Positions 1 to 64,000 of a stretch of DNA of 64,000 nucleotides are shown here, one piece after another. Under the pieces are notes generated by a model. The model ran no database searches and was not told where the DNA came from. It saw only the letters and a program-made list of their open reading frames with translations. Every line of letters begins with the position of its first letter. Position 1 is the first letter of the stretch. The DNA is from Xestospongia bergquistia (Eukaryota; Porifera; Demospongiae; Haplosclerida; Petrosiidae). Made by a program: the position numbers and the translations under genes. The stretch covers positions 8,219,432-8,283,431 of the forward strand of contig OZ014416.1 in NCBI GenBank assembly GCA_963965975.1. Direction: 5' to 3'.

Positions 1-455
1 AAGCTCTAGACTAGTGAACATCAGTACTTACCACAGTGACCTAGGATAGGTACCATTAGTAAGCTCTAGACTAGTGAACATCAGTACTTACCACAGTGAC
101 CTAGGATAGCTACCATTAGTAAGCTCTAGACTAGTAAACATCAGTACTTACCACAGTGACCTAGGATAGGTACCATTAGTAAGCTCTAGACTAGTAAACA
201 TCAGTACTTATCACAGTGACATAGGATAGCTACCATTAGTAAGCTCTAGACTAGTAAACATCAGTACTTACCACAGTGACCTAGGATAGCTACCATTAGT
301 AAGCTCTAGACTAGTAAACATCAGTACTTACCACAGTGACCTAGGATAGCTACCATTAGTAAGCTCTAGACTAGTAAACATCAGTACTTACCACAGTGAC
401 CTAGGATAGCTACCATTAGTAAGCTCTAGATTAGTAAACATCAGTACTTATAACA
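1..455 (+). repeat. 60-bp intronic satellite, array 1 (7.5 units)
   Basis: Seven complete 60-bp units plus a partial eighth, cut by the left window edge, all in the orientation that begins AAGCTCTAGACTAGT and ends CTACCATTAGT. Units differ by only a few substitutions. The array lies in the intron preceding the last eIF3h exon, and the partial last unit stops about 30 nt before that exon's acceptor. The unit is rich in short palindromes (TCTAGA, ACTAGT, CCTAGG) and carries splice-like motifs on both strands. The same unit recurs at eight other places in the window. Confidence 0.95.
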
Positions 456-481
456 TTATCATTAGTCCATTACATTTATAG

Positions 482-703
482 AAAGAAGAAAATATTCGTC
501 GTGCTAAAGAGAACGAGCCCCTCTTACCAATGGATGATAAAACAATAGACAAAGAACTCAATATGAAACCAACACATGCTCCTCCTCGTCAATTGGCTTT
601 ATTAGCAGCTGAACAAGTTGACAGTCAATGTCGTGAGATAGTTCAAGTAACAGGACAGGCCTTCACTAAATTGTATTTTGCCGAAGCTTTACAACAAAAT
701 TAA
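482..703 (+). CDS. EIF3H: eukaryotic translation initiation factor 3 subunit H, C-terminal exon (partial)
   Basis: Last coding exon of eIF3h, a non-catalytic MPN-domain subunit of the eIF3 complex that helps recruit mRNA to the 40S ribosome. The exon follows a clear acceptor (ACATTTATAG at 472-481), encodes 73 residues and ends at TAA 701-703. Recognition rests on the C-terminal pattern of the family: a basic stretch, then NEPLLP (vertebrates: GEPPLP), a proline patch (THAPPRQ), a helix beginning LLAAEQV and the terminus KLYFAEALQ (vertebrates: KLFMAQALQ). The MPN domain and upstream exons lie outside the window. The preceding intron is filled by the 60-bp satellite. The gene is convergent with AP-2. 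The subunit call is fairly secure because the terminal helix is distinctive; the exact exon phase upstream cannot be checked here. Confidence 0.85.
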   Translation, partial: KEENIRRAKENEPLLPMDDKTIDKELNMKPTHAPPRQLALLAAEQVDSQCREIVQVTGQAFTKLYFAEALQQN

Positions 704-1492
704 TTTTACAAATTATTGTATTTTGTAATATTAATTACTTCAGAGTTTTCAGAGTTATTATAATATTGTGACATATTGTGCACATTTAGATGGAATGAGG
801 GAATAGTTCAGTCAACAATTGAGAGATGGTTCAAGGTTTAGAGTTCAGGGCGTAGTGTTCCTTTACTCAGAATAATGTACATAGGTATTTTCTGTTACTT
901 TTCTTATCAGTGTTACTACAATATTGGTTTTCTAACAAAAATAATCTACATTGCTATCAGGTCAAGAGTGTTACCCTAACAACGTCCACATAAAGTTACT
1001 GCATTCCATTTTTATACAATCAACTTTATCCTATGATTACTTCATACTATAATTGAGGTCATTATCGAACAATTAACATAAGATAATTCATTAGTATTGT
1101 TGACAAACATCATTATCGTTATTAGAATAATAATTACTAACATCCATGAATTGTATCTGAGATATAATTAATAACAATATCCTTTCTCAAATTTCTCAAA
1201 CATTTAAAATTTTTAATAATCAAATAAATTATTTTCATTTTAGTAAACAAAGTGATAACAGAATCATCTTTAAATTTGAGACTTAACTGATTGAAAAAAG
1301 ATAATTTGAAATAAATACATTTACATCAACACACATTATGTAATAACGATGGGTAATGAACGATACACCACACCACACAAATTGACACATGATAAAAATA
1401 AGTAAAATGTTTACAAGTAGTGTGATAAATGAATTGATATAGTTACATAACAACACAAGTGTAAAACAGGCTTAGCAAACCTGTTTGACGTG
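704..1492. other. intergenic, convergent 3' ends of eIF3h and AP-2
   Basis: AT-rich sequence between two stop codons on opposite strands. It presumably holds the 3' UTRs of both genes; AATAAA-like strings are common but none stands out. No RNA gene, repeat array or open frame of note. Confidence 0.5.
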
Positions 1493-4400
1493 TTACAATT
1501 TACGATGACATGATATGTTAGCTTCTTGTTTTAATGATAATCCTTGATGTTGTAAAGAGTCTATTTTTTCAAAGGGTTGCTTCATTGTAGCTGAAAAAAT
1601 ATCAGGCTGAATAGTAGGATGACTGGTGTTTCTGGCAAATTGAGAAGGGGCGTGGTTAACACCAGGATACGGTAAGTTCATCATAGACTTTTTCCCATCA
1701 TAAACACCGAGTAATTCATTGAAATAATTTTGAATTACTGATAGAACAGCACTAATATTAGGATTACCAAATCCATGAGATAGCAAGCTGAAATTTGTTA
1801 GACCAGGATATGGATTTGATGGGTCATCAGGACGTAGGTTTGTGGGACCTCCTACAGTATTGACCATGGCCTGAAGCTCTTGAATAAGTACCCTGAATAA
1901 GATTAATGATAGGTAACTTAGGTGTGTGTGTGTGTGTGTAGGGAGAGGGAGAGAGAGGGAGGGAGAAAGGTCACTTACTGTGCAGCTTGTACCATGGATA
2001 TTCTTCTATCAACATGTGGAGTATTTATATGCTGAGCCCCGATAATCTGAGCTAATTCCGTATGAGGAAAAGCATTTTCACACAGACGTCGGAAATCTTC
2101 AGCAAGATGTAGAGCTTCTCCCTCAACAAGAGATGTTAACAGAGATAATTCAGCTGCCTTTCTACGACCAGCTGGAAGAGACAGTCCTTTGGCTTCAAGT
2201 CTCTGTCTAAGGTGATGCCCACCATTTTTGGACTTGGCTCTATTGAAAAGGAAATGATAAATAAAATAATACATTAAAAATACAAGGTAATAAATTAAAT
2301 TATAATTACTGGAAAGCAGGCTACAATATGATCATACTATAATATTAATACATTAAATTTATAACATTCTTTTGTGGTGTGGGGGGGGAAGGTAAGGTAA
2401 TGACTCAAATAGTGAATATCAAACACAATAAATTAAATAAAAATTTTAATATTCACTAAAATTCATAAATCAGTCGCATTTCAAACATCATTTACAATCC
2501 ACAACCACAACATCCATTACACATGTCCATTACACGTATGTATACAAGAATGTACCAGCTGTATTGAAATGTATATAACATAGAGAATAGACTATTATCA
2601 TATAACCTTTATTAATAACAACAGACACAATGTCTAGACAATCACTGTGTATCAATAAAATCTAAGTATAAAGTTATTCCAACATTAATAATGCCCAAGG
2701 ATATAGCTTATACAACTGACTTCATATTTTATTAATGCTGTTTACATACGAATACTATAATTGAATCAGGACAGGGTAGGAGTTTAAATAGCTAGATTGT
2801 ACAAGATAACACAAAAACTATAGTGTATATATTAAACAAACATGCTTATCAGAAGTTGGTATATCCTTCTCAGGCAGTCAATGTCAAAGGTCAAGCCTCA
2901 AAATGTATAGTACTATAGTGTATAGTGGGTTATTGGATAGCCACATATTTGTCCAATTAAAGCACAAAGAGTTGTAATAATTTATCACTTTAAACATCAC
3001 ATATCTATCAATAGTATTGTGTTACTACCACTAATGAGACACTACAAATTATTGGACATTACAATGACTTCAGTATGTATTCACAATAATCTAAGATAAC
3101 TCTAGATTACCTACAATTAAGAAGTTTAGACTAGTGAAAATCCCACAGTGATCTAGGACATCTACCACTAGACTAGTGAACATCAATACTTACCACTAGG
3201 TCACTGTGGTAAGTACTGATGTTTACTAGTCTAGAGCTTACTAATGGTAGCTATCCTAGGTCACTGTGGTAAGTACTGATGTTCATTAGTCTAGAGCTTA
3301 CTAATAGTAGCTATCCTAGGTCACTGTGGTAAGTACTGATGTTCACTAGTCTAGAGCTTACTAATGGTAGCTATCCTAGATCACTGTGGTAAGTACTGAT
3401 GTTCATTAGTCTAGAGCTTACTAATAGTAGCCATCCTAGGTCACTGTGGTAAGTACTGATGTTTACTAGTCTAGAGCTTACTAATGGTAGCTATCCTAGG
3501 TCACTGTGGTAAGTACTGATGTTCATTAGTCTAGAGCTTACTAATGGTAGCTATCCTAGGTCACTGTGGTAAGTACTGATGTTTACTAGTCTAGAGCTTA
3601 CTAATGGTAGCTATTCTAGGTCACTGGATACGTACCATTAGTAAGCTCTAGACTAATGAACTGGTGCTTACTACCGTGATTTAAATAGTGATAAATTACT
3701 AACAAAAATACAAGACAATACAAAAGACCTACGCAGTCTCAATTATGTAATAATCATACAACTTCGACGATATCCATTACTCATACAACAAGTCTAGAGA
3801 AGTAAGTCACAAAATAGCCCACACATAATAATATAATAGTAACTAAATCTCAAAACTAACACAAAATAAACAAAGATGCTGAACGTTTCGATACACACTA
3901 ATTCACCTACGTTATTCTCAAATATCATTTGTTACACGTGCATAATATAACAGATCATTAATGATCTCAATTGTTATAATTTTGAAACATAACAAATCTA
4001 CTATACAGTTTAATACAATAACTATTATTTACATATTAATTATAATACTATATTAAGATCATATACAGCATATAACATTGTTTATGGCTGGACACCTCAC
4101 ATTTGTAAACAAATTCAATATCAAGTCTAATTGTCAATTGGCTCTCCTTTTGGCTATCAATATCTCTGACAGTAACTCCCTCGATTGACCCCATTCCCCT
4201 AATATGGATTTGACACATAGTATTGCTACATTTGTCAAAGCAAAGTTTATATTCCTTAAATGCTCGACTATGGAGGTCTAATCACACAATACACTACAAA
4301 AGACTCAATTTAATATCATTGTCAATTTCTTTAATATAGAGACTATCACTTTCAAAGTCAAAAACAATAATAATTCAATTATTTCATTTATAGTGAACTC

Positions 4401-7400
4401 CCACAAGTCCATCCACAAGACAAATAGTCCCTACATGTAAGCACTATATACATGTATATACACATATATTGTAGTTCATTGTATTGTATGTTCTGCAAAT
4501 GATGTCATTTGTTCCCTACAATGAAGAAACCTTGCTTGTGGTAGCAGCCACAAACCACCACAGATGTCTGCACTATCCTACTCATCACTTGAACAACAAG
4601 TACGCAATTACAATGAAACCACGTCATTTTTTTGCTATCAATCACTATAACTCAATTATTTCTACTCTCCCACATAATAAATCAAATAAAATCTATACCT
4701 TCTAAGTATTCCACCAAGTACAGATGCATTAAGACATTCTGGATTGGAAAGACGCCTTCGAACTTCATCTAAAGAAACCCTGTATTTTTGTGTAGCACTT
4801 AATAAAGAGAGACGACCCGGTACAAGGCAAAACAGTTCGTCATCTGTGGAACTACTTTGAAAGTTAGTAGATTTTTGATCTGGGGGGTCATTCTCTTCTG
4901 GTTCTGGTGTTGAACCTGGAGAGGGGGGGGAGAGAGAAAGTGGGTAGTTAAAGAATGCAGACAAAAATTACTGAAATTGTTATAAAATTGTTTGTGATTA
5001 CATCATTGTTTGCTTATAAAAAATTCCCTATGAAATAAGTCAGTAAATAAAATTTATACATACAGGTTGAAAGCGAAATATTTCCTAATCTCATCCTTTA
5101 TATTCAATCAAAGACTATCAAAGACAATGAAAGCCTTTGTCTATTCCCACTACTGTAACCTCAATACCTTACTCCCATAGGAAAGTTTGTACATTAAAGG
5201 CACTTGTATTAATCCCTATTAATAATTTAAATGTATTCTATATTGAGAATGCCTTTATTCAAAGGCTCCAAAATGTCTGTCATGAAGACCATTCATTCAT
5301 AGTAAACTTGACTGACATTTAGAAATAATATTAAGGTACAATGCTCCCAAGTACTGTCAGAGAAAGGACAATGATGCGGTACCTACTTGGATGTGACAAT
5401 AATAGAACACGTGTCATAATGCATTCACTTCCAGTACATATGCATCATTTAATATAGTCTTGTCCTTATATGGACATGTACATGTAAAAAACATGAAAAA
5501 GTACAATACACGTATTTATAATTATAATAGCAATATTAATATAGCTTTTCATTTATTGTAATATTAAACAAACCACACTTGAACAAACAGTCTGAATTCC
5601 TCCTAACCAGTACACTAGCATTACTGACATACTCTGAAAACTTAACCACAATAAAAATAATGCCAAAAGAATGCAAAAACACACAGATGTATTTAGACGG
5701 CTTCAGTGTGGTTGTCATAGCAACCACCATTATAGAAACCTTAAGTCAATACAGGCCACAGGTTACACCTGCAAGTCTATTAATTTTAAATTAAACCGTT
5801 TGCCTCCAGGCACATTTACTATATATGTAACATACAATCTAACATAATGTTGCTATGCACACACTCTGTATTGAAGACAGAGTATAAATGATTGAATATT
5901 TATTGTTACCTCTACTGGATGATGGTGAAGAGAAACTGGATATTCCAGAACTTGGTCTCTCAATGGAATGTGAATTAGGAGGGAACTGTGAAAGGAATCT
6001 CTATAAGAGAGAGAGAGAGAGAGTGAGGGGAGGGAGGGAGGGAGAGAGAGGGAGAAGGAGAGATATAACATCATCAAGTACAAGTCATAATAATAATTAT
6101 TACATCATATTTATTTAAATAACATTAAAAAATTAGAAAACAAATACATACTAATATGTACCACAACAACAACACATTATGTCACCAATCAAAATAAATC
6201 ATAAAAATGTTTGTCAAACCCTTACTATGTAAGGGAGTCATTAAGATGAAAGTTACTCCTTACAAGCACAAGGTTGTCATTTCATTGCATTAGATTAGGC
6301 CAATATAAATATTTTAGCTACTTTAACACACACCCTCTACAAAACCACCGCCATAATTGTGGTGACGGGCAGACTGGGGCAATTATTTCACAGCTATCAC
6401 AACTAAGAGAGACTCCAGGTCTCAAGAGCCTGTGAAATAATTAACATTAATTATCAGCTGCAGGACCCAGTGTGAATGTGTGCAAGGCTCTAAATAATTC
6501 CATTGAAACATTATTTTTGCCAGCTGTTTGTGTTATTTAGAGGGTACTTGTGAGAACTGTTGATATAAAGGCAGGCTAGATTGTCAGCCATCCTCTGTAA
6601 TGTCCCTACATGTATCAACATCACATAGATGGGACAAATGACACATTGTATTTGAGTATGAGGTGTGTTTAAAAATTGTCTTGTCTATCATTTACACTGC
6701 CTATGATAGGTACCATTAGTAAGCTCTAGACTAGTAAACACCAGTACTTACCACAGTGACCTAGGATAGCTACTATTAGTAAGCTCTAGACTAGTAAACA
6801 TTAGTACTTACCACAGTGACGTAGGATAGCTACCATTAGTAAGCTCCAGACTAGTTAACATCAGTACCTACCACAGTGACGTAGGATAGCTACCATTAGT
6901 AAGCTCCAGACTAGTTAACATCAGTACCTACCACAGTGACCTAGGATAGCTACCATTAGTAAGCTCTAGACTAGTGAACATCAGTACTTACCACAATGAC
7001 CTAGGATAGCTACCACATTAGTATGGGACGGCTTACATCCAACAGTTACCAAGGTTACACACATGAACAGTATTATATCACATCTTATTACACACAACAT
7101 TATGTATCACAAAAGTGAGAAAAGCTATTACCAACCACATTATCAACCTAACTCCCTGACCCTCAACGTTATAATATACAAACCGTAACAGTTGCTATGT
7201 ACCAGAGACAGAAAGATGAGAATACAGTCAACAAATATAAACACACCTAGTTTCATAAACTATAAAATGCCTTATTTAGAACTATAGGTTACAATATGTC
7301 TTCACAATGGTATTAAATTATCTATTAAAAGATTTGAAAATCAGTTAAGAAGTCTTTTATTTCAGACTAAAAATAATATTCTTTTACCAATATATATATC

Positions 7401-10400
7401 TATTATAAAAATGGGTTGATCCATTCTCCTATCATATGTAGGTGTCTATTACAAATTCATTGATCTATTGACTTAAGTATATTGCACATAAGACCACAAT
7501 GAGACATTATATACTTTAGGGAGGCAGATCTTCCTAAGCCAAACACTTAAGAACTCAGCCTTTGGTTCACAGGGAGTCAATAAAAAAGAGGAGTGACCCT
7601 CCCAGCACATAAAATGTACACAATAAAATTACAAGGTGAGATTTTCGACTGCATATCAAGTCAGTAAACAGTACTAATTGATAAAAAGTAGAGAAACTTC
7701 AGATTAATACTAAGCTTTGTCCCCTAAACTCTAACATAGTATACGGTCCAAGGTTCAGACTGTCCCATTGGACTATGTTCAAAGGTCATACTATCCCACT
7801 GGGCTTCTTCCATATAAAAGTCTTACAATCTTATACATAGCTAACCTATCAGATCAATATAAACATGATCTGTAGAAAAAGACTGCCTTAATGGAAGTAA
7901 TAACAACACAGTCAAAATTGGCTAAATTAGATTATACTCCTACCTTCCACTACAAATGGATAAAAACCTGTTTATAACATACTACAAGAGATAGATATCA
8001 TATTTCACAAAGCCATAATGATATTCATTGCATACCAGCTACATATAATAAATCAGTCATGAATATTGGTTAGTTTTAACCATCAAAAGAACAGTTCAAT
8101 AATGAATATAAAAAAATACAATATAAGATTTGTCATGAGAATAAAAATCAATAAATAATATTAAACCTCCCCTTAGGCTATCGCTATATTTAGGTAGGTG
8201 TTCGTACAGTAAGAGATTACTGTAAATGGTCAACAACCAATTTTACAAATCTTTGCATTCTGTGGTGGACATCATCTAAACTTAACAATCATTCTGTCAT
8301 AGCTGTTATCCATACATTGGTCTTATTAAAAGATTATATGTATCACTGAACATACCATAACATACCTACAACAGTAAAGAGTTAGGAGGGGAGCCATTTT
8401 TTAATAGTTTATTTATTTTATAATATCAGCAATAGTTATTAAAAAATAACTATAATTTAATGAGAAAAGGGGCAAATAAAGTTACCAATCAAATTTAATA
8501 ATAAAACATATTTGTATCAAGAATGTGGAATCTAAGATATCCTACAGTTGTATGCAGCCACTAACTCTACCTAAGATCATTTCCTCAATACCCCAACTAC
8601 ATACTACAAAGCCTGTGATATGTATCCTCTATGTATTGACACCCACACAGCCCTGGACTAATGATGGCAATAGTGTGTTACAAGAAAGTTAATGCTTCAG
8701 TTCTGAATAAAACTGCACTTGAAACAGGTGAGGAATCTAATGTCATAATCTACTCCTCCAAATTACTGATAACAGATGTGTGTAGCACAGGTGAATCAAT
8801 AGCTTTGAAACTAGTCAAATACCATATTGGTTACCTAGGAAACACACATTGTAAAGCTGACTTAAAACAACAATTACTATATGTAGCTAGAGTGAGCGAC
8901 TAACAAGTTTTTTTTGATGTCTTTTATTACTAAAAGAACACAGCTCTTAAATGTCAGGTTAGTTGGAATATCAGATTAACTACAACATAAGAACAAGCGC
9001 ATGTGTGCGTGCATATACAGGTTATAATTGTAGTACAATGAACATGCTGTAGGAATTATTTACGAGATCCAGGCCAGCATCCCACTACCACATCAAGGAG
9101 GAAAAATACATCATACAACATAAAAGCTAGAAATAAAGGAACTTCTAAAGATTACAACTACATGTATTTAGAACACAGTCATCATGACAAGCAACTTGTC
9201 AAGAACAAAGGAACAGAGAGGAGAGTAACAACATACACAAGACTTATGACTGTTTACAGACAGTTGTTTTAAAATCTGAATAAAAAGTAACTTGGTTACA
9301 TAATTCCTCCATCAGTAACAATCACATTACAAGACTTGGCAAGTATTGAGGAGACAGGTATATCATAAGACAGTCATGTGTATTGTACCTTCAGGCTACG
9401 TATAAACAATTTAATAATGTCAATGGGCTTCATGTGGTTGTAATTCAATTGTATTTCCTGTTACGTAGTTTTCATTAATAGAGAGCCAAGAATGGCTTTA
9501 AATAATGAAAGAGAAAACTCTATGGTTTATGACATACACTATGTCATAAAAATAATAATACAAATTGAAAATAAAAACCCTAGATTTCATAGGGCTAAAC
9601 AAGGCTAGCAGCTACCTCAGAAACAACTCATTCAGACAGCAAGAATTAAATGCATACTAGAAAGTCTTCAAAACAAGAGTTAACTATCTCAGATAGTTAA
9701 AGTATTGTCAACATTTCCAACATCAACATTGACATTAAGAATACCGGTCTTAATATTAGATTGTTGTTCTTTATATTAAAAGTATAGAGTTTGAGGGCAT
9801 AATGGTTTTGAGGAAAAAGTAAGTGACATTTTCATCTTAAAACAATCACAATTTGAGAAATTGTTATGAGGAAAACAGACAATACAACATTACTGATGAT
9901 AAATGGCATTTTAACAAGCAAACAAAAGAGACTTATAAAATGGCAAATGATTATTAAATAACGTCTTCTTGAGGACTTATAATAATTGTATATAATTAAC
10001 TAAAGGATAGTAATATTATTGGCATTATCTAAATTTCAGTCACCACAATGAAATAAAAACAGACAGTCAGATTTTCTAAGTTTTATTTACAACTCAAACA
10101 CAAAATTAAAAGAAAATTTTTAAAAAATGAGTGGTTACACATCTCAAATTAATTACACAATTCAACAATGCTTATCAAAAACATTTTGAGATGAAAAACA
10201 GACAAGCATGCTCCACATTTTAACAAGCTACTCAATTGCATCCAGTCACACATCACTAACCAAGTGACACACACACTCACACAACTTTAGCCCCTCAGGC
10301 TACAAACACATCAATCTATGACTTAGTCTATGGTACTAAGACATTGATACAAATGTAGCATTGGTCTAACTTGGAAGTATGGTTTGTATTGTATATGTAC

Positions 10401-12218
10401 ATAGTGACCTTGTGATATAGACTAGTGTCTCAAACTTGTATATTTCTTTATGAATAAAGTAGTTGTTAACATATGACACACACATACTGAGACAAATGGA
10501 CAGGGACTTTATAATTTGAACTATAATTAGCAACCTTTATGACTATCTAGACTACTAATTAGTAGTATTTGTCATAGAACAACCACTAGACATCATTACT
10601 TAACTGTGATCTAGGATAGCTATCACCAATAGTGAACATCAGTACTTACCACAGTGACCGGGGATAGCTACCATTTGTAAGGTCTAGACTAGGAAACATC
10701 AGTACTTACCACAGTGACCTAGGTTACCTAACATAACAAATTATGTGAACATCTGCACTTATCACAGTGACCTAGTGACCTAAGATATCTACCTCTAGAC
10801 TAGTAAACATCAGTACTTACCACAGTGACCTAGGTTAGCTAACGTAAGTTCTAGACTAGTGGTTGGCTACTTGAATTCAATTATGATACGTAAAAAAACT
10901 AACCCTTGATGACTCTTCAATTTTCTTTCTGGATACACTCTGACCAGACAAAGGACAGGTACCATCACTGGATCCAGATGATTTAGAAGATATTCCATCA
11001 ACAGCAGTAGAGTAAATACCACTAGAAGCTTTTGACAAACAACCAGAATGTGACTCAGTATCCTGTTCACCTTCAACGTCAGCATCATTTTTGTCTGTTA
11101 CCAATTCTATTTCCTCTGCAGGTTCTTTATTGATCGGTGAGCTTTGGTTCGAATCGCATTCATTACCACAATCAATTCTACTTGAATTCTGTGGCATCAT
11201 AATTCCTACATGATATTCAGTAGGCGCAATTCTAGGAGCTGTTTGCGATCCATCTTTAGTTAAGTCAATACTAGTGTGACTTCCTTCACTCATACTTGAA
11301 CAGCCGCTAGAACTGCTTACTGACGGACATGAATTTACAGAGGGTGGAGCACACGGAGAGCCGATGTACATCATAGGTGATAAAGGTGATCGATTATACA
11401 TATAGAAAAAAGGTGAAGAGAGATGAGAAGAAAGAGGAGAGAAGACGTAAGGGTAGATATTATTACTGTTAGTTGGTTGTGTTGTGCATGAAGTGGTGCA
11501 GTTTGTAGACACGATTACATCATTTCTATGAGTTGAAGCAATAGAAATTAATGATGGCGAAGAAGGCTGTTTATCACATGCACTTTCAATGCGAGAATCA
11601 CTGCAATTTGTAGAATTTTTTCTGTTTTTAGAGAGTTGGTTTGATGTTGGGTCTACGTTAGACGAGCCCTTTAAAATGTTGACCTCGTTTTGTAATGGAT
11701 TAAATGGTGATACAACGCCAAAGCCTTGAGGCACTTTGAATGGTTGAGTGGATGTAGGAAAAGGATAACTCATTTGATATGAGGGTGTTCCATATGACCC
11801 CATCCTGGCAGTAAGTGCAGGATCTATTGTGGTAGTGGGTGAAAGTCCAGACGTTATGTTACTATGCTGTCTGGTTGATGATGATGCCAATGGGCTCGTT
11901 AAAAAGGGATAAGCTGGAGCAATACCAATTGGAGTACTGGGAAATTGATTAACAGGTGGTTTTGTTAGATGTGAAAGGAATGTCAATGGCTGGTGATGGA
12001 ATTCTCTATTAGACTCTGCTTCACTTTGTCGCAGTAACTTCTCTTTCTCCATAATCACCTCTTTCTAAAAATTATATTTTATTATTATAAATAAATATTT
12101 ATAATTAAGTCCTTACTGTTAATTTGGTCACTTTAACATTTGGAGGTGCTTTGCGATTTTCTTCTGCTAGTGAATGTGGAAGTGACCGCTTGCGGCTTTT
12201 AGACTGTGAAGAATTCAT
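1493..12218 (-). CDS. TFAP2: AP-2 family transcription factor
   Basis: AP-2 proteins are nuclear, sequence-specific activators that bind GC-rich palindromes as dimers through a basic helix-span-helix domain. Exons on the minus strand: 12218-12117, 12064-10904, 6000-5910, 4915-4699, 2239-1979 and 1892-1493. All junctions are GT-AG and keep frame, giving about 743 residues. The conserved DNA-binding/dimerisation region is encoded by the last three exons. It runs from [16 protein letters not shown] through [19 protein letters not shown] (joined across a 2.5-kb intron), [20 protein letters not shown], to the helix containing [11 protein letters not shown]. The long second exon is Ser/Pro/Tyr-rich and low complexity, as expected of a transactivation domain; I see no clear PPxY motif. 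The start at 12218 is the first ATG of an exon that is open upstream to its acceptor at 12245, so a further 5' exon may exist. Introns 2 and 4 (4.9 and 2.5 kb) are very large for this window and contain three 60-bp satellite arrays. It lies head-to-head with MRPL15. Confidence 0.92.
3121..3680. repeat. 60-bp satellite, array 2, with two orientation switches
   Basis: Lies in the AP-2 intron between exons 2239 and 4699. It starts with degenerate units in the forward orientation (3121-3199), switches at 3196-3200 into about seven units in the reverse orientation, and switches back near 3625-3632 into a final forward unit. The first switch falls at a CTAGG core, where CTTACCA and TGGTAAG face each other as a small perfect inverted repeat. 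The only array in the window that contains both orientations. Confidence 0.95.
6340..6610. promoter_or_regulatory. candidate intronic regulatory element in AP-2 intron
   Basis: A patch that looks less AT-rich than the rest of this 4.9-kb intron. It contains an inverted repeat (AATTATTTCACAG near 6381-6394, CTGTGAAATAATTA near 6431-6444) and a TATA-like string (GATATAAAGG at 6562-6571). It could be an enhancer or an alternative promoter, but this rests only on composition and the inverted repeat. The remainder of the intron shows no gene that I can support. Confidence 0.2.
6707..7021 (+). repeat. 60-bp satellite, array 3 (5 units)
   Basis: Five forward-orientation units in the large AP-2 intron (5909-6001 exon side to 10904), antisense to the gene. 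Two units carry GACGTAGG instead of GACCTAGG, which shows local spread of a variant between neighbouring units. Confidence 0.95.
10583..10862 (+). repeat. 60-bp satellite, array 4 (about 5 degenerate units)
   Basis: Degenerate forward-orientation units with truncations, ending about 40 nt from the exon-2 donor of AP-2 at 10903. Unit lengths vary because of internal deletions, so this looks like an older array than array 1. Confidence 0.9.
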
Positions 12219-12879
12219 TTTGGGTAAAGTACCAAATGACTTATCTGCAAAATAACAGAAGAGAATTAGACTAATACATAATACACAGTAGTCAATGGAG
12301 TCATATAGACTGTACTATTAATAGCCATTTTTTATTAATATATGAAACAAGAAGAGCCGTTCAATACTAGAATTGTGATCAGTGTAGTTAGTGTTCTTAG
12401 TTATATCTGTCAATGCAACTCACTTTCAAAAGAACATACACAAAGTAAATGTAAATATTTGCAGGAAACAATTTACACGAATGGAAAGAATAAACACGAA
12501 AAGAAGACGTCTTGAATTCTCTCTCTGCAGATGAACAAGTCTTTTGCGATCTCTACGAATAATGCGTCCTACGTTTGGTTGCGAGCGAGAAGACTTCAAA
12601 AACTAAGGCAACGTACCATCGACCGGGAAACAGGACAGCGCCACTGATATCTATTGGTTAACCAGTTGCAGACAACAGAGAAGAATGTCGGTAAATAAAA
12701 AATCGCTCTTTCTGACTCCAATTCCACTCTATCTATATAACAGATTTCAGGATTTCCTCGGGCCTCATCAGTCGGCGAATATCAAAGCATTTGTGGTATG
12801 CCAACAGCAAGCAAAATAATACAGTCAAGATGTTATGAATAATTGATATATTGTCATAGAGAAGAAGGTGGGACTATAA
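12219..12879. promoter_or_regulatory. shared 5' region of AP-2 and MRPL15
   Basis: About 660 bp between divergent start codons. It probably contains both promoters and any 5' non-coding AP-2 exon. The part at 12520-12660 is visibly less AT-rich than its surroundings. No individual site is certain. Confidence 0.4.
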
Positions 12880-15504
12880 ATGGCCACGTGGGTAAGAAAA
12901 GCTATCGACTTGACTCAAATACCTCGAATTAAACTCAATAATCTTCAAGATCTACCAGGAGCGAAGCAGAAAGTAAGGCAATTATTTTAAGATTAATAGC
13001 ATTGGTCATCTGATTTCTCCATGTTGTATTCAATATCTGAAATGTACCTGTCAATGAAAAACAGGCTCAAAGAGTTGGACGAGGTCCTGGATCAGGGCGA
13101 GGTAAGACATGTGGACGAGGACACAAAGGCCAGGTATATAATACAACAGGAAAATAATAACATTGTTACCTGTTATCCTTAGGGTCAACGAAACAGGATG
13201 GCCATTAGGATTGGATTTGAAGGTGGACAAACGCCATTCTATTTGCGAATACCAAAACATGGGTTTAAGAATAGGTAAGTTAATGACGCGTGTATCCCTT
13301 TGATAACGAGTTCCTTGTTGTAATAATTGTTACTATTGTTTTAAAGTAAGTGTGTGGATGGATGGATGGAAGGACGGACAGATGGATGAATGGATGGATG
13401 AAAGGATAGACAAATGGATAAATGAAGGTAAAAATGGATGATTGGTCTGATGGAAGGGCAGACAGATGGATGGATAAACAGAAAGAATGGACTGACAGAT
13501 ACAAAATGGATACATCCAATAAAAATGGACAGATTTTAAACTACACTTTTTCTAATGGATATATTCTTTAGCATTTTTTTATGTAGTACTCACAATAATA
13601 TATGATCTTAAAACAACAAGACCAGATGTTAAATAAGATTATTAAAAATAACAATACTATTTTATCTCATTTCTCCTTTTTGTCCATTACTATATATCCA
13701 TTACTAATACTATAGCATCCATTACTAATACTATAACATCCATTACTAATACTATATATCCATTACTAATACTATAGCATCCATTACTAGTATTATATAT
13801 CCATTACTAATACTATAGCATCCATCACTAATACTATATATCCATTATTAATACTATAGCATCCATTACTAATACTATATATCCATTATTAATACTATAG
13901 CATCCATTACTAATACTATATATCCATTATTAATACTATAGCATCCATCACTAATACTATATATCCATTATTAATACTATAGCATCCATTACTAATACTA
14001 TATATCCATTATTAATACTATAGCATCCATTAATTTTAGTATATCCATTTCTTTGTTCTGTTTTTAGGTTCAGAGTAGAATACGAACCACTAAATTTAGG
14101 ATGGCTACAGCATTTAATTAACACAGGGCGTGTCGACCCCACCCATCCAATTAACATGTACACACTCAATAAAATTGGTGTCATAAAGAATATTAAAAAT
14201 GGAGTAAAATTATTAGCTGATGTAAGTGGGAGGGGGCTTATAATTAGAACATCTCTCATCTGGACACTTAATTAAAGGAATGTCCTCTTAATTAAAGACT
14301 ATTAATAGCTATATAATACAATAAATGTATTTTTAATATCTACATGTAATTTGTAAACTATTTATTCAGTGTCTAATGTATAATTTCATACATCTTAGGG
14401 AGCACACCTGTTTAAAGTTAATTAAAGGAATGTCCTCTTAATTAAAGACTATTAATAGTTATATAATACAACAAACATATTTTGAATATTAACATGTAAT
14501 TTGTAAACTTCTTATTCAGTGTCTAATATATAATTTCATGCATCATTAGAGAGCACACCTGTTTAAAGTTAATTAAAAAGGAACGTCCTCTTAATTAAAG
14601 ACTATTAATAGCTATATAATACAATAAATATTCTTTAGTATCTACATGTACATGTAATTTTAAAATCCTTTTATTCAATGCACAATTTATCCTTTAATTT
14701 CATATTTTATTTAGGGAGCAGATCTTTTTAAAGCTAAAGTTAACATTGAAGTTAGTAAGGCATCTAAAACTGCCATAGAAGTTGTTGAGAGAAATGGAGG
14801 AACTATTACGACTGCTTACTATAATAAGTTAGGTCTGCGGGTTCTCTTAAAACCAGAGAAATTTGAGGATCGGCAAAAACCTCGTCGTGCCCTGCCTGAT
14901 AAGAAATTAATGAAGTATTATTTGAATCCAGAGAATAGAGGATATTTACTTACTGAAGAAGGAAAAGAGAGATTAAAAGTAAGCTAGTCACTGTGGTAAG
15001 TACTGATGTTCATTAGTCTAGAGCTTACTAATGGTAGCTATCCTAGGTCACTGTGGTAAGTACTGATGTTCACTAGTCTAGAGCTTACTAATGGTAGCTA
15101 TCCTAGGTCACTGTGGTAAGTACTGATGTTCACTAGTCTAGAGCTTACTAATGGTAGCTATCCTAGGTCACTGTGGTAAGTACTGATGTTCACTAGTCTA
15201 GAGCTTACTAATGGTAGCTATCCTAGGTCACTGTGGCAAGTACTGATGTTCACTAGTCTAGAGCTTACTAATGGTAGCTATCCTAGGTCACTGTGGTAAG
15301 TACTGATGTTTACTAGTCTAGAGCTTACTAATGGCAGGTATCCTAGGTCACTAGTGATGTTTCTCTTCTCTCTCACTCAAGGAAGGAGGTATGGAGGGAG
15401 CCTATCTTGGTAAAGATGGAAGAGTACACATTCCTGGTAAACGTGTCACGCTCTATTCTCCACCCTCTCCACCTCAAGACACACTCTCAGATAATTCAAA
15501 TTAA
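12880..15504 (+). CDS. MRPL15: mitochondrial large ribosomal subunit protein uL15m
   Basis: Structural protein of the mitochondrial 39S subunit, homologous to bacterial L15. Six exons: 12880-12972, 13065-13133, 13183-13274, 14068-14221, 14715-14978 and 15382-15504, giving 264 residues with every junction in frame. The L15 core is plain: the Gly/Arg-rich loop [19 protein letters not shown], then [19 protein letters not shown], the segment [16 protein letters not shown], and KAKVNIEV further on. The N-terminus begins [11 protein letters not shown] and is short and basic, consistent with mitochondrial import. Intron 2 is only 49 nt. Intron 3 holds ATGG-type and 20-bp minisatellites; intron 4 holds a tandem duplication that copies the exon 5 acceptor; intron 5 is a 60-bp satellite array starting at its donor. 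The stop lies 33 nt from the PITHD1 stop on the other strand. Confidence 0.93.
13349..13520. repeat. ATGG/GGAT-type degenerate microsatellite
   Basis: Degenerate tetranucleotide repeat (GGATGGAT, GACAGATG variants) inside MRPL15 intron 3. Confidence 0.85.
13686..14036. repeat. 20-bp minisatellite in MRPL15 intron 3
   Basis: About seventeen copies of a roughly 20-bp unit (CCATTACTAATACTATA plus TAT or GCAT). The two endings largely alternate, so the higher-order period is about 40 bp. It ends close to the exon 4 acceptor (AG at 14066-14067). Each unit carries a TACTAAT box that resembles a branch point. Confidence 0.9.
14262..14745 (+). repeat. about 155-bp tandem triplication spanning the MRPL15 exon 5 acceptor
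   Basis: Three copies of a block containing AATTAAAG...GTCCTCTTAATTAAAG, a CATGTAATTT stretch, an ATTTCAT tract, then TTAG followed by GGAGCA (or AGAGCA) and TTTAAAG. In the third copy this TTAG/GGAGCAGATC is the genuine exon 5 acceptor (exon starts 14715). Copies one and two put equivalent AG sites at 14397-14398 and 14548-14549, so intron 4 carries two decoys of its own 3' splice site. Confidence 0.85.
14982..15355 (-). repeat. 60-bp satellite, array 5 (6 units)
   Basis: Six reverse-orientation units that fill nearly all of MRPL15 intron 5 (14979-15381). The intron donor GTAAGC at 14979 runs straight into a unit (TAGTCACTGTGGTAAG), and the array ends about 30 nt before the acceptor. Units are almost identical, suggesting recent amplification or homogenisation. 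In this orientation the GTAAGT and TACTAAT motifs of every unit are in the sense of the gene. Confidence 0.95.
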
Positions 15505-15537
15505 CAAGAATTATAACACAATACATATTGTAATATT

Positions 15538-17234
15538 TCATGATACAAAATCACTAACTGGTTGAAAGTTATCAAGTTTATGATCAGCTGGATTGGGGGA
15601 GGCTTCATATGTTGCTATAGTAACATCCTGTCTGTGTGCCTAAATGAGGACATCCCTTTCATTGAAGTGCATCATTAGAAGATTTCCATTTTTCATTATT
15701 CATAAAATGCTCTTGCCTGACATTGCTTAACTTCATGATAACCTACATTGCTAGGTTACCAGTGACTTGTACCAACTATTTACTTGATACATGAGAAAAT
15801 ATAAATTACTACACAACTAATCAATGCATTATCCCATCATAAAATATTCTTTAATATATTTCTTTCCTTCAATAATAACCTAGACTGTTAGGCTACCTAT
15901 TAATTTACTATACGACTGACCAAACCCATTTTAAAAATGCTTTTATGTAACAATATAATTACAATTATGTCCATGTTAACCACATAAATTGATAACATAA
16001 TTGCACTAGACAACTCCTAATTTTCAAATATGAAATCATATATAATCAATACATGCTCCTACAATTTGTGGCAAATAATTAAATTATAATTACCTCCTTA
16101 ATTATATCATATTATTAAAAATATAAACTAATATCTAGTATTACATACTAGTATATTAATTGTTAGGGAACTTGTAGTAAATAGAATACTGTAATAATAA
16201 ACAGAGAAAAACAATGTCATCTCTAGATGCATATCAATCATACTTATGAGTATGAGACTAATTGCATTAGAGAGTAAAGGAGCGATTACTATACCGCAAT
16301 TGCATAGATATAGTCATTGTAGTAAGACGTGGACTTTTGTACTTACTAGTGTAAAGTCACCTCGTAGTCCAACGTAGTACACTCGTGTTATTTCGTCACC
16401 GTGGTTACCAGGAATGTGTATAACGAGACTGTTAATTGAGTTAAAACGAGATGTTCTAAATGGATATATAGAAATAAAAATGGATGCATAATTATTACTG
16501 ATACATGATTAGAACACTTTAGTACAATGCACATGATGACCACACCCATTTACTTAAATCCATGTCCCACCCACTCACTTAATGGGATATTCATGAGTAG
16601 CACTGTCATCTCGTCCAACCTGTAAAACCTGCTCTGGTTCACCAGCTATTTCATCAAAACCTTGAGGATGACGATTTTTAAACAGTCTCAATTCGTTAGG
16701 ATGTTGACCCCCTTCTCCTCCCAATAATATCAGACCCTTTAGCTTAACGTTACCAGTAAACCTATATAAACAGTAATAACATAGTTATATACATGTACAT
16801 GATTGTATTGTATCATATGCTGTTACATGTGCCATAGTTACTTACGGGACATACAGAAGGAGTTCCTCATCAACATCACTGTCTACATACTGAGAATAAA
16901 AGACTTTATTTACATGTGGATATGTCCATATACATGTACACATTTATCCATCATCCAAGTGTTCATTCAACCATTTGTCCATTCTGTTATCTACTCATCT
17001 CATCTAGCTGTCATCCATCCATTTGTAATGTACATGTTACTAAACCTTTGTCAAATCTAATCGGTCTTCCCATGGCTTGAACACTTTCTTGCCGGCACCA
17101 TCTTCATGTTCATTAAAACACTCAACATGGTCTATGTCAATTTTCTGATACAAACTATATGCCACACTTGGGTCTCCAAGATCCTCGTGGGCGTGGTCAC
17201 AGCCACAGTTGCCATGGTGATGATGATGCGCCAT
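15538..17234 (-). CDS. PITHD1: PITH domain-containing protein 1
   Basis: Small protein made almost entirely of a PITH (proteasome-interacting, thioredoxin C-terminal-like) domain; family members are linked to the 26S proteasome. Five exons: 17234-17046, 16889-16846, 16761-16579, 16455-16347 and 15639-15538. They give 208 residues, close to the vertebrate length, with all phases consistent. Recognisable blocks: His-rich N-terminus MAHHHHHGNCGCDHAHED, VFKPWEDRLDLTK, DSDVDEELLLYVPFTGNVK, LRLFKNRHPQGFDEI, VYYVGLRGDFT and the C-terminal TYEASPNPADHK. The His/Cys-rich start is shared with the family (vertebrates begin MSHGHSHGG). Intron 4 is about 700 bp of AT-rich sequence with nothing else visible. 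The last exon contains an X-box-like palindrome (15611-15624). It starts 128 bp from POP1 on the opposite strand, so they probably share a promoter. Confidence 0.93.
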
Positions 17235-17362
17235 TTTAGTGGAACTTTCAAGGACAAACTAAATTACGGACGAGAACGGAAACGTTCTGAAATTTTTATA
17301 GAAATTCAATTGTATTTAATTTTCCGTATACTTTAATTAATAGAAATCAATATGTGTAGTTT
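17235..17362. promoter_or_regulatory. bidirectional promoter, PITHD1 / POP1
   Basis: Only 128 bp separate the divergent start codons, so both 5' UTRs and the core promoter must be packed here or overlap the first exons. No TATA box at a convincing position on either strand. Confidence 0.6.
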
Positions 17363-20300
17363 ATGCCAGTAAAATGTCGTATATTTCTACCCACGTGGTA
17401 CAAGATGGATCAAGCAGTTGAAGAAGAGGTCCAGTACTCATTACCTATTGTAGAAGACACGTCTGTTACCATAGCAACTACCTCAGAAAAAGACCCATCC
17501 ATTGCTATAGCAACTCCATCAGATACGGAAACCCGTAAAACAGGTCGTGCCAGAAGGAAAGAAAGAAAATTAAAGAACGAACCATCTAGTATATTATTAG
17601 ACAATACTCCAGACTCCATACAAGTATTTGACTTTGTCACTGCTAGAGCTAAAGAGTTCACGAGTATGTTACATGCTGTTGAAAATAAGGGCGGAGCTAA
17701 GAGAACTTTTCAAAAACTTCCAAGACATTTACGACGACGTGCAATGAGTTTCAATGTTCACCGGTTGCCACGGAAACTTCGTGATATGGCAGCGAAGGAA
17801 GTGAGAATAATACTGTGATAATGTAAATATTAATGTGTCCTATTGTAAGAGGTCCTGTCTTATGACTCTAATACCATCAGCCCAGCTCTAATATCTTGGT
17901 CAGCATTTGATAAATAAAACAATATGTCAACTCGCAGGACTTATATATATATATCCTTCTATTAGGTGATAGTTAAGAAGAATTAAGAGCTCCTGTTATT
18001 AATTAGAATTCATTTAAATAGTGATTCATTTAACTAATATTTTATTTAACTACAAGACTTGTTCTAACTATATAACAGAGAAAAAAACTACATTTTACTT
18101 TAAGGCATTATCTATATTAAAAAGGATATATTTATTACATTTAATAAATATGCATGTACTGAGTTTCCTCTTTGTATAATTCTGTTAATTTAATACAGGA
18201 TGACTCAAGTCATTTATTATATTCTCTATTGTACACACATGCAGTTAGAGACTGCCAATGGTGAGCTAGTAGGATCTAAAAAATCCAGTCGCCGTAAACG
18301 TAGAAAACCCAGCAACCTTCGTCAAGAATACATGAAACGTCAACATGATAATAAGGTGTGGTTAGAGACCCATATATGGCATGCCAAGAGAATGAAGATG
18401 GTTCCTCAATGGGGTTATTCTCTAGCTGAAAGATCTTGTAATAAAGGTGTTCGTGTTAACTACAGGTTTATGAAGAAAGGCAGTTTGATATCAGTAGGTT
18501 GGATGAAAGGACAAGTGGGAGGGAAAGGAGAGAGGAAGACTTGGTTATTTAATGCTGTGTGTCTTATCTATCTAGGATATATCTTATTATTGTTGTATTG
18601 AAGTAGAAGGAGAGCAGTCACAGATATTGAAGTCCCTGAGTTGCCTCTTCTCTGAAGATAGTGGTTAGTTCATCTGTATGTCTGTTCATTTACTATTTGT
18701 ATGTTCTGTTATGATATGAGGTAGTAATGTAGTAAAATGAACAGCTGTTTACACACTGCAAAATGAATGAATCCAACTCGATGCATTAACTACTCTAAGT
18801 AAATTTAATAGCTTTATACTTTAACACATACAGTTAATGTTGTTCATTGGATTATTTATGACAACAAATTAGAAACCCTAATGTTATCATTCTGGTTTAT
18901 TGGAGTAATTTACACTCTTTATGTAATAAATAATTTAATTGATATTTAATTGGGTTCGTCCGTGTTCGCCTACTCAGATTTTAATACAATAGTACCAGTT
19001 TGTTTACGGATACCGTAATTCTAATTAATAGAAGTTTTTAAAATTTTCACTGAATTAACATTCAAAAATTTAATTAAATCTCGTTGTTAAATACACAGAC
19101 TTAACTAAATTTCATAAGGTCTATTGACTTTGAAAAGATCCAAACATCTTTGAATGTGTTGAGGTATTTCAAAGAGAACAAGTCAGCACAGAGGTTTCGA
19201 TACAGCAGCTTGCAGCAGGTGCACGTCCACCTTATCAGAAAAAGAAAGCTATAGAGAAAGATTAACACATTAAGGAACTCAAAGAAAGATTTAGCAGTAA
19301 TATAATCTCTTTATCAGACTATGTTCCAGGCATGTATCAACACATTAACTTATGAATTCTTTAATCTTTACTTTTCTTAAATTGTACACTCTTTAATTAT
19401 CATTTACCTTAAACTCCTTCATCATTATTTAGACTATTTCAGTCCCTTTTGGTCCAGTAGCTCTTGCATTGTAATTTGTAAAATCGCAATATTTTTTTAA
19501 TTAGAATTACGGTATCTGTAGGCGAAAACGTACTATTGTATTAAAATCAGAGTAGGCGAACCCGTACTAACTCATTTAATTGAGGGGTTTCTCATCTCTG
19601 ACCCCTCCCTCCTTTTAATTACTAATTGTTTTGTTGTCAGATTTCTACTCGTCTGATGTAATAAGTGGATTAAAAGAGGGTGTGGCAGTTATGTATCATC
19701 CCTTGTCTTATCCTTATCAAGCTATTGGTCCAGTGTGGTTGTTATGGCAACCAAAATTAGAGACATCACACATTGTAAAATTGTGGGTGTGGTCTCATCC
19801 ATCAACTAAAGATGAAATGCACCAAGTATTGTTATCATTAGCTCCAACTACTAAACCTGTTGATAAAGAGAACTATTTAGCTGACTCCACCCACTCATTA
19901 ACTATCACACTACTCAAAGATCAGTTAATGCGATTCCGTTTAATTGGGCCTCAATCTCTTCCTGCCCTATTGTCCATTCTACATCCACCAGACTCAAACC
20001 AGTACTCACGCACTGAGCCCCATATTGATCCTGAAGGTCTTCGTCATTTAAAGTCATTGTCAAAGTGGACAGAGCTCTCAGAAACCAGCCAACATCGTCA
20101 ATGGTGGCTGAAAGATATCTTACCAGACCACACCCACCAACTATCTCAAGAATATGACATCATAAAAGAGTCATATGACCAGTTTCCTATTGGTAGTATT
20201 GTTGCCATGGTTACCCGAGACCCTCGGTTATATATCCCAGAGAAAAAAAACAGCTTAGGTTGTCCTCCACCTAAGGAGACAAAGTACACTCCACCCACTC

Positions 20301-22105
20301 AATTATTAAGCTTACTAGAAGACATTGAAGATGAGCCTCAAGAAAATAATGGCCAAGAAGAGATAAAAGAGAATACTGAGTTAGCTGATGAAGACAAACC
20401 TGAAGAGACTACTGACCAAAAAGATAAGGAAGAGAATGCTGAGTTAGCTGACGAAGATGAAGTTGATAAAGATGCATTGTTAGTAGCTTCTGTGCTAAGT
20501 AGACCACTCCCATTTCCTACGTCTGTCATGAATTCTCCTCTTTGGAACCCAGTCATACGAGAACATGCGTCTGATTCTAAATTACCTGATCATGTGATCA
20601 ATGAAGTTAGAGGAAAATTCTTTCTAAAACCTGACGAAACAGATTTGGGAGAAGAAACCTGTCATATCCCAGTTATGTTAATTAAAAGGAGTTACCCCAA
20701 TAAACCACACCTACTCATTAAACACACTTTTACTGGTTGGGATATTATACTTCCTCGTAATTGGGGGATGGCATTTTGGATTTCTTTGATTTACCAGGGA
20801 TGTCGTCCCTGTGGCCTCCAAGAATTAGTAAATTGTTGTAACATAGAATGCCTTGAACCTAACTTTCCCTCTGAATATCCAGACACTTTGGCAGGTCAGG
20901 ATGCAGGAAGGAAGGAAAGGGCTGATGGAGAGGAGCGTTATGCTCGATACCCCCCGGATAAAAGACCTAATTTTGGTAAATTAAAGGTACCTACCCCGTT
21001 TCATGCTGAATGGGCAGAACTTGTTAACAATTGTAAGACAATGTGGTCTGAAAATGGATCTTGTTCTGAGAATATGTTATTGGAAGAGCCTTTGTTACCA
21101 GATAGCCTCTCTAAGAAACCTCGGCTAGACTTGGAATCAGCTCAATCAGATGTAGTTACTATGGTAACAGCAGATCGACCACCTCAAATGGGTGTGTGTA
21201 ATAGCTCACCCTATTATGTGTTACGTTGTTCAAAAGCACATGAACGACTCTCACAATTTCATAATGATCTCTTTAAAACAAAGGCTAAGCCACCCCCACC
21301 TGAACAAGCTAACTCCACCTACTCTAATCTAGTTACCAAATATGGTATTGACACATTATTACAAGAGCATGGCAATGCATTGATAACAGTAACTCTTGAA
21401 ATAGCCAGTCACGGAACTCTCACATCTCATTCCACTCTCTCTATGCCTTTTCCTGAAGACTTGGCTTCTTATAAGTCTGATAAGCGTTATCTTGGTCCTG
21501 TGGAATCTCTTGCACCGAGAGGTGTGACCTTTGTGGAAGGAGGTGTGGTTTATATAGGTGTGTATCAGATGACAAGGAAAGAAATGAAGGAGTTAAAAAA
21601 AGAAAGACAACGAGTGAGTCGTAAAACAAAGAAAGAGAAATTGACTGAAGATTCTAAGATGGAATCAGGTATGAGCTTGAATTTATGAAAGTATGAGTAT
21701 ATAGGAATAGATATTTGTGATAATAGTGACTATATGTATATATATGTACACATATATTATATGTGAATACTAACACTTAAACTACAAGATATTGATAGAA
21801 TGAGAATATGGATTTATGAGCATGAGACTATGAAATATTTATTTATCATAGATCTTCATTCTCCACACGAAGCATTCAAACTAGCTTTACCTGTTCCTAG
21901 CCGACAAACCATAGGGTATATTGCTACCACGGCAGGCTATAGGCACATTTCTTCACGTTCCTCTGCTATTGGTCATTGTTCTCTTGTGGGATGGGTGGAG
22001 CTATGTAAGACATGTTATTTAGTTAATGTAAAAGGTGTGGTCTTTTTGGTACGAGGCCACACCCAGCAATATTATATAGCGTATGGAAACTTGTGTATTG
22101 TATAA
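17363..22105 (+). CDS. POP1: ribonuclease P/MRP protein subunit POP1
   Basis: Largest protein subunit of the RNase P and RNase MRP ribonucleoproteins, needed for 5' maturation of tRNAs and for pre-rRNA processing in nucleus and nucleolus. Five exons: 17363-17800, 18245-18493, 18576-18663, 19641-21668 and 21852-22105, joined in frame to 1018 residues (human protein about 1024). The POP1 N-terminal block is clear: KLPRHLRRRAMSFNVHRLPR, then WLETHIWHAKRMKMV and YRFMKKGSLIS|DISYYCCIE across an exon junction. The POPLD block GWDIILPRNWGMAFWISLIY lies mid-protein, and the last exon encodes RQTIGYIATTAGYRHIS, as in the C-terminal domain. Translation could start at 17363 or at the in-frame ATG 17405. 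Residues about 500-545 are acidic and low complexity. Intron 3 hosts a 622-bp hAT-like element. Two X-box-like palindromes fall in coding sequence (17465, 21155). Confidence 0.95.
18952..19573. mobile_element. hAT-like element with long terminal inverted repeats, in POP1 intron 3
   Basis: A 622-bp insertion bounded by 8-bp direct repeats ATTTAATT (18944-18951 and 19574-19581). Terminal inverted repeats are about 80 bp; they include GTTCGCCTACTC, GATTTTAATACAATAGTAC and GATACCGTAATTCTAATTAA on both ends, with a few mismatches at the very tip. The middle (about 19140-19340) holds a short coding-looking stretch with a stop and possible frame breaks (…QQLAAGARPPYQKKKAIEKD, then HIKELKERFSSNIIS). 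I read that as a remnant of transposase. The 8-bp duplication is what hAT elements make; the family assignment of the remnant is inference. Confidence 0.7.
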
Positions 22106-22328
22106 GTTTGTCAGTAACAATGATCAAAATAATCTCATCATTGTTAATATTAATTGCAACAATTATTATTAATATTAAAGTGACCTCATAGATCATTAAT
22201 ATTTAATAATTTATTAATAAACTACTAAGATAAACTATTATAACAGTTTGTCATCAGATTATTATGTATTTAATAATTTATTAATAAACTACTAAGATAA
22301 ACTATTATAACAGTTTGTCATTAGATTA
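22106..22328. repeat. intergenic with 68-bp tandem duplication
   Basis: Between the convergent POP1 and lineage-specific gene stops. A block ATTTAATAATTTATTAATAA...CAGTTTGTCAT is present twice in tandem (22198-22264 and 22266-22332). It is otherwise AT-rich sequence that presumably carries both 3' UTRs. Confidence 0.7.
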
Positions 22329-22545
22329 TTATGTATTTATTTTTTCAATTTGAAACCAGCAGTTATACAATTCATCAGTGTCCTCATTGACCACACCCAC
22401 TACATGACTATTCACTTCTTTGGGTATGGCCCAAACGTCTTTAGCATTTACTCCACCCACGTGAATTTTGACATAAGATGAGTTGCCAATGGGTGTGTCA
22501 TAAAATAGCGTAATAACACATGAATTTGGGATATCCTATAAAGAG

Positions 22546-22590
<45 letters not shown>

Positions 22591-23525
22591 TAATTTTATT
22601 ATCATGTTTATTGATATGTGATACAATATCATTTAAAATGTATCGTTAAGATATTTTATATAAATTAATAATTATAACTTGTATAATTATAACTTCACTG
22701 TATACACTGTAAAATTGATTGATAACTAATGTACATTATTTTATTTTATACATAAATTAAAGTGAACAATAACTAAATAAAAGTAAGAATTAACAATCTC
22801 AAAAACTATAACAAAATGAACTTTTCTTACTAAAACAACACTAATACGAATGCACAATACACTGTAAAATTGATTGGTTGATTTAACTATTATTTGGTTA
22901 TACAGGTTGCAATTACAAACTTATTTTTGTTAGAAAAGTAATCATAATACTGTTTTCATTACTAATGTACTACTGCTTAAGTAGCTACATAGCCACTAAT
23001 TTCATGACACATTAGTAATCAAAATAGTTTTAAGTTTACTTTTTGCATATGCAACCAATATAATCATGTATTGGTTAAATTAACTGTTCAATTTTTACAG
23101 TGTAATGTTATAACTATCTACAATATATCAATGCAAACAGAATGACATTCTTTTCTTGCTAACAGCAAAGAATGTTGACTTATGATCTGTGTTTCTTTTC
23201 TCTACATGTACCTATACACATACACTTCAACACTAAACAACATTGCATTACCACAAATACTTTGTATTCTAAATACAGCTATACTTACTGTAGAAGTTGC
23301 AATGATTTTTTTTGTCTTCATATCCACTCCAAGTTTTTCTTCTGGATCTACTTCTAAACATATTTTCAAGGAACTGGTACTAGCTCCTTTCTTGTGTGTT
23401 CTTTCTACTTTAAATATTGATTCTGGCCTATCTGTTTTGAATCCTCCAGTTTCTAACTGTTGACTGCTCTCATCCCATTGAAGTAGTTTTAAATTATCAT
23501 TTACATGTGCAAAAATGTTGGCTTT
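22329..23525 (-). CDS. unrecognised family, copy 2 (two 3' exons; 5' end unresolved)
   Basis: Two exons are supported: 23525-23289 and 22535-22329 (stop TAA), joined in phase to 147 residues. I do not recognise the family. It is clearly homologous to the gene at 24857-26775: both share KANI at the exon start, SIF.(I/V)ERT..K.(A/T)STS in the first exon, and FYDT.IGNSS..(I/K)IHVGGV then WA(I/V)PK and WFQIE in the second. The motif F.(I/V)E(R/K) occurs once per exon, suggesting an internal repeat of a beta-rich fold; a beta-trefoil is conceivable but unproven. Upstream (about 23630-23760, minus strand) there is a further coding-looking stretch (DKYSFDFLYKHTTFDITF) that may be another exon or a relic. 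The intron at 22536-23288 contains an (AAT)n microsatellite and a 243-bp MITE. Purifying selection looks likely because phase and motifs survive despite low identity. Confidence 0.55.
22540..22592. repeat. (AAT)n microsatellite
   Basis: Uninterrupted TAA/AAT trinucleotide run of about 15 repeats in the intron of the copy 2 gene. Confidence 0.95.
22860..23102. mobile_element. foldback MITE with TA target duplication
   Basis: A 243-bp near-palindrome starting CACTGTAAAATTG and ending CAATTTTTACAGTG, flanked on both sides by TA (22858-22859 and 23103-23104). The two halves match imperfectly to a central TGCTTAAGTAGC. TA target duplication and a CACTGTA-type tip suggest a Tc1/mariner-mobilised non-autonomous element. 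A truncated relative (CACTGTAAAATTGATTGATAAC) begins at 22704. Inserted in the intron of the copy 2 gene. Confidence 0.6.
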
Positions 23526-23984
23526 CTAGATGACAAATGAATAATAAAAGATTGAATAAATAAATACTAATGATGATCTTACATAAGTCATAACTATACT
23601 TTCAGCTTCAATCATTTTCTTGTGGTATTGTTACAGTAAATGTCTCCACCTTGGTCCTTTGTCTCCTCTGCTATATGATCTGCAGTAAATGTAATATCAA
23701 ATGTTGTGTGTTTATATAGGAAGTCAAAACTGTATTTGTCTATCATAAGTCAATACTTTGTATGTATTAACTGATGTCCACACCCTATACTCTCAACTAT
23801 AAAAACTAAAGTAATACTTCCTGTTGAACCCTGTTGTTGTTTTTTTGTGGTTTTGATCCTATAATTCAAATTGACCATATATGGTAAAACCAGTCAAAAG
23901 CCAATAAGGGATTTACCATATTGAAAGTTATGGTTACATTGTATGGGATTTTATGACTATGACACCTCCACTTTCAGTCAGACA

Positions 23985-24296
23985 CCAGGTCAAATAGTAT
24001 TTAAATACTTTCCAAATACTTCTTTGTACTATCCCAGAACATTCCCAATATTTTATTTTACATGTAATGAACTAATCATTACAAAGTATTAATTGCATCC
24101 AATAACCACAAGTTCTTCAAATGTTTTCAGTTAGGTGACATCGATTGGGACAAAAAAGTTTCCTGCTATGCTGAATGTCATTCCACAGAAACAAACAATT
24201 TAAAAAACAGTATTTGAAGATTTCACAAAATATTTCAAATACAAATACAAATACTCAAAAAAGTATTTAAATACAAATACTCATGTATTTGACCCC
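23985..24296. mobile_element. possible MITE with GGTCAAATA inverted ends
   Basis: Left end AGGTCAAATAGTATTTAAATAC and right end GTATTTAAATAC...TATTTGACCCC are inverted relative to one another over roughly 25-30 bp with a small indel. No clean target duplication found, so the borders are approximate. The rest of 23530-24856 is AT-rich with no gene I can support, apart from the possible exon noted for copy 2. Confidence 0.35.
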
Positions 24297-24856
24297 AAGG
24301 CTGTCAAAACTTCATTGAGACAGTCAAGTTCCCTAATGACACTATCCATTCAAAATATCTATATCCTAATTATCAGTGGTTGCTATTAAAGTTTCAAACG
24401 AATATTGAACTTCATGTTTAAATGTTATTGAGCTATTGAAACTGTTAAAAAAAATGGAAACAATAACTATTTGCCTTTTATGGAAGTGATACATTGAGGT
24501 CATAATTATCATTAATCAAAAGAAATAGAAAAACTTTTTAGTTTTTATCAAATATATTATTATATATTTCAATCTGAATTGTTGACATTTTGGGAATTGA
24601 TTCTGTTCATTTATGAAAGTATTTTTTAAAGTATCATAAAGAATGACTTGACCAGTCTATGAATACAATTAACCCCAGTTTACATATGAGTTACCATGGC
24701 AACTGTTATAATAACATTTCTATAAAGTGAATAGATAAAATACCTCACTGAGGTAAATTAAAATAAAAATATAATTAAAAATAATAAATCATAATTTTTT
24801 TAAATAGTTTGGTGATTGATGGGTATATTTCATTTAATTAAAAAGGTTTAAAATTT

Positions 24857-27358
24857 CTAAGAAGATTGAACACGTTCAATTTGAAACCACGAATAATAGT
24901 CTTGATTATTTAGTCCAGGATCGTTGACCACGCCCACCTCAAAACGGTTATTCCCTTGTTTTGGTACTGCCCAAATGTTATCAGTGTGTACTCCACCCAC
25001 ATGAATTTGGATAAACGAGGAACTGTTGCCGATGGATGTGTCATAAAATTGAGTAACAACTCCTTGTGGGGGCATATCCTATAAAGGAAGTTATCTTATG
25101 AATATTGTTATAAAGATATTGTATACACCTCTTAGTGTGAGGCAGTGCCTCTCACTTGTCTACATCTCAATTACCCTACTTTAATATTACCTATTAAGGT
25201 ATTGACTACAAGACTAACATCCATTATTAAATACAGAGCATACAAGTACAGAAACTACTTTGATATGCTTTTGTTATGCTCTCTTGGAACAGCCATTTAG
25301 ATAGCTAAGTGTCTAAAGATTATTTTAGAACAAACTACACTCTAACTACATTGAGAGTAACTAACTACTCTCACTGATACTTGTAGGCAAAATAAATTAA
25401 GATGTAGGCAAAATGAGAACAAATCACTAATGCAATGCAATGCAACAAAGTTTCAATCTAGTCTTTTCTTTTTTTTTTCAAGCTAAAGAAACACACTTAT
25501 CACTTATTATTATAATCTAGTCTTTTCAGCACAAGACAAACCTCAACAAGAACTTGTATAGTTCCAGTATGATGTAATATCTCTTTGTTATAGCAATGTG
25601 ACATTGTTTTTTGCTTACATGTCACTATCTAGATGAAGTGACAAGTTGTTATGGCCATTTATGATCTCACATAAAATTATAACAGACAATAAATACTTAT
25701 CTTATGAATGTTGTTATTATAATTATATTTAATTATATTATAGTATACGTGATCCTATCATGTGGAACCACACACAAAATTGTTTTTTGTTTTATTGTAT
25801 TGTCATTATTTACCACACATAAAACAATTATACACATTAAGTAATGAATACTATTAAATATTTATGGAATGATGAAATACATCATAACATGTTTATGGTG
25901 TGAGTAATCCTATCATGTGGAAAATGACCAAATTTTTGTCATGTTTTATTGTATTCTATTATACACTAATAGTTTAATCATGTATTAGAGAAGTGACTCT
26001 GTAAACACTGAGCTGGCATTAGGGTGTTATAAGATAGAGTTCATTGTTCTTATTGGAACTGTTTTATTACCAGTAATATTTGCAAACTTATGCTAATTTG
26101 GCAACAGTAACAATGTTAACTGCAGTGCTCAGCAATAGTTTAAATTCGTAATAGACACATTGAGACCTTAGAAGCAGATACAGGTGTCCTCAATGTGAGA
26201 ACTTAGAAACTAATAGGGCTTTCCTCAATGTGAGAACTTAGAAACTGTTAGGACTTTCCTCGATGTACACTGATGTTGAAAATAATATAAGTATTAAAAT
26301 ATCAGATTTAACAAGTCTCGTTAAAGGAATTCCACCAGCACTAAAAAAGTAATACTAAAAATGTATGGCATTTACTATCATGTCCAGAGAACTTTTTCAT
26401 AAAAAGATTGTAGCAGTATTATCAAATGTTACTATTTTAATCCTTAAATACCTCTGGTACAATTCCTTTAAAATACCCTTTATAAGAGGCTCCTAATTTT
26501 AAGTATGAACTATATCATCTCATATAGTAACTTACTTTTGGAATTGTTGTTATAGTTTCTGTAGCTGTTTTAACAGCTATTCGTTCATTAGGACGTGATT
26601 CTATATCAATCCTAAATGGACTAGTACTGGTCTCTTTATGGAATGTTCTCTCTATCTGAAAAATAGAACACTTCCAGTTAGGATTTATTCCACCAATGTT
26701 CAGCGAGTCCCTATCCATATGGAGCAAGGATAATTCATGATCCATCCAGACATATATATTTGCCTTGTATATCTCCTGTAAAAATAAATTGATATCATAT
26801 ACAGTTATATACACATAGCTATGTATAAGACTACATATTATATCAGTACATATAGTGAAGGAATGTACTTAGTAGCATACAGATTAATAAGTATGTACTT
26901 ACTGTCTTCAAAGGTACACTCTGACTTGAACCCATTAGAGGAACTATTTCTTATATCTTTGTTAAAGATCTTATCACTATTTGTTAATAGTATAAAAGTA
27001 TTATCTATCTATCAATCACCATGCTACTGAACTATATACACAAGCCTCGCTGACAGCTGGAGCTTACCCAATGGGAAAATCCCTTGGAATTCCCCTTGCA
27101 ATGAATTTTTGAAACCCTTATTTGGTCAAAAGCATGAACTACCTTACTATTAATTTTGTTATAATTATTGCGGTATATCTTCTATTTCTAAACATTATTT
27201 CCATACATTAACTCTTTATAAATATCCAAGTTAGTCGTAATTCACAATATAACTCACTCACTATTCAATCTTTTCTTCTTAGGGGCCATGTTTTCTTTGA
27301 TGGATATCCATATGATAAATAGTTGCATAGCAACTATTACCATGGTGACAATCACCAT
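24857..27358 (-). CDS. unrecognised family, copy 1, with possible N-terminal membrane anchor
   Basis: Secure exons are 26775-26536 and 25078-24857 (stop TAG), joined in phase to 153 residues and homologous throughout to the copy 2 gene next door. Conserved features: SIFQIERT..KE.STSPF, FYDTSIGNSSSF, IHVGGV, IWAVPK and the C-terminal YSWFQIERV. Two candidate 5' exons lie upstream. One is 27358-27258, starting with a very hydrophobic 19-residue segment (MVIVTMVIVAMQLFIIWIS) then a basic KKKR, which reads as a signal anchor. The other is 26976-26903. These two join in frame, but the second does not reach exon 26775 in phase, so an exon is missing or the model is wrong. The anchor sequence comes from an X-box-like GTCACCATGGTAAT string, so caution is due. 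The 1.45-kb intron (25079-26535) shows diffuse AT-rich duplications and no gene. Function unknown; not a family I can name. Confidence 0.5.
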
Positions 27359-27646
27359 AGCAACATACCATAACAATTACACCACCATATTGAAGAGAGT
27401 GTGTGTACTAGCAAGTATAACTAGTTAACTACATCTAGATTTGTCACTCAACAATATGTCATCGAGTTATAATTATATTAATAATTGCAAACACAGCTAC
27501 TGAGTACTGAGTACTGACCATCTTTATTAAATTTTACTAAACCATTGATATATTAGAAAAAAGCAACTTTACAAGAATAAGTTAGCAATATCAACTATGT
27601 CTCTACTAGCATTAACTTAAAGAGTTCAAAAGTGCATTAGTTCTAT

Positions 27647-29671
27647 TTATTTCAAGGACAAAGTATCGAGACTTGTATCACTGGGTATAGATCCGGTACT
27701 GATACCAGAATCACTAGTATTAGTACTTAAGTGAGGTGCATCTCCATTTTTCTGTGGAAGAGGCTCTGACTCAACTATTGGTATGATAGTGGGCGGAGTT
27801 ATAGAGTCAGCAGAGATCTGTGATTCAGTATCCAGTTTAGAATGAGGAGTTTCTGGACTGAGTGTGGCCTCATGGAAATCAATGTCGTCAATTTCGCCAC
27901 TAGTATTTGAAGGAGTGGGTTCATATCTAAATGCCAAGTATTTCCGATGAAGATCGCTTTCTGCGTGTTTGTCAAGACCAGTTGCATCTTCACGAGCAAG
28001 TCCTACTTCATCAGAACTACAAGTTGGTTTTAAGTAGTAATTGAACTGCTTCCGATTTTCTTTAACAGAAAAGAAGATTGTAATGTTTGGGCTTTCATCT
28101 TTGACTACTTGAGTTTGAAAAATCGAGATTAAGCTGACTACATTTTTACCGCGAGCTTTAATGTCACCCTAAATGTAAACAAAATGGTATTTTAAATATG
28201 ACTGGTATGTCTCTCTCCCTTCCTCCCTCATACCTCACTAAGTGATAATAGGATAGGTTTCTCTCCAGGAGAAAGACAAATATATTTACCATCAAGATTA
28301 TGAAGCTTTCCAGTTTCTCCATCTTTTCTCAAACACTTGATAAATTTTGCTATAAACAAAACAAGTATATCATTTTACTTATAGTATGAATGTTTAACGA
28401 TACCTTGATTAGGAATACCATGATACAGAACTTTTATAACAACTCCTCCATCATCTGTTGCCTCCATGATCTTTTCCATGTGATAGAATTCCTAGAAGAA
28501 AGCTCATTTTAATGATAATCCATCATATCATCAATCTATTTGTCCATGCACCCATTCACCATCTATTTATTCACACATTTATCCAATAGATATTAACTTA
28601 CTACTGCCGATTCACTTTTTGTCTCTATTAATCTCATTTCTTTTGGTTTTTTAATCACCGTAGATCTAGGTATAGCTGGTATCTTAAGCTTAGATCCATG
28701 TCCTCCATCTTTTTCTATATCATCATCATCAATCCTGTTATAATTAAAAATGAAAATAATAGTACCCATATATGGCTTGGGTCAAAGATAAAGATTATAT
28801 CATATTTCCGTTGTACTATTGGGACTGATACTAATCACATAATTATAATTATAACAATATATAATTACATTTTAATAATAGCTCTGAATTAGTAAGGCTG
28901 TGTGTAATTTGATTTATAGTACATTATATCAAAGCCACATGCAACAACAAAGAAAATAAATGTTTCTAATAATTGCTTACTATCTCAAAGAACATATATT
29001 AACATCTGCTATTCATCATAATCTATTTGTAGACAAATATACCATCTATATTACAGACATGATATAACATGATTAAAGATGTACAGAAACTGATTGTTAT
29101 AATAGAGTTTCTGAGATACCGTTATTGGATAGACAACATTACATCATATTATGTTAAAAAGGGGGCATATTTTGGTATTAATACTATTCATAATGGTTAA
29201 AGTTGACATTACTATATACTATATTGTAATGGGGAATATCGCTAACATTATTCATATAGAATGCAGCCATATGCAAAAGGATTGTGTACACAGGGTGAGA
29301 CAGATTAAAGCTACAAGACAGGAACTGAGATACGGTTCTCTTGATAAGATATTATGTATCCATTACTTGATAATGAACGCGTGCATGGGAATCAAATTTA
29401 AGAATACTGGAATAACGCTGTGAATTGTAATGATAAAAAATCTATGTAGCCTTAATTTTAATATGACAAAACTAGTACGATACTCGCAGAAATAGCCACG
29501 AGTAAATTACACAAAATATTGCACTAACTTTTCGATAATGAGTCCGCAAAAGACCTCCTCGGGTTCCTCATGACAGTCGTTTAGTACCTCCATAGCTTGC
29601 GCCTTCTGTATATCCAATGTTCTCTTAAAGTGTTCTACCGTCAATACGCAGTCTTCAGCCTCGTTGTCCAT
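27647..29671 (-). CDS. hypothetical protein, five exons, acidic Ser/Thr-rich tail
   Basis: Exons 29671-29529, 28734-28602, 28491-28404, 28349-28234 and 28168-27647 join in frame to 333 residues; two of the introns are short (54 and 65 nt). I do not recognise it. The first exon is acidic and helical in character (VEHFKRTLDIQKAQAMEVL). The middle is a compact beta-rich domain (VVIKVLYHGIPNQ, KFIKCLRKDGETGKLHNL, GKYICLSPGEKPILL) followed by NVVSLISIFQTQVVKD and ITIFFSVKENRKQFNYYL. The last about 110 residues are disordered, acidic and Ser/Thr/Pro-rich, ending SDSGISTGSIPSDTSLDTLS, which is phosphorylation-prone and resembles a DSG-type degron without matching it exactly. No signal peptide or membrane segment. 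An intracellular adaptor or regulatory protein is the most I would infer. It starts 114 bp from the thioesterase gene on the other strand. Confidence 0.7.
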
Positions 29672-29785
29672 ATAATTATTATTAAAATAATAAATATTAA
29701 GAATAGTGTCGCTTTTCCCCTTTTTTATAATACGAATCGATTCGGCAAAAAAACGTAAAATGACGCGCGTAATTAGCTAAGTAAA
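29672..29785. promoter_or_regulatory. bidirectional promoter, hypothetical gene / acyl-protein thioesterase
   Basis: 114 bp between divergent start codons. The right part (29745-29775) contains GACGCGCG, unusual CpG density for this AT-rich region. No TATA box at a fixed distance from either start. Confidence 0.6.
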
Positions 29786-31469
29786 ATGGCGTCTGGGTCT
29801 GGGGGATTGACTTCGACATTGTTTCAACGAACTTGTGTAACTGTGGAAGCGACCACAAAGCAATCAGCTGTCGTAAGTGAGCATACACATACACTGCACG
29901 TGTAGAACTAAAAACACATTAATACTATTAACAAGTAATAACAAGTAAGTTGGTTTGTTATTATAACATCATATAGAAAATGAAAACTTAATTGTTTGTT
30001 TTGTCTGTCTTAGATCCTTTTTCTTCATGGTCTAGGAGACACAGGGTAAGTTTAGTCGTGTCCTATGGATATAACCGATATTGAGGCTACATGATCTCTG
30101 TACCTTGACCCTAAACCATAATGTAGTAACATAGCATTGTGTCACTATTTTTAGTAGAAGTGTACTTACATTGAAAAGGACCAGTCTGCATGCTATCTAC
30201 CAGTTTGCTGACATTTTTGGGCATTATGAACTTGTGTATATTTCAATACATTAAAATAATCACTATACTGATATAATAACATATAATAAGTCATAATGGA
30301 TAGCTCATTTGTATAATAGACATAATTATACATGTTTGATAATGGAATTTAAATAACTACTTATAACTATACCTACTATGAGTATCTATTAATCCCTAGA
30401 CATGGATGGTCTCAACTCATAGGTAATATTCGTCCATCTCATGCTAAGGTCATTTGTCCAACAGCGTAAGTAGTACTATTATTATATAAGGTAATAATAT
30501 CATATACTTGTCTTTATAGACCTGTAATGCCTGTCACTCTAAATGGAGGCATGAGAATGCCAAGCTGGTAACTAGTAAATTATATCCTATTATATGATAG
30601 ATATCTACTTGTATCATTACCACAGTGACCTAAGATTGCTACCATTAGTAAGCTCTAGACTAGTGAACATCAGTACTTACCACAGTGACCTAGGATAGCT
30701 ACCATTAGTAAGCTCTAGACTAGTAAACATCAGTACTTACCACAGTGACCTAGGATAGCTACCATTAGTAAGCTCTAGACTAGTAAACATCAGTACTTAT
30801 CACAGTGACATAGGATAGCTACCATTAGTAAGCTCTAGACTAGTAAACATCAGTATTTATCACAGTGACCTAGGATAGCTACCATTAGTAAGCTCTAGAC
30901 TAGTAAACATCAGTACTTACCACAGTGACCTAGGATAGCTACCATTAGTAAGCTCTAGACTAGTAAACATCAGTACTTACCACAGTGATCTAGGATAGCT
31001 ACCATTAGTAAGCTCTAGACTAGTTAACATCAGTACTTACCACAGTGACCTAGGATAGCTACCATTAGCTCTAGACTTTTTTTTATAGTAAACATCAGTA
31101 CTTATCATAGTGAAACTGATATATTTGTTCCCTACTGATTAATGAAGTGATGTATATATATACTTTTCATTCATCTTAACTGATTTCTTCTATGATAAGA
31201 TAACAGTATATGTTTCACTATGTTACTTAAATATTTACAAATTAACTGTTAGTTTACAATGTGTCATAGCAATAACTTAAAACATTGAAACTGTAATTTA
31301 TTAGACAGTAAATTATTGGATTTTAATTGTATTTGTTTTTAGGTTTGATATTTATAATTTAGCACGAGAAGGTAAACAAGATGAGGAGGGAATTAAGAAT
31401 GCTACTAAGAATGGTAAATGAATGAATAGTCAGATATATGGATGGATTGGTGGAGAAATGAATATATTG

Positions 31470-31556
<87 letters not shown>

Positions 31557-31872
31557 AGTTCACTCTGCACTTGAAGAACTAGAACAGTGTGGTACACCAG
31601 CTAATAGGATCTTACTAGGTCAATATTATGTTTATATTTTAGTAACTGGTCATCTTTTTATCTTTTACCAACTGATCATTACCCCAACTTCTCCATTTTC
31701 AGGTGGGTTTTCACAAGGAGGTTCCTTGGCCATTATTTCTGCTTTAACTTACCCTCGTCAGCTAGCTGGACTTCTCTGTTTAAGTTGTTGGGTTCCTGTC
31801 CATGAAAAAACAATGAAAGTGAATATAACAATTAATATATGTATACTTTGATTCCATCATACTCTCTCTCTT

Positions 31873-31904
<32 letters not shown>

Positions 31905-33687
31905 GTATGTATGTATGTATGTGTATATATATCTTCTCATTAGGAGGTTTTAGACAGTAATAAAGAGATACCAATGTTACATTGTCATGGTAAGTTTGCA
32001 GTTATATCTATTATTGTCAATGTTATATTATACTAACATATATGTGGTATGTGTATTTATTAATGAGGCAATTATCAGTATAAAAACATTTATAATACAT
32101 GATACAACATGTATTTCTATGGATACAATGTAATGCACTGATAACTCCCATATACAAATCTTAGATGACATCACCAACTAGATGTTACTACTAATCTAAT
32201 GTACAAATAAACTCATTAATGTGGTATACTCCTTACTCATCATGGAATACCTTTTAACTTAATATGAAAACAAACTCTTCTTCATTACCTTAATAGCTAA
32301 TTTCTAAGTAATTTTGTGTTCTGATTGTACTATTAAGGTAATATACCATTAAACTTAGTGGATTGTTATATTTTTAGAACATGCATTACATCATACAGAT
32401 GTAGTCTATTAATAATTTAAACAGTGATAAGTATTAACATGCTGAACTAAGCACATGAATTAAATTACACCAAAACTAGATTAACCAAATGCTGATCCAT
32501 GCACCTATATATGAGTTGTCGGTAAGGTATTTCCTCTTCCTGTGCTAGCTAGCAGATACCTTAAAAATGATCTAATAATGCTTATGTCTGCATGTGCTGA
32601 CAATGTTGTGTACTGACTGAAGTATCTTTGAAGTCAACATGTTATGTAAAGAGTAATAGACATTTCATAAAGTTGCTCAAATGAACCATTGTTATTTTTT
32701 ACTTTACACACTTGTAAAGAAAGTTATGTTTATTAACTTGAAAGTGAAACTTGTTTTTCTACATTAAATAAAAATAACTGAAAGATAGTATTATCAGTTC
32801 ATATTAAATGAACTGATAATATTATAATAACTTATTATGGAACATACCCAATACACCACCATGTTGGAGGACAATCTGAGGGTGTGACAAACAAAATGGA
32901 TGCTTTCATCTTGATCTCTCTGATAGTTAATAATTTTAATTTAGTATTTCTACAACCTTTTTACACTTGTACATGATGTGTGTGGGTTACAGTAATAAGT
33001 GTGGCTACTGAACAGATTATATGTACATGTATAACCTACATCAGAACCCATTGCTTCATGTAATAGTGACATGGTACATGTACATGTACTAGCAATATGA
33101 TATATGTACATGTATGACCTACATCAGAACCCATTGCTTTGTACTAGTGACATGGTACATGTACATGTACTAGCAATATGATATATGTACATGTATGACC
33201 TACATCAGAACACATTGCTAGTGACATGGTACATATATGACCTACAGTTATTACTTAATAGTTCTCTTCTTTGTCTTTCATGAAGCTATGAGCACCTGAT
33301 ACACACATTGTACTTAGTTGGTTTTTTTTTGATCGGTAATGTTTTCTATTAATAAACATTATAATAATTCCATAATATTAACAGTGTTGTGTTTTGATGT
33401 AATTTATCTTTAAACATTTCTCTTATTTATAAGGTGATGCTGATCAAGTTGTTTCATATTCTCATGGACAAATGACTGCTGAGTTTCTTAAATCTATTAA
33501 CCCTAAAAATCATCAGTTTAAAACATATGCTCGATTAGGACATAGTGCAGGGGATCAGGTTAGAAAGAAAAAAAAGAAAGAAAGAAAGGAGAGTTAGTGT
33601 TATGTGTCTCAATTATTTTTATAGGAATTGAATGATGTACAAGAGTGGATAGCAAAACTTCTCCCACCTCAAGGTGGAGCAATGTGA
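29786..33687 (+). CDS. LYPLA: acyl-protein thioesterase (lysophospholipase-like)
   Basis: Alpha/beta hydrolase that removes palmitate from S-acylated cytosolic proteins and can hydrolyse lysophospholipids. Ten exons: 29786-29872, 30014-30045, 30400-30465, 30520-30567, 31343-31413, 31559-31618, 31703-31818, 31944-31989, 33434-33558 and 33625-33687. All are in phase, giving 208 residues (vertebrate LYPLA1/2 about 230). The fold's landmarks are present: ILFLHGLGDTGHGW (oxyanion region), [22 protein letters not shown], the nucleophile elbow GGFSQGG with catalytic Ser, LSCWVP, HGDADQVV with the acidic residue and RLGHSAG with the His. I cannot say LYPLA1 versus LYPLA2. Exon 6 ends in an unusual donor, GTCAAT. 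Intron 4 carries a 60-bp satellite array; intron 5 a 78-nt (CT)n run abutting its acceptor; intron 8 (1.4 kb) an 80-bp minisatellite. Confidence 0.93.
30621..31112 (+). repeat. 60-bp satellite, array 6 (8 units)
   Basis: Eight forward-orientation units in thioesterase intron 4 (30568-31342); the last is interrupted by a T-rich insertion around 31079-31088. The orientation is such that GTAAGC...CTTACCACAG, not GTAAGT...CCTAG, is in the sense of the gene. Confidence 0.95.
31478..31556. repeat. (CT)n microsatellite used as polypyrimidine tract
   Basis: Perfect CT run of nearly 80 nt ending two nucleotides before the TTCTAG acceptor of thioesterase exon 6, so the microsatellite itself is the polypyrimidine tract. 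Confidence 0.95.
31870..31930. repeat. (ACAT)n/(ATGT)n palindromic microsatellite
   Basis: ACAT repeats run into TATATA and then ATGT repeats, forming a perfect inverted repeat just upstream of the exon 8 acceptor of the thioesterase gene. Confidence 0.9.
33010..33245. repeat. about 80-bp minisatellite, 3 copies
   Basis: Three copies of a block containing TGACCTACATCAGAACCCAT, a TGACATGGTACATGTACATG palindromic stretch and GCAATATGATATATGTACA, within thioesterase intron 8. Confidence 0.85.
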
Positions 33688-33824
33688 CAATCACCATAAG
33701 AATAACTTTGAAATAACTATTCTTAACTTCATACAATTATTGTAATGAAAAAAATAACTATTACTATATAAATAGTGTTGCTACAATAATACATCCTTTT
33801 CACTATATTATAGTAACTCTAAAG

Positions 33825-37382
<3,558 letters not shown>

Positions 37383-38192
37383 CGTCAAAAGATTGAAAAG
37401 AAACAAAAGACTTGCTTCACCTTTGTCACGCCCACTGTTAAAGACGCTTAGTGGTGTGACAAGTTATGGGCGTATACTTAACATTGTTGAATTCATTAGC
37501 TACAAGTATTTTAACAATAATCATGTGATAATAAAAATAATATATTATTATTATTTATAATAATTGTATTTATGTAGATTAATTAATCATGCAATGGTTA
37601 ATAATATTTTATTCTGCTTCATTTCTTATTACTTTCTCCAGTACTAGTACCTGCTAATTGTCACCTGAGAATTAGACATAATACAGTATATGATATATGA
37701 TAATGCACATAACATCTTCAAATGTGGCTCACTCAGGCTTGCCCACAATTAATATTAATAATAGTTTTCAGTTGCCACAATGCAGGATCTTTTTACTTGT
37801 ACATTACAGTACAACTAATTAGGGTTGATGTCAATTACTACCAGTAATAAGTGTACACAATCTTCCATCAATACTAACTAGTATATGATGGGTATCCAAC
37901 TTGAAAGTTACGTGACATTGAAGACCTATAGTTATATTATATGTTGTTGCTATAGTAATGTTTTATGGTGATTGTTACCATGGTAATATTTGTTGCTAAA
38001 GCAATTTGCTGCTATAGTGATATCAGTGACATGAATTTTTGTATAGAGATTGCATAGTTTTATGGATCTGGAGATTTCAAATCAAGTCAGCTTGGAACTG
38101 CCAATTACAATTAATATATTGGCAATGTTTCTAGCAAATTAGGAATAGTTACAGCAATAAACTTTAATGTTACATATGGTATAGCTACATAG

Positions 38193-38420
38193 GTGTAGGA
38201 ACAGGGGGGGGGGGGCACAGGGGGCATGTGCCCCCCCCCCAATATTTTTGGTATATTGTGAGATGGTTTCACAATCAACTGATTTAGATTAGCCACTTTT
38301 CAAAAATTTTTGTCATTGTAAATGACAGAAGAAGGTTTTGTTTTTGAAATACTTCATTGTTAAACTAAACAATGTTAAAATGTTACATAGGTGCCCCCAA
38401 TGACAAAATTGTTCCTACAC
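38193..38420. mobile_element. poly-G-containing MITE-like element
   Basis: Inverted ends GTGTAGGAACA (38193-38203) and TGTTCCTACAC (38410-38420). Just inside the left end are a 13-nt G run, GGGGGCATGTGCCCCCCCCC (itself an inverted repeat) and a C run; GTGCCCCCAATGACAAAATT sits inside the right end. No convincing target duplication. The insertion in the KHDRBS intron has a similar G-run/C-run interior (GCATGTGCCCC) but different tips. Confidence 0.4.
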
Positions 38421-38779
38421 TTATGAGCTATATATTGCTATGGTAATTGTTACTGTCATGGTGTTGCTATAGTAATTTTGCTAATTTACATGGTAATGCT
38501 ATTGACTAAGAACTTGTTGTTAATGTTACTAACTTACCAACTAACTCAATCCACTAGCCCATATTAGTACAGTATTTACATTTAATATCATTTTGTTCCC
38601 ACGCAGACTTCATGAGACTTGTATTAGCAGCTACACCCATTACAAAGGGTGAGGCACCTAATTACATTCATGACTCACATAGTACATACTAATTAAGCAC
38701 TAATGGTAAAACTCTTCATAGTAGACTCACGGAATGGTAAAACAGAGAGAACACTACAATTTTAGGATTAGTAGCTTGC

Positions 38780-39130
38780 AGCCATGAATATAAGTGCATT
38801 GTTCTCAACACTCCGGTGAAAGTCTCCTTCCTACATAGCAGCGGACACAGATGGCAGCCATGACAGTTACAGCTTTCTTCTCTAAAGATTCTTCACACCA
38901 GAGTGCTCTTTTACAGCAGTACTTGGCCAGGACTTCCAGAGAGCAGTCCTTCTAGTACAAGAAAGGGTCCAAGTGAAGAGAAGAAGAGAGTAGACCTAGA
39001 ACAGGCTGAAGTGAATTGGCCCTTTCTCGACTCAGCTTATATACTCGTGTGCTTATCATGTGGTGTGATAAGACAGACAATCTGATTCTATGAGAGAATA
39101 ACAAACACATGTACCTTGTAAGAATAATAA
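38780..39130 (+). other. GC-richer island with TATA box, short ORFs and poly-A signal
   Basis: A segment visibly less AT-rich than its flanks. A TATA-like GAATATAAGTG lies at 38787-38797. An ATG follows at 38851 (35-codon frame starting MAAMTVTAFFSKDSSH, stop at 38953), then an overlapping open frame to 39085. AATAATAAAC, a poly-A-signal-like string, is at 39122-39131. It could be a small single-exon transcription unit or a first exon. I recognise no protein family. Confidence 0.25.
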
Positions 39131-40924
39131 ACATTGAAGACATAGCCAATCAAATTTCTTCAAGATGGATTTTGGCGCCTTTGTAGAAATCAATTTACTA
39201 GGCATGGCAGCCTTTTAGTCTATTGTAACTGTAATTTTCAGATTTATATCCTTCTTTAATTTGTATAGCATGAACTTTATAGAGTGTGTTATAATTTTGA
39301 TATAGTATCTGGCTATGTAGTCAAGTCCTATGAACTGAGTATTGTATTATAATACAGTACAGTACAGTTGTTGCTAATGGTCCTAAACTCAATCCTAACC
39401 TTATATTCTTGTTTTAAGCAAGGTCTTAAATCTTTTAAAAGTTTGATCATAACATTGTAACAGTTTAAAATTAAAAAAATGTGGTAAGAGTAACAGTAAT
39501 GACTGAATAATTATCAACAGATGTTGCTATGGTAACATAATGTACATCATAAGTAGTGTATTAAGGTTTCAATTAGTAGTAATGATGACCTCATAGGTCA
39601 TCAAGTAGATGTGGTCAATGTTGCTCATCAAAGGACTGATTAGGAGTAAGCACGTCAAGAGGAGTACTAACCTGAAGCTCCTACTTGAATTCTTAAAGAC
39701 TTGTAAGAAATATTCATAACAAGTAATATTTGACTTGATCAATGTCATTTTAAATAAGACATTTCTCTTAATAAGTTATATAAACATATTAAAGTTACTA
39801 CTAAATGGTATCTAATTGTTGTTCAGTTAAAGTTAGATATCATGGAACTATATAGATGCTAATGCTATTGAGGACCTAAACAAAGATGTCACATTTAATA
39901 TGATAAGCACTTTATAATTATATTGAATTTATATAGTGTTAATTAACTACAAACCATGCATGCATGCATTAAATTAATTACAGTTTATTTAGTGTACAAA
40001 TATTTGCTAAATATTATAATATTGGGTTGCAAACAAGTCATAGAATTTAGAGACAATAGCTACATCAATGTTTATAGTACTACACAGTAATAACCTACTA
40101 GCCCATAGAAAAATATATACTTGTACATATCAAGTTACAATTAAACCTTTCATTTTAGTGACTCTAATTGAAGACAATTAACTTTTGTATATTGGACATC
40201 TGTTCCATATTTGTTTGTTCAATATGTTATGTAGTCTCTGGACTGTTTCCAAAGGTTCACTACAGAAAGGTTTCACACTTGATTTAGTTAAAAGACTGCA
40301 GTAATATTGGTTATGGCTATAGTATGTACATTTAGCTACAATAGAGAGGTAACTTGAAGGAAAGTAGGTAGTTTATCTTAAGATAAAGTAAGAGCGATGA
40401 AAAGGAGATTAATCAAAAGTCAAGATTATTATGACAGCCTTGACAATGCTAGCATAGCAGTTACTCTTTCTTTTCTCCTTCTCGCTTTGTTCAAATTAAC
40501 AATAAACTTTAATTACAGGGGCATATCTGTTATTATCACCACAAACAGTATTCAAATTATAAAAGAAACTTACAGAAATGGCTAAAAGATTGCTGTCAAT
40601 ATAGTTGACTACTTAGAATATACAATTCTTAATATTACTATACTATATTTTGATAAAACATTACATACATTTCCTTGCTAGATATATATCTGACATGTTA
40701 CAGTATTATACTACGTTATAATACCAAGCTGTGAAATGGCTTCTGGTGAAGTCAGTCATTCAACTTGCTACTGTTAGTAAGCTATCTCGGGTGTAGTTGA
40801 GTACTGACATAATCAGTTTCCTTTGACAGTAGCAATATGAACAGCTGTGTAAATAATATGAATAGATTTTTTAATAGTAAATAAACGGGTTTCCGCTTGC
40901 CTTTTGGGTTCCCATGTGAATGGA

Positions 40925-41248
40925 GCATTCTGATTGGTCAGTAGTTTTCACCCACTCTTTTATTAACTACTCCACCCATAATAAATTGATGCAAAACTTT
41001 GTATAAGTTATGTGCAAAGTCAAGTTGCAATGTTATTCTCTAAGGGAATCTGTTAATAGTTCGTTTAAGAGGTTCTAAAGTCTAATCTTCATTCAGATTG
41101 CCTGTCTACAGACGCTAGAAGCGTATGCTTATCTGTGCAGTATACCAGTACTGTATTGTGAATTAAGATAGACCCAGCTGGAAGACAACTCTATCTTTTC
41201 TCAGTGCAGATCAACTAACTGTCTTCTATGTAAAGCCAATAAATGCAG
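40925..41248 (+). promoter_or_regulatory. candidate promoter and 5' non-coding exon of the XK-related gene
   Basis: A CCAAT-type box (CTGATTGGTCAG, 40930-40941) is followed by about 300 bp of more balanced composition that ends in a strong donor, AATGCA|GTAAGTC at 41248. The next same-strand acceptor with a long pyrimidine tract is CTCACTAG at 43168-43175, immediately before the XK-related ATG. I infer a non-coding first exon and a 1.9-kb 5' UTR intron containing a 60-bp satellite array. Confidence 0.4.
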
Positions 41249-41779
41249 TAAGTCAACATAATATCTGTAGTTGCATTAAAAGTAAATGTTCTTATATCCT
41301 TACTAAATCTACTTTTTTGTGTATAACGATGTTCATGTTATGAACTATAACAATCAAGCAATAAAAGTGGAATTAAAGCTTTTATTAAAAAAGACACAAA
41401 CTGCGACACTAAAAAATGACAAATACAACTCAATCCATATACTTTGTAAACTTTGGGTTGTCTGTGGCTATCTGGAAGGGAAGTGGGAGATTACTTAAAA
41501 CTACATAACAAACCATGATTAATTTTGCACTAAGATCTTAGGAAGGTTTCTTCAACCTTAGAAACTTAATTTTATTAGATACTTCACACACCGTACACAA
41601 GTACTTACAAAAATAGTAAATAGAATATATATAATGATCTTTTAAAACATTAGATATTTTTAATTTTTAGTAGATACACTTTATTATCTAAAGTGTTTGT
41701 GCTTAATCATTTTAAGAGGGCAATGACCTTTACTATAAGTTTATTTTATCTGTATTATTACAACTATAGTTTTCATTAT

Positions 41780-41885
41780 ATTAATACTATATAATATTAT
41801 ATTAATACTATATAATATTATACTAATACTATATAATATTATATTAATACTGTATAATATAATATTAACACTGTACATATCAATA
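41780..41885. repeat. 22-bp AT minisatellite
   Basis: Four to five copies of a unit of the type ATTAATACTATATAATATTAT. Confidence 0.85.
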
Positions 41886-42256
41886 GTGTATTATAACTAT
41901 ATTATTTTTCTATTTATAACAACTAATAGTATATATGGATATACTCAGCTACTCAAGTGATTTTTAAAGCTAGTACAATGTGTATTTTATATGTTATTAG
42001 TTAGTATTGAGTTCAGTTTGTTTATTATGTCTATTTTTAGTTTATTTTCTATTAACTATAATGACTATACTGTTTGTACTATCTTGAGAATTGTCTGGTA
42101 TGGTTACCATGATTGATAGATCCCTCCTCCATCTCCATAGGGAGAACATAAAATGATTGAAGCACTTTAAATTATTAGTTAAAATAGTGTTACCTTATTA
42201 ATTTGTAACCATAGAGCTGTAATAAACACTGATGCTTACTTGAATAGTATTTTTAA

Positions 42257-42628
42257 TACCACAGTGATCTACCATTAGTAAGCTCTAGACTAGTAAACAT
42301 CAGTACTTACCCCAGTGACCTAGGATAGCTATCATTAGTAAGATCTAGACTAATGAACATTAGTACTTACCAAAGTGACCTAGGATACCTACCATTAGTA
42401 AGATCTAGACTAATGAACATTAGTACTTACCAAAGTGACCTAGGATACCTACCATTAGTAAGCTCTAGACTAGTGAACATCAGTACTTACCACAGTGACC
42501 TAGGATAGCTACCATTAGTAACCTCTAGACTAGTAAACATCAATACTTACCACAGTGACCTAGGATAGCTACCATTAGTAAGCTCTAGACTAGTAAACAT
42601 CAGTACTTACCACAGTGACCTAGGATAT
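42257..42628 (+). repeat. 60-bp satellite, array 8 (6 units)
   Basis: Six forward-orientation units. Two neighbours share a variant (AAGATCTAGACTAATGAACA, ACCAAAGTGACC), evidence of local unit duplication. Lies in the presumed 5' UTR intron of the XK-related gene. Confidence 0.95.
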
Positions 42629-43139
42629 TCATATAATGTGGCTCCAAGCAGATGTTAGTTAGCTTTCACTAATTCTGATTCAATTACACAACATACACAT
42701 AACATTACTTCAAAACACGTAGAGGACCTCATGAATAGAATCAGTATATTATGTATAGAACTGGTGGGGTCCTGCTATAATAATATTCATAGCAACTTCA
42801 TAAATCTTTCCCTTTGAGTATATAATTCTCGAAGGATGAAGCTGATGAATATAAAAATAGGCCATGCTTTCCAAGCTAAAATATATTAAAATTCAAATAC
42901 ATAATTATGAGACATAATTGAATAAGTTTTGTGCTTGCCAAATTTCTTAGCTATGCCCAAGCTTAAATCAATAACTCTGTTTAATATGAATGTGTTAATA
43001 TTTTATGCGTTTGTTGTTGATATAATGATGTTTATTTTCACTTGACAGCTTTCATCGAATTGAATGTCAAAAAAATTGTGTATTATAAATTGTATGTGTG
43101 TTTTTTAACTAACGTTATGCTTTTAGTAATAACATGTCA

Positions 43140-43173
<34 letters not shown>

Positions 43174-43177
43174 AGTC

Positions 43178-44541
43178 ATGGCTGGTAACCAACAAACTCA
43201 TGAAGAAACTGACAGTTGTTGTCAAAGATGTTTGTCTTGTACATCAACATGTCTTATCACTTTATTCTGGATATTATCGCTAATAGCATACATGTTAGAA
43301 CTCATGTTTGGGGTGTGGTCAACAGTACTCTATTACCAACATGGTCACTATGTCTTATTTGGTGTAACAACAGCTGCAATACTTATACCAGTTATAGTAC
43401 TTACTATCGTATCATTGATATGGTATTATGACCAAGACAGGTTATACCAGTTATTACAACAGGCTCATCCAGATGACCTAGAGTTACGGAGGTATAAAAA
43501 TTTGATTGGAGTTGGGTCTCTTCTTTCCCACGTCTTACTTCTGGGACAAGTCTACAGGTACTTAAAATTTATTTAGAAATACATGAACCTTTCTAGTCAA
43601 TTGAATAGAGCAATTACAAGAGATATTGTAAGAGCTATAGTTATCTCTATTTGTTCAAGAATCATATCTGTCATTATATATATTATGATATCAGTTCTAT
43701 TAACTTAGTTTCATTCTGTCACTTCCTAAGCAAATTTCCCTATAGCTATCGCAAATTTTTATCAGACATAAATCTATCTATTGTTTTGATAGCGTGTTTT
43801 GATAAATCTACTACATCAACAGCACATGACGTTAAAAACATTACCTTAAAATATTTAGTGATAAACAGATCGATGAGTTAACAGATAATATTATTGTACT
43901 AAAAGTGTTCGTAGTTTTTTATCAAACAGATTTATTTCTTTGATTTTTTGTTACCAGACAATTCCTACATGTTAATAACTTGTCTACAAGTTGACACAAA
44001 ATGTATTGACACTGTTGACTAACAATTATCGTCTGTATATACTCATTGATCGTATTGTTTGTAGTATCTTGCCACTAGTAGGAGTGGTATTTAATATAAT
44101 ACCTCTCGTTTATATAGTTATTATATATTATAATATAAGAATGTTATCTATGTACATAGTAATTATAATATTTGATATGACACTCCTACTCTTTTAGCAT
44201 GTGAAACAATTCACGTTATATTATTAACCTGTATGTATCATGACTAATAATGGGATTATTTGTTTTCTTTATAGTTGTAACAATACCTACGTAGGGGGTT
44301 AAAAATATGTTAATAATGTTAAGTGTTGTTTGTAGTAATAGAGTGGTGTGTTTTTAATTTAGTTAAACCAAATGTCATTGTTATTAGACGTTGGTAACAA
44401 ATGTTGTCTGGTATGTATTGTGGTGTTGTGTAACATTATATAACAAATTATGTCAACATGTTATGTGAGTATTTATGTTGTTAATTATTCTCTCTTCTAT
44501 TTCTTTTCTTATTATTCTCTTTTTTCTTTCTTTTCTCTTAC

Positions 44542-44591
<50 letters not shown>

Positions 44592-47074
44592 CCTCCCTCA
44601 CTCTCCCCCTTCTCTCTCTCTCTCATAGATATGGTCAAATTATTATTTTATTGATCACAAGAACATCAGTCTATGACACTGTCACATTGAGACGAGACTC
44701 TGCCCTTCTCTCCTTCCTACATTGCTTCTTAACCTCAGCACCTCTTGCTGTGGCTCAACTTTATGTTGTCATGATAGCCACAATGACAGACACACCCACT
44801 AATCTGAGCACCTCCCCTTATCCAATATCAATAGGCTGTTTAATATCAGCTGGAATATCACTGGTATTATCAATTTTCTTATATACAGGATCCGATCGTC
44901 TTCACACTGAGAAACGCCGAATTGTTCTTCCAGCTTACTTAACCACCTTCTTATGGCACATGTGTCTAGTACCAGCTCGTATAGCAGCCTTTGCATTATT
45001 TACATATGCCTACGGTCCATATATTGCCGTGGTAATAGGTGTACATTGGATAGTAGCTGCAATATGGACATTTACTGAGAGAACTAATTTTTGTGGCGAT
45101 TTGAGTACTACACCACCTAAAAAGAGATACTACTTAGAAATTCCATTCGTTCTAGTTGTCTCATTTATTTTCACTTTTATTTATTTCAATGTAAGAGATG
45201 GATCAACTCTCTTGCGTATCATTATATATCATCTCCTAACCTCCATTGAGACACTTCTTATAGCTGCATTGTTTTATGCTGCTCACACTAACTTACTTTA
45301 TGCTCCCTGGATGTTTGCCTTGACTGTTGGCTTTTATATACTGGGTATGGCTTTTATGTTTGTGTATTATGCTGCTTGGCATCCCAATCGTACAGAGGAT
45401 TGTTTTCTTGCTGGTTGTCCAAGAAGCTGGGATTGTTGTGAGTGCTTTCATAAAGCTACTTTATCTATAGGTAATGTTGACCTTCCGTTAAATGATGCTG
45501 AGATCACCAATGAACAACCTTTACAGAGACATAGAATGAGATCTCATGGAATACATAATTCAGAATTACCTGGGAATGAAAGGAGCACTGAATTAATCCG
45601 TCATGATCCTAGAACAAATGCTATTAATAATTTAACACTGCTTACCTCTGGAAATGGTCCTATATATACACCAATGCATGTAGCTCAAAATGCCAGGCCA
45701 TCTTCTAATAGTATCCGAAACAATAGAAGATCTACATCAAGTATACCTAATACTAGAGCCCGGGCTTTATATGGAGGTCATCCAGCAACAAATAATGAAC
45801 CAACTAATCAAGTTGTAGCATTGTATGAGAATCCTGTGACTAACATTTCCATGGCAACTCCTGCACCCAGAGATATTGTTACGAATCGTCACAGCAGTGC
45901 TAGTCAATATAATTATCCTAATAGTGTCCCTGTTAACATATACCGTAGCCATAGCAACCAAAATAACCGCCAACATAAATACAATGGAGTGTCCATGGAA
46001 TCACAAGATATCGATGTATCAAAGGTCAGTCCTAAAACTACTCCTTTGCCTCGTAAACAAGCGTGGCGATATTCAGATGGATATCAGCTGCAATGCCGCC
46101 CACTTCCTAAATTACCTCGTCACAGTATGTTCTTTGGAGCTTCTAATCCTCTACCGTCTCCAATTGGTGAAGAGCCTGGTCAAACTGGATTAGATAACGG
46201 GTTTGTTAGAAAACAATCGACTCCCATTGTTCATGTCAGCTCAGCAGAGGAACCATATGGTCATCGTAGTAGTACTCGTTCTCGTTTATCTATAGCATCT
46301 AATCCTGTCAATGATTACAATAGACCATCATCAGTAATGAGAAGCTCCACCCATTTTGATGAGAAATCATATTTAGAATCATATTACAGACAACACATGA
46401 GTAGAAACGACTTTTTACGTAACCATAGCAACCATCATTCACCTTTAGACAGTGCTAATAGTAGTCCTGCTCATACCAAACGCTCCCAATTAGCCACACC
46501 CCATCGTCATCGAAGCCTCAGTCCAATACAATATGGTAGTAGACGTAGCAGTGATGGATATATAAGTAGTCAACGTGGTTCACCCTATTCAAGATCGGCA
46601 AACTGTACCCCAAAACAAAGCCCATATACTCCAAGAAGAAAACGAAGACCCTCAAATCCTCTCCATACTCACGATCCAATGGTCGAGTTTACTCAATTAT
46701 ATTCTACTGGTTCAAAATGTAGTCCATCTAGACATCGTCATACGAGTCAAATCTCGCACTCTTCACAACAAACAGGTGATGAAGTGGGTGGAGCTACATC
46801 ATCATCATATTTGTTAAGTTCTGATAATCACAGTGAAGTTGTTACTAATGGAGCTACGTCCGACAAACCTTTGTCCGATAATGAGACACCATTAACTCAA
46901 ACAATCACTGAAATAACTCCTCCCCCTTCATCGACTGAGTCTACTCAACAAAGTTCTACAGCAGAGACTTCTAGTACTGGTTACATAAATGTAAGTAAAG
47001 TCTTAAATATATCTTCACGCACTAATAATCACTTTGTATCTCCAACTATAACCAGCTGCGGTACACTTGTTTAA
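43178..47074 (+). CDS. XKR: XK-related membrane protein with long disordered tail
   Basis: XKR proteins are multipass plasma-membrane proteins, some of which scramble phospholipids (several after caspase cleavage). Two coding exons, 43178-43557 and 44629-47074, give 941 residues; the family is usually 400-650. The XK domain spans roughly residues 25-370 and contains about eight to ten hydrophobic segments (for example LIPVIVLTIVSLIWYY, IAVVIGVHWIVAAIW, FVLVVSFIFTFIYF). Family blocks: LSHVLLLGQVYRYGQ at the splice junction, LLSFLHCFLTSAPLAVAQL, TFLWHMCLVPARIAAFALF, IYFNVRDGSTLLRIIIYHL. The following about 560 residues are polar, Ser/Arg/Pro/Asn-rich and without predicted structure, an unusually long cytosolic tail; I do not see a certain caspase site. 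Exon 1 begins two bases before the ATG, after a (CT)n tract and CACTAG. Intron 1 (about 1.1 kb) is AT-rich and ends in another (CT)n tract. Subtype (XKR4/6/8-like) cannot be fixed. Confidence 0.88.
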
Positions 47075-47264
47075 AATTTTACGTATTATTATATATTATA
47101 TAATATTTATCAAATCACTTCATTATATTATTATTATTGTTATTATTATTATTATTATTATATATAATAATGATTTTATTCTGTTTATGAATGTTAACAA
47201 TTCATTGTCCATAAATTCTATAGCAGTTCACATATTGTAGTAATGTCATTCCATATATGTTCTT
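47075..47264. other. convergent 3' intergenic, XK-related / MRPL13
   Basis: 190 bp of very AT-rich sequence with a (TTA)n microsatellite at about 47127-47162. The two 3' UTRs must lie here or overlap. Confidence 0.6.
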
Positions 47265-48173
47265 TTACAAGTGAGGAAGATCAACAAGACTTGGAAAATT
47301 TTCTATTTCTTCTAAAGTATAATCTTCTAGTCTTTTTATTATTGGACAAGGACCAGGTAACTCTTTATAAATATTAGCTTGATAAGGATAAGTCTATATG
47401 GAGAGATAACCCCTGGTTAATTAAAATTTAATTATACTGACCTCATCTGGAAAGAGATGTAAACGTCTCATTCTCTTTTTCCGTAAATTGTTTTTTGGTA
47501 ACATTCCATTTACAGCTTTCCTTAATACCTGTAGTAACAGAATGGAGAAAGACAAAAGAAGAATGAATAACCTTTGTATGGTCTTTTTCATGTAAATCTT
47601 TTGCTAAAATCTCTTTTAGACCACCAGGAAATCTGCAATTTAATTGATAAATTAAGTTGTTTTAATAAATTTATTTACCCAGTGTGATGACGATATAATT
47701 TTTGATCCCATTTGCGACCAGTGAAGCTAATATGACTAGTATTAATGACTACAACATGATCACCAGTGTCCACTATATAGAGAGAAGATCAGTTATATTG
47801 GTACATTGGTTAATGCAGAAATGGGTAGTTGATGTCATAATGGTATAATGAAACTATGTTACCATGGTAATGCTTATATTGGTATATTGGTTAATGCAGA
47901 AATGGGTAGTTGATGTCATAATGGTATAATGAAACTATGTTACCATGGTAATGCTTATAATGATATATTGGTTGAGGTACCTGAAGGATGGTAGATTGGT
48001 TTTGTTTTTCCTTGCAATATCAAAGAGATCATTGTTGCTAGACGACCGACCACTTGATTACGAGCATCAATGAGGTACCATAACTTAGTATGTGTTGCTA
48101 TACTCTAGCAAAGATATTATAATATTAGTTATTTAACAGTGTACTTCATTACCTGACTGAGTCTAGAGGCCAT
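47265..48173 (-). CDS. MRPL13: mitochondrial large ribosomal subunit protein uL13m
   Basis: Component of the mitochondrial 39S subunit, homologous to bacterial L13. Six exons: 48173-48153, 48104-47981, 47772-47679, 47632-47572, 47528-47442 and 47393-47265, in phase, 171 residues (human 178). Landmarks: [83 protein letters not shown] and the C-terminal extension with [15 protein letters not shown] that is typical of the mitochondrial protein. Introns 3-5 are 46, 43 and 48 nt, among the shortest in the window. Intron 2 (about 210 bp) holds an 80-bp tandem duplication, each copy with GTTACCATGGTAAT. It runs in the same direction as UGDH, 112 bp downstream of the UGDH stop. Confidence 0.94.
47790..47960. 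repeat. 80-bp tandem duplication in MRPL13 intron 2
   Basis: Two nearly identical copies of GTACATTGGTTAATGCAGAA... to ...ACCATGGTAATGCTTATA. Each carries one X-box-like palindrome (47858-47871 and 47939-47952). Confidence 0.9.
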
Positions 48174-48285
48174 GCTTTCCATATATCACAATTAATTTCA
48201 AAATTTCTTTAGAGTTAACATAATTATATATACTAATAATTAGAACATCTAATATGTAATTTTAATTTAGTACATCATCTAGACA

Positions 48286-49701
48286 TCAGTGGAGGGGGGA
48301 ATTGGGGCGTGGTGTCACTTTTCCAACAGCTTCCACCTCAAAACCAATTTCAGTAAGACGCTTATGATCAAGAATTAGCCGACCATCAAAAATGAATGCA
48401 GGTTTTTGCATCAACTCATAAATTTGCTGATAATCCAAAGTAACAAACTCATCCCATTCAGTACATATGACAATAGCATGTGAACCTTCAGCTGCCTTAT
48501 AAGGATCGGATGCAATTTTCACATATTTGTCAAAGTCAGCTGGTGAGTGGAAAACATCACAGTCAGAAAGATCAAAGCGGATCTGTTCAGGCTCTACTTT
48601 CGGATCATAAATAATCAAATTGGCTTCCTCCTCTAGTAGGTACTTGCTAACATACAAGCTTGAAGACTCTCGAGTGTCACCTGTGTTTTTTTTGAAGGCA
48701 AAACCATAAATTGTAATGCGTTTACCTGTTATTGTACCAAAGAGGCGCTCAATAATCTTTTGTGCAAAGCGACGTCTCTGATAGTTATTTAAAACTATGA
48801 CTTGGTGCCAATACTCTGCTACTTCAGGCAAATTAAGAGCCTCGCAAAGATACACTAAATTAAGAACATCCTTTTGGAAGCAGCTGCCACCAAATCCCAC
48901 GCTAGCACGAAGAAATTTATCTCCAATTCTCGAGTCCTTACCTATAGCGAATGCTACTTCTTGGACATCAGCTCCAGTAGTTTCACACACAGCACTAATG
49001 GCATTTATACTGGATATCCTCTGAGCTAAGAAAGCATTTGCTGTTAATTTCGAAAGCTCAGATGACCATGTATTCGTCGTGAGTATGCGTTCCTTTGGTA
49101 CCCAAACTTCATATATTGCACTTAACTCAGCAATTGCTTGTTGACCACTCTCTGTTGGTTCTCCACCTATAAGTACACGATCTGGATTTAACAGGTCTTT
49201 AATAGCTGTACCCTCGGCAAGAAACTCGGGATTGGAAAGAATTTGGAAGGAAACTGTCGGAGAATTATGTCTAAGAATTTTTGAGATACTTTCAGCAGCT
49301 TTTACAGGAACGGTACTTTTTTCTACAACAATTTTAGGATTCTTAGCAACCTCGGCTATCTTTCTAGCTGCAGACTCGATATACTTCAAATCAGGTGCTC
49401 GACCTTTACCCATACCAAAAGTCTTAGTGGGTGTATTAACAGAGATAAAGATAAGATCAGCTTCTGTAATCCCTTTGACCACATCATCTGAAAAGAACAA
49501 GTTTCGCCCACGGCAAGACTTTACTATCTCTGCTAAACCGGGCTCGAATATAGGCAGGTCATCTGAATTCCAAGCACTGATCCTCTCCTTGTTAATATCT
49601 ACAACAGTCACTTTAATATTAGGACATTTTAAAGCAATCACAGTACAAGTGGGCCCACCGACATAACCAGCACCTATACAACATATTGAGTTAATTGGCA
49701 T
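48286..49701 (-). CDS. UGDH: UDP-glucose 6-dehydrogenase (intronless)
   Basis: Cytosolic enzyme that oxidises UDP-glucose twice with NAD+ to UDP-glucuronate, precursor of glycosaminoglycans and xylose. One uninterrupted frame of 471 residues (vertebrates 494). N-terminal Rossmann motif [31 protein letters not shown], the substrate loop [12 protein letters not shown], the catalytic cysteine in [19 protein letters not shown], the second Rossmann-like domain with [15 protein letters not shown], and VICTEWDEF are all present. The C-terminus is short, ending [12 protein letters not shown], so the vertebrate tail is missing. The eukaryote-type GGSCFQKD context argues against recent bacterial transfer. 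Absence of coding introns contrasts with every other recognised conserved gene here; retrocopying followed by retention, or wholesale intron loss, would explain it. It lies head-to-head with KHDRBS at 218 bp. An AAATTCCTGTGG stretch at 49741-49752 (+) could be a 5' UTR splice site. Confidence 0.97.
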
Positions 49702-49919
49702 ATTAATTCTTTTGTCGATATTAAGATACAGCTAGGTTGAAATTCCTGTGGGGAAAAAATCATAAGAATTTAAGAAATCTATAAAAGTAACGTCGAATGC
49801 AGGGCAGCTCAGAGAGGGCAACGGTCGGAATTGAGGGTTGGGGGTTATACCTAAAATATCAAACATTCTGCGCATGAGCAATCGGAATTATCGCAATGCA
49901 TGTGCTGACGTGCTTTTAA
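49702..49919. promoter_or_regulatory. bidirectional promoter, UGDH / KHDRBS-like
   Basis: 218 bp between divergent start codons; the central part (49800-49900) is clearly richer in G/C and CpG (GGGCAGCTCAGAGAGGGCAA, GCGCATGAGC) than the surrounding DNA. No TATA box. Confidence 0.6.
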
Positions 49920-51308
49920 ATGGAGGATAAAAGAGACCAGGGCAACCCCGGTCTTTCTCAACCATTTCAAACGTCTATTAGGCAAATGAATGTTGCAAGG
50001 AATGTATTAGAGGAACTAAAAGCAGAGAGAAATGCTTTAGACCCTTCATTCGTTCATTGTGTTCGTCTACTTGACTCAGGTAAGCTCAGTAACTTACTGA
50101 ATTATATTTCTTGAAAACAATCATTTTGTTCTTCTTTTCACTTCATACACAGAGATCAATCGATTGTCGTCTGCAGGAGATCCTTCTCAACCTCAGTCGG
50201 AAAAAATATTTGTTTCATTTGACGATCAAAAAAAATTCAATCTCATAGGTCGACTACTTGGGCCAAAAGGTCTCACTCTAAAGCGTATCCAAGCTGAGAC
50301 CAATACCAAAATGAGCATTTTGGGGCGTGGCAGTATTAAAGATCGAAACAAGGAGGAAGAGCTTCGTAACTCTGGTAATCCTGCCTACGCTCATTTGCGG
50401 GATGACCTTCATGTTCTTATTGAGTCCACACCTCCTAATTCATTACAAAAAATAGCAGCTGGTGTTGCTGAAGTTCACAAAATGCTGATCCCACCAGTAA
50501 GTGTAGTCACCATGGTAACAGTACTGCTACTATGGCAACCGTTAATAAATTTTTTTAATATATCATGTATAGTGCATACCATTCATGGTTAACAGGGTTT
50601 CATTTAGAAAAATGGACAGGGGGGGGGGCAAAATAATACTTAGAGAAAATTTAGGGGGACGAAGGGACTGCGTGCGACAGCGTGCCCTCTAGGGAAGTCT
50701 GGAGGCATGTGCCCCAGAAAATTTTTGAATTTTAGACCCTCTGAGATCACTTCTGGCACATTTTCAGACCATTTGTGGTTTTCAAATGACATGGAATAAA
50801 AAGAATAGAAGAATAGCTGTTTAGGTTAAAAACTGTACATTCTTCTTGTGTTTAGCCTAAGGTTATCTTATGTTGTATATTCCTTGTGTTGAGTTTCAGT
50901 TCTGTATTCATTACATCCAATTACCCCTTCAAAAAATGGCTAACCTAATTTCCAAGGAGGGGCAAGACTCTGGCAAGGGGGGACAAATGCCCCCTCCCAC
51001 CCCCTCCCCCCCTAAAATGAAACCCTGGTTAATACACATGTTATATTATAAGTTGTGTATGTATTGTAGGAACCTGGTCAACCAGACTTTGCTTCTAAGT
51101 ACGAAGCTGCACTACCTTCTTCTGGAGGTTACTCCATGGGAAGAGGACCTCCTCCACCTATATTACCCACACCAGGTTCACCTCCATCAAGTCACAGTGG
51201 GCGTGGTAGTGGACGTGGTGGTCGGGGAATGGGTGGTGCTCTTGGAGGTAGAGGGAGAGGAAGAGGAAGAGGGATGGGAAGGTCAGCGTTAAAGTGGCAA
51301 ATAAATGT

Positions 51309-51358
<50 letters not shown>

Positions 51359-52463
51359 ACTATTTATATTATCACTACATGTTAGATCCAGGGAAGATAG
51401 CACTTCTGGTAGAATACAAAAAAGGTATATAAAAAAATATAATTTTGTAGTGAGAAGAATTATGTTATAATTTAAATCTCTCCTGCTATGCTTTATTGCT
51501 AGCAGTAATGACTTCAATAGAATTGTTAGACTTCTTTATAACAATCATTTAACTATTTCAGTAAAAACAATTCTTTAATTTATATAGTTTGTATGGAATG
51601 AATTCATCACCAGGTGGCTCTAATCTAGCTAGTGGGCGTGACTCTTGGCGAGAAGGGGCTATATCCAAAGATTATAATCATGGGTAGGTTTAGTATGATG
51701 TCATTATGATGTCATAATATCGTTGGTTTCAGGGTATCTAGTTATGGTGAATATAGTGGAGTTGATAGTCATTCTTATGGAGGGGACTCATATCCTAGCG
51801 GAGATAGTTATTTTAATACTTTCACTGATAGTACCAGAGACTCTTATGGTAAGTTATTTAGAAAAGTACATTAAAAGACAATGTTTCTGTTAATTGTTGT
51901 GATTAAAAGGACATCCTCCTGTTATTGGTAGCCCAGATATTATAGTATAATTATTAATATGGCTAGCAAGCTTACAGGTGGTCCTTCTGATGACCACACC
52001 CACCTGTCTGTAGTGTATTACTACTGCTGGTATGGGTTGACTTGTAAGTTCTGCCTACTGCAGTGATAAGCCTGATAGTAATAATGATATTCATAGTCCT
52101 TTTTGATAATCTTCTACATCAACAAGGCTCCATATTCATTACATATTAACTATTTTATAATAGACAGTGTCCTAATATAGGGTATCCTCAAACAAGTGTC
52201 CTTAATATAGGGGTATCCTCAAACAAGTGTCTTAGTATGGGGGGTATCCTTAAACAAGTGTCCTTAGTATAGGGGGTGTCCGTTGTATAGGGGTATCCTT
52301 AATATAGAGTGTCTCTTTAATTGTAATTTATTGCTTTTAATTAGGTGGGCGTGGTAATGGAAGTGGTGAATGGAAAAGTGGGCGTCCTCCAACTAGACGA
52401 GATTATCGTCATCATCCTTATGACTCAGGTCCTCCCCCTAGTGGACGTGAATATTATTATTGA
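49920..52463 (+). CDS. KHDRBS: STAR-family KH-domain RNA-binding protein, Sam68-like
   Basis: STAR proteins bind U/A-rich RNA through a QUA1-KH-QUA2 module and regulate splicing and signalling. Six exons: 49920-50079, 50153-50496, 51070-51281, 51588-51683, 51733-51848 and 52345-52463, in phase, 348 residues. QUA1 dimerisation helix: ARNVLEELKAERNALDPSF...RLLDSEINRL (about residues 27-60). KH domain: FNLIGRLLGPKGLTLKRIQ with the GPKG loop, TKMSILGRGSIKDRNKEEEL and YAHLRDDLHVLIES (about 75-150). The exon 3 product is proline-rich then RGG-rich (GRGSGRGGRGMGG, methylation-prone). The C-terminus is Gly/Tyr/Ser-rich ending PPSGREYYY, as in Sam68, whose C-terminal tyrosines are kinase targets. Closest to the KHDRBS subgroup rather than QKI or SF1. 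Intron 2 (570 bp) hosts a 435-bp inverted-repeat element. A GTATGT donor at 52475 and TTTTACAG acceptor near 52670 suggest a possible 3' UTR intron. Confidence 0.9.
50593..51027. mobile_element. non-autonomous DNA element in KHDRBS intron 2
   Basis: Inverted ends CAGGGTTTCATTTAG (50593) and CTAAAATGAAACCCTG (ending 51027), flanked by GTTAA on both sides. A G-run (GGGGGGGGGGC, about 50620) lies inside the left end and C-rich runs (CCCCCTCCCACCCCCTCCCC) inside the right end. The CAGGG tip recalls hAT-like families, but the flanking repeat is 5-6 bp, not 8. No coding capacity seen. Confidence 0.6.
51307..51358. repeat. (GT)n(GA)n compound microsatellite
   Basis: Uninterrupted TG run followed by GA run, 25 bp after the KHDRBS exon 3 donor. 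Confidence 0.95.
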
Positions 52464-53038
52464 CAAAGTTTAAGGTATGTTTGTTTCAATTAAATAATTA
52501 TAAAAGTTAAGAAAAAAAATTTTTGCCTCATCCCTTAATAATTGAATCCAATGGCATAAAAATAACTAAAATTGACACAAGCCCGTTATTAATCCAATCT
52601 TATCTTAGTAACCATGGTAACAGTTTTATTAAACTATTAATTTTCTTTCCTCAATTATTTTGATTTTACAGAGTAAAAATAAAATGTTCAAAATTAAAAT
52701 GGCCGCTTCAAAAGACAAGGAACTAAACATTTAACAGTAAAAATAATTAATTTAATTAAATACTTCAATTAAAACAACTAAAAAGCATTTTTTATTTAGT
52801 TTTGTTATGCTTTCTTATAGAAACTTATTTACAAAACCTTTTCTTCAGTTAATACATCATTTGAAGTACTTAAACTCAAAATCACATGATTGTCATGTAT
52901 TTGTCACATGACTGAAAAGTACATGAGAATGATGACATATATTAGCATTAAATAATATAATATAAATATAAAATAAATATTTTATTTGAAATATTTTTTG
53001 GAAAATTCTATTAATAAAAAAAAAATAGTCTAATTAAG
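52464..53038. other. convergent 3' intergenic, KHDRBS / CCM2
   Basis: AT-rich; contains a perfect X-box-like GTAACCATGGTAAC (52608-52621) and several AATAAA strings on both strands near 52965-53015. No gene seen. Confidence 0.5.
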
Positions 53039-56000
53039 TTATAGCACATGACCTTCTGTTAATTCGTCCATTGTTTTGTTAATATTTTGCAAATACTGAT
53101 CAATCATTGACTAAGAGAGAAAAAAGTGTTATATAAATTTATTGAGGTAAGCTAAATATGAAATCTATCTTGTTATAAGTACATTTGTACAGTCAGTAAT
53201 ATACAAAACTAGTAATGATGTCATTGAACTTTTAATAATACAAGTTAATTGATAGTTTTATGCAACAAGGATACAATTGGAAAAGTTTTATTGGAAATTA
53301 AAATTAAAGAACACATTTTTGACTGGAATTAAAGTCTAAATATAGTCTACAATCTCTACTACTGTGATAATTATGGACACAGTCTCATTATTTCTGATTG
53401 TCTCTGTAGTTTTCACAGAGTATGATTTGACTTCAAAGGACTTGATCAAATTATATTGAGTATTATTATAATTTAGCTTACCTGATCAGTAGGTGGTGAT
53501 GGTGGAGGAGGAGGAGCTTGAGGTGGTGGTGATGGTGGATGAAGTGAAGATGGTGGTGAAGGGGGAACTTGAGATAGAGGTGGTGGTGGAGGAGGTGGCA
53601 GTAGAGCTTGTGATGGTGGTGGTGGTGGAGGAGGAGGAGGTGGTGGAGCTTGTGATGGTGGTGGTGGTGGTGGAGGAGGAGGAGGTGGTAGTGGAGCTTG
53701 TGATGGTGGGGGAGGTGGTGGAGCTTGTGGTGGTGGTGATGGTGGTGGAGGAGGAGGAGGAGGAGGTGGTGGAGCTTGTGATGGTGGTGGTGGTGGTGGT
53801 GGTGGAGGAGGAGGAGGTGGTAGTGGAGCTTGTGATGGTGGTGATGGGGGAGGGGGTGGTGGTGGTGGTGGTGGTGGTGAAGTAGGAGGAGGAGCTTGTG
53901 ATGGAGGAGGTGGTGTTATAGATGATGGTAATAAAGATATAGGTAGAGAAGATGATTGTACACTTTTTGTCTCTGTAGACAAATTTTCACTCAAGAATTT
54001 TTCAAAATTTGGTCTATCTTTTTCAGGAATAAAAGTCTTCATATCTTATAAAAAAATTAAACAATAGATTGTCTGTTAATAATATTGCAGCATCACAAGA
54101 CAAAATTTTGAGGTGAAGACCATAAAAATATTTTACAGAATTATATAATACAGTATCTATTGTACTACTAAAATAATTAAAATATTATTAGCAGATACAG
54201 TCCAAAATATTTGTGAAATTAGTATAAAATATTTTTTTTATTAATCTACATACCTTATTAATAATAATATAATCTTATTAATTTACATACCTGGTAATAA
54301 AAAGTATCTTGCTTCTCCATATAGGGCCATTAACTGTTGACAGAATTCCTCTACTGGTCGTCCATGACGATACAACTTCAAGTAGTCAGCAAACTGTTGG
54401 AGTTCTTTGAAGTTTAACTGTTTATGAAGCTGTTTGAGAAAAGAATAACTTTCAGAACAACCATGACATGTTTTTTAAAGGTAGAATCATTTATACTATT
54501 TATTCTAAGTTATTATGTTCACATACTCATACACTTATAATCTTTATTTAGATAGTGTGTTTCTGTGGAATACAATGTACAAATTTTCCACCTCTATATA
54601 TTAACACCTTGAATATTGTCCTCACTATAAAGGTGTCCACAATATAGATATTAGTATGGGACAAATTCTAAATATTACTGGTTAGACTTATTCAGAGAGA
54701 AGCTCTCTTTATCCTAGCTAGCCTAATCCATGGATGAGGTCATAGGGTATTAAAGGAGAAGATGGTTCAATTCTTGTCAAGGTTAGGTTTGTATTTGGAT
54801 TTGTCTCTTGTGCATAAAAAATTGACTTACTATCTCCATGTATTGTTTTACTAACTGTTCTGAATCCTCTGATGTCATCGGAGGGAGATAGGGGAGAGAG
54901 GATGTTGGTATCTCTCTTAGCAGAGGAAGTGATGGTGATGGAGATGGGAGAGGAGAGGGTGAGGAAGGAGGTGATGGTATAATTGTGATAGTGGGTATAT
55001 CTGCTGGAGGGGTTGTTAGTGATGTGGGACGAAGAATCTTGGGATAAGGAGATGCCTGAAGTCTATAAGAAATGTTAATAATAGGTTTTAAGTTAGTAAA
55101 TGGTATATGAGGTAATTGTGACCATATTAACACAAAGGCTTTTAAATCCATACTTAAACAATGGAGACATTTTACTTTAAATAACTAACGTTTCATCTGA
55201 CATCTCGTCTCCAGCTAATGCTGACTCATGGTCTTTTACAATATAGTTGGGTGGAAGAGGAGTAGAGGAAAGGGGGTGTGGCCGAGGGGAGGGTTCAGAG
55301 TAGTCAATTGACTCTTGTAGTTGTTGTATTGTAGCTTCAGTATAGACTATTTCAAAGGCTTGTTCTAATATGTTACACATTTCCTCTGCTTCACCCTGGA
55401 TGGGTCAATAGATATATAATATACACACTATTAAGTGGAGTTGGTGGATGGAAGAAGTAAGTGGATGGATCCAATGATTGCTAACCTGTTTTGTACAAGA
55501 AAATACGAATATCTTGCAGAGAGTGGTGTGCTTGCTATGTCCAGTTTTTATGAATAAAAAGTGATCTTGGTCGTCTCGTATGTAGCTCACCGAGGCTATC
55601 TCATGTAGTGGAATACGATGAAGTGTAGCCTGTGTATGGTAAGTACTGATGTTTACTAATTTAAAACTGGGTTATCCTGTGGTAAGTACTGATGTTCACT
55701 AGTATAGAGATTACTAATGGTAGCTATCCTAGATCACTGTGGTAAGTACTGATGTTTACTAGTATAGAGCTTACTAATGGTCACTGTGATAAGTACTGAT
55801 GTTCACTAGTCTAGAGCTTACTAATGGTAGCTATCCTAGGTCACTGTGATGTTTACTGGTTTAGAGCTTACTAATGATACTCAGATTACTAGCTAATATC
55901 CTTAATATGTTTAACATAGAGCAGTTTATTGTTATGTATTAACTTACAAAAGAATTGTTGTCTTGAACTACTTTAATTCCATAAGCTGATAGAGAAAGTA

Positions 56001-56509
56001 TGACACGATTTTTTTGACCAAGCTGCCACGGAAGTTGGCCTGCATTCTGTATACACAATATGAACACATTGGGTATTACTGACTTAGTTTAATTATAGTA
56101 GTTGAGTGTAAATATTTAACTCTTTACAATGTATTGTCTAACATACCCTTTTCTTATCAAGTATAGACAGTATAGAGTGTCTAGAGGATAGCTCATATTT
56201 TATTGATAGGTCATCAATCACTCCTAACATCTGTGAAATAGAGATATAAAATATAATTATCAAATTTATTCTATTTGCTTTAGATAGAGAAATTGACAGA
56301 TAGCTCACATGACAATGCTTTTCTACAGAACCTTCTAGTAAGTAGTCAGGATTAGGAAGAAAAGATTGGTGGATTGCTCTGCCTTTTTGCCTTGGTTGAT
56401 GCTGAGATGTTGAAGCCTAAAAAAATATGATTTTACAGATCTCCAAAAATTGAAAACTTACCTTAGCTCCTCTACCTCTTTCCATTGACTGTTTCTTTGG
56501 CTTGTTCAT
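53039..56509 (-). CDS. CCM2: CCM2 (malcavernin-like) scaffold with polyproline insert
   Basis: CCM2 is a cytosolic adaptor joining KRIT1 and MEKK3 in the cerebral cavernous malformation pathway. Ten exons: 56509-56462, 56416-56309, 56230-56147, 56046-55948, 55629-55486, 55395-55190, 55062-54831, 54429-54291, 54044-53482 and 53110-53039, all in phase, 564 residues (human 444). The PTB domain (about residues 40-225) shows HSILSILDKKRNAGQLPWQL, NRVILSLSAYGIKVVQ, RIPLHEIASVSYIRDD and AEEMCNILEQAFEIVYTEAT. The harmonin-homology region (about 285-375) shows LHKQLNFKELQQFADYL, EEFCQQLMALYGEARYFLLP and MKTFIPEKDRPNFEKFL. Exon 9 then encodes about 155 residues that are mostly proline, broken by SQAP/SQAL motifs, before a short conserved-looking helix (MIDQYLQNINKTMDEL). 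Human CCM2 has no such tract. The linker after the PTB is Ser/Pro-rich. Intron 4 contains a 60-bp satellite array that supplies the acceptor of exon 5. Confidence 0.92.
53483..53935. repeat. coding trinucleotide repeat (polyproline of CCM2)
   Basis: Plus strand reads as mixtures of GGT/GGA/GGG codons complementing CCA/ACC-type proline codons, arranged as irregular units of about 60-80 bp, each ending in GGAGCTTGTGATGGTGG (SQAP on the coding strand). It is a minisatellite inside CCM2 exon 9, kept in frame throughout. Confidence 0.95.
55634..55880 (-). repeat. 60-bp satellite, array 9 (about 4 units)
   Basis: Four partly truncated reverse-orientation units in CCM2 intron 4 (55947-55630). In the sense of the gene the array ends ...CATCAGTACTTACCATACACAG|GCTACA. 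The acceptor of exon 5 is thus the unit's own CAGTACTTACCACAG motif with two extra bases. Confidence 0.9.
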
Positions 56510-57359
56510 TTCTTACAAACGAGCTCCACCCTTCCTACGCTGACACGCCCATTTTTTTGACGCCCACTGGGTGGACTTAGTTATGAATGATAAATATTTA
56601 TAGCTTTTCTGTGCACTATTGGGAAACATTTGTATACTAATAACTGTTGTCAAAACAAGTTGTATTGATAGCAGGAAACATTAGCAAATTTATCAAACTA
56701 GGAAATGTTGAGTATTGACGTGATATTACTGTCAAATAAATAACGCAATTATCAATACATTATATAACACTTTTATAGTGCTTGTGTCACCTTTTTTCCG
56801 TCTACCTTCCTTGTCTATACCTCCAAAAGCAATTGTTACCAACTATATACAAATATCCTGTTGTGTGATATAGTCAGTATTCGCTGTACATTAACACAGT
56901 TACAATAATTATATCAATACCTCTAACTTCCTTCTCGACACCTGTATATGATACAAATGTATTTCAAATACACTTTTATCTAAAGTCTTTATCATGATCT
57001 TACATTGTATTAAATCCAATGAGTTGATTGCCATTGTTTCAATGACCACTGACTAATAAGAGAGTCAGAACATATTCAGCTTATATATAATGTCATCATA
57101 CTTAACATTGCACACAATAACTTAGTTAATATTATGTATACTATTTTCTGATACAATTAATGCACTATTTTTTGTTTAGGATTAATCAGAACACCAGTAT
57201 GTTGGTATATCATTAAAATGTTTTCAATTCCCTTTAACATTGTTAAGCAAGCACTCTATATTGGTTAATGCAGAAACCTAAAATGATGTAAGTTGGATTT
57301 TATAAACTATATATACTTGTATATAATATATGTGTGTAAATATATATACATATATAATA

Positions 57360-57391
<32 letters not shown>

Positions 57392-57756
57392 GTTCTGGTC
57401 ATATATGTATAAAAGTTGGCTATATATACGTCAGTTGTTATGTTAATTGTTATAGTTGAATGATTGTAGTCATTATGATAAGATTTTTGAAAAACTCTCT
57501 TGAACAGCTAATCCTCCACTAGACCAATAATAGAATTGACCAAGCTAACTCTATTATTTAAAAGTTATTAATTTGGTAGTTATGACAGTTATTTGTATAG
57601 AAATTAATGATTTTATTAACCTCAAAAAAATGTATATGAAATATACAATTAAACAAATTATCAACTGCAAGAAATGAGCCTCAATAAGTTTATATATCAA
57701 AAATAGTTAGCCTATGTATATTTAAAGAGTCTTGCAGCATTTTTGCCTTTTGTAGG
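56510..57756. other. CCM2 upstream region and downstream flank of the tandem family
   Basis: 56510-56600 is the likely CCM2 promoter. From about 56560 the sequence is duplicated at about 59190 (shared blocks include CACCTTTTTTCCGTCTACCT and TCCAATGAGTT), so it belongs to a segmental duplication with the copy A/copy B genes. TA-rich microsatellite at 57300-57395. Confidence 0.6.
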
Positions 57757-58233
57757 CTAATTACGATAGCCAAGAAGAAAAACGTCAGTAAATATATCAT
57801 CTGTCCCACTTGTAAAGGCTTTCATTGCCTCAGCAAGATTTTTGTAGATCTTCTGTGACTGTGGCAAACGAGTCTCAGGGATTGTCCACTCACCAGGCAA
57901 GCGTATATAAAACTTTTGCTCATGAAGAGGCAACCATAGATTTGCAGAATTCATGACAAAGTCATCATCTTTAGTGAAAACCATGTTCATGAGTTGACTG
58001 TAGTGTCGTCCAGCCATATCTTGAGTGTAAACTTCATAAACAGATCTCCTGAGAGGTCCTTTAGCTTCACGCACAGTCACAAAGATATAAATCAATATCT
58101 CAGTTGCATTAGGTGGAACATATTGGGACACATCATAGCATACTGGGGGAACTTTACTACTTAAAGGTAGTTTTCCCAACCATGGAGTCTGGAAAAAGTC
58201 AGTAGTAAACGAAACATATTGGTGTGTAGACAT
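57757..58233 (-). CDS. unrecognised intronless family, copy A
   Basis: Single-exon 158-residue protein starting MSTHQYVSFTTDFF and ending VFLLGYRN. I do not recognise the family. It is about 94% identical to copy B (59971-60447) and clearly homologous to copy C (63095-63577). Invariant blocks: CYDVS.YVP.NATE, a strand IYIFVTVR, RRSVYEVYTQD, YSQLMNMVFTKDDDFVMNSA, WLPLHEQKFYIRLPGEW, and an alpha-helical NLAEAMKAFTSG. Alternating hydrophobics suggest a beta-sandwich of about eight strands. There is no signal peptide or membrane segment and only one cysteine, so it is probably cytosolic. A TATA box (TATATAAGAG on the minus strand, around 58330) lies about 100 bp upstream and is conserved in copy B. 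An in-frame upstream ATG at 58290 exists only here and is not conserved, so 58233 is preferred. Confidence 0.85.
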   Translation of the reverse strand: MSTHQYVSFTTDFFQTPWLGKLPLSSKVPPVCYDVSQYVPPNATEILIYIFVTVREAKGPLRRSVYEVYTQDMAGRHYSQLMNMVFTKDDDFVMNSANLWLPLHEQKFYIRLPGEWTIPETRLPQSQKIYKNLAEAMKAFTSGTDDIFTDVFLLGYRN

Positions 58234-59970
58234 TATGATATATGCTGTAAAACTTGAACTTTGTGAATTTGGTGATGTGAATTGAGACAAGTCTCTAGAT
58301 AGCTAGACTGATTGTCACACTAGTTAACAGCTCTTATATAGAATTATAAGTCTTAATTTAGATAGTTTATTAACTATGTATAGGAAAACATATCCTAATA
58401 GTATAATAAGTTTAATATACAGTTATAAATATAATATCATATTAGGGAATACTTAGTCACATTAACTTTATATTGAGACATAATAGTTAGACAAATAACA
58501 AACAATATAGTTAGTTGTCTATTGAAATAGTCAAATAATATTAATAGATAATATTAAAATTGAAACATAAAGGACATTTATAAAATGTGTAGTTATAACT
58601 ATTAAAACATTAACAACTTCATTTAATAACTAGTTCTTGTTATATTTAGTAACTATTAACTTTATTCCTCTTTGTTATTAATAATAATACATGCTATCTT
58701 CATACATGTGTGATATAATAAATTGTATTAATCTATCTTTATGAGGACTATCCAAACTATTTCAGGCTTGTTTGTAATACAGGAACAGTTTGTAAGTATA
58801 GTTCACATTAGTTAAGATGACATATTCATTTTCGATCATGAACTCAAATTAAGATGATAATATAGATTGTATCAGAGTAGTTTGTAACATAATCACTTTA
58901 AATTTTTATTGATTCAGACTTTTAGGTCCTTATTGAATGACATTAATGATAACATTGATTTGTTAAAATTATAATAATCCATTTAGTACATGTACATTAG
59001 TAAATTAATGAATGTCTTTAGCTATTTTATAAATTTGACTGACCACAAACAAAGACACTACTTAACAATCATCTTGAGTCATTTTTTAATTCAATCCATG
59101 GTATTTTTAGAAATTAAGAATTAAAAATGAAGCTGGAATCTCAAAAATATGATTTAGCTGACAAAGCCTGACATATCTATTTTTGTTCAATCCCCACTTG
59201 GTGGATTTAGTTATGATACAAATATTTATAGCTCACTGTACAATTTTGAGAAACACTTATACACTGATGACTGTTATCATAATGTTAACATAAGTTGCAT
59301 TGATAGCAAGACATTAGCAAATTTGTCAAACTAGGAAATGTAAAGCAGTGATGTGATATTACCGCTAAACAAATGATGCAGCTGTCATTAGTTTATGTAA
59401 CAGTTTTAGAGTACAAGTGTCACCTTTTTTCCGTCTACCTTCCTTGTCCACACCTATTATCAACTACAAGTCTCCTATAATATGACATAGTCAACAACAA
59501 TAACATTGTTATAACACTTGTATTTCAAATACACACCAATCTAAAGTCTTTATCATGATCTTAAATTATATTAAATCCAATGAGTTATTGCCATTGTTTC
59601 ATCTACAATAATCACTGACTAATAAGAGGGTCAGGACATATAACATCATCATAATTAACATTGCACATGCATGTCTATCAATAGCTTAGTTAATATTATG
59701 TACACGGTTTTCTGATAACAAACTGATGCACAACCATTAATAGAATTGACCAAGTTAACTGTATTATTTAAAAGTTATTGATTTGGTAGTTATGACAGTT
59801 ATTTGTATAGAAATTAATGATTTTATTAACCTCAAAAAAATGTATATGAATTATATAATTAAACAAATTATCAACTGCAAGAAATGAGCCTCAATAAAGT
59901 TTATATATCAAAAATAGTTAGCCTATAATATATATTTAAAGAGTCTTGCAGCATTTTTGCCTTTTGTAGG
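58234..59970. other. intergenic inside the segmental duplication
   Basis: Contains the promoter of copy A (TATA around 58330) and, from about 59190, the duplicated 3' flank of copy B. The middle (58700-59190) is single-copy AT-rich sequence. No other gene seen. Confidence 0.6.
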
Positions 59971-60447
59971 CTAATTACGATAGCCAAGAAGAAAAACGTC
60001 AGTAAATATATCATCTGTCCCACTTGTAAAGGCTTTCATTGCCTCAGCAAGATTTTTGTAGGTCTTTTTTGACTGTGGCAAGCTAGTCTCAGGGATTGTC
60101 CACTCATGAGGTAGACGTATATAAAATTTTTGCTCATGAAGAGGCAACCATAGATTTGCAGAATTCATGACAAAGTCATCATCTTTAGTGAAAACCATGT
60201 TCATGAGTTGACTGTAGTGTCGTCCAGCCATATCTTGAGTGTAAACTTCATAAACAGATCTCCTGAGAGGTCCTTTAGCTTCACGCACAGTCACAAAGAT
60301 ATAGACCAATATCTCAGTTGCATTAGGTGGTACATATTTGGACACGTCATAGCATACTGGGGGAATTTGACTACTTAAAGGTAGTTTTCCCAGCCATGGA
60401 GTCTCGAAAAAGTCAGTAGTAAAAGAGACATATTGGTGTGTAGACAT
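59971..60447 (-). CDS. unrecognised intronless family, copy B
   Basis: 158 residues, same start and stop contexts as copy A and about 94% identical to it. Replacements are scattered and mostly conservative (for example ILIY/ILVY, PGEW/PHEW). Nucleotide similarity extends at least 400 bp upstream (through GGAAAACATATCCTAATAGT) and several hundred bases downstream, so copies A and B arose by a recent segmental duplication of two kilobases or more. The intact frame in both argues that both are functional. The TATA element and its distance to ATG are preserved. Product unknown. Confidence 0.85.
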   Translation of the reverse strand: MSTHQYVSFTTDFFETPWLGKLPLSSQIPPVCYDVSKYVPPNATEILVYIFVTVREAKGPLRRSVYEVYTQDMAGRHYSQLMNMVFTKDDDFVMNSANLWLPLHEQKFYIRLPHEWTIPETSLPQSKKTYKNLAEAMKAFTSGTDDIFTDVFLLGYRN

Positions 60448-60950
60448 TATGATATCTACTGGAAAACTTGAACTTTGTGAATTTTTTGATTTAAGTTAAG
60501 GGAAATCTCTGGATAGCTAGACTGATTGTCACACTAGTTAACAGCTCTTATATAGAATTATAAGTCTTAATTTAAATAGTTTATTAACTATGTATAGGAA
60601 AACATATCCTAATAGTATAATAAGTTTAATATACAGTTATAAATATAATATCATATTAGGGAATACTTAGTCACATTGATTTATATTGAGACATAATAGT
60701 TAGACAAATAACAAACAATTAATATAATTAGTTGTCTAGTCAAATAATATTAATAGCTAATACTAAAAGTGAATCATAAAGGACATTTATAAAATGTGTA
60801 GTTATAACTATTAAAACATTAACAACATTTAATAACTAGTTCTTGTTACATTTAGTAACTATTAACTTTATTCCTCTTTGTGATTGTCATTGTTGTATTT
60901 ATTAGTAACCAATTTGGTTGATGTCTCTGCTTATATTGATTACTTGGACA
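60448..60950. promoter_or_regulatory. copy B promoter and duplicated upstream flank
   Basis: Duplicate of 58234-58690 with small indels; it includes the TATATAAGAG element (minus strand, around 60545). Confidence 0.55.
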
Positions 60951-61358
60951 ACACATAAAATTGCAGCTGGATTTAGTAATGATGGACTTTTCAAATACAA
61001 TACAGTAATGTTCTTTTGTTCTATGAATAATAAATACACTAATATTCCTTTGCTCTAGGAACAATCAGTATTTGGGACTTGATAACCTCTCTCTCATTAC
61101 TGCACTCTAAAGATAATAGGATATATCCTATTATACAATTAAATGCGCACAATGGTCCTTGTCGAAGTCTTGCTTGGTCTCCAAATGATACTAATATATT
61201 GTTCTCTGGTTAGTTAAATATCTCTTAATATAATGTTGTTATAAATGGTATTTATTATAATTAGGTGGGGATATATAATCTCTGAGATAGATAACAACCA
61301 CATTATCCATCAACTTATAAGTATCTCTTATGTATTGTAGATGGTGTAATTATTAAAG
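60945..61358 (+). pseudogene. WD40-repeat gene fragment, forward copy
   Basis: Exon-like pieces of a WD40 protein. A relic AGFSNDG is near 60975. An open stretch at 61061-61213 (GTISIWDLITS ... AHNGPCRSLAWSPND ... ILFSG) is bounded by TGCTCTAG and GTTAGT. A short piece encoding DGVIIK follows a TTGTAG acceptor near 61341. GTISIWDL and HNGPCRSLAWSPND are textbook WD40 features. No complete gene can be built, so this is a fragment. It is the left arm of an inverted repeat with 61470-61800. Confidence 0.6.
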
Positions 61359-61439
61359 GTATGTGGCCTCTATTGTTGCCTGTTGTATTTATCACTGAAG
61401 ATACAGCATAGGATGAATGAATGGAAGATTATAATAGAT

Positions 61440-61800
61440 AGTTTATGATGTCATCAGTGATTGTTGTATATCCCAGAGATTACATATCCTATCCAAACCA
61501 CCTAATACCATCTATAACAACATTATATTAAGAGATATTTAACAAACCAGAGAACAATATATTAGTATAATTTGGAGACCAAGCAAGACTTTGACAAGGA
61601 CCATTGTGTCCATTTAATTGTGTGATAGGATACAGTAGAATGTGAGAGGGTTATTAAGTCCTAAATATTGTTTGTAGAGTAAAGGAATATTAGCATGTTT
61701 ATTGTTTCTATAGTAAAGGAATTATATTAGTGTATTGTATTAGAAGAGTTCTACCATTACTAAATCCAGCTGTAATTTTATGTTGTTTTTGTCCAGGTAC
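61440..61800 (-). pseudogene. WD40-repeat gene fragment, inverted copy
   Basis: The minus strand repeats the neighbouring fragment: AGFSNG near 61770, a decayed version of the GTISIWDL exon with a stop, then NGPCQSLAWSPN and ILFSG. After a GTTTGT...TTAG intron comes GGLDRICNLWDIQQSLMTS, a WD40 blade end followed by a stop. It retains an exon the forward copy has lost and vice versa, so both derive from a longer intron-containing parent. Confidence 0.6.
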
Positions 61801-63094
61801 ATTAAATCACAGTGATATAAACTAATCCCACCTTATTAGGATGGCATTTACCTTAATATTCTAGTACTTCCATCACTGCAGACTAGTAACCATTACTATA
61901 GCAAAGTTACCATAGCAACAACATGTATTATATATGTAACATAGCAAAACTTCCCATAGGACAATTACCACAACAACATTACCATAGTAACAGTTACCAT
62001 AACAACATTAACATAGCAACAGCACATACAATATAATTATCTTCATCACACATTGTTTAATTACATAAATCTGAAACCTTATAGCAAAGATTTTGTAGTC
62101 AGTACAACTGAATTGATAATGTCAAAACTTTAATGTTCATTTTTGCCATACAAATACCAGGGCGTGCTGGTCTGATTTGAGCCCACACAATTATACCAAG
62201 TGGACAATATGACCATGTGAATCCCTTATATTTGCCTCTATAATAACATATAACAACCTTGTATTTTATCATTAAGAGTATCGTTACATTTGCTTACTAT
62301 CACAGCCATATGTGGTCCATGTTATATAATGTACTATAATAAGTTAAAACGTTCCTCTCAACCACGATGCCTCACAACTAATTTATCTGTAGTCTCATTT
62401 TCTTACCACAAGAACAGGTGTGTAATTTGCTGGTTAACAAAAAGTGGCTTCATTACTCTTAAGTCAATGATAGTCTTCTTCTCAATTTTGCTGTCCCCAT
62501 GAAATAATAGACCTTATTGATTGACCCCTTATCATATGAAAGTACATTAACGATATATGAAAGTACATTACTATAGTACGATATGGAATATATGCAGTTT
62601 TTATGCAGTAAACCTACTTATAAAACAATAGCTCATCAATGTCAGTATGTTTGAAGTATATTCAGTTTTATATGCTTACAATTGTAATTTTATTAACACT
62701 TCTAATTCCAAACTATTTGGATTTGAAAGCTGTTTTATATATGGATAACAGCAACCAGACCTTCTCTCAGAGGAAGATAACACTTTGACAAACAAGCATT
62801 ATATAACATCAGGGGTACATAACTGACACATGTTAACTTGTATACAAGTAATGTCTTAGACTAAGGGGTCTCTTTGTTAGAGACAGACTAAATGCCTCTA
62901 AATGTCAGTCAAATTGACTTCTTTGTTACAGTGTGAAAAATTTAATGATTTTTTTTAATTTAATGATTCTTTAAACAACAACAACAATGATCACTTGATC
63001 AATTGACTTCTTTGTTACTACAAAAAAATTACACAATTTAAAAAGGGCCTACATACTCATTGAGTCATTGAACCGTTCATATTCTCAGTTTGAG
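61801..63094. other. intergenic with clustered X-box-like palindromes
   Basis: Three X-box-like sites lie close together (GTTACCATAGCAAC at 61906, ATTACCATAGTAAC at 61979, GTTACCATAACAAC at 61993). The rest is AT-rich; an ORF at 62290-62502 has no supporting features. Confidence 0.5.
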
Positions 63095-63577
63095 CTAGTT
63101 ACGATATCCAAGTAGAAAGACTTCATTAAAAATATCTTCTGATCCTTCTGTAAACTCCTTCATTGCTTCACCAAGATTAGAATGGGTCTTTGTTGACTCC
63201 TTGATTGCGTTTGGAGGAGGAACAGTCCACTCACCAGGCAAGCGTATATAAAACTTCCGTCCATGAAGTGGCAGCCATATATTTGCGGAATTCATGACAA
63301 AGTCATTGTCTTTAGTGAACACCACATTCATGAGTTGACTGTAGCGTCGTCCAGCACCATCTTTAGTAAAAATGTCATACACAGATCGTCTAGTAGTACC
63401 TTCAGGATTATTGCGAACGGTTATAAAAACATAGATCAAAACTTCAGTAGCATTTTCTGGTACATATTCGGACACATCGTAACAATTTGGTTGTGGTAAA
63501 GGATTAAGAGGCAGGCATCCCAGAGAAGGAGTCTCAAAAAAATCAGTAGTAAACGAGACGTATTGATGAGTAGACAT
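63095..63577 (-). CDS. unrecognised intronless family, copy C
   Basis: 160 residues from MSTHQYVSFTTDFF to the same VFLLGYRN ending, roughly 70% identical to copies A and B. The core VVFTKDNDFVMNSANIW and KFYIRLPGEWT is retained. It differs in having NPEGTTRRSVYDIFTKDGAG and a longer, polar loop (PPPNAIKES) before the final helix. An upstream in-frame ATG (63589) would add four residues. A TATA box (CTTATAAAAGAAG on the minus strand, around 63680) lies about 100 bp upstream of the ATG, the same layout as copies A and B. No coding introns. It is the oldest of the three by divergence. Confidence 0.85.
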   Translation of the reverse strand: MSTHQYVSFTTDFFETPSLGCLPLNPLPQPNCYDVSEYVPENATEVLIYVFITVRNNPEGTTRRSVYDIFTKDGAGRRYSQLMNVVFTKDNDFVMNSANIWLPLHGRKFYIRLPGEWTVPPPNAIKESTKTHSNLGEAMKEFTEGSEDIFNEVFLLGYRN

Positions 63578-64000
63578 CGTGCTATACACTGGAAAGCTAG
63601 AATGTGATTTGGTAAATGATAACCTGAAAGATCAGCTGCTCTCTAAATGATTTTGCTAAGGAGTGCAGCTTCTTTTATAAGAAGTACAGTTAATAGTTAA
63701 CTAACTGTAATAAACCTTGTTATCAGTATTGCAAGGGCTGTTTAAAGACCTACAAAAGAAGTGGGCTAAGACTTCAAAGTTAAGACATGTTTAGATAACT
63801 GTCTGCTAATTACATCAAAGTTCTTGGTATAACAAGGGCAATTTAATGATGTACAAAAGAAGTAGAGTAAGATTACGAAGTTAATGGGTGTTTAGATCAC
63901 TGTCTGCTTACTACGTCAAAGTCCTCAGTATGAAAAGGATGTTTATTGAAAAGCATACAGCTAAGAGCATCAAAGTTATGAAATGTTTAGATCACTGTCT
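63578..64000. repeat. copy C promoter and upstream about 100-bp tandem repeat
   Basis: TATA region at about 63670-63685. Upstream of it (63715-64000 and probably beyond the window) are three diverged copies of a roughly 100-110-bp unit marked by ACAAAAGAAGT, CAAAGTT and GTTTAGATCACTGTCTGC. Confidence 0.7.

Follow-up and report, generated by a model that had tools for sequence, protein, structure and literature searches.

The MRPL15 gene of Xestospongia bergquistia has an intron that is filled by a 60-bp tandem repeat, and the repeat unit itself resembles a minimal intron. This raises the question whether the unit makes introns or has entered introns that already existed. The window, that is, the whole stretch of 64 kb analysed here, corresponds to C6:8219432-8283431; positions are given relative to it unless a contig is named, and the assembly searched comprises 146 Mb in 21 contigs. 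The intron and its array are as follows.

14979..15381, plus strand: MRPL15 intron of 403 nt, phase 0 (LK^EGG), with donor GTAAGC at 14979 and acceptor CTCAAG ending at 15381
14987..15352, plus strand: array made up of 6.1 copies of the 60-bp unit (98% matches), sense to the gene, starting 8 nt past the donor and stopping 29 nt short of the acceptor

The first-pass annotation had described this intron as filled by the array, which was reproduced: a purpose-written ab initio gene finder returns 14979-15381 exactly, and the MRPL15 protein is continuous with its homologues over the LK^EGG junction. Since the Pfam domain stops before this junction, the support for it comes from the homologous proteins.

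In the 60-bp unit, GTAAGT, TACTAAT and CCTAG boxes can be recognized, and the distance from GT to AG was confirmed to be 51 nt. The spacer between GTAAGTACTGATG and CTTACTAATGG, previously put at 18-20 nt, measures 15 nt. It had also been claimed that 51 nt is a minimal-intron size for the host; short introns are frequent in the gene models, 42 of the 190 array-free predicted introns being 75 nt or shorter (range 37-74 nt). Of the six MRPL15 units, all of which had been said to look like complete introns, five have the GT and the remaining one reads GGCAAGT. Scored with weight matrices from the same 190 introns, the sense donor GTG|GTAAGT is good (77th percentile) and the sense acceptor CTATCCTAG (GCTATCCTAG|G) is weak (8th percentile). 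Splice motifs were likewise thought to exist on the opposite strand. One possible instance is the acceptor of a CCM2-like gene, CTTACCATACACAG, but the antisense donor and acceptor of the unit are both weak (10th and 6th percentile). A donor and acceptor pair matching the quality of the unit, at a distance of 43-60 nt and on either strand, is found in 0.6% of shuffled units and in 50 of 2,811 (1.8%) host non-coding 60-mers treated as tandem, frequencies that refer to donor and acceptor only, with the TACTAAT box left out of the requirement. Conservation of the GTAAGT and TACTAAT boxes is not significantly above that of other A/T positions (P=0.27), and selection on the splice boxes was rejected on this ground. 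Units diverge by 4.2 of 60 positions within arrays and by 5.2 of 60 between arrays (28 arrays, 205 units). Hairpin-driven spread was rejected as well, given that a single unit and a dimer fold no better than shuffles.

The unit is present at nine places in the window, as had been counted before, and amounts by length to about 50 copies where about 45 had been given. The eight places other than MRPL15, with the introns of those that have homology support, are listed here.

1..481, plus strand: window part of an eIF3h intron (whole intron 912 nt, -430 to 481), with Pfam eIF3h_C spanning the junction
-427 to 450: array of 878 bp in the eIF3h intron, antisense
3102..3679: array with units mostly on the plus strand, each edge carrying degenerate units in inverted orientation; the models place it within an intron of a minus-strand gene that, by eye, we take to be AP-2-like
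6700..7023, minus strand: array
10590..10861, minus strand: degenerate array, sense, within an intron predicted for a gene on the minus strand
30617..31113, minus strand: array
37099..37197, minus strand: intron of 99 nt in TDH (threonine dehydrogenase), with Pfam Epimerase spanning the junction
37136..37190, plus strand: single unit, antisense to TDH, 7 nt past the donor and 37 nt short of the acceptor
42269..42627, minus strand: array
55630..55947, minus strand: intron of 318 nt in a CCM2 (malcavernin)-like gene, exons set by eye, with a PTB alignment to malcavernin crossing the junction
55637..55879, plus strand: array in the CCM2-like intron, antisense, 68 nt past the donor and 7 nt short of the acceptor

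Gene models put six of the nine places in introns (1-450, 3102, 10590, 14987, 37136 and 55637), with no gene context assigned to 6700, 30617 and 42269. Seven loci had originally been assigned to introns and two more, among them eIF3h, to very likely introns; the eIF3h assignment was confirmed by the family match across its junction, but the full set was not reproduced. For the CCM2-like gene, the gene finder missed two exons and returned an intron of 751 nt; the 318-nt version was set by eye. The acceptor CTTACCATACACAG of this intron sits at the edge of the antisense array and, at 7 nt from it, may be derived from the array. Two other features of the window are a 70-bp tandem array of 17 copies that adjoins the TDH gene (34331-35528) and, on the minus strand, a run of three predicted single-exon genes that resemble each other (57757-63577).

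A search of the whole assembly, which the first-pass annotation had proposed, was carried out with a 35-base core at up to three mismatches. It gives 1,945 sites in the 146 Mb (909 forward, 1,036 reverse), and the reversed 35-base pattern gives none on either strand. The abundance of the unit is therefore far beyond chance, and, with tandem copies of a single family spread over many loci, the unit bears this mark of a dispersed satellite. A first look yielded 471 candidate places in the genome, 40 of which were scored. For a rarer exact variant, all 32 hits were listed, and they form 21 separate loci outside the window. Sixteen of these are no more than 1.1 Mb away from a contig end, compared with at most 31.5% expected (P=3e-5), with a cut-off chosen after the data were seen and neighbouring loci that are non-independent. 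A second variant has six sites, five of them in C6:8.19-8.32 Mb, which suggests local spread. Dispersed satellites may have a large heterochromatic or centromeric source array; one unusually long array of the unit was noticed here, of about 6.3 kb (C1:9200282-9206588), far from contig ends. Copies of TTAGGG number 0, 0, 1 and 0 in the terminal 500 bases at C6 right, C3 right, C4 right and C6 left, respectively; with the telomere repeat near-absent at these four ends, we do not call the arrays subtelomeric. In viral, bacterial and archaeal contig collections, an exact 26-base core of the unit has no match.

The position of the arrays relative to genes was determined with a simple gene finder of our own, trained on 264 kb (the window joined to 200 kb of adjoining sequence), some models of which are poor; for example, a predicted exon overlaps the array at locus L004. 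With default models, 12 of the 19 arrays in the 264 kb are in predicted introns. With looser models, which also recover exons visible by eye at L005 and L044, 16 of the 19 are intronic, whereas 58% of the non-coding bases are (P=0.014). Other non-coding tandem repeats in the same 264 kb are intronic in 25 of 45 cases (Fisher P=0.045 versus the unit). None of the 19 places is centred in a predicted exon. An extended set of 35 arrays adds 16 arrays in 15 loci elsewhere, namely L002-L006 (top first-look matches) and L040-L049 (10 of the 21 rare-variant loci); one 23-nt match was dropped, and the set does not include L007, L008 (the long array on C1) or L029-L039 (iPLA2-like). In this set, 29 of 35 arrays are in predicted introns, 14 sense, 14 antisense and 1 mixed, with placements that include some on loose models (-197048, -195446, L002, L004 and L042). 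One intron, C6:8212745-8213603, carries two arrays in opposite orientation.

Ten introns have junctions supported by homology. Besides MRPL15, matches to TDH, myosin head, eIF3h, patatin/iPLA2-like, GH47, CCM2-like, SH3 (L041), PP2A-A and ISWI families cross the junction. The distances in nt from donor to array and from array to acceptor are as follows.

MRPL15 8/29; eIF3h 3/31; TDH 7/37; myosin 23/55; iPLA2-like 11/35
GH47 9/33; ISWI 25/40; PP2A-A 40/43; CCM2 68/7; SH3 protein 84/28

In all ten introns, of which four carry the array in sense and six in antisense, the predicted splice sites are outside the array as defined by BLAST, which begins 3-84 nt after the donor and ends 7-55 nt before the acceptor. 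The sequence that is not array amounts to 34-112 nt (34-83 in nine of the ten), mostly the size of a minimal intron. The ten are a non-random sample, chosen because exons are near. The PP2A-A acceptor was set by eye at 43 nt and confirmed, where the gene finder gave 258; the spliced ISWI protein has two extra residues at the junction, and a homologue search with GH47 gave no match. The gap between array and acceptor is 7 nt in CCM2, 10 nt in a coiled-coil gene (L044) and 15 nt in a gene named DNAJC8-like by eye (L043), the latter two giving no match in the family search. Being so near the acceptor, the array probably supplies the branch region in these three introns. Among the unselected 19 arrays, a residual of 100 nt or less is found in 5 (6 with CCM2 corrected), and random placement expects 0.46 as against these 5 (P=7e-5).

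The edges of the arrays have little in common. An all-against-all BLAST of the 400-nt flanks of the 35 arrays gave no common terminus; its matches are confined to duplicated genes, neighbouring arrays and one weak match of 37 nt, and the 3' tails of different arrays do not resemble each other. The phases at which arrays start and end are not significantly clustered (Rayleigh P 0.15 each) in 34 of the 35 arrays, one iPLA2-like duplicate having been dropped; phases were taken from 45-nt local alignments, and that of L005 looks off. No target-site duplications were noticed by eye.

Other tandem repeats also fill short introns, so that the unit is not special in this respect, although the comparison is small. 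Unrelated repeats with periods of 20, 24, 33, 40 and 51 also fill introns and leave 44-78 nt. A 40-mer array of 457 bp starts 7 nt after a donor and ends 37 nt before an acceptor, and in another TDH intron a 33-bp repeat (35825-36065) leaves 26 and 33 nt to the splice sites. Unrelated minisatellites that fill short introns nearly up to both splice sites were seen at -52998, -49226, -42781, -11231 and 35825-36065. Residuals of 100 nt or less occur for 5 of 19 unit arrays and for 11 of 45 other tandem repeats (P=1). Because three of these 11 control rows (residuals of 4, 27 and -85 nt) are model errors, stricter counts were made: 6 of 19 with CCM2 corrected versus 8 of 45 (P=0.32). When a plausible residual and no more than 50 nt at each end were required, the counts were 4 of 19 and 5 of 45 (P=0.43). 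These point estimates are higher for the unit than for the controls, but not significantly so. The enrichment of short residuals, not significant in comparison to other tandem repeats, is thus not counted as evidence for unit specificity. Short-intron filling by minisatellites may be a general feature of the host genome.

The age of the introns was approached through relatives, here ORFs from genomic and environmental DNA that continue from an exon into an intron, compared at the peptide level and with genomic status judged by eye. The TDH intron at R^S is also found in ORFs P0098 and P0100, which exit at the same place and read unit-like residues immediately past the donor (equalled by 0 and 3 of 500 shuffles, respectively). 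It is missing from P0081, P0059, P0068 and P0072, which read through and look genomic. The MRPL15 intron at K^E is present in the host, in P0016 and apparently in P0025, both ORFs exiting after RL(K/I). The tail of P0016 past the exon is TNGSY, as the unit would read (14 of 500 shuffles as good); the readable part of the P0025 intron has no unit-like residues (86 of 500 shuffles as good). The K^E intron is lacking in P0017 and P0051-P0054, in which RLKEGG is continuous. Furthermore, P0021, P0026, P0029 and P0046 depart from the protein after LNPxNR, P0051-P0053 join it at RGYL, and P0017 is continuous over both places. An MRPL15 intron is therefore at NR^GYL in some relatives and at LK^EGG in others (P0016-P0054), which points to gain, loss or both within 13 codons. 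Not counted, as possibly spliced or bacterial, are P0001-P0008 (MRPL15) and P0056-P0058 (TDH); P0060-P0067, P0069-P0071 and P0088-P0090 are outside the comparison, P0010, P0027 and P0031 were excluded as too divergent after NRGYL, and P0011 reads through and is uncounted. Judged from these peptides, the unit-bearing introns of TDH and MRPL15, the only two comparable with relatives, are lineage-restricted. Three unit-free introns of the same genes look, by eye, shared with relatives, and the difference (two restricted with units, three shared without) is not significant.

Paralogues of an iPLA2-like gene give a different picture. The family has two copies in the 264 kb and eight more copies or fragments with the unit (L031-L034 and L036-L039; 51 to 734 unit bases). 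Two further copies on C1 (L035 with L050, and L051) are array-free, with no unit by BLAST, and the intron is retained; it is 1,047 nt long in L035/L050, the copy read to the intron end. Wherever the upstream exon is preserved, the intron begins at one and the same position, whether or not it holds the array. L033 (C12:3838791) and L034 (C12:3675945), both iPLA2-like exon fragments with part of the unit, have in common a block of about 1.86 kb that is 99.4% identical. With the idea that an intron would be present only where the unit is, TDH agrees and MRPL15 agrees in part, P0025 showing no unit in the readable part of its intron; the iPLA2-like paralogues disagree.

It is likely, in our judgement, that the unit is a dispersed minisatellite that entered existing introns, its intron-like boxes being incidental, and the intronic arrays are probably a tolerated passenger, not an intron-making element. 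The first-pass annotation had put first an introner-like element that later multiplied into tandem arrays. In its full form, this reading would have the unit inserted into exons, where it gave rise to new introns spliced at its ends or close to them, before the tandem amplification. Such an origin would account for the good donor and weak acceptor 51 nt apart in each unit, for the lineage restriction of the TDH and MRPL15 introns, as predicted for an intron-gaining element, and for the TDH unit common to the close relatives P0098 and P0100. Against the minisatellite reading also stand an intronic share somewhat above that of control repeats (P=0.045) and the closeness of the array to the acceptor in CCM2, L044 and L043. 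The introner reading is nevertheless unsupported, since the predicted splice sites are outside the arrays, both orientations occur (14 sense, 14 antisense), flanks including 3' tails are non-homologous between loci, and unrelated minisatellites have the same architecture. P0025 without the unit in its readable intron part, array-free iPLA2-like paralogues that retain the intron, the lack of target-site duplications to the eye and the non-significant two-versus-three comparison also speak against it, and we regard it as unlikely. The other proposal of that annotation, a satellite tolerated only in introns with motifs acquired by chance, fits best in the milder form of one tolerated mainly in introns, with 16 of 19 arrays intronic on loose models (P=0.014; P=0.045 versus repeats) and 12 of 19 on default models.

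A variant would be that some introns arose with the unit, the satellite acting as an intron on either strand, with array growth and edge decay hiding the origin; traces of unit-born introns would then be seen in the CCM2 acceptor and in the restricted distribution of the TDH and MRPL15 introns. To this we assign a low probability, and a role of the unit in intron gain seems, altogether, about equally improbable. It could also be imagined that a transposon with satellite-like ends, as in some TCAST elements, spreads the arrays, with inverted edge units as remnants of terminal inverted repeats. The inverted units on both sides of the 3102-3679 array and the oppositely oriented pair in C6:8212745-8213603 would agree with such a carrier; 35 arrays without common terminus or shared flank, unclustered phases and folding no better than shuffles make it doubtful, to a similar degree. 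If introns were gained where a stretch of local exon is duplicated in tandem (the AGGT model), short array-filled introns with splice sites near both ends would be explained. However, the same unit occurs at many loci and none of the 19 places is exon-centred, so the arrays are not copies of local exons, and this model is highly improbable.

Comparable systems are known. In Tribolium euchromatin, the TCAST satellite forms short arrays near or inside genes, with 29 of 68 elements in introns and no common flanking motif, according to the available part of PMC3411249. The likeness is in one satellite unit occurring as dispersed short arrays without a common flank; the differences from what that part describes are the 60-bp unit, the contig-end bias, the filling of very short introns and the 471 first-look candidates (40 scored). 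Unlike TCAST, no transposon-like form of the unit was found in the flanks of the 35 arrays. With introners, the unit shares a multi-copy family in introns and intron-like motifs (PMC9860276, in part), but here the predicted splice sites are outside the element, both orientations occur and arrays are tandem, a word that does not appear in the accessible part of that paper. Intronic minisatellites of C. elegans are tied to alternative splicing decisions, as far as the available text of PMC4039745 goes. Local exon or intron duplication also gives tandem repetition around a short intron, instead of which a dispersed satellite is found here. Among literature titles and abstract openings, a coverage mostly outside subscription papers, none describing such a unit was found.

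On the preferred reading, the 60-bp unit would have spread as many short arrays, towards contig ends, into non-coding DNA including existing introns, presumably as naked repeats, for example, via circular or template-switch intermediates. In several introns the array would sit between the donor and the acceptor region of a short intron, which would thereby stay spliceable and lengthen from a near-minimal size into the hundreds of bases. The splice sites are presumably used as predicted, and that the introns are older than the arrays seems probable, with direct support from the iPLA2-like family only. If unit-born introns did exist, tandem repeats would have offered an animal genome a way of gaining introns. 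If, instead, the arrays are tolerated passengers, the presence of intron-like motifs says little for a satellite being an introner, and this genome would provide a clear case of minimal introns becoming long via tolerated arrays, whatever their sequence.
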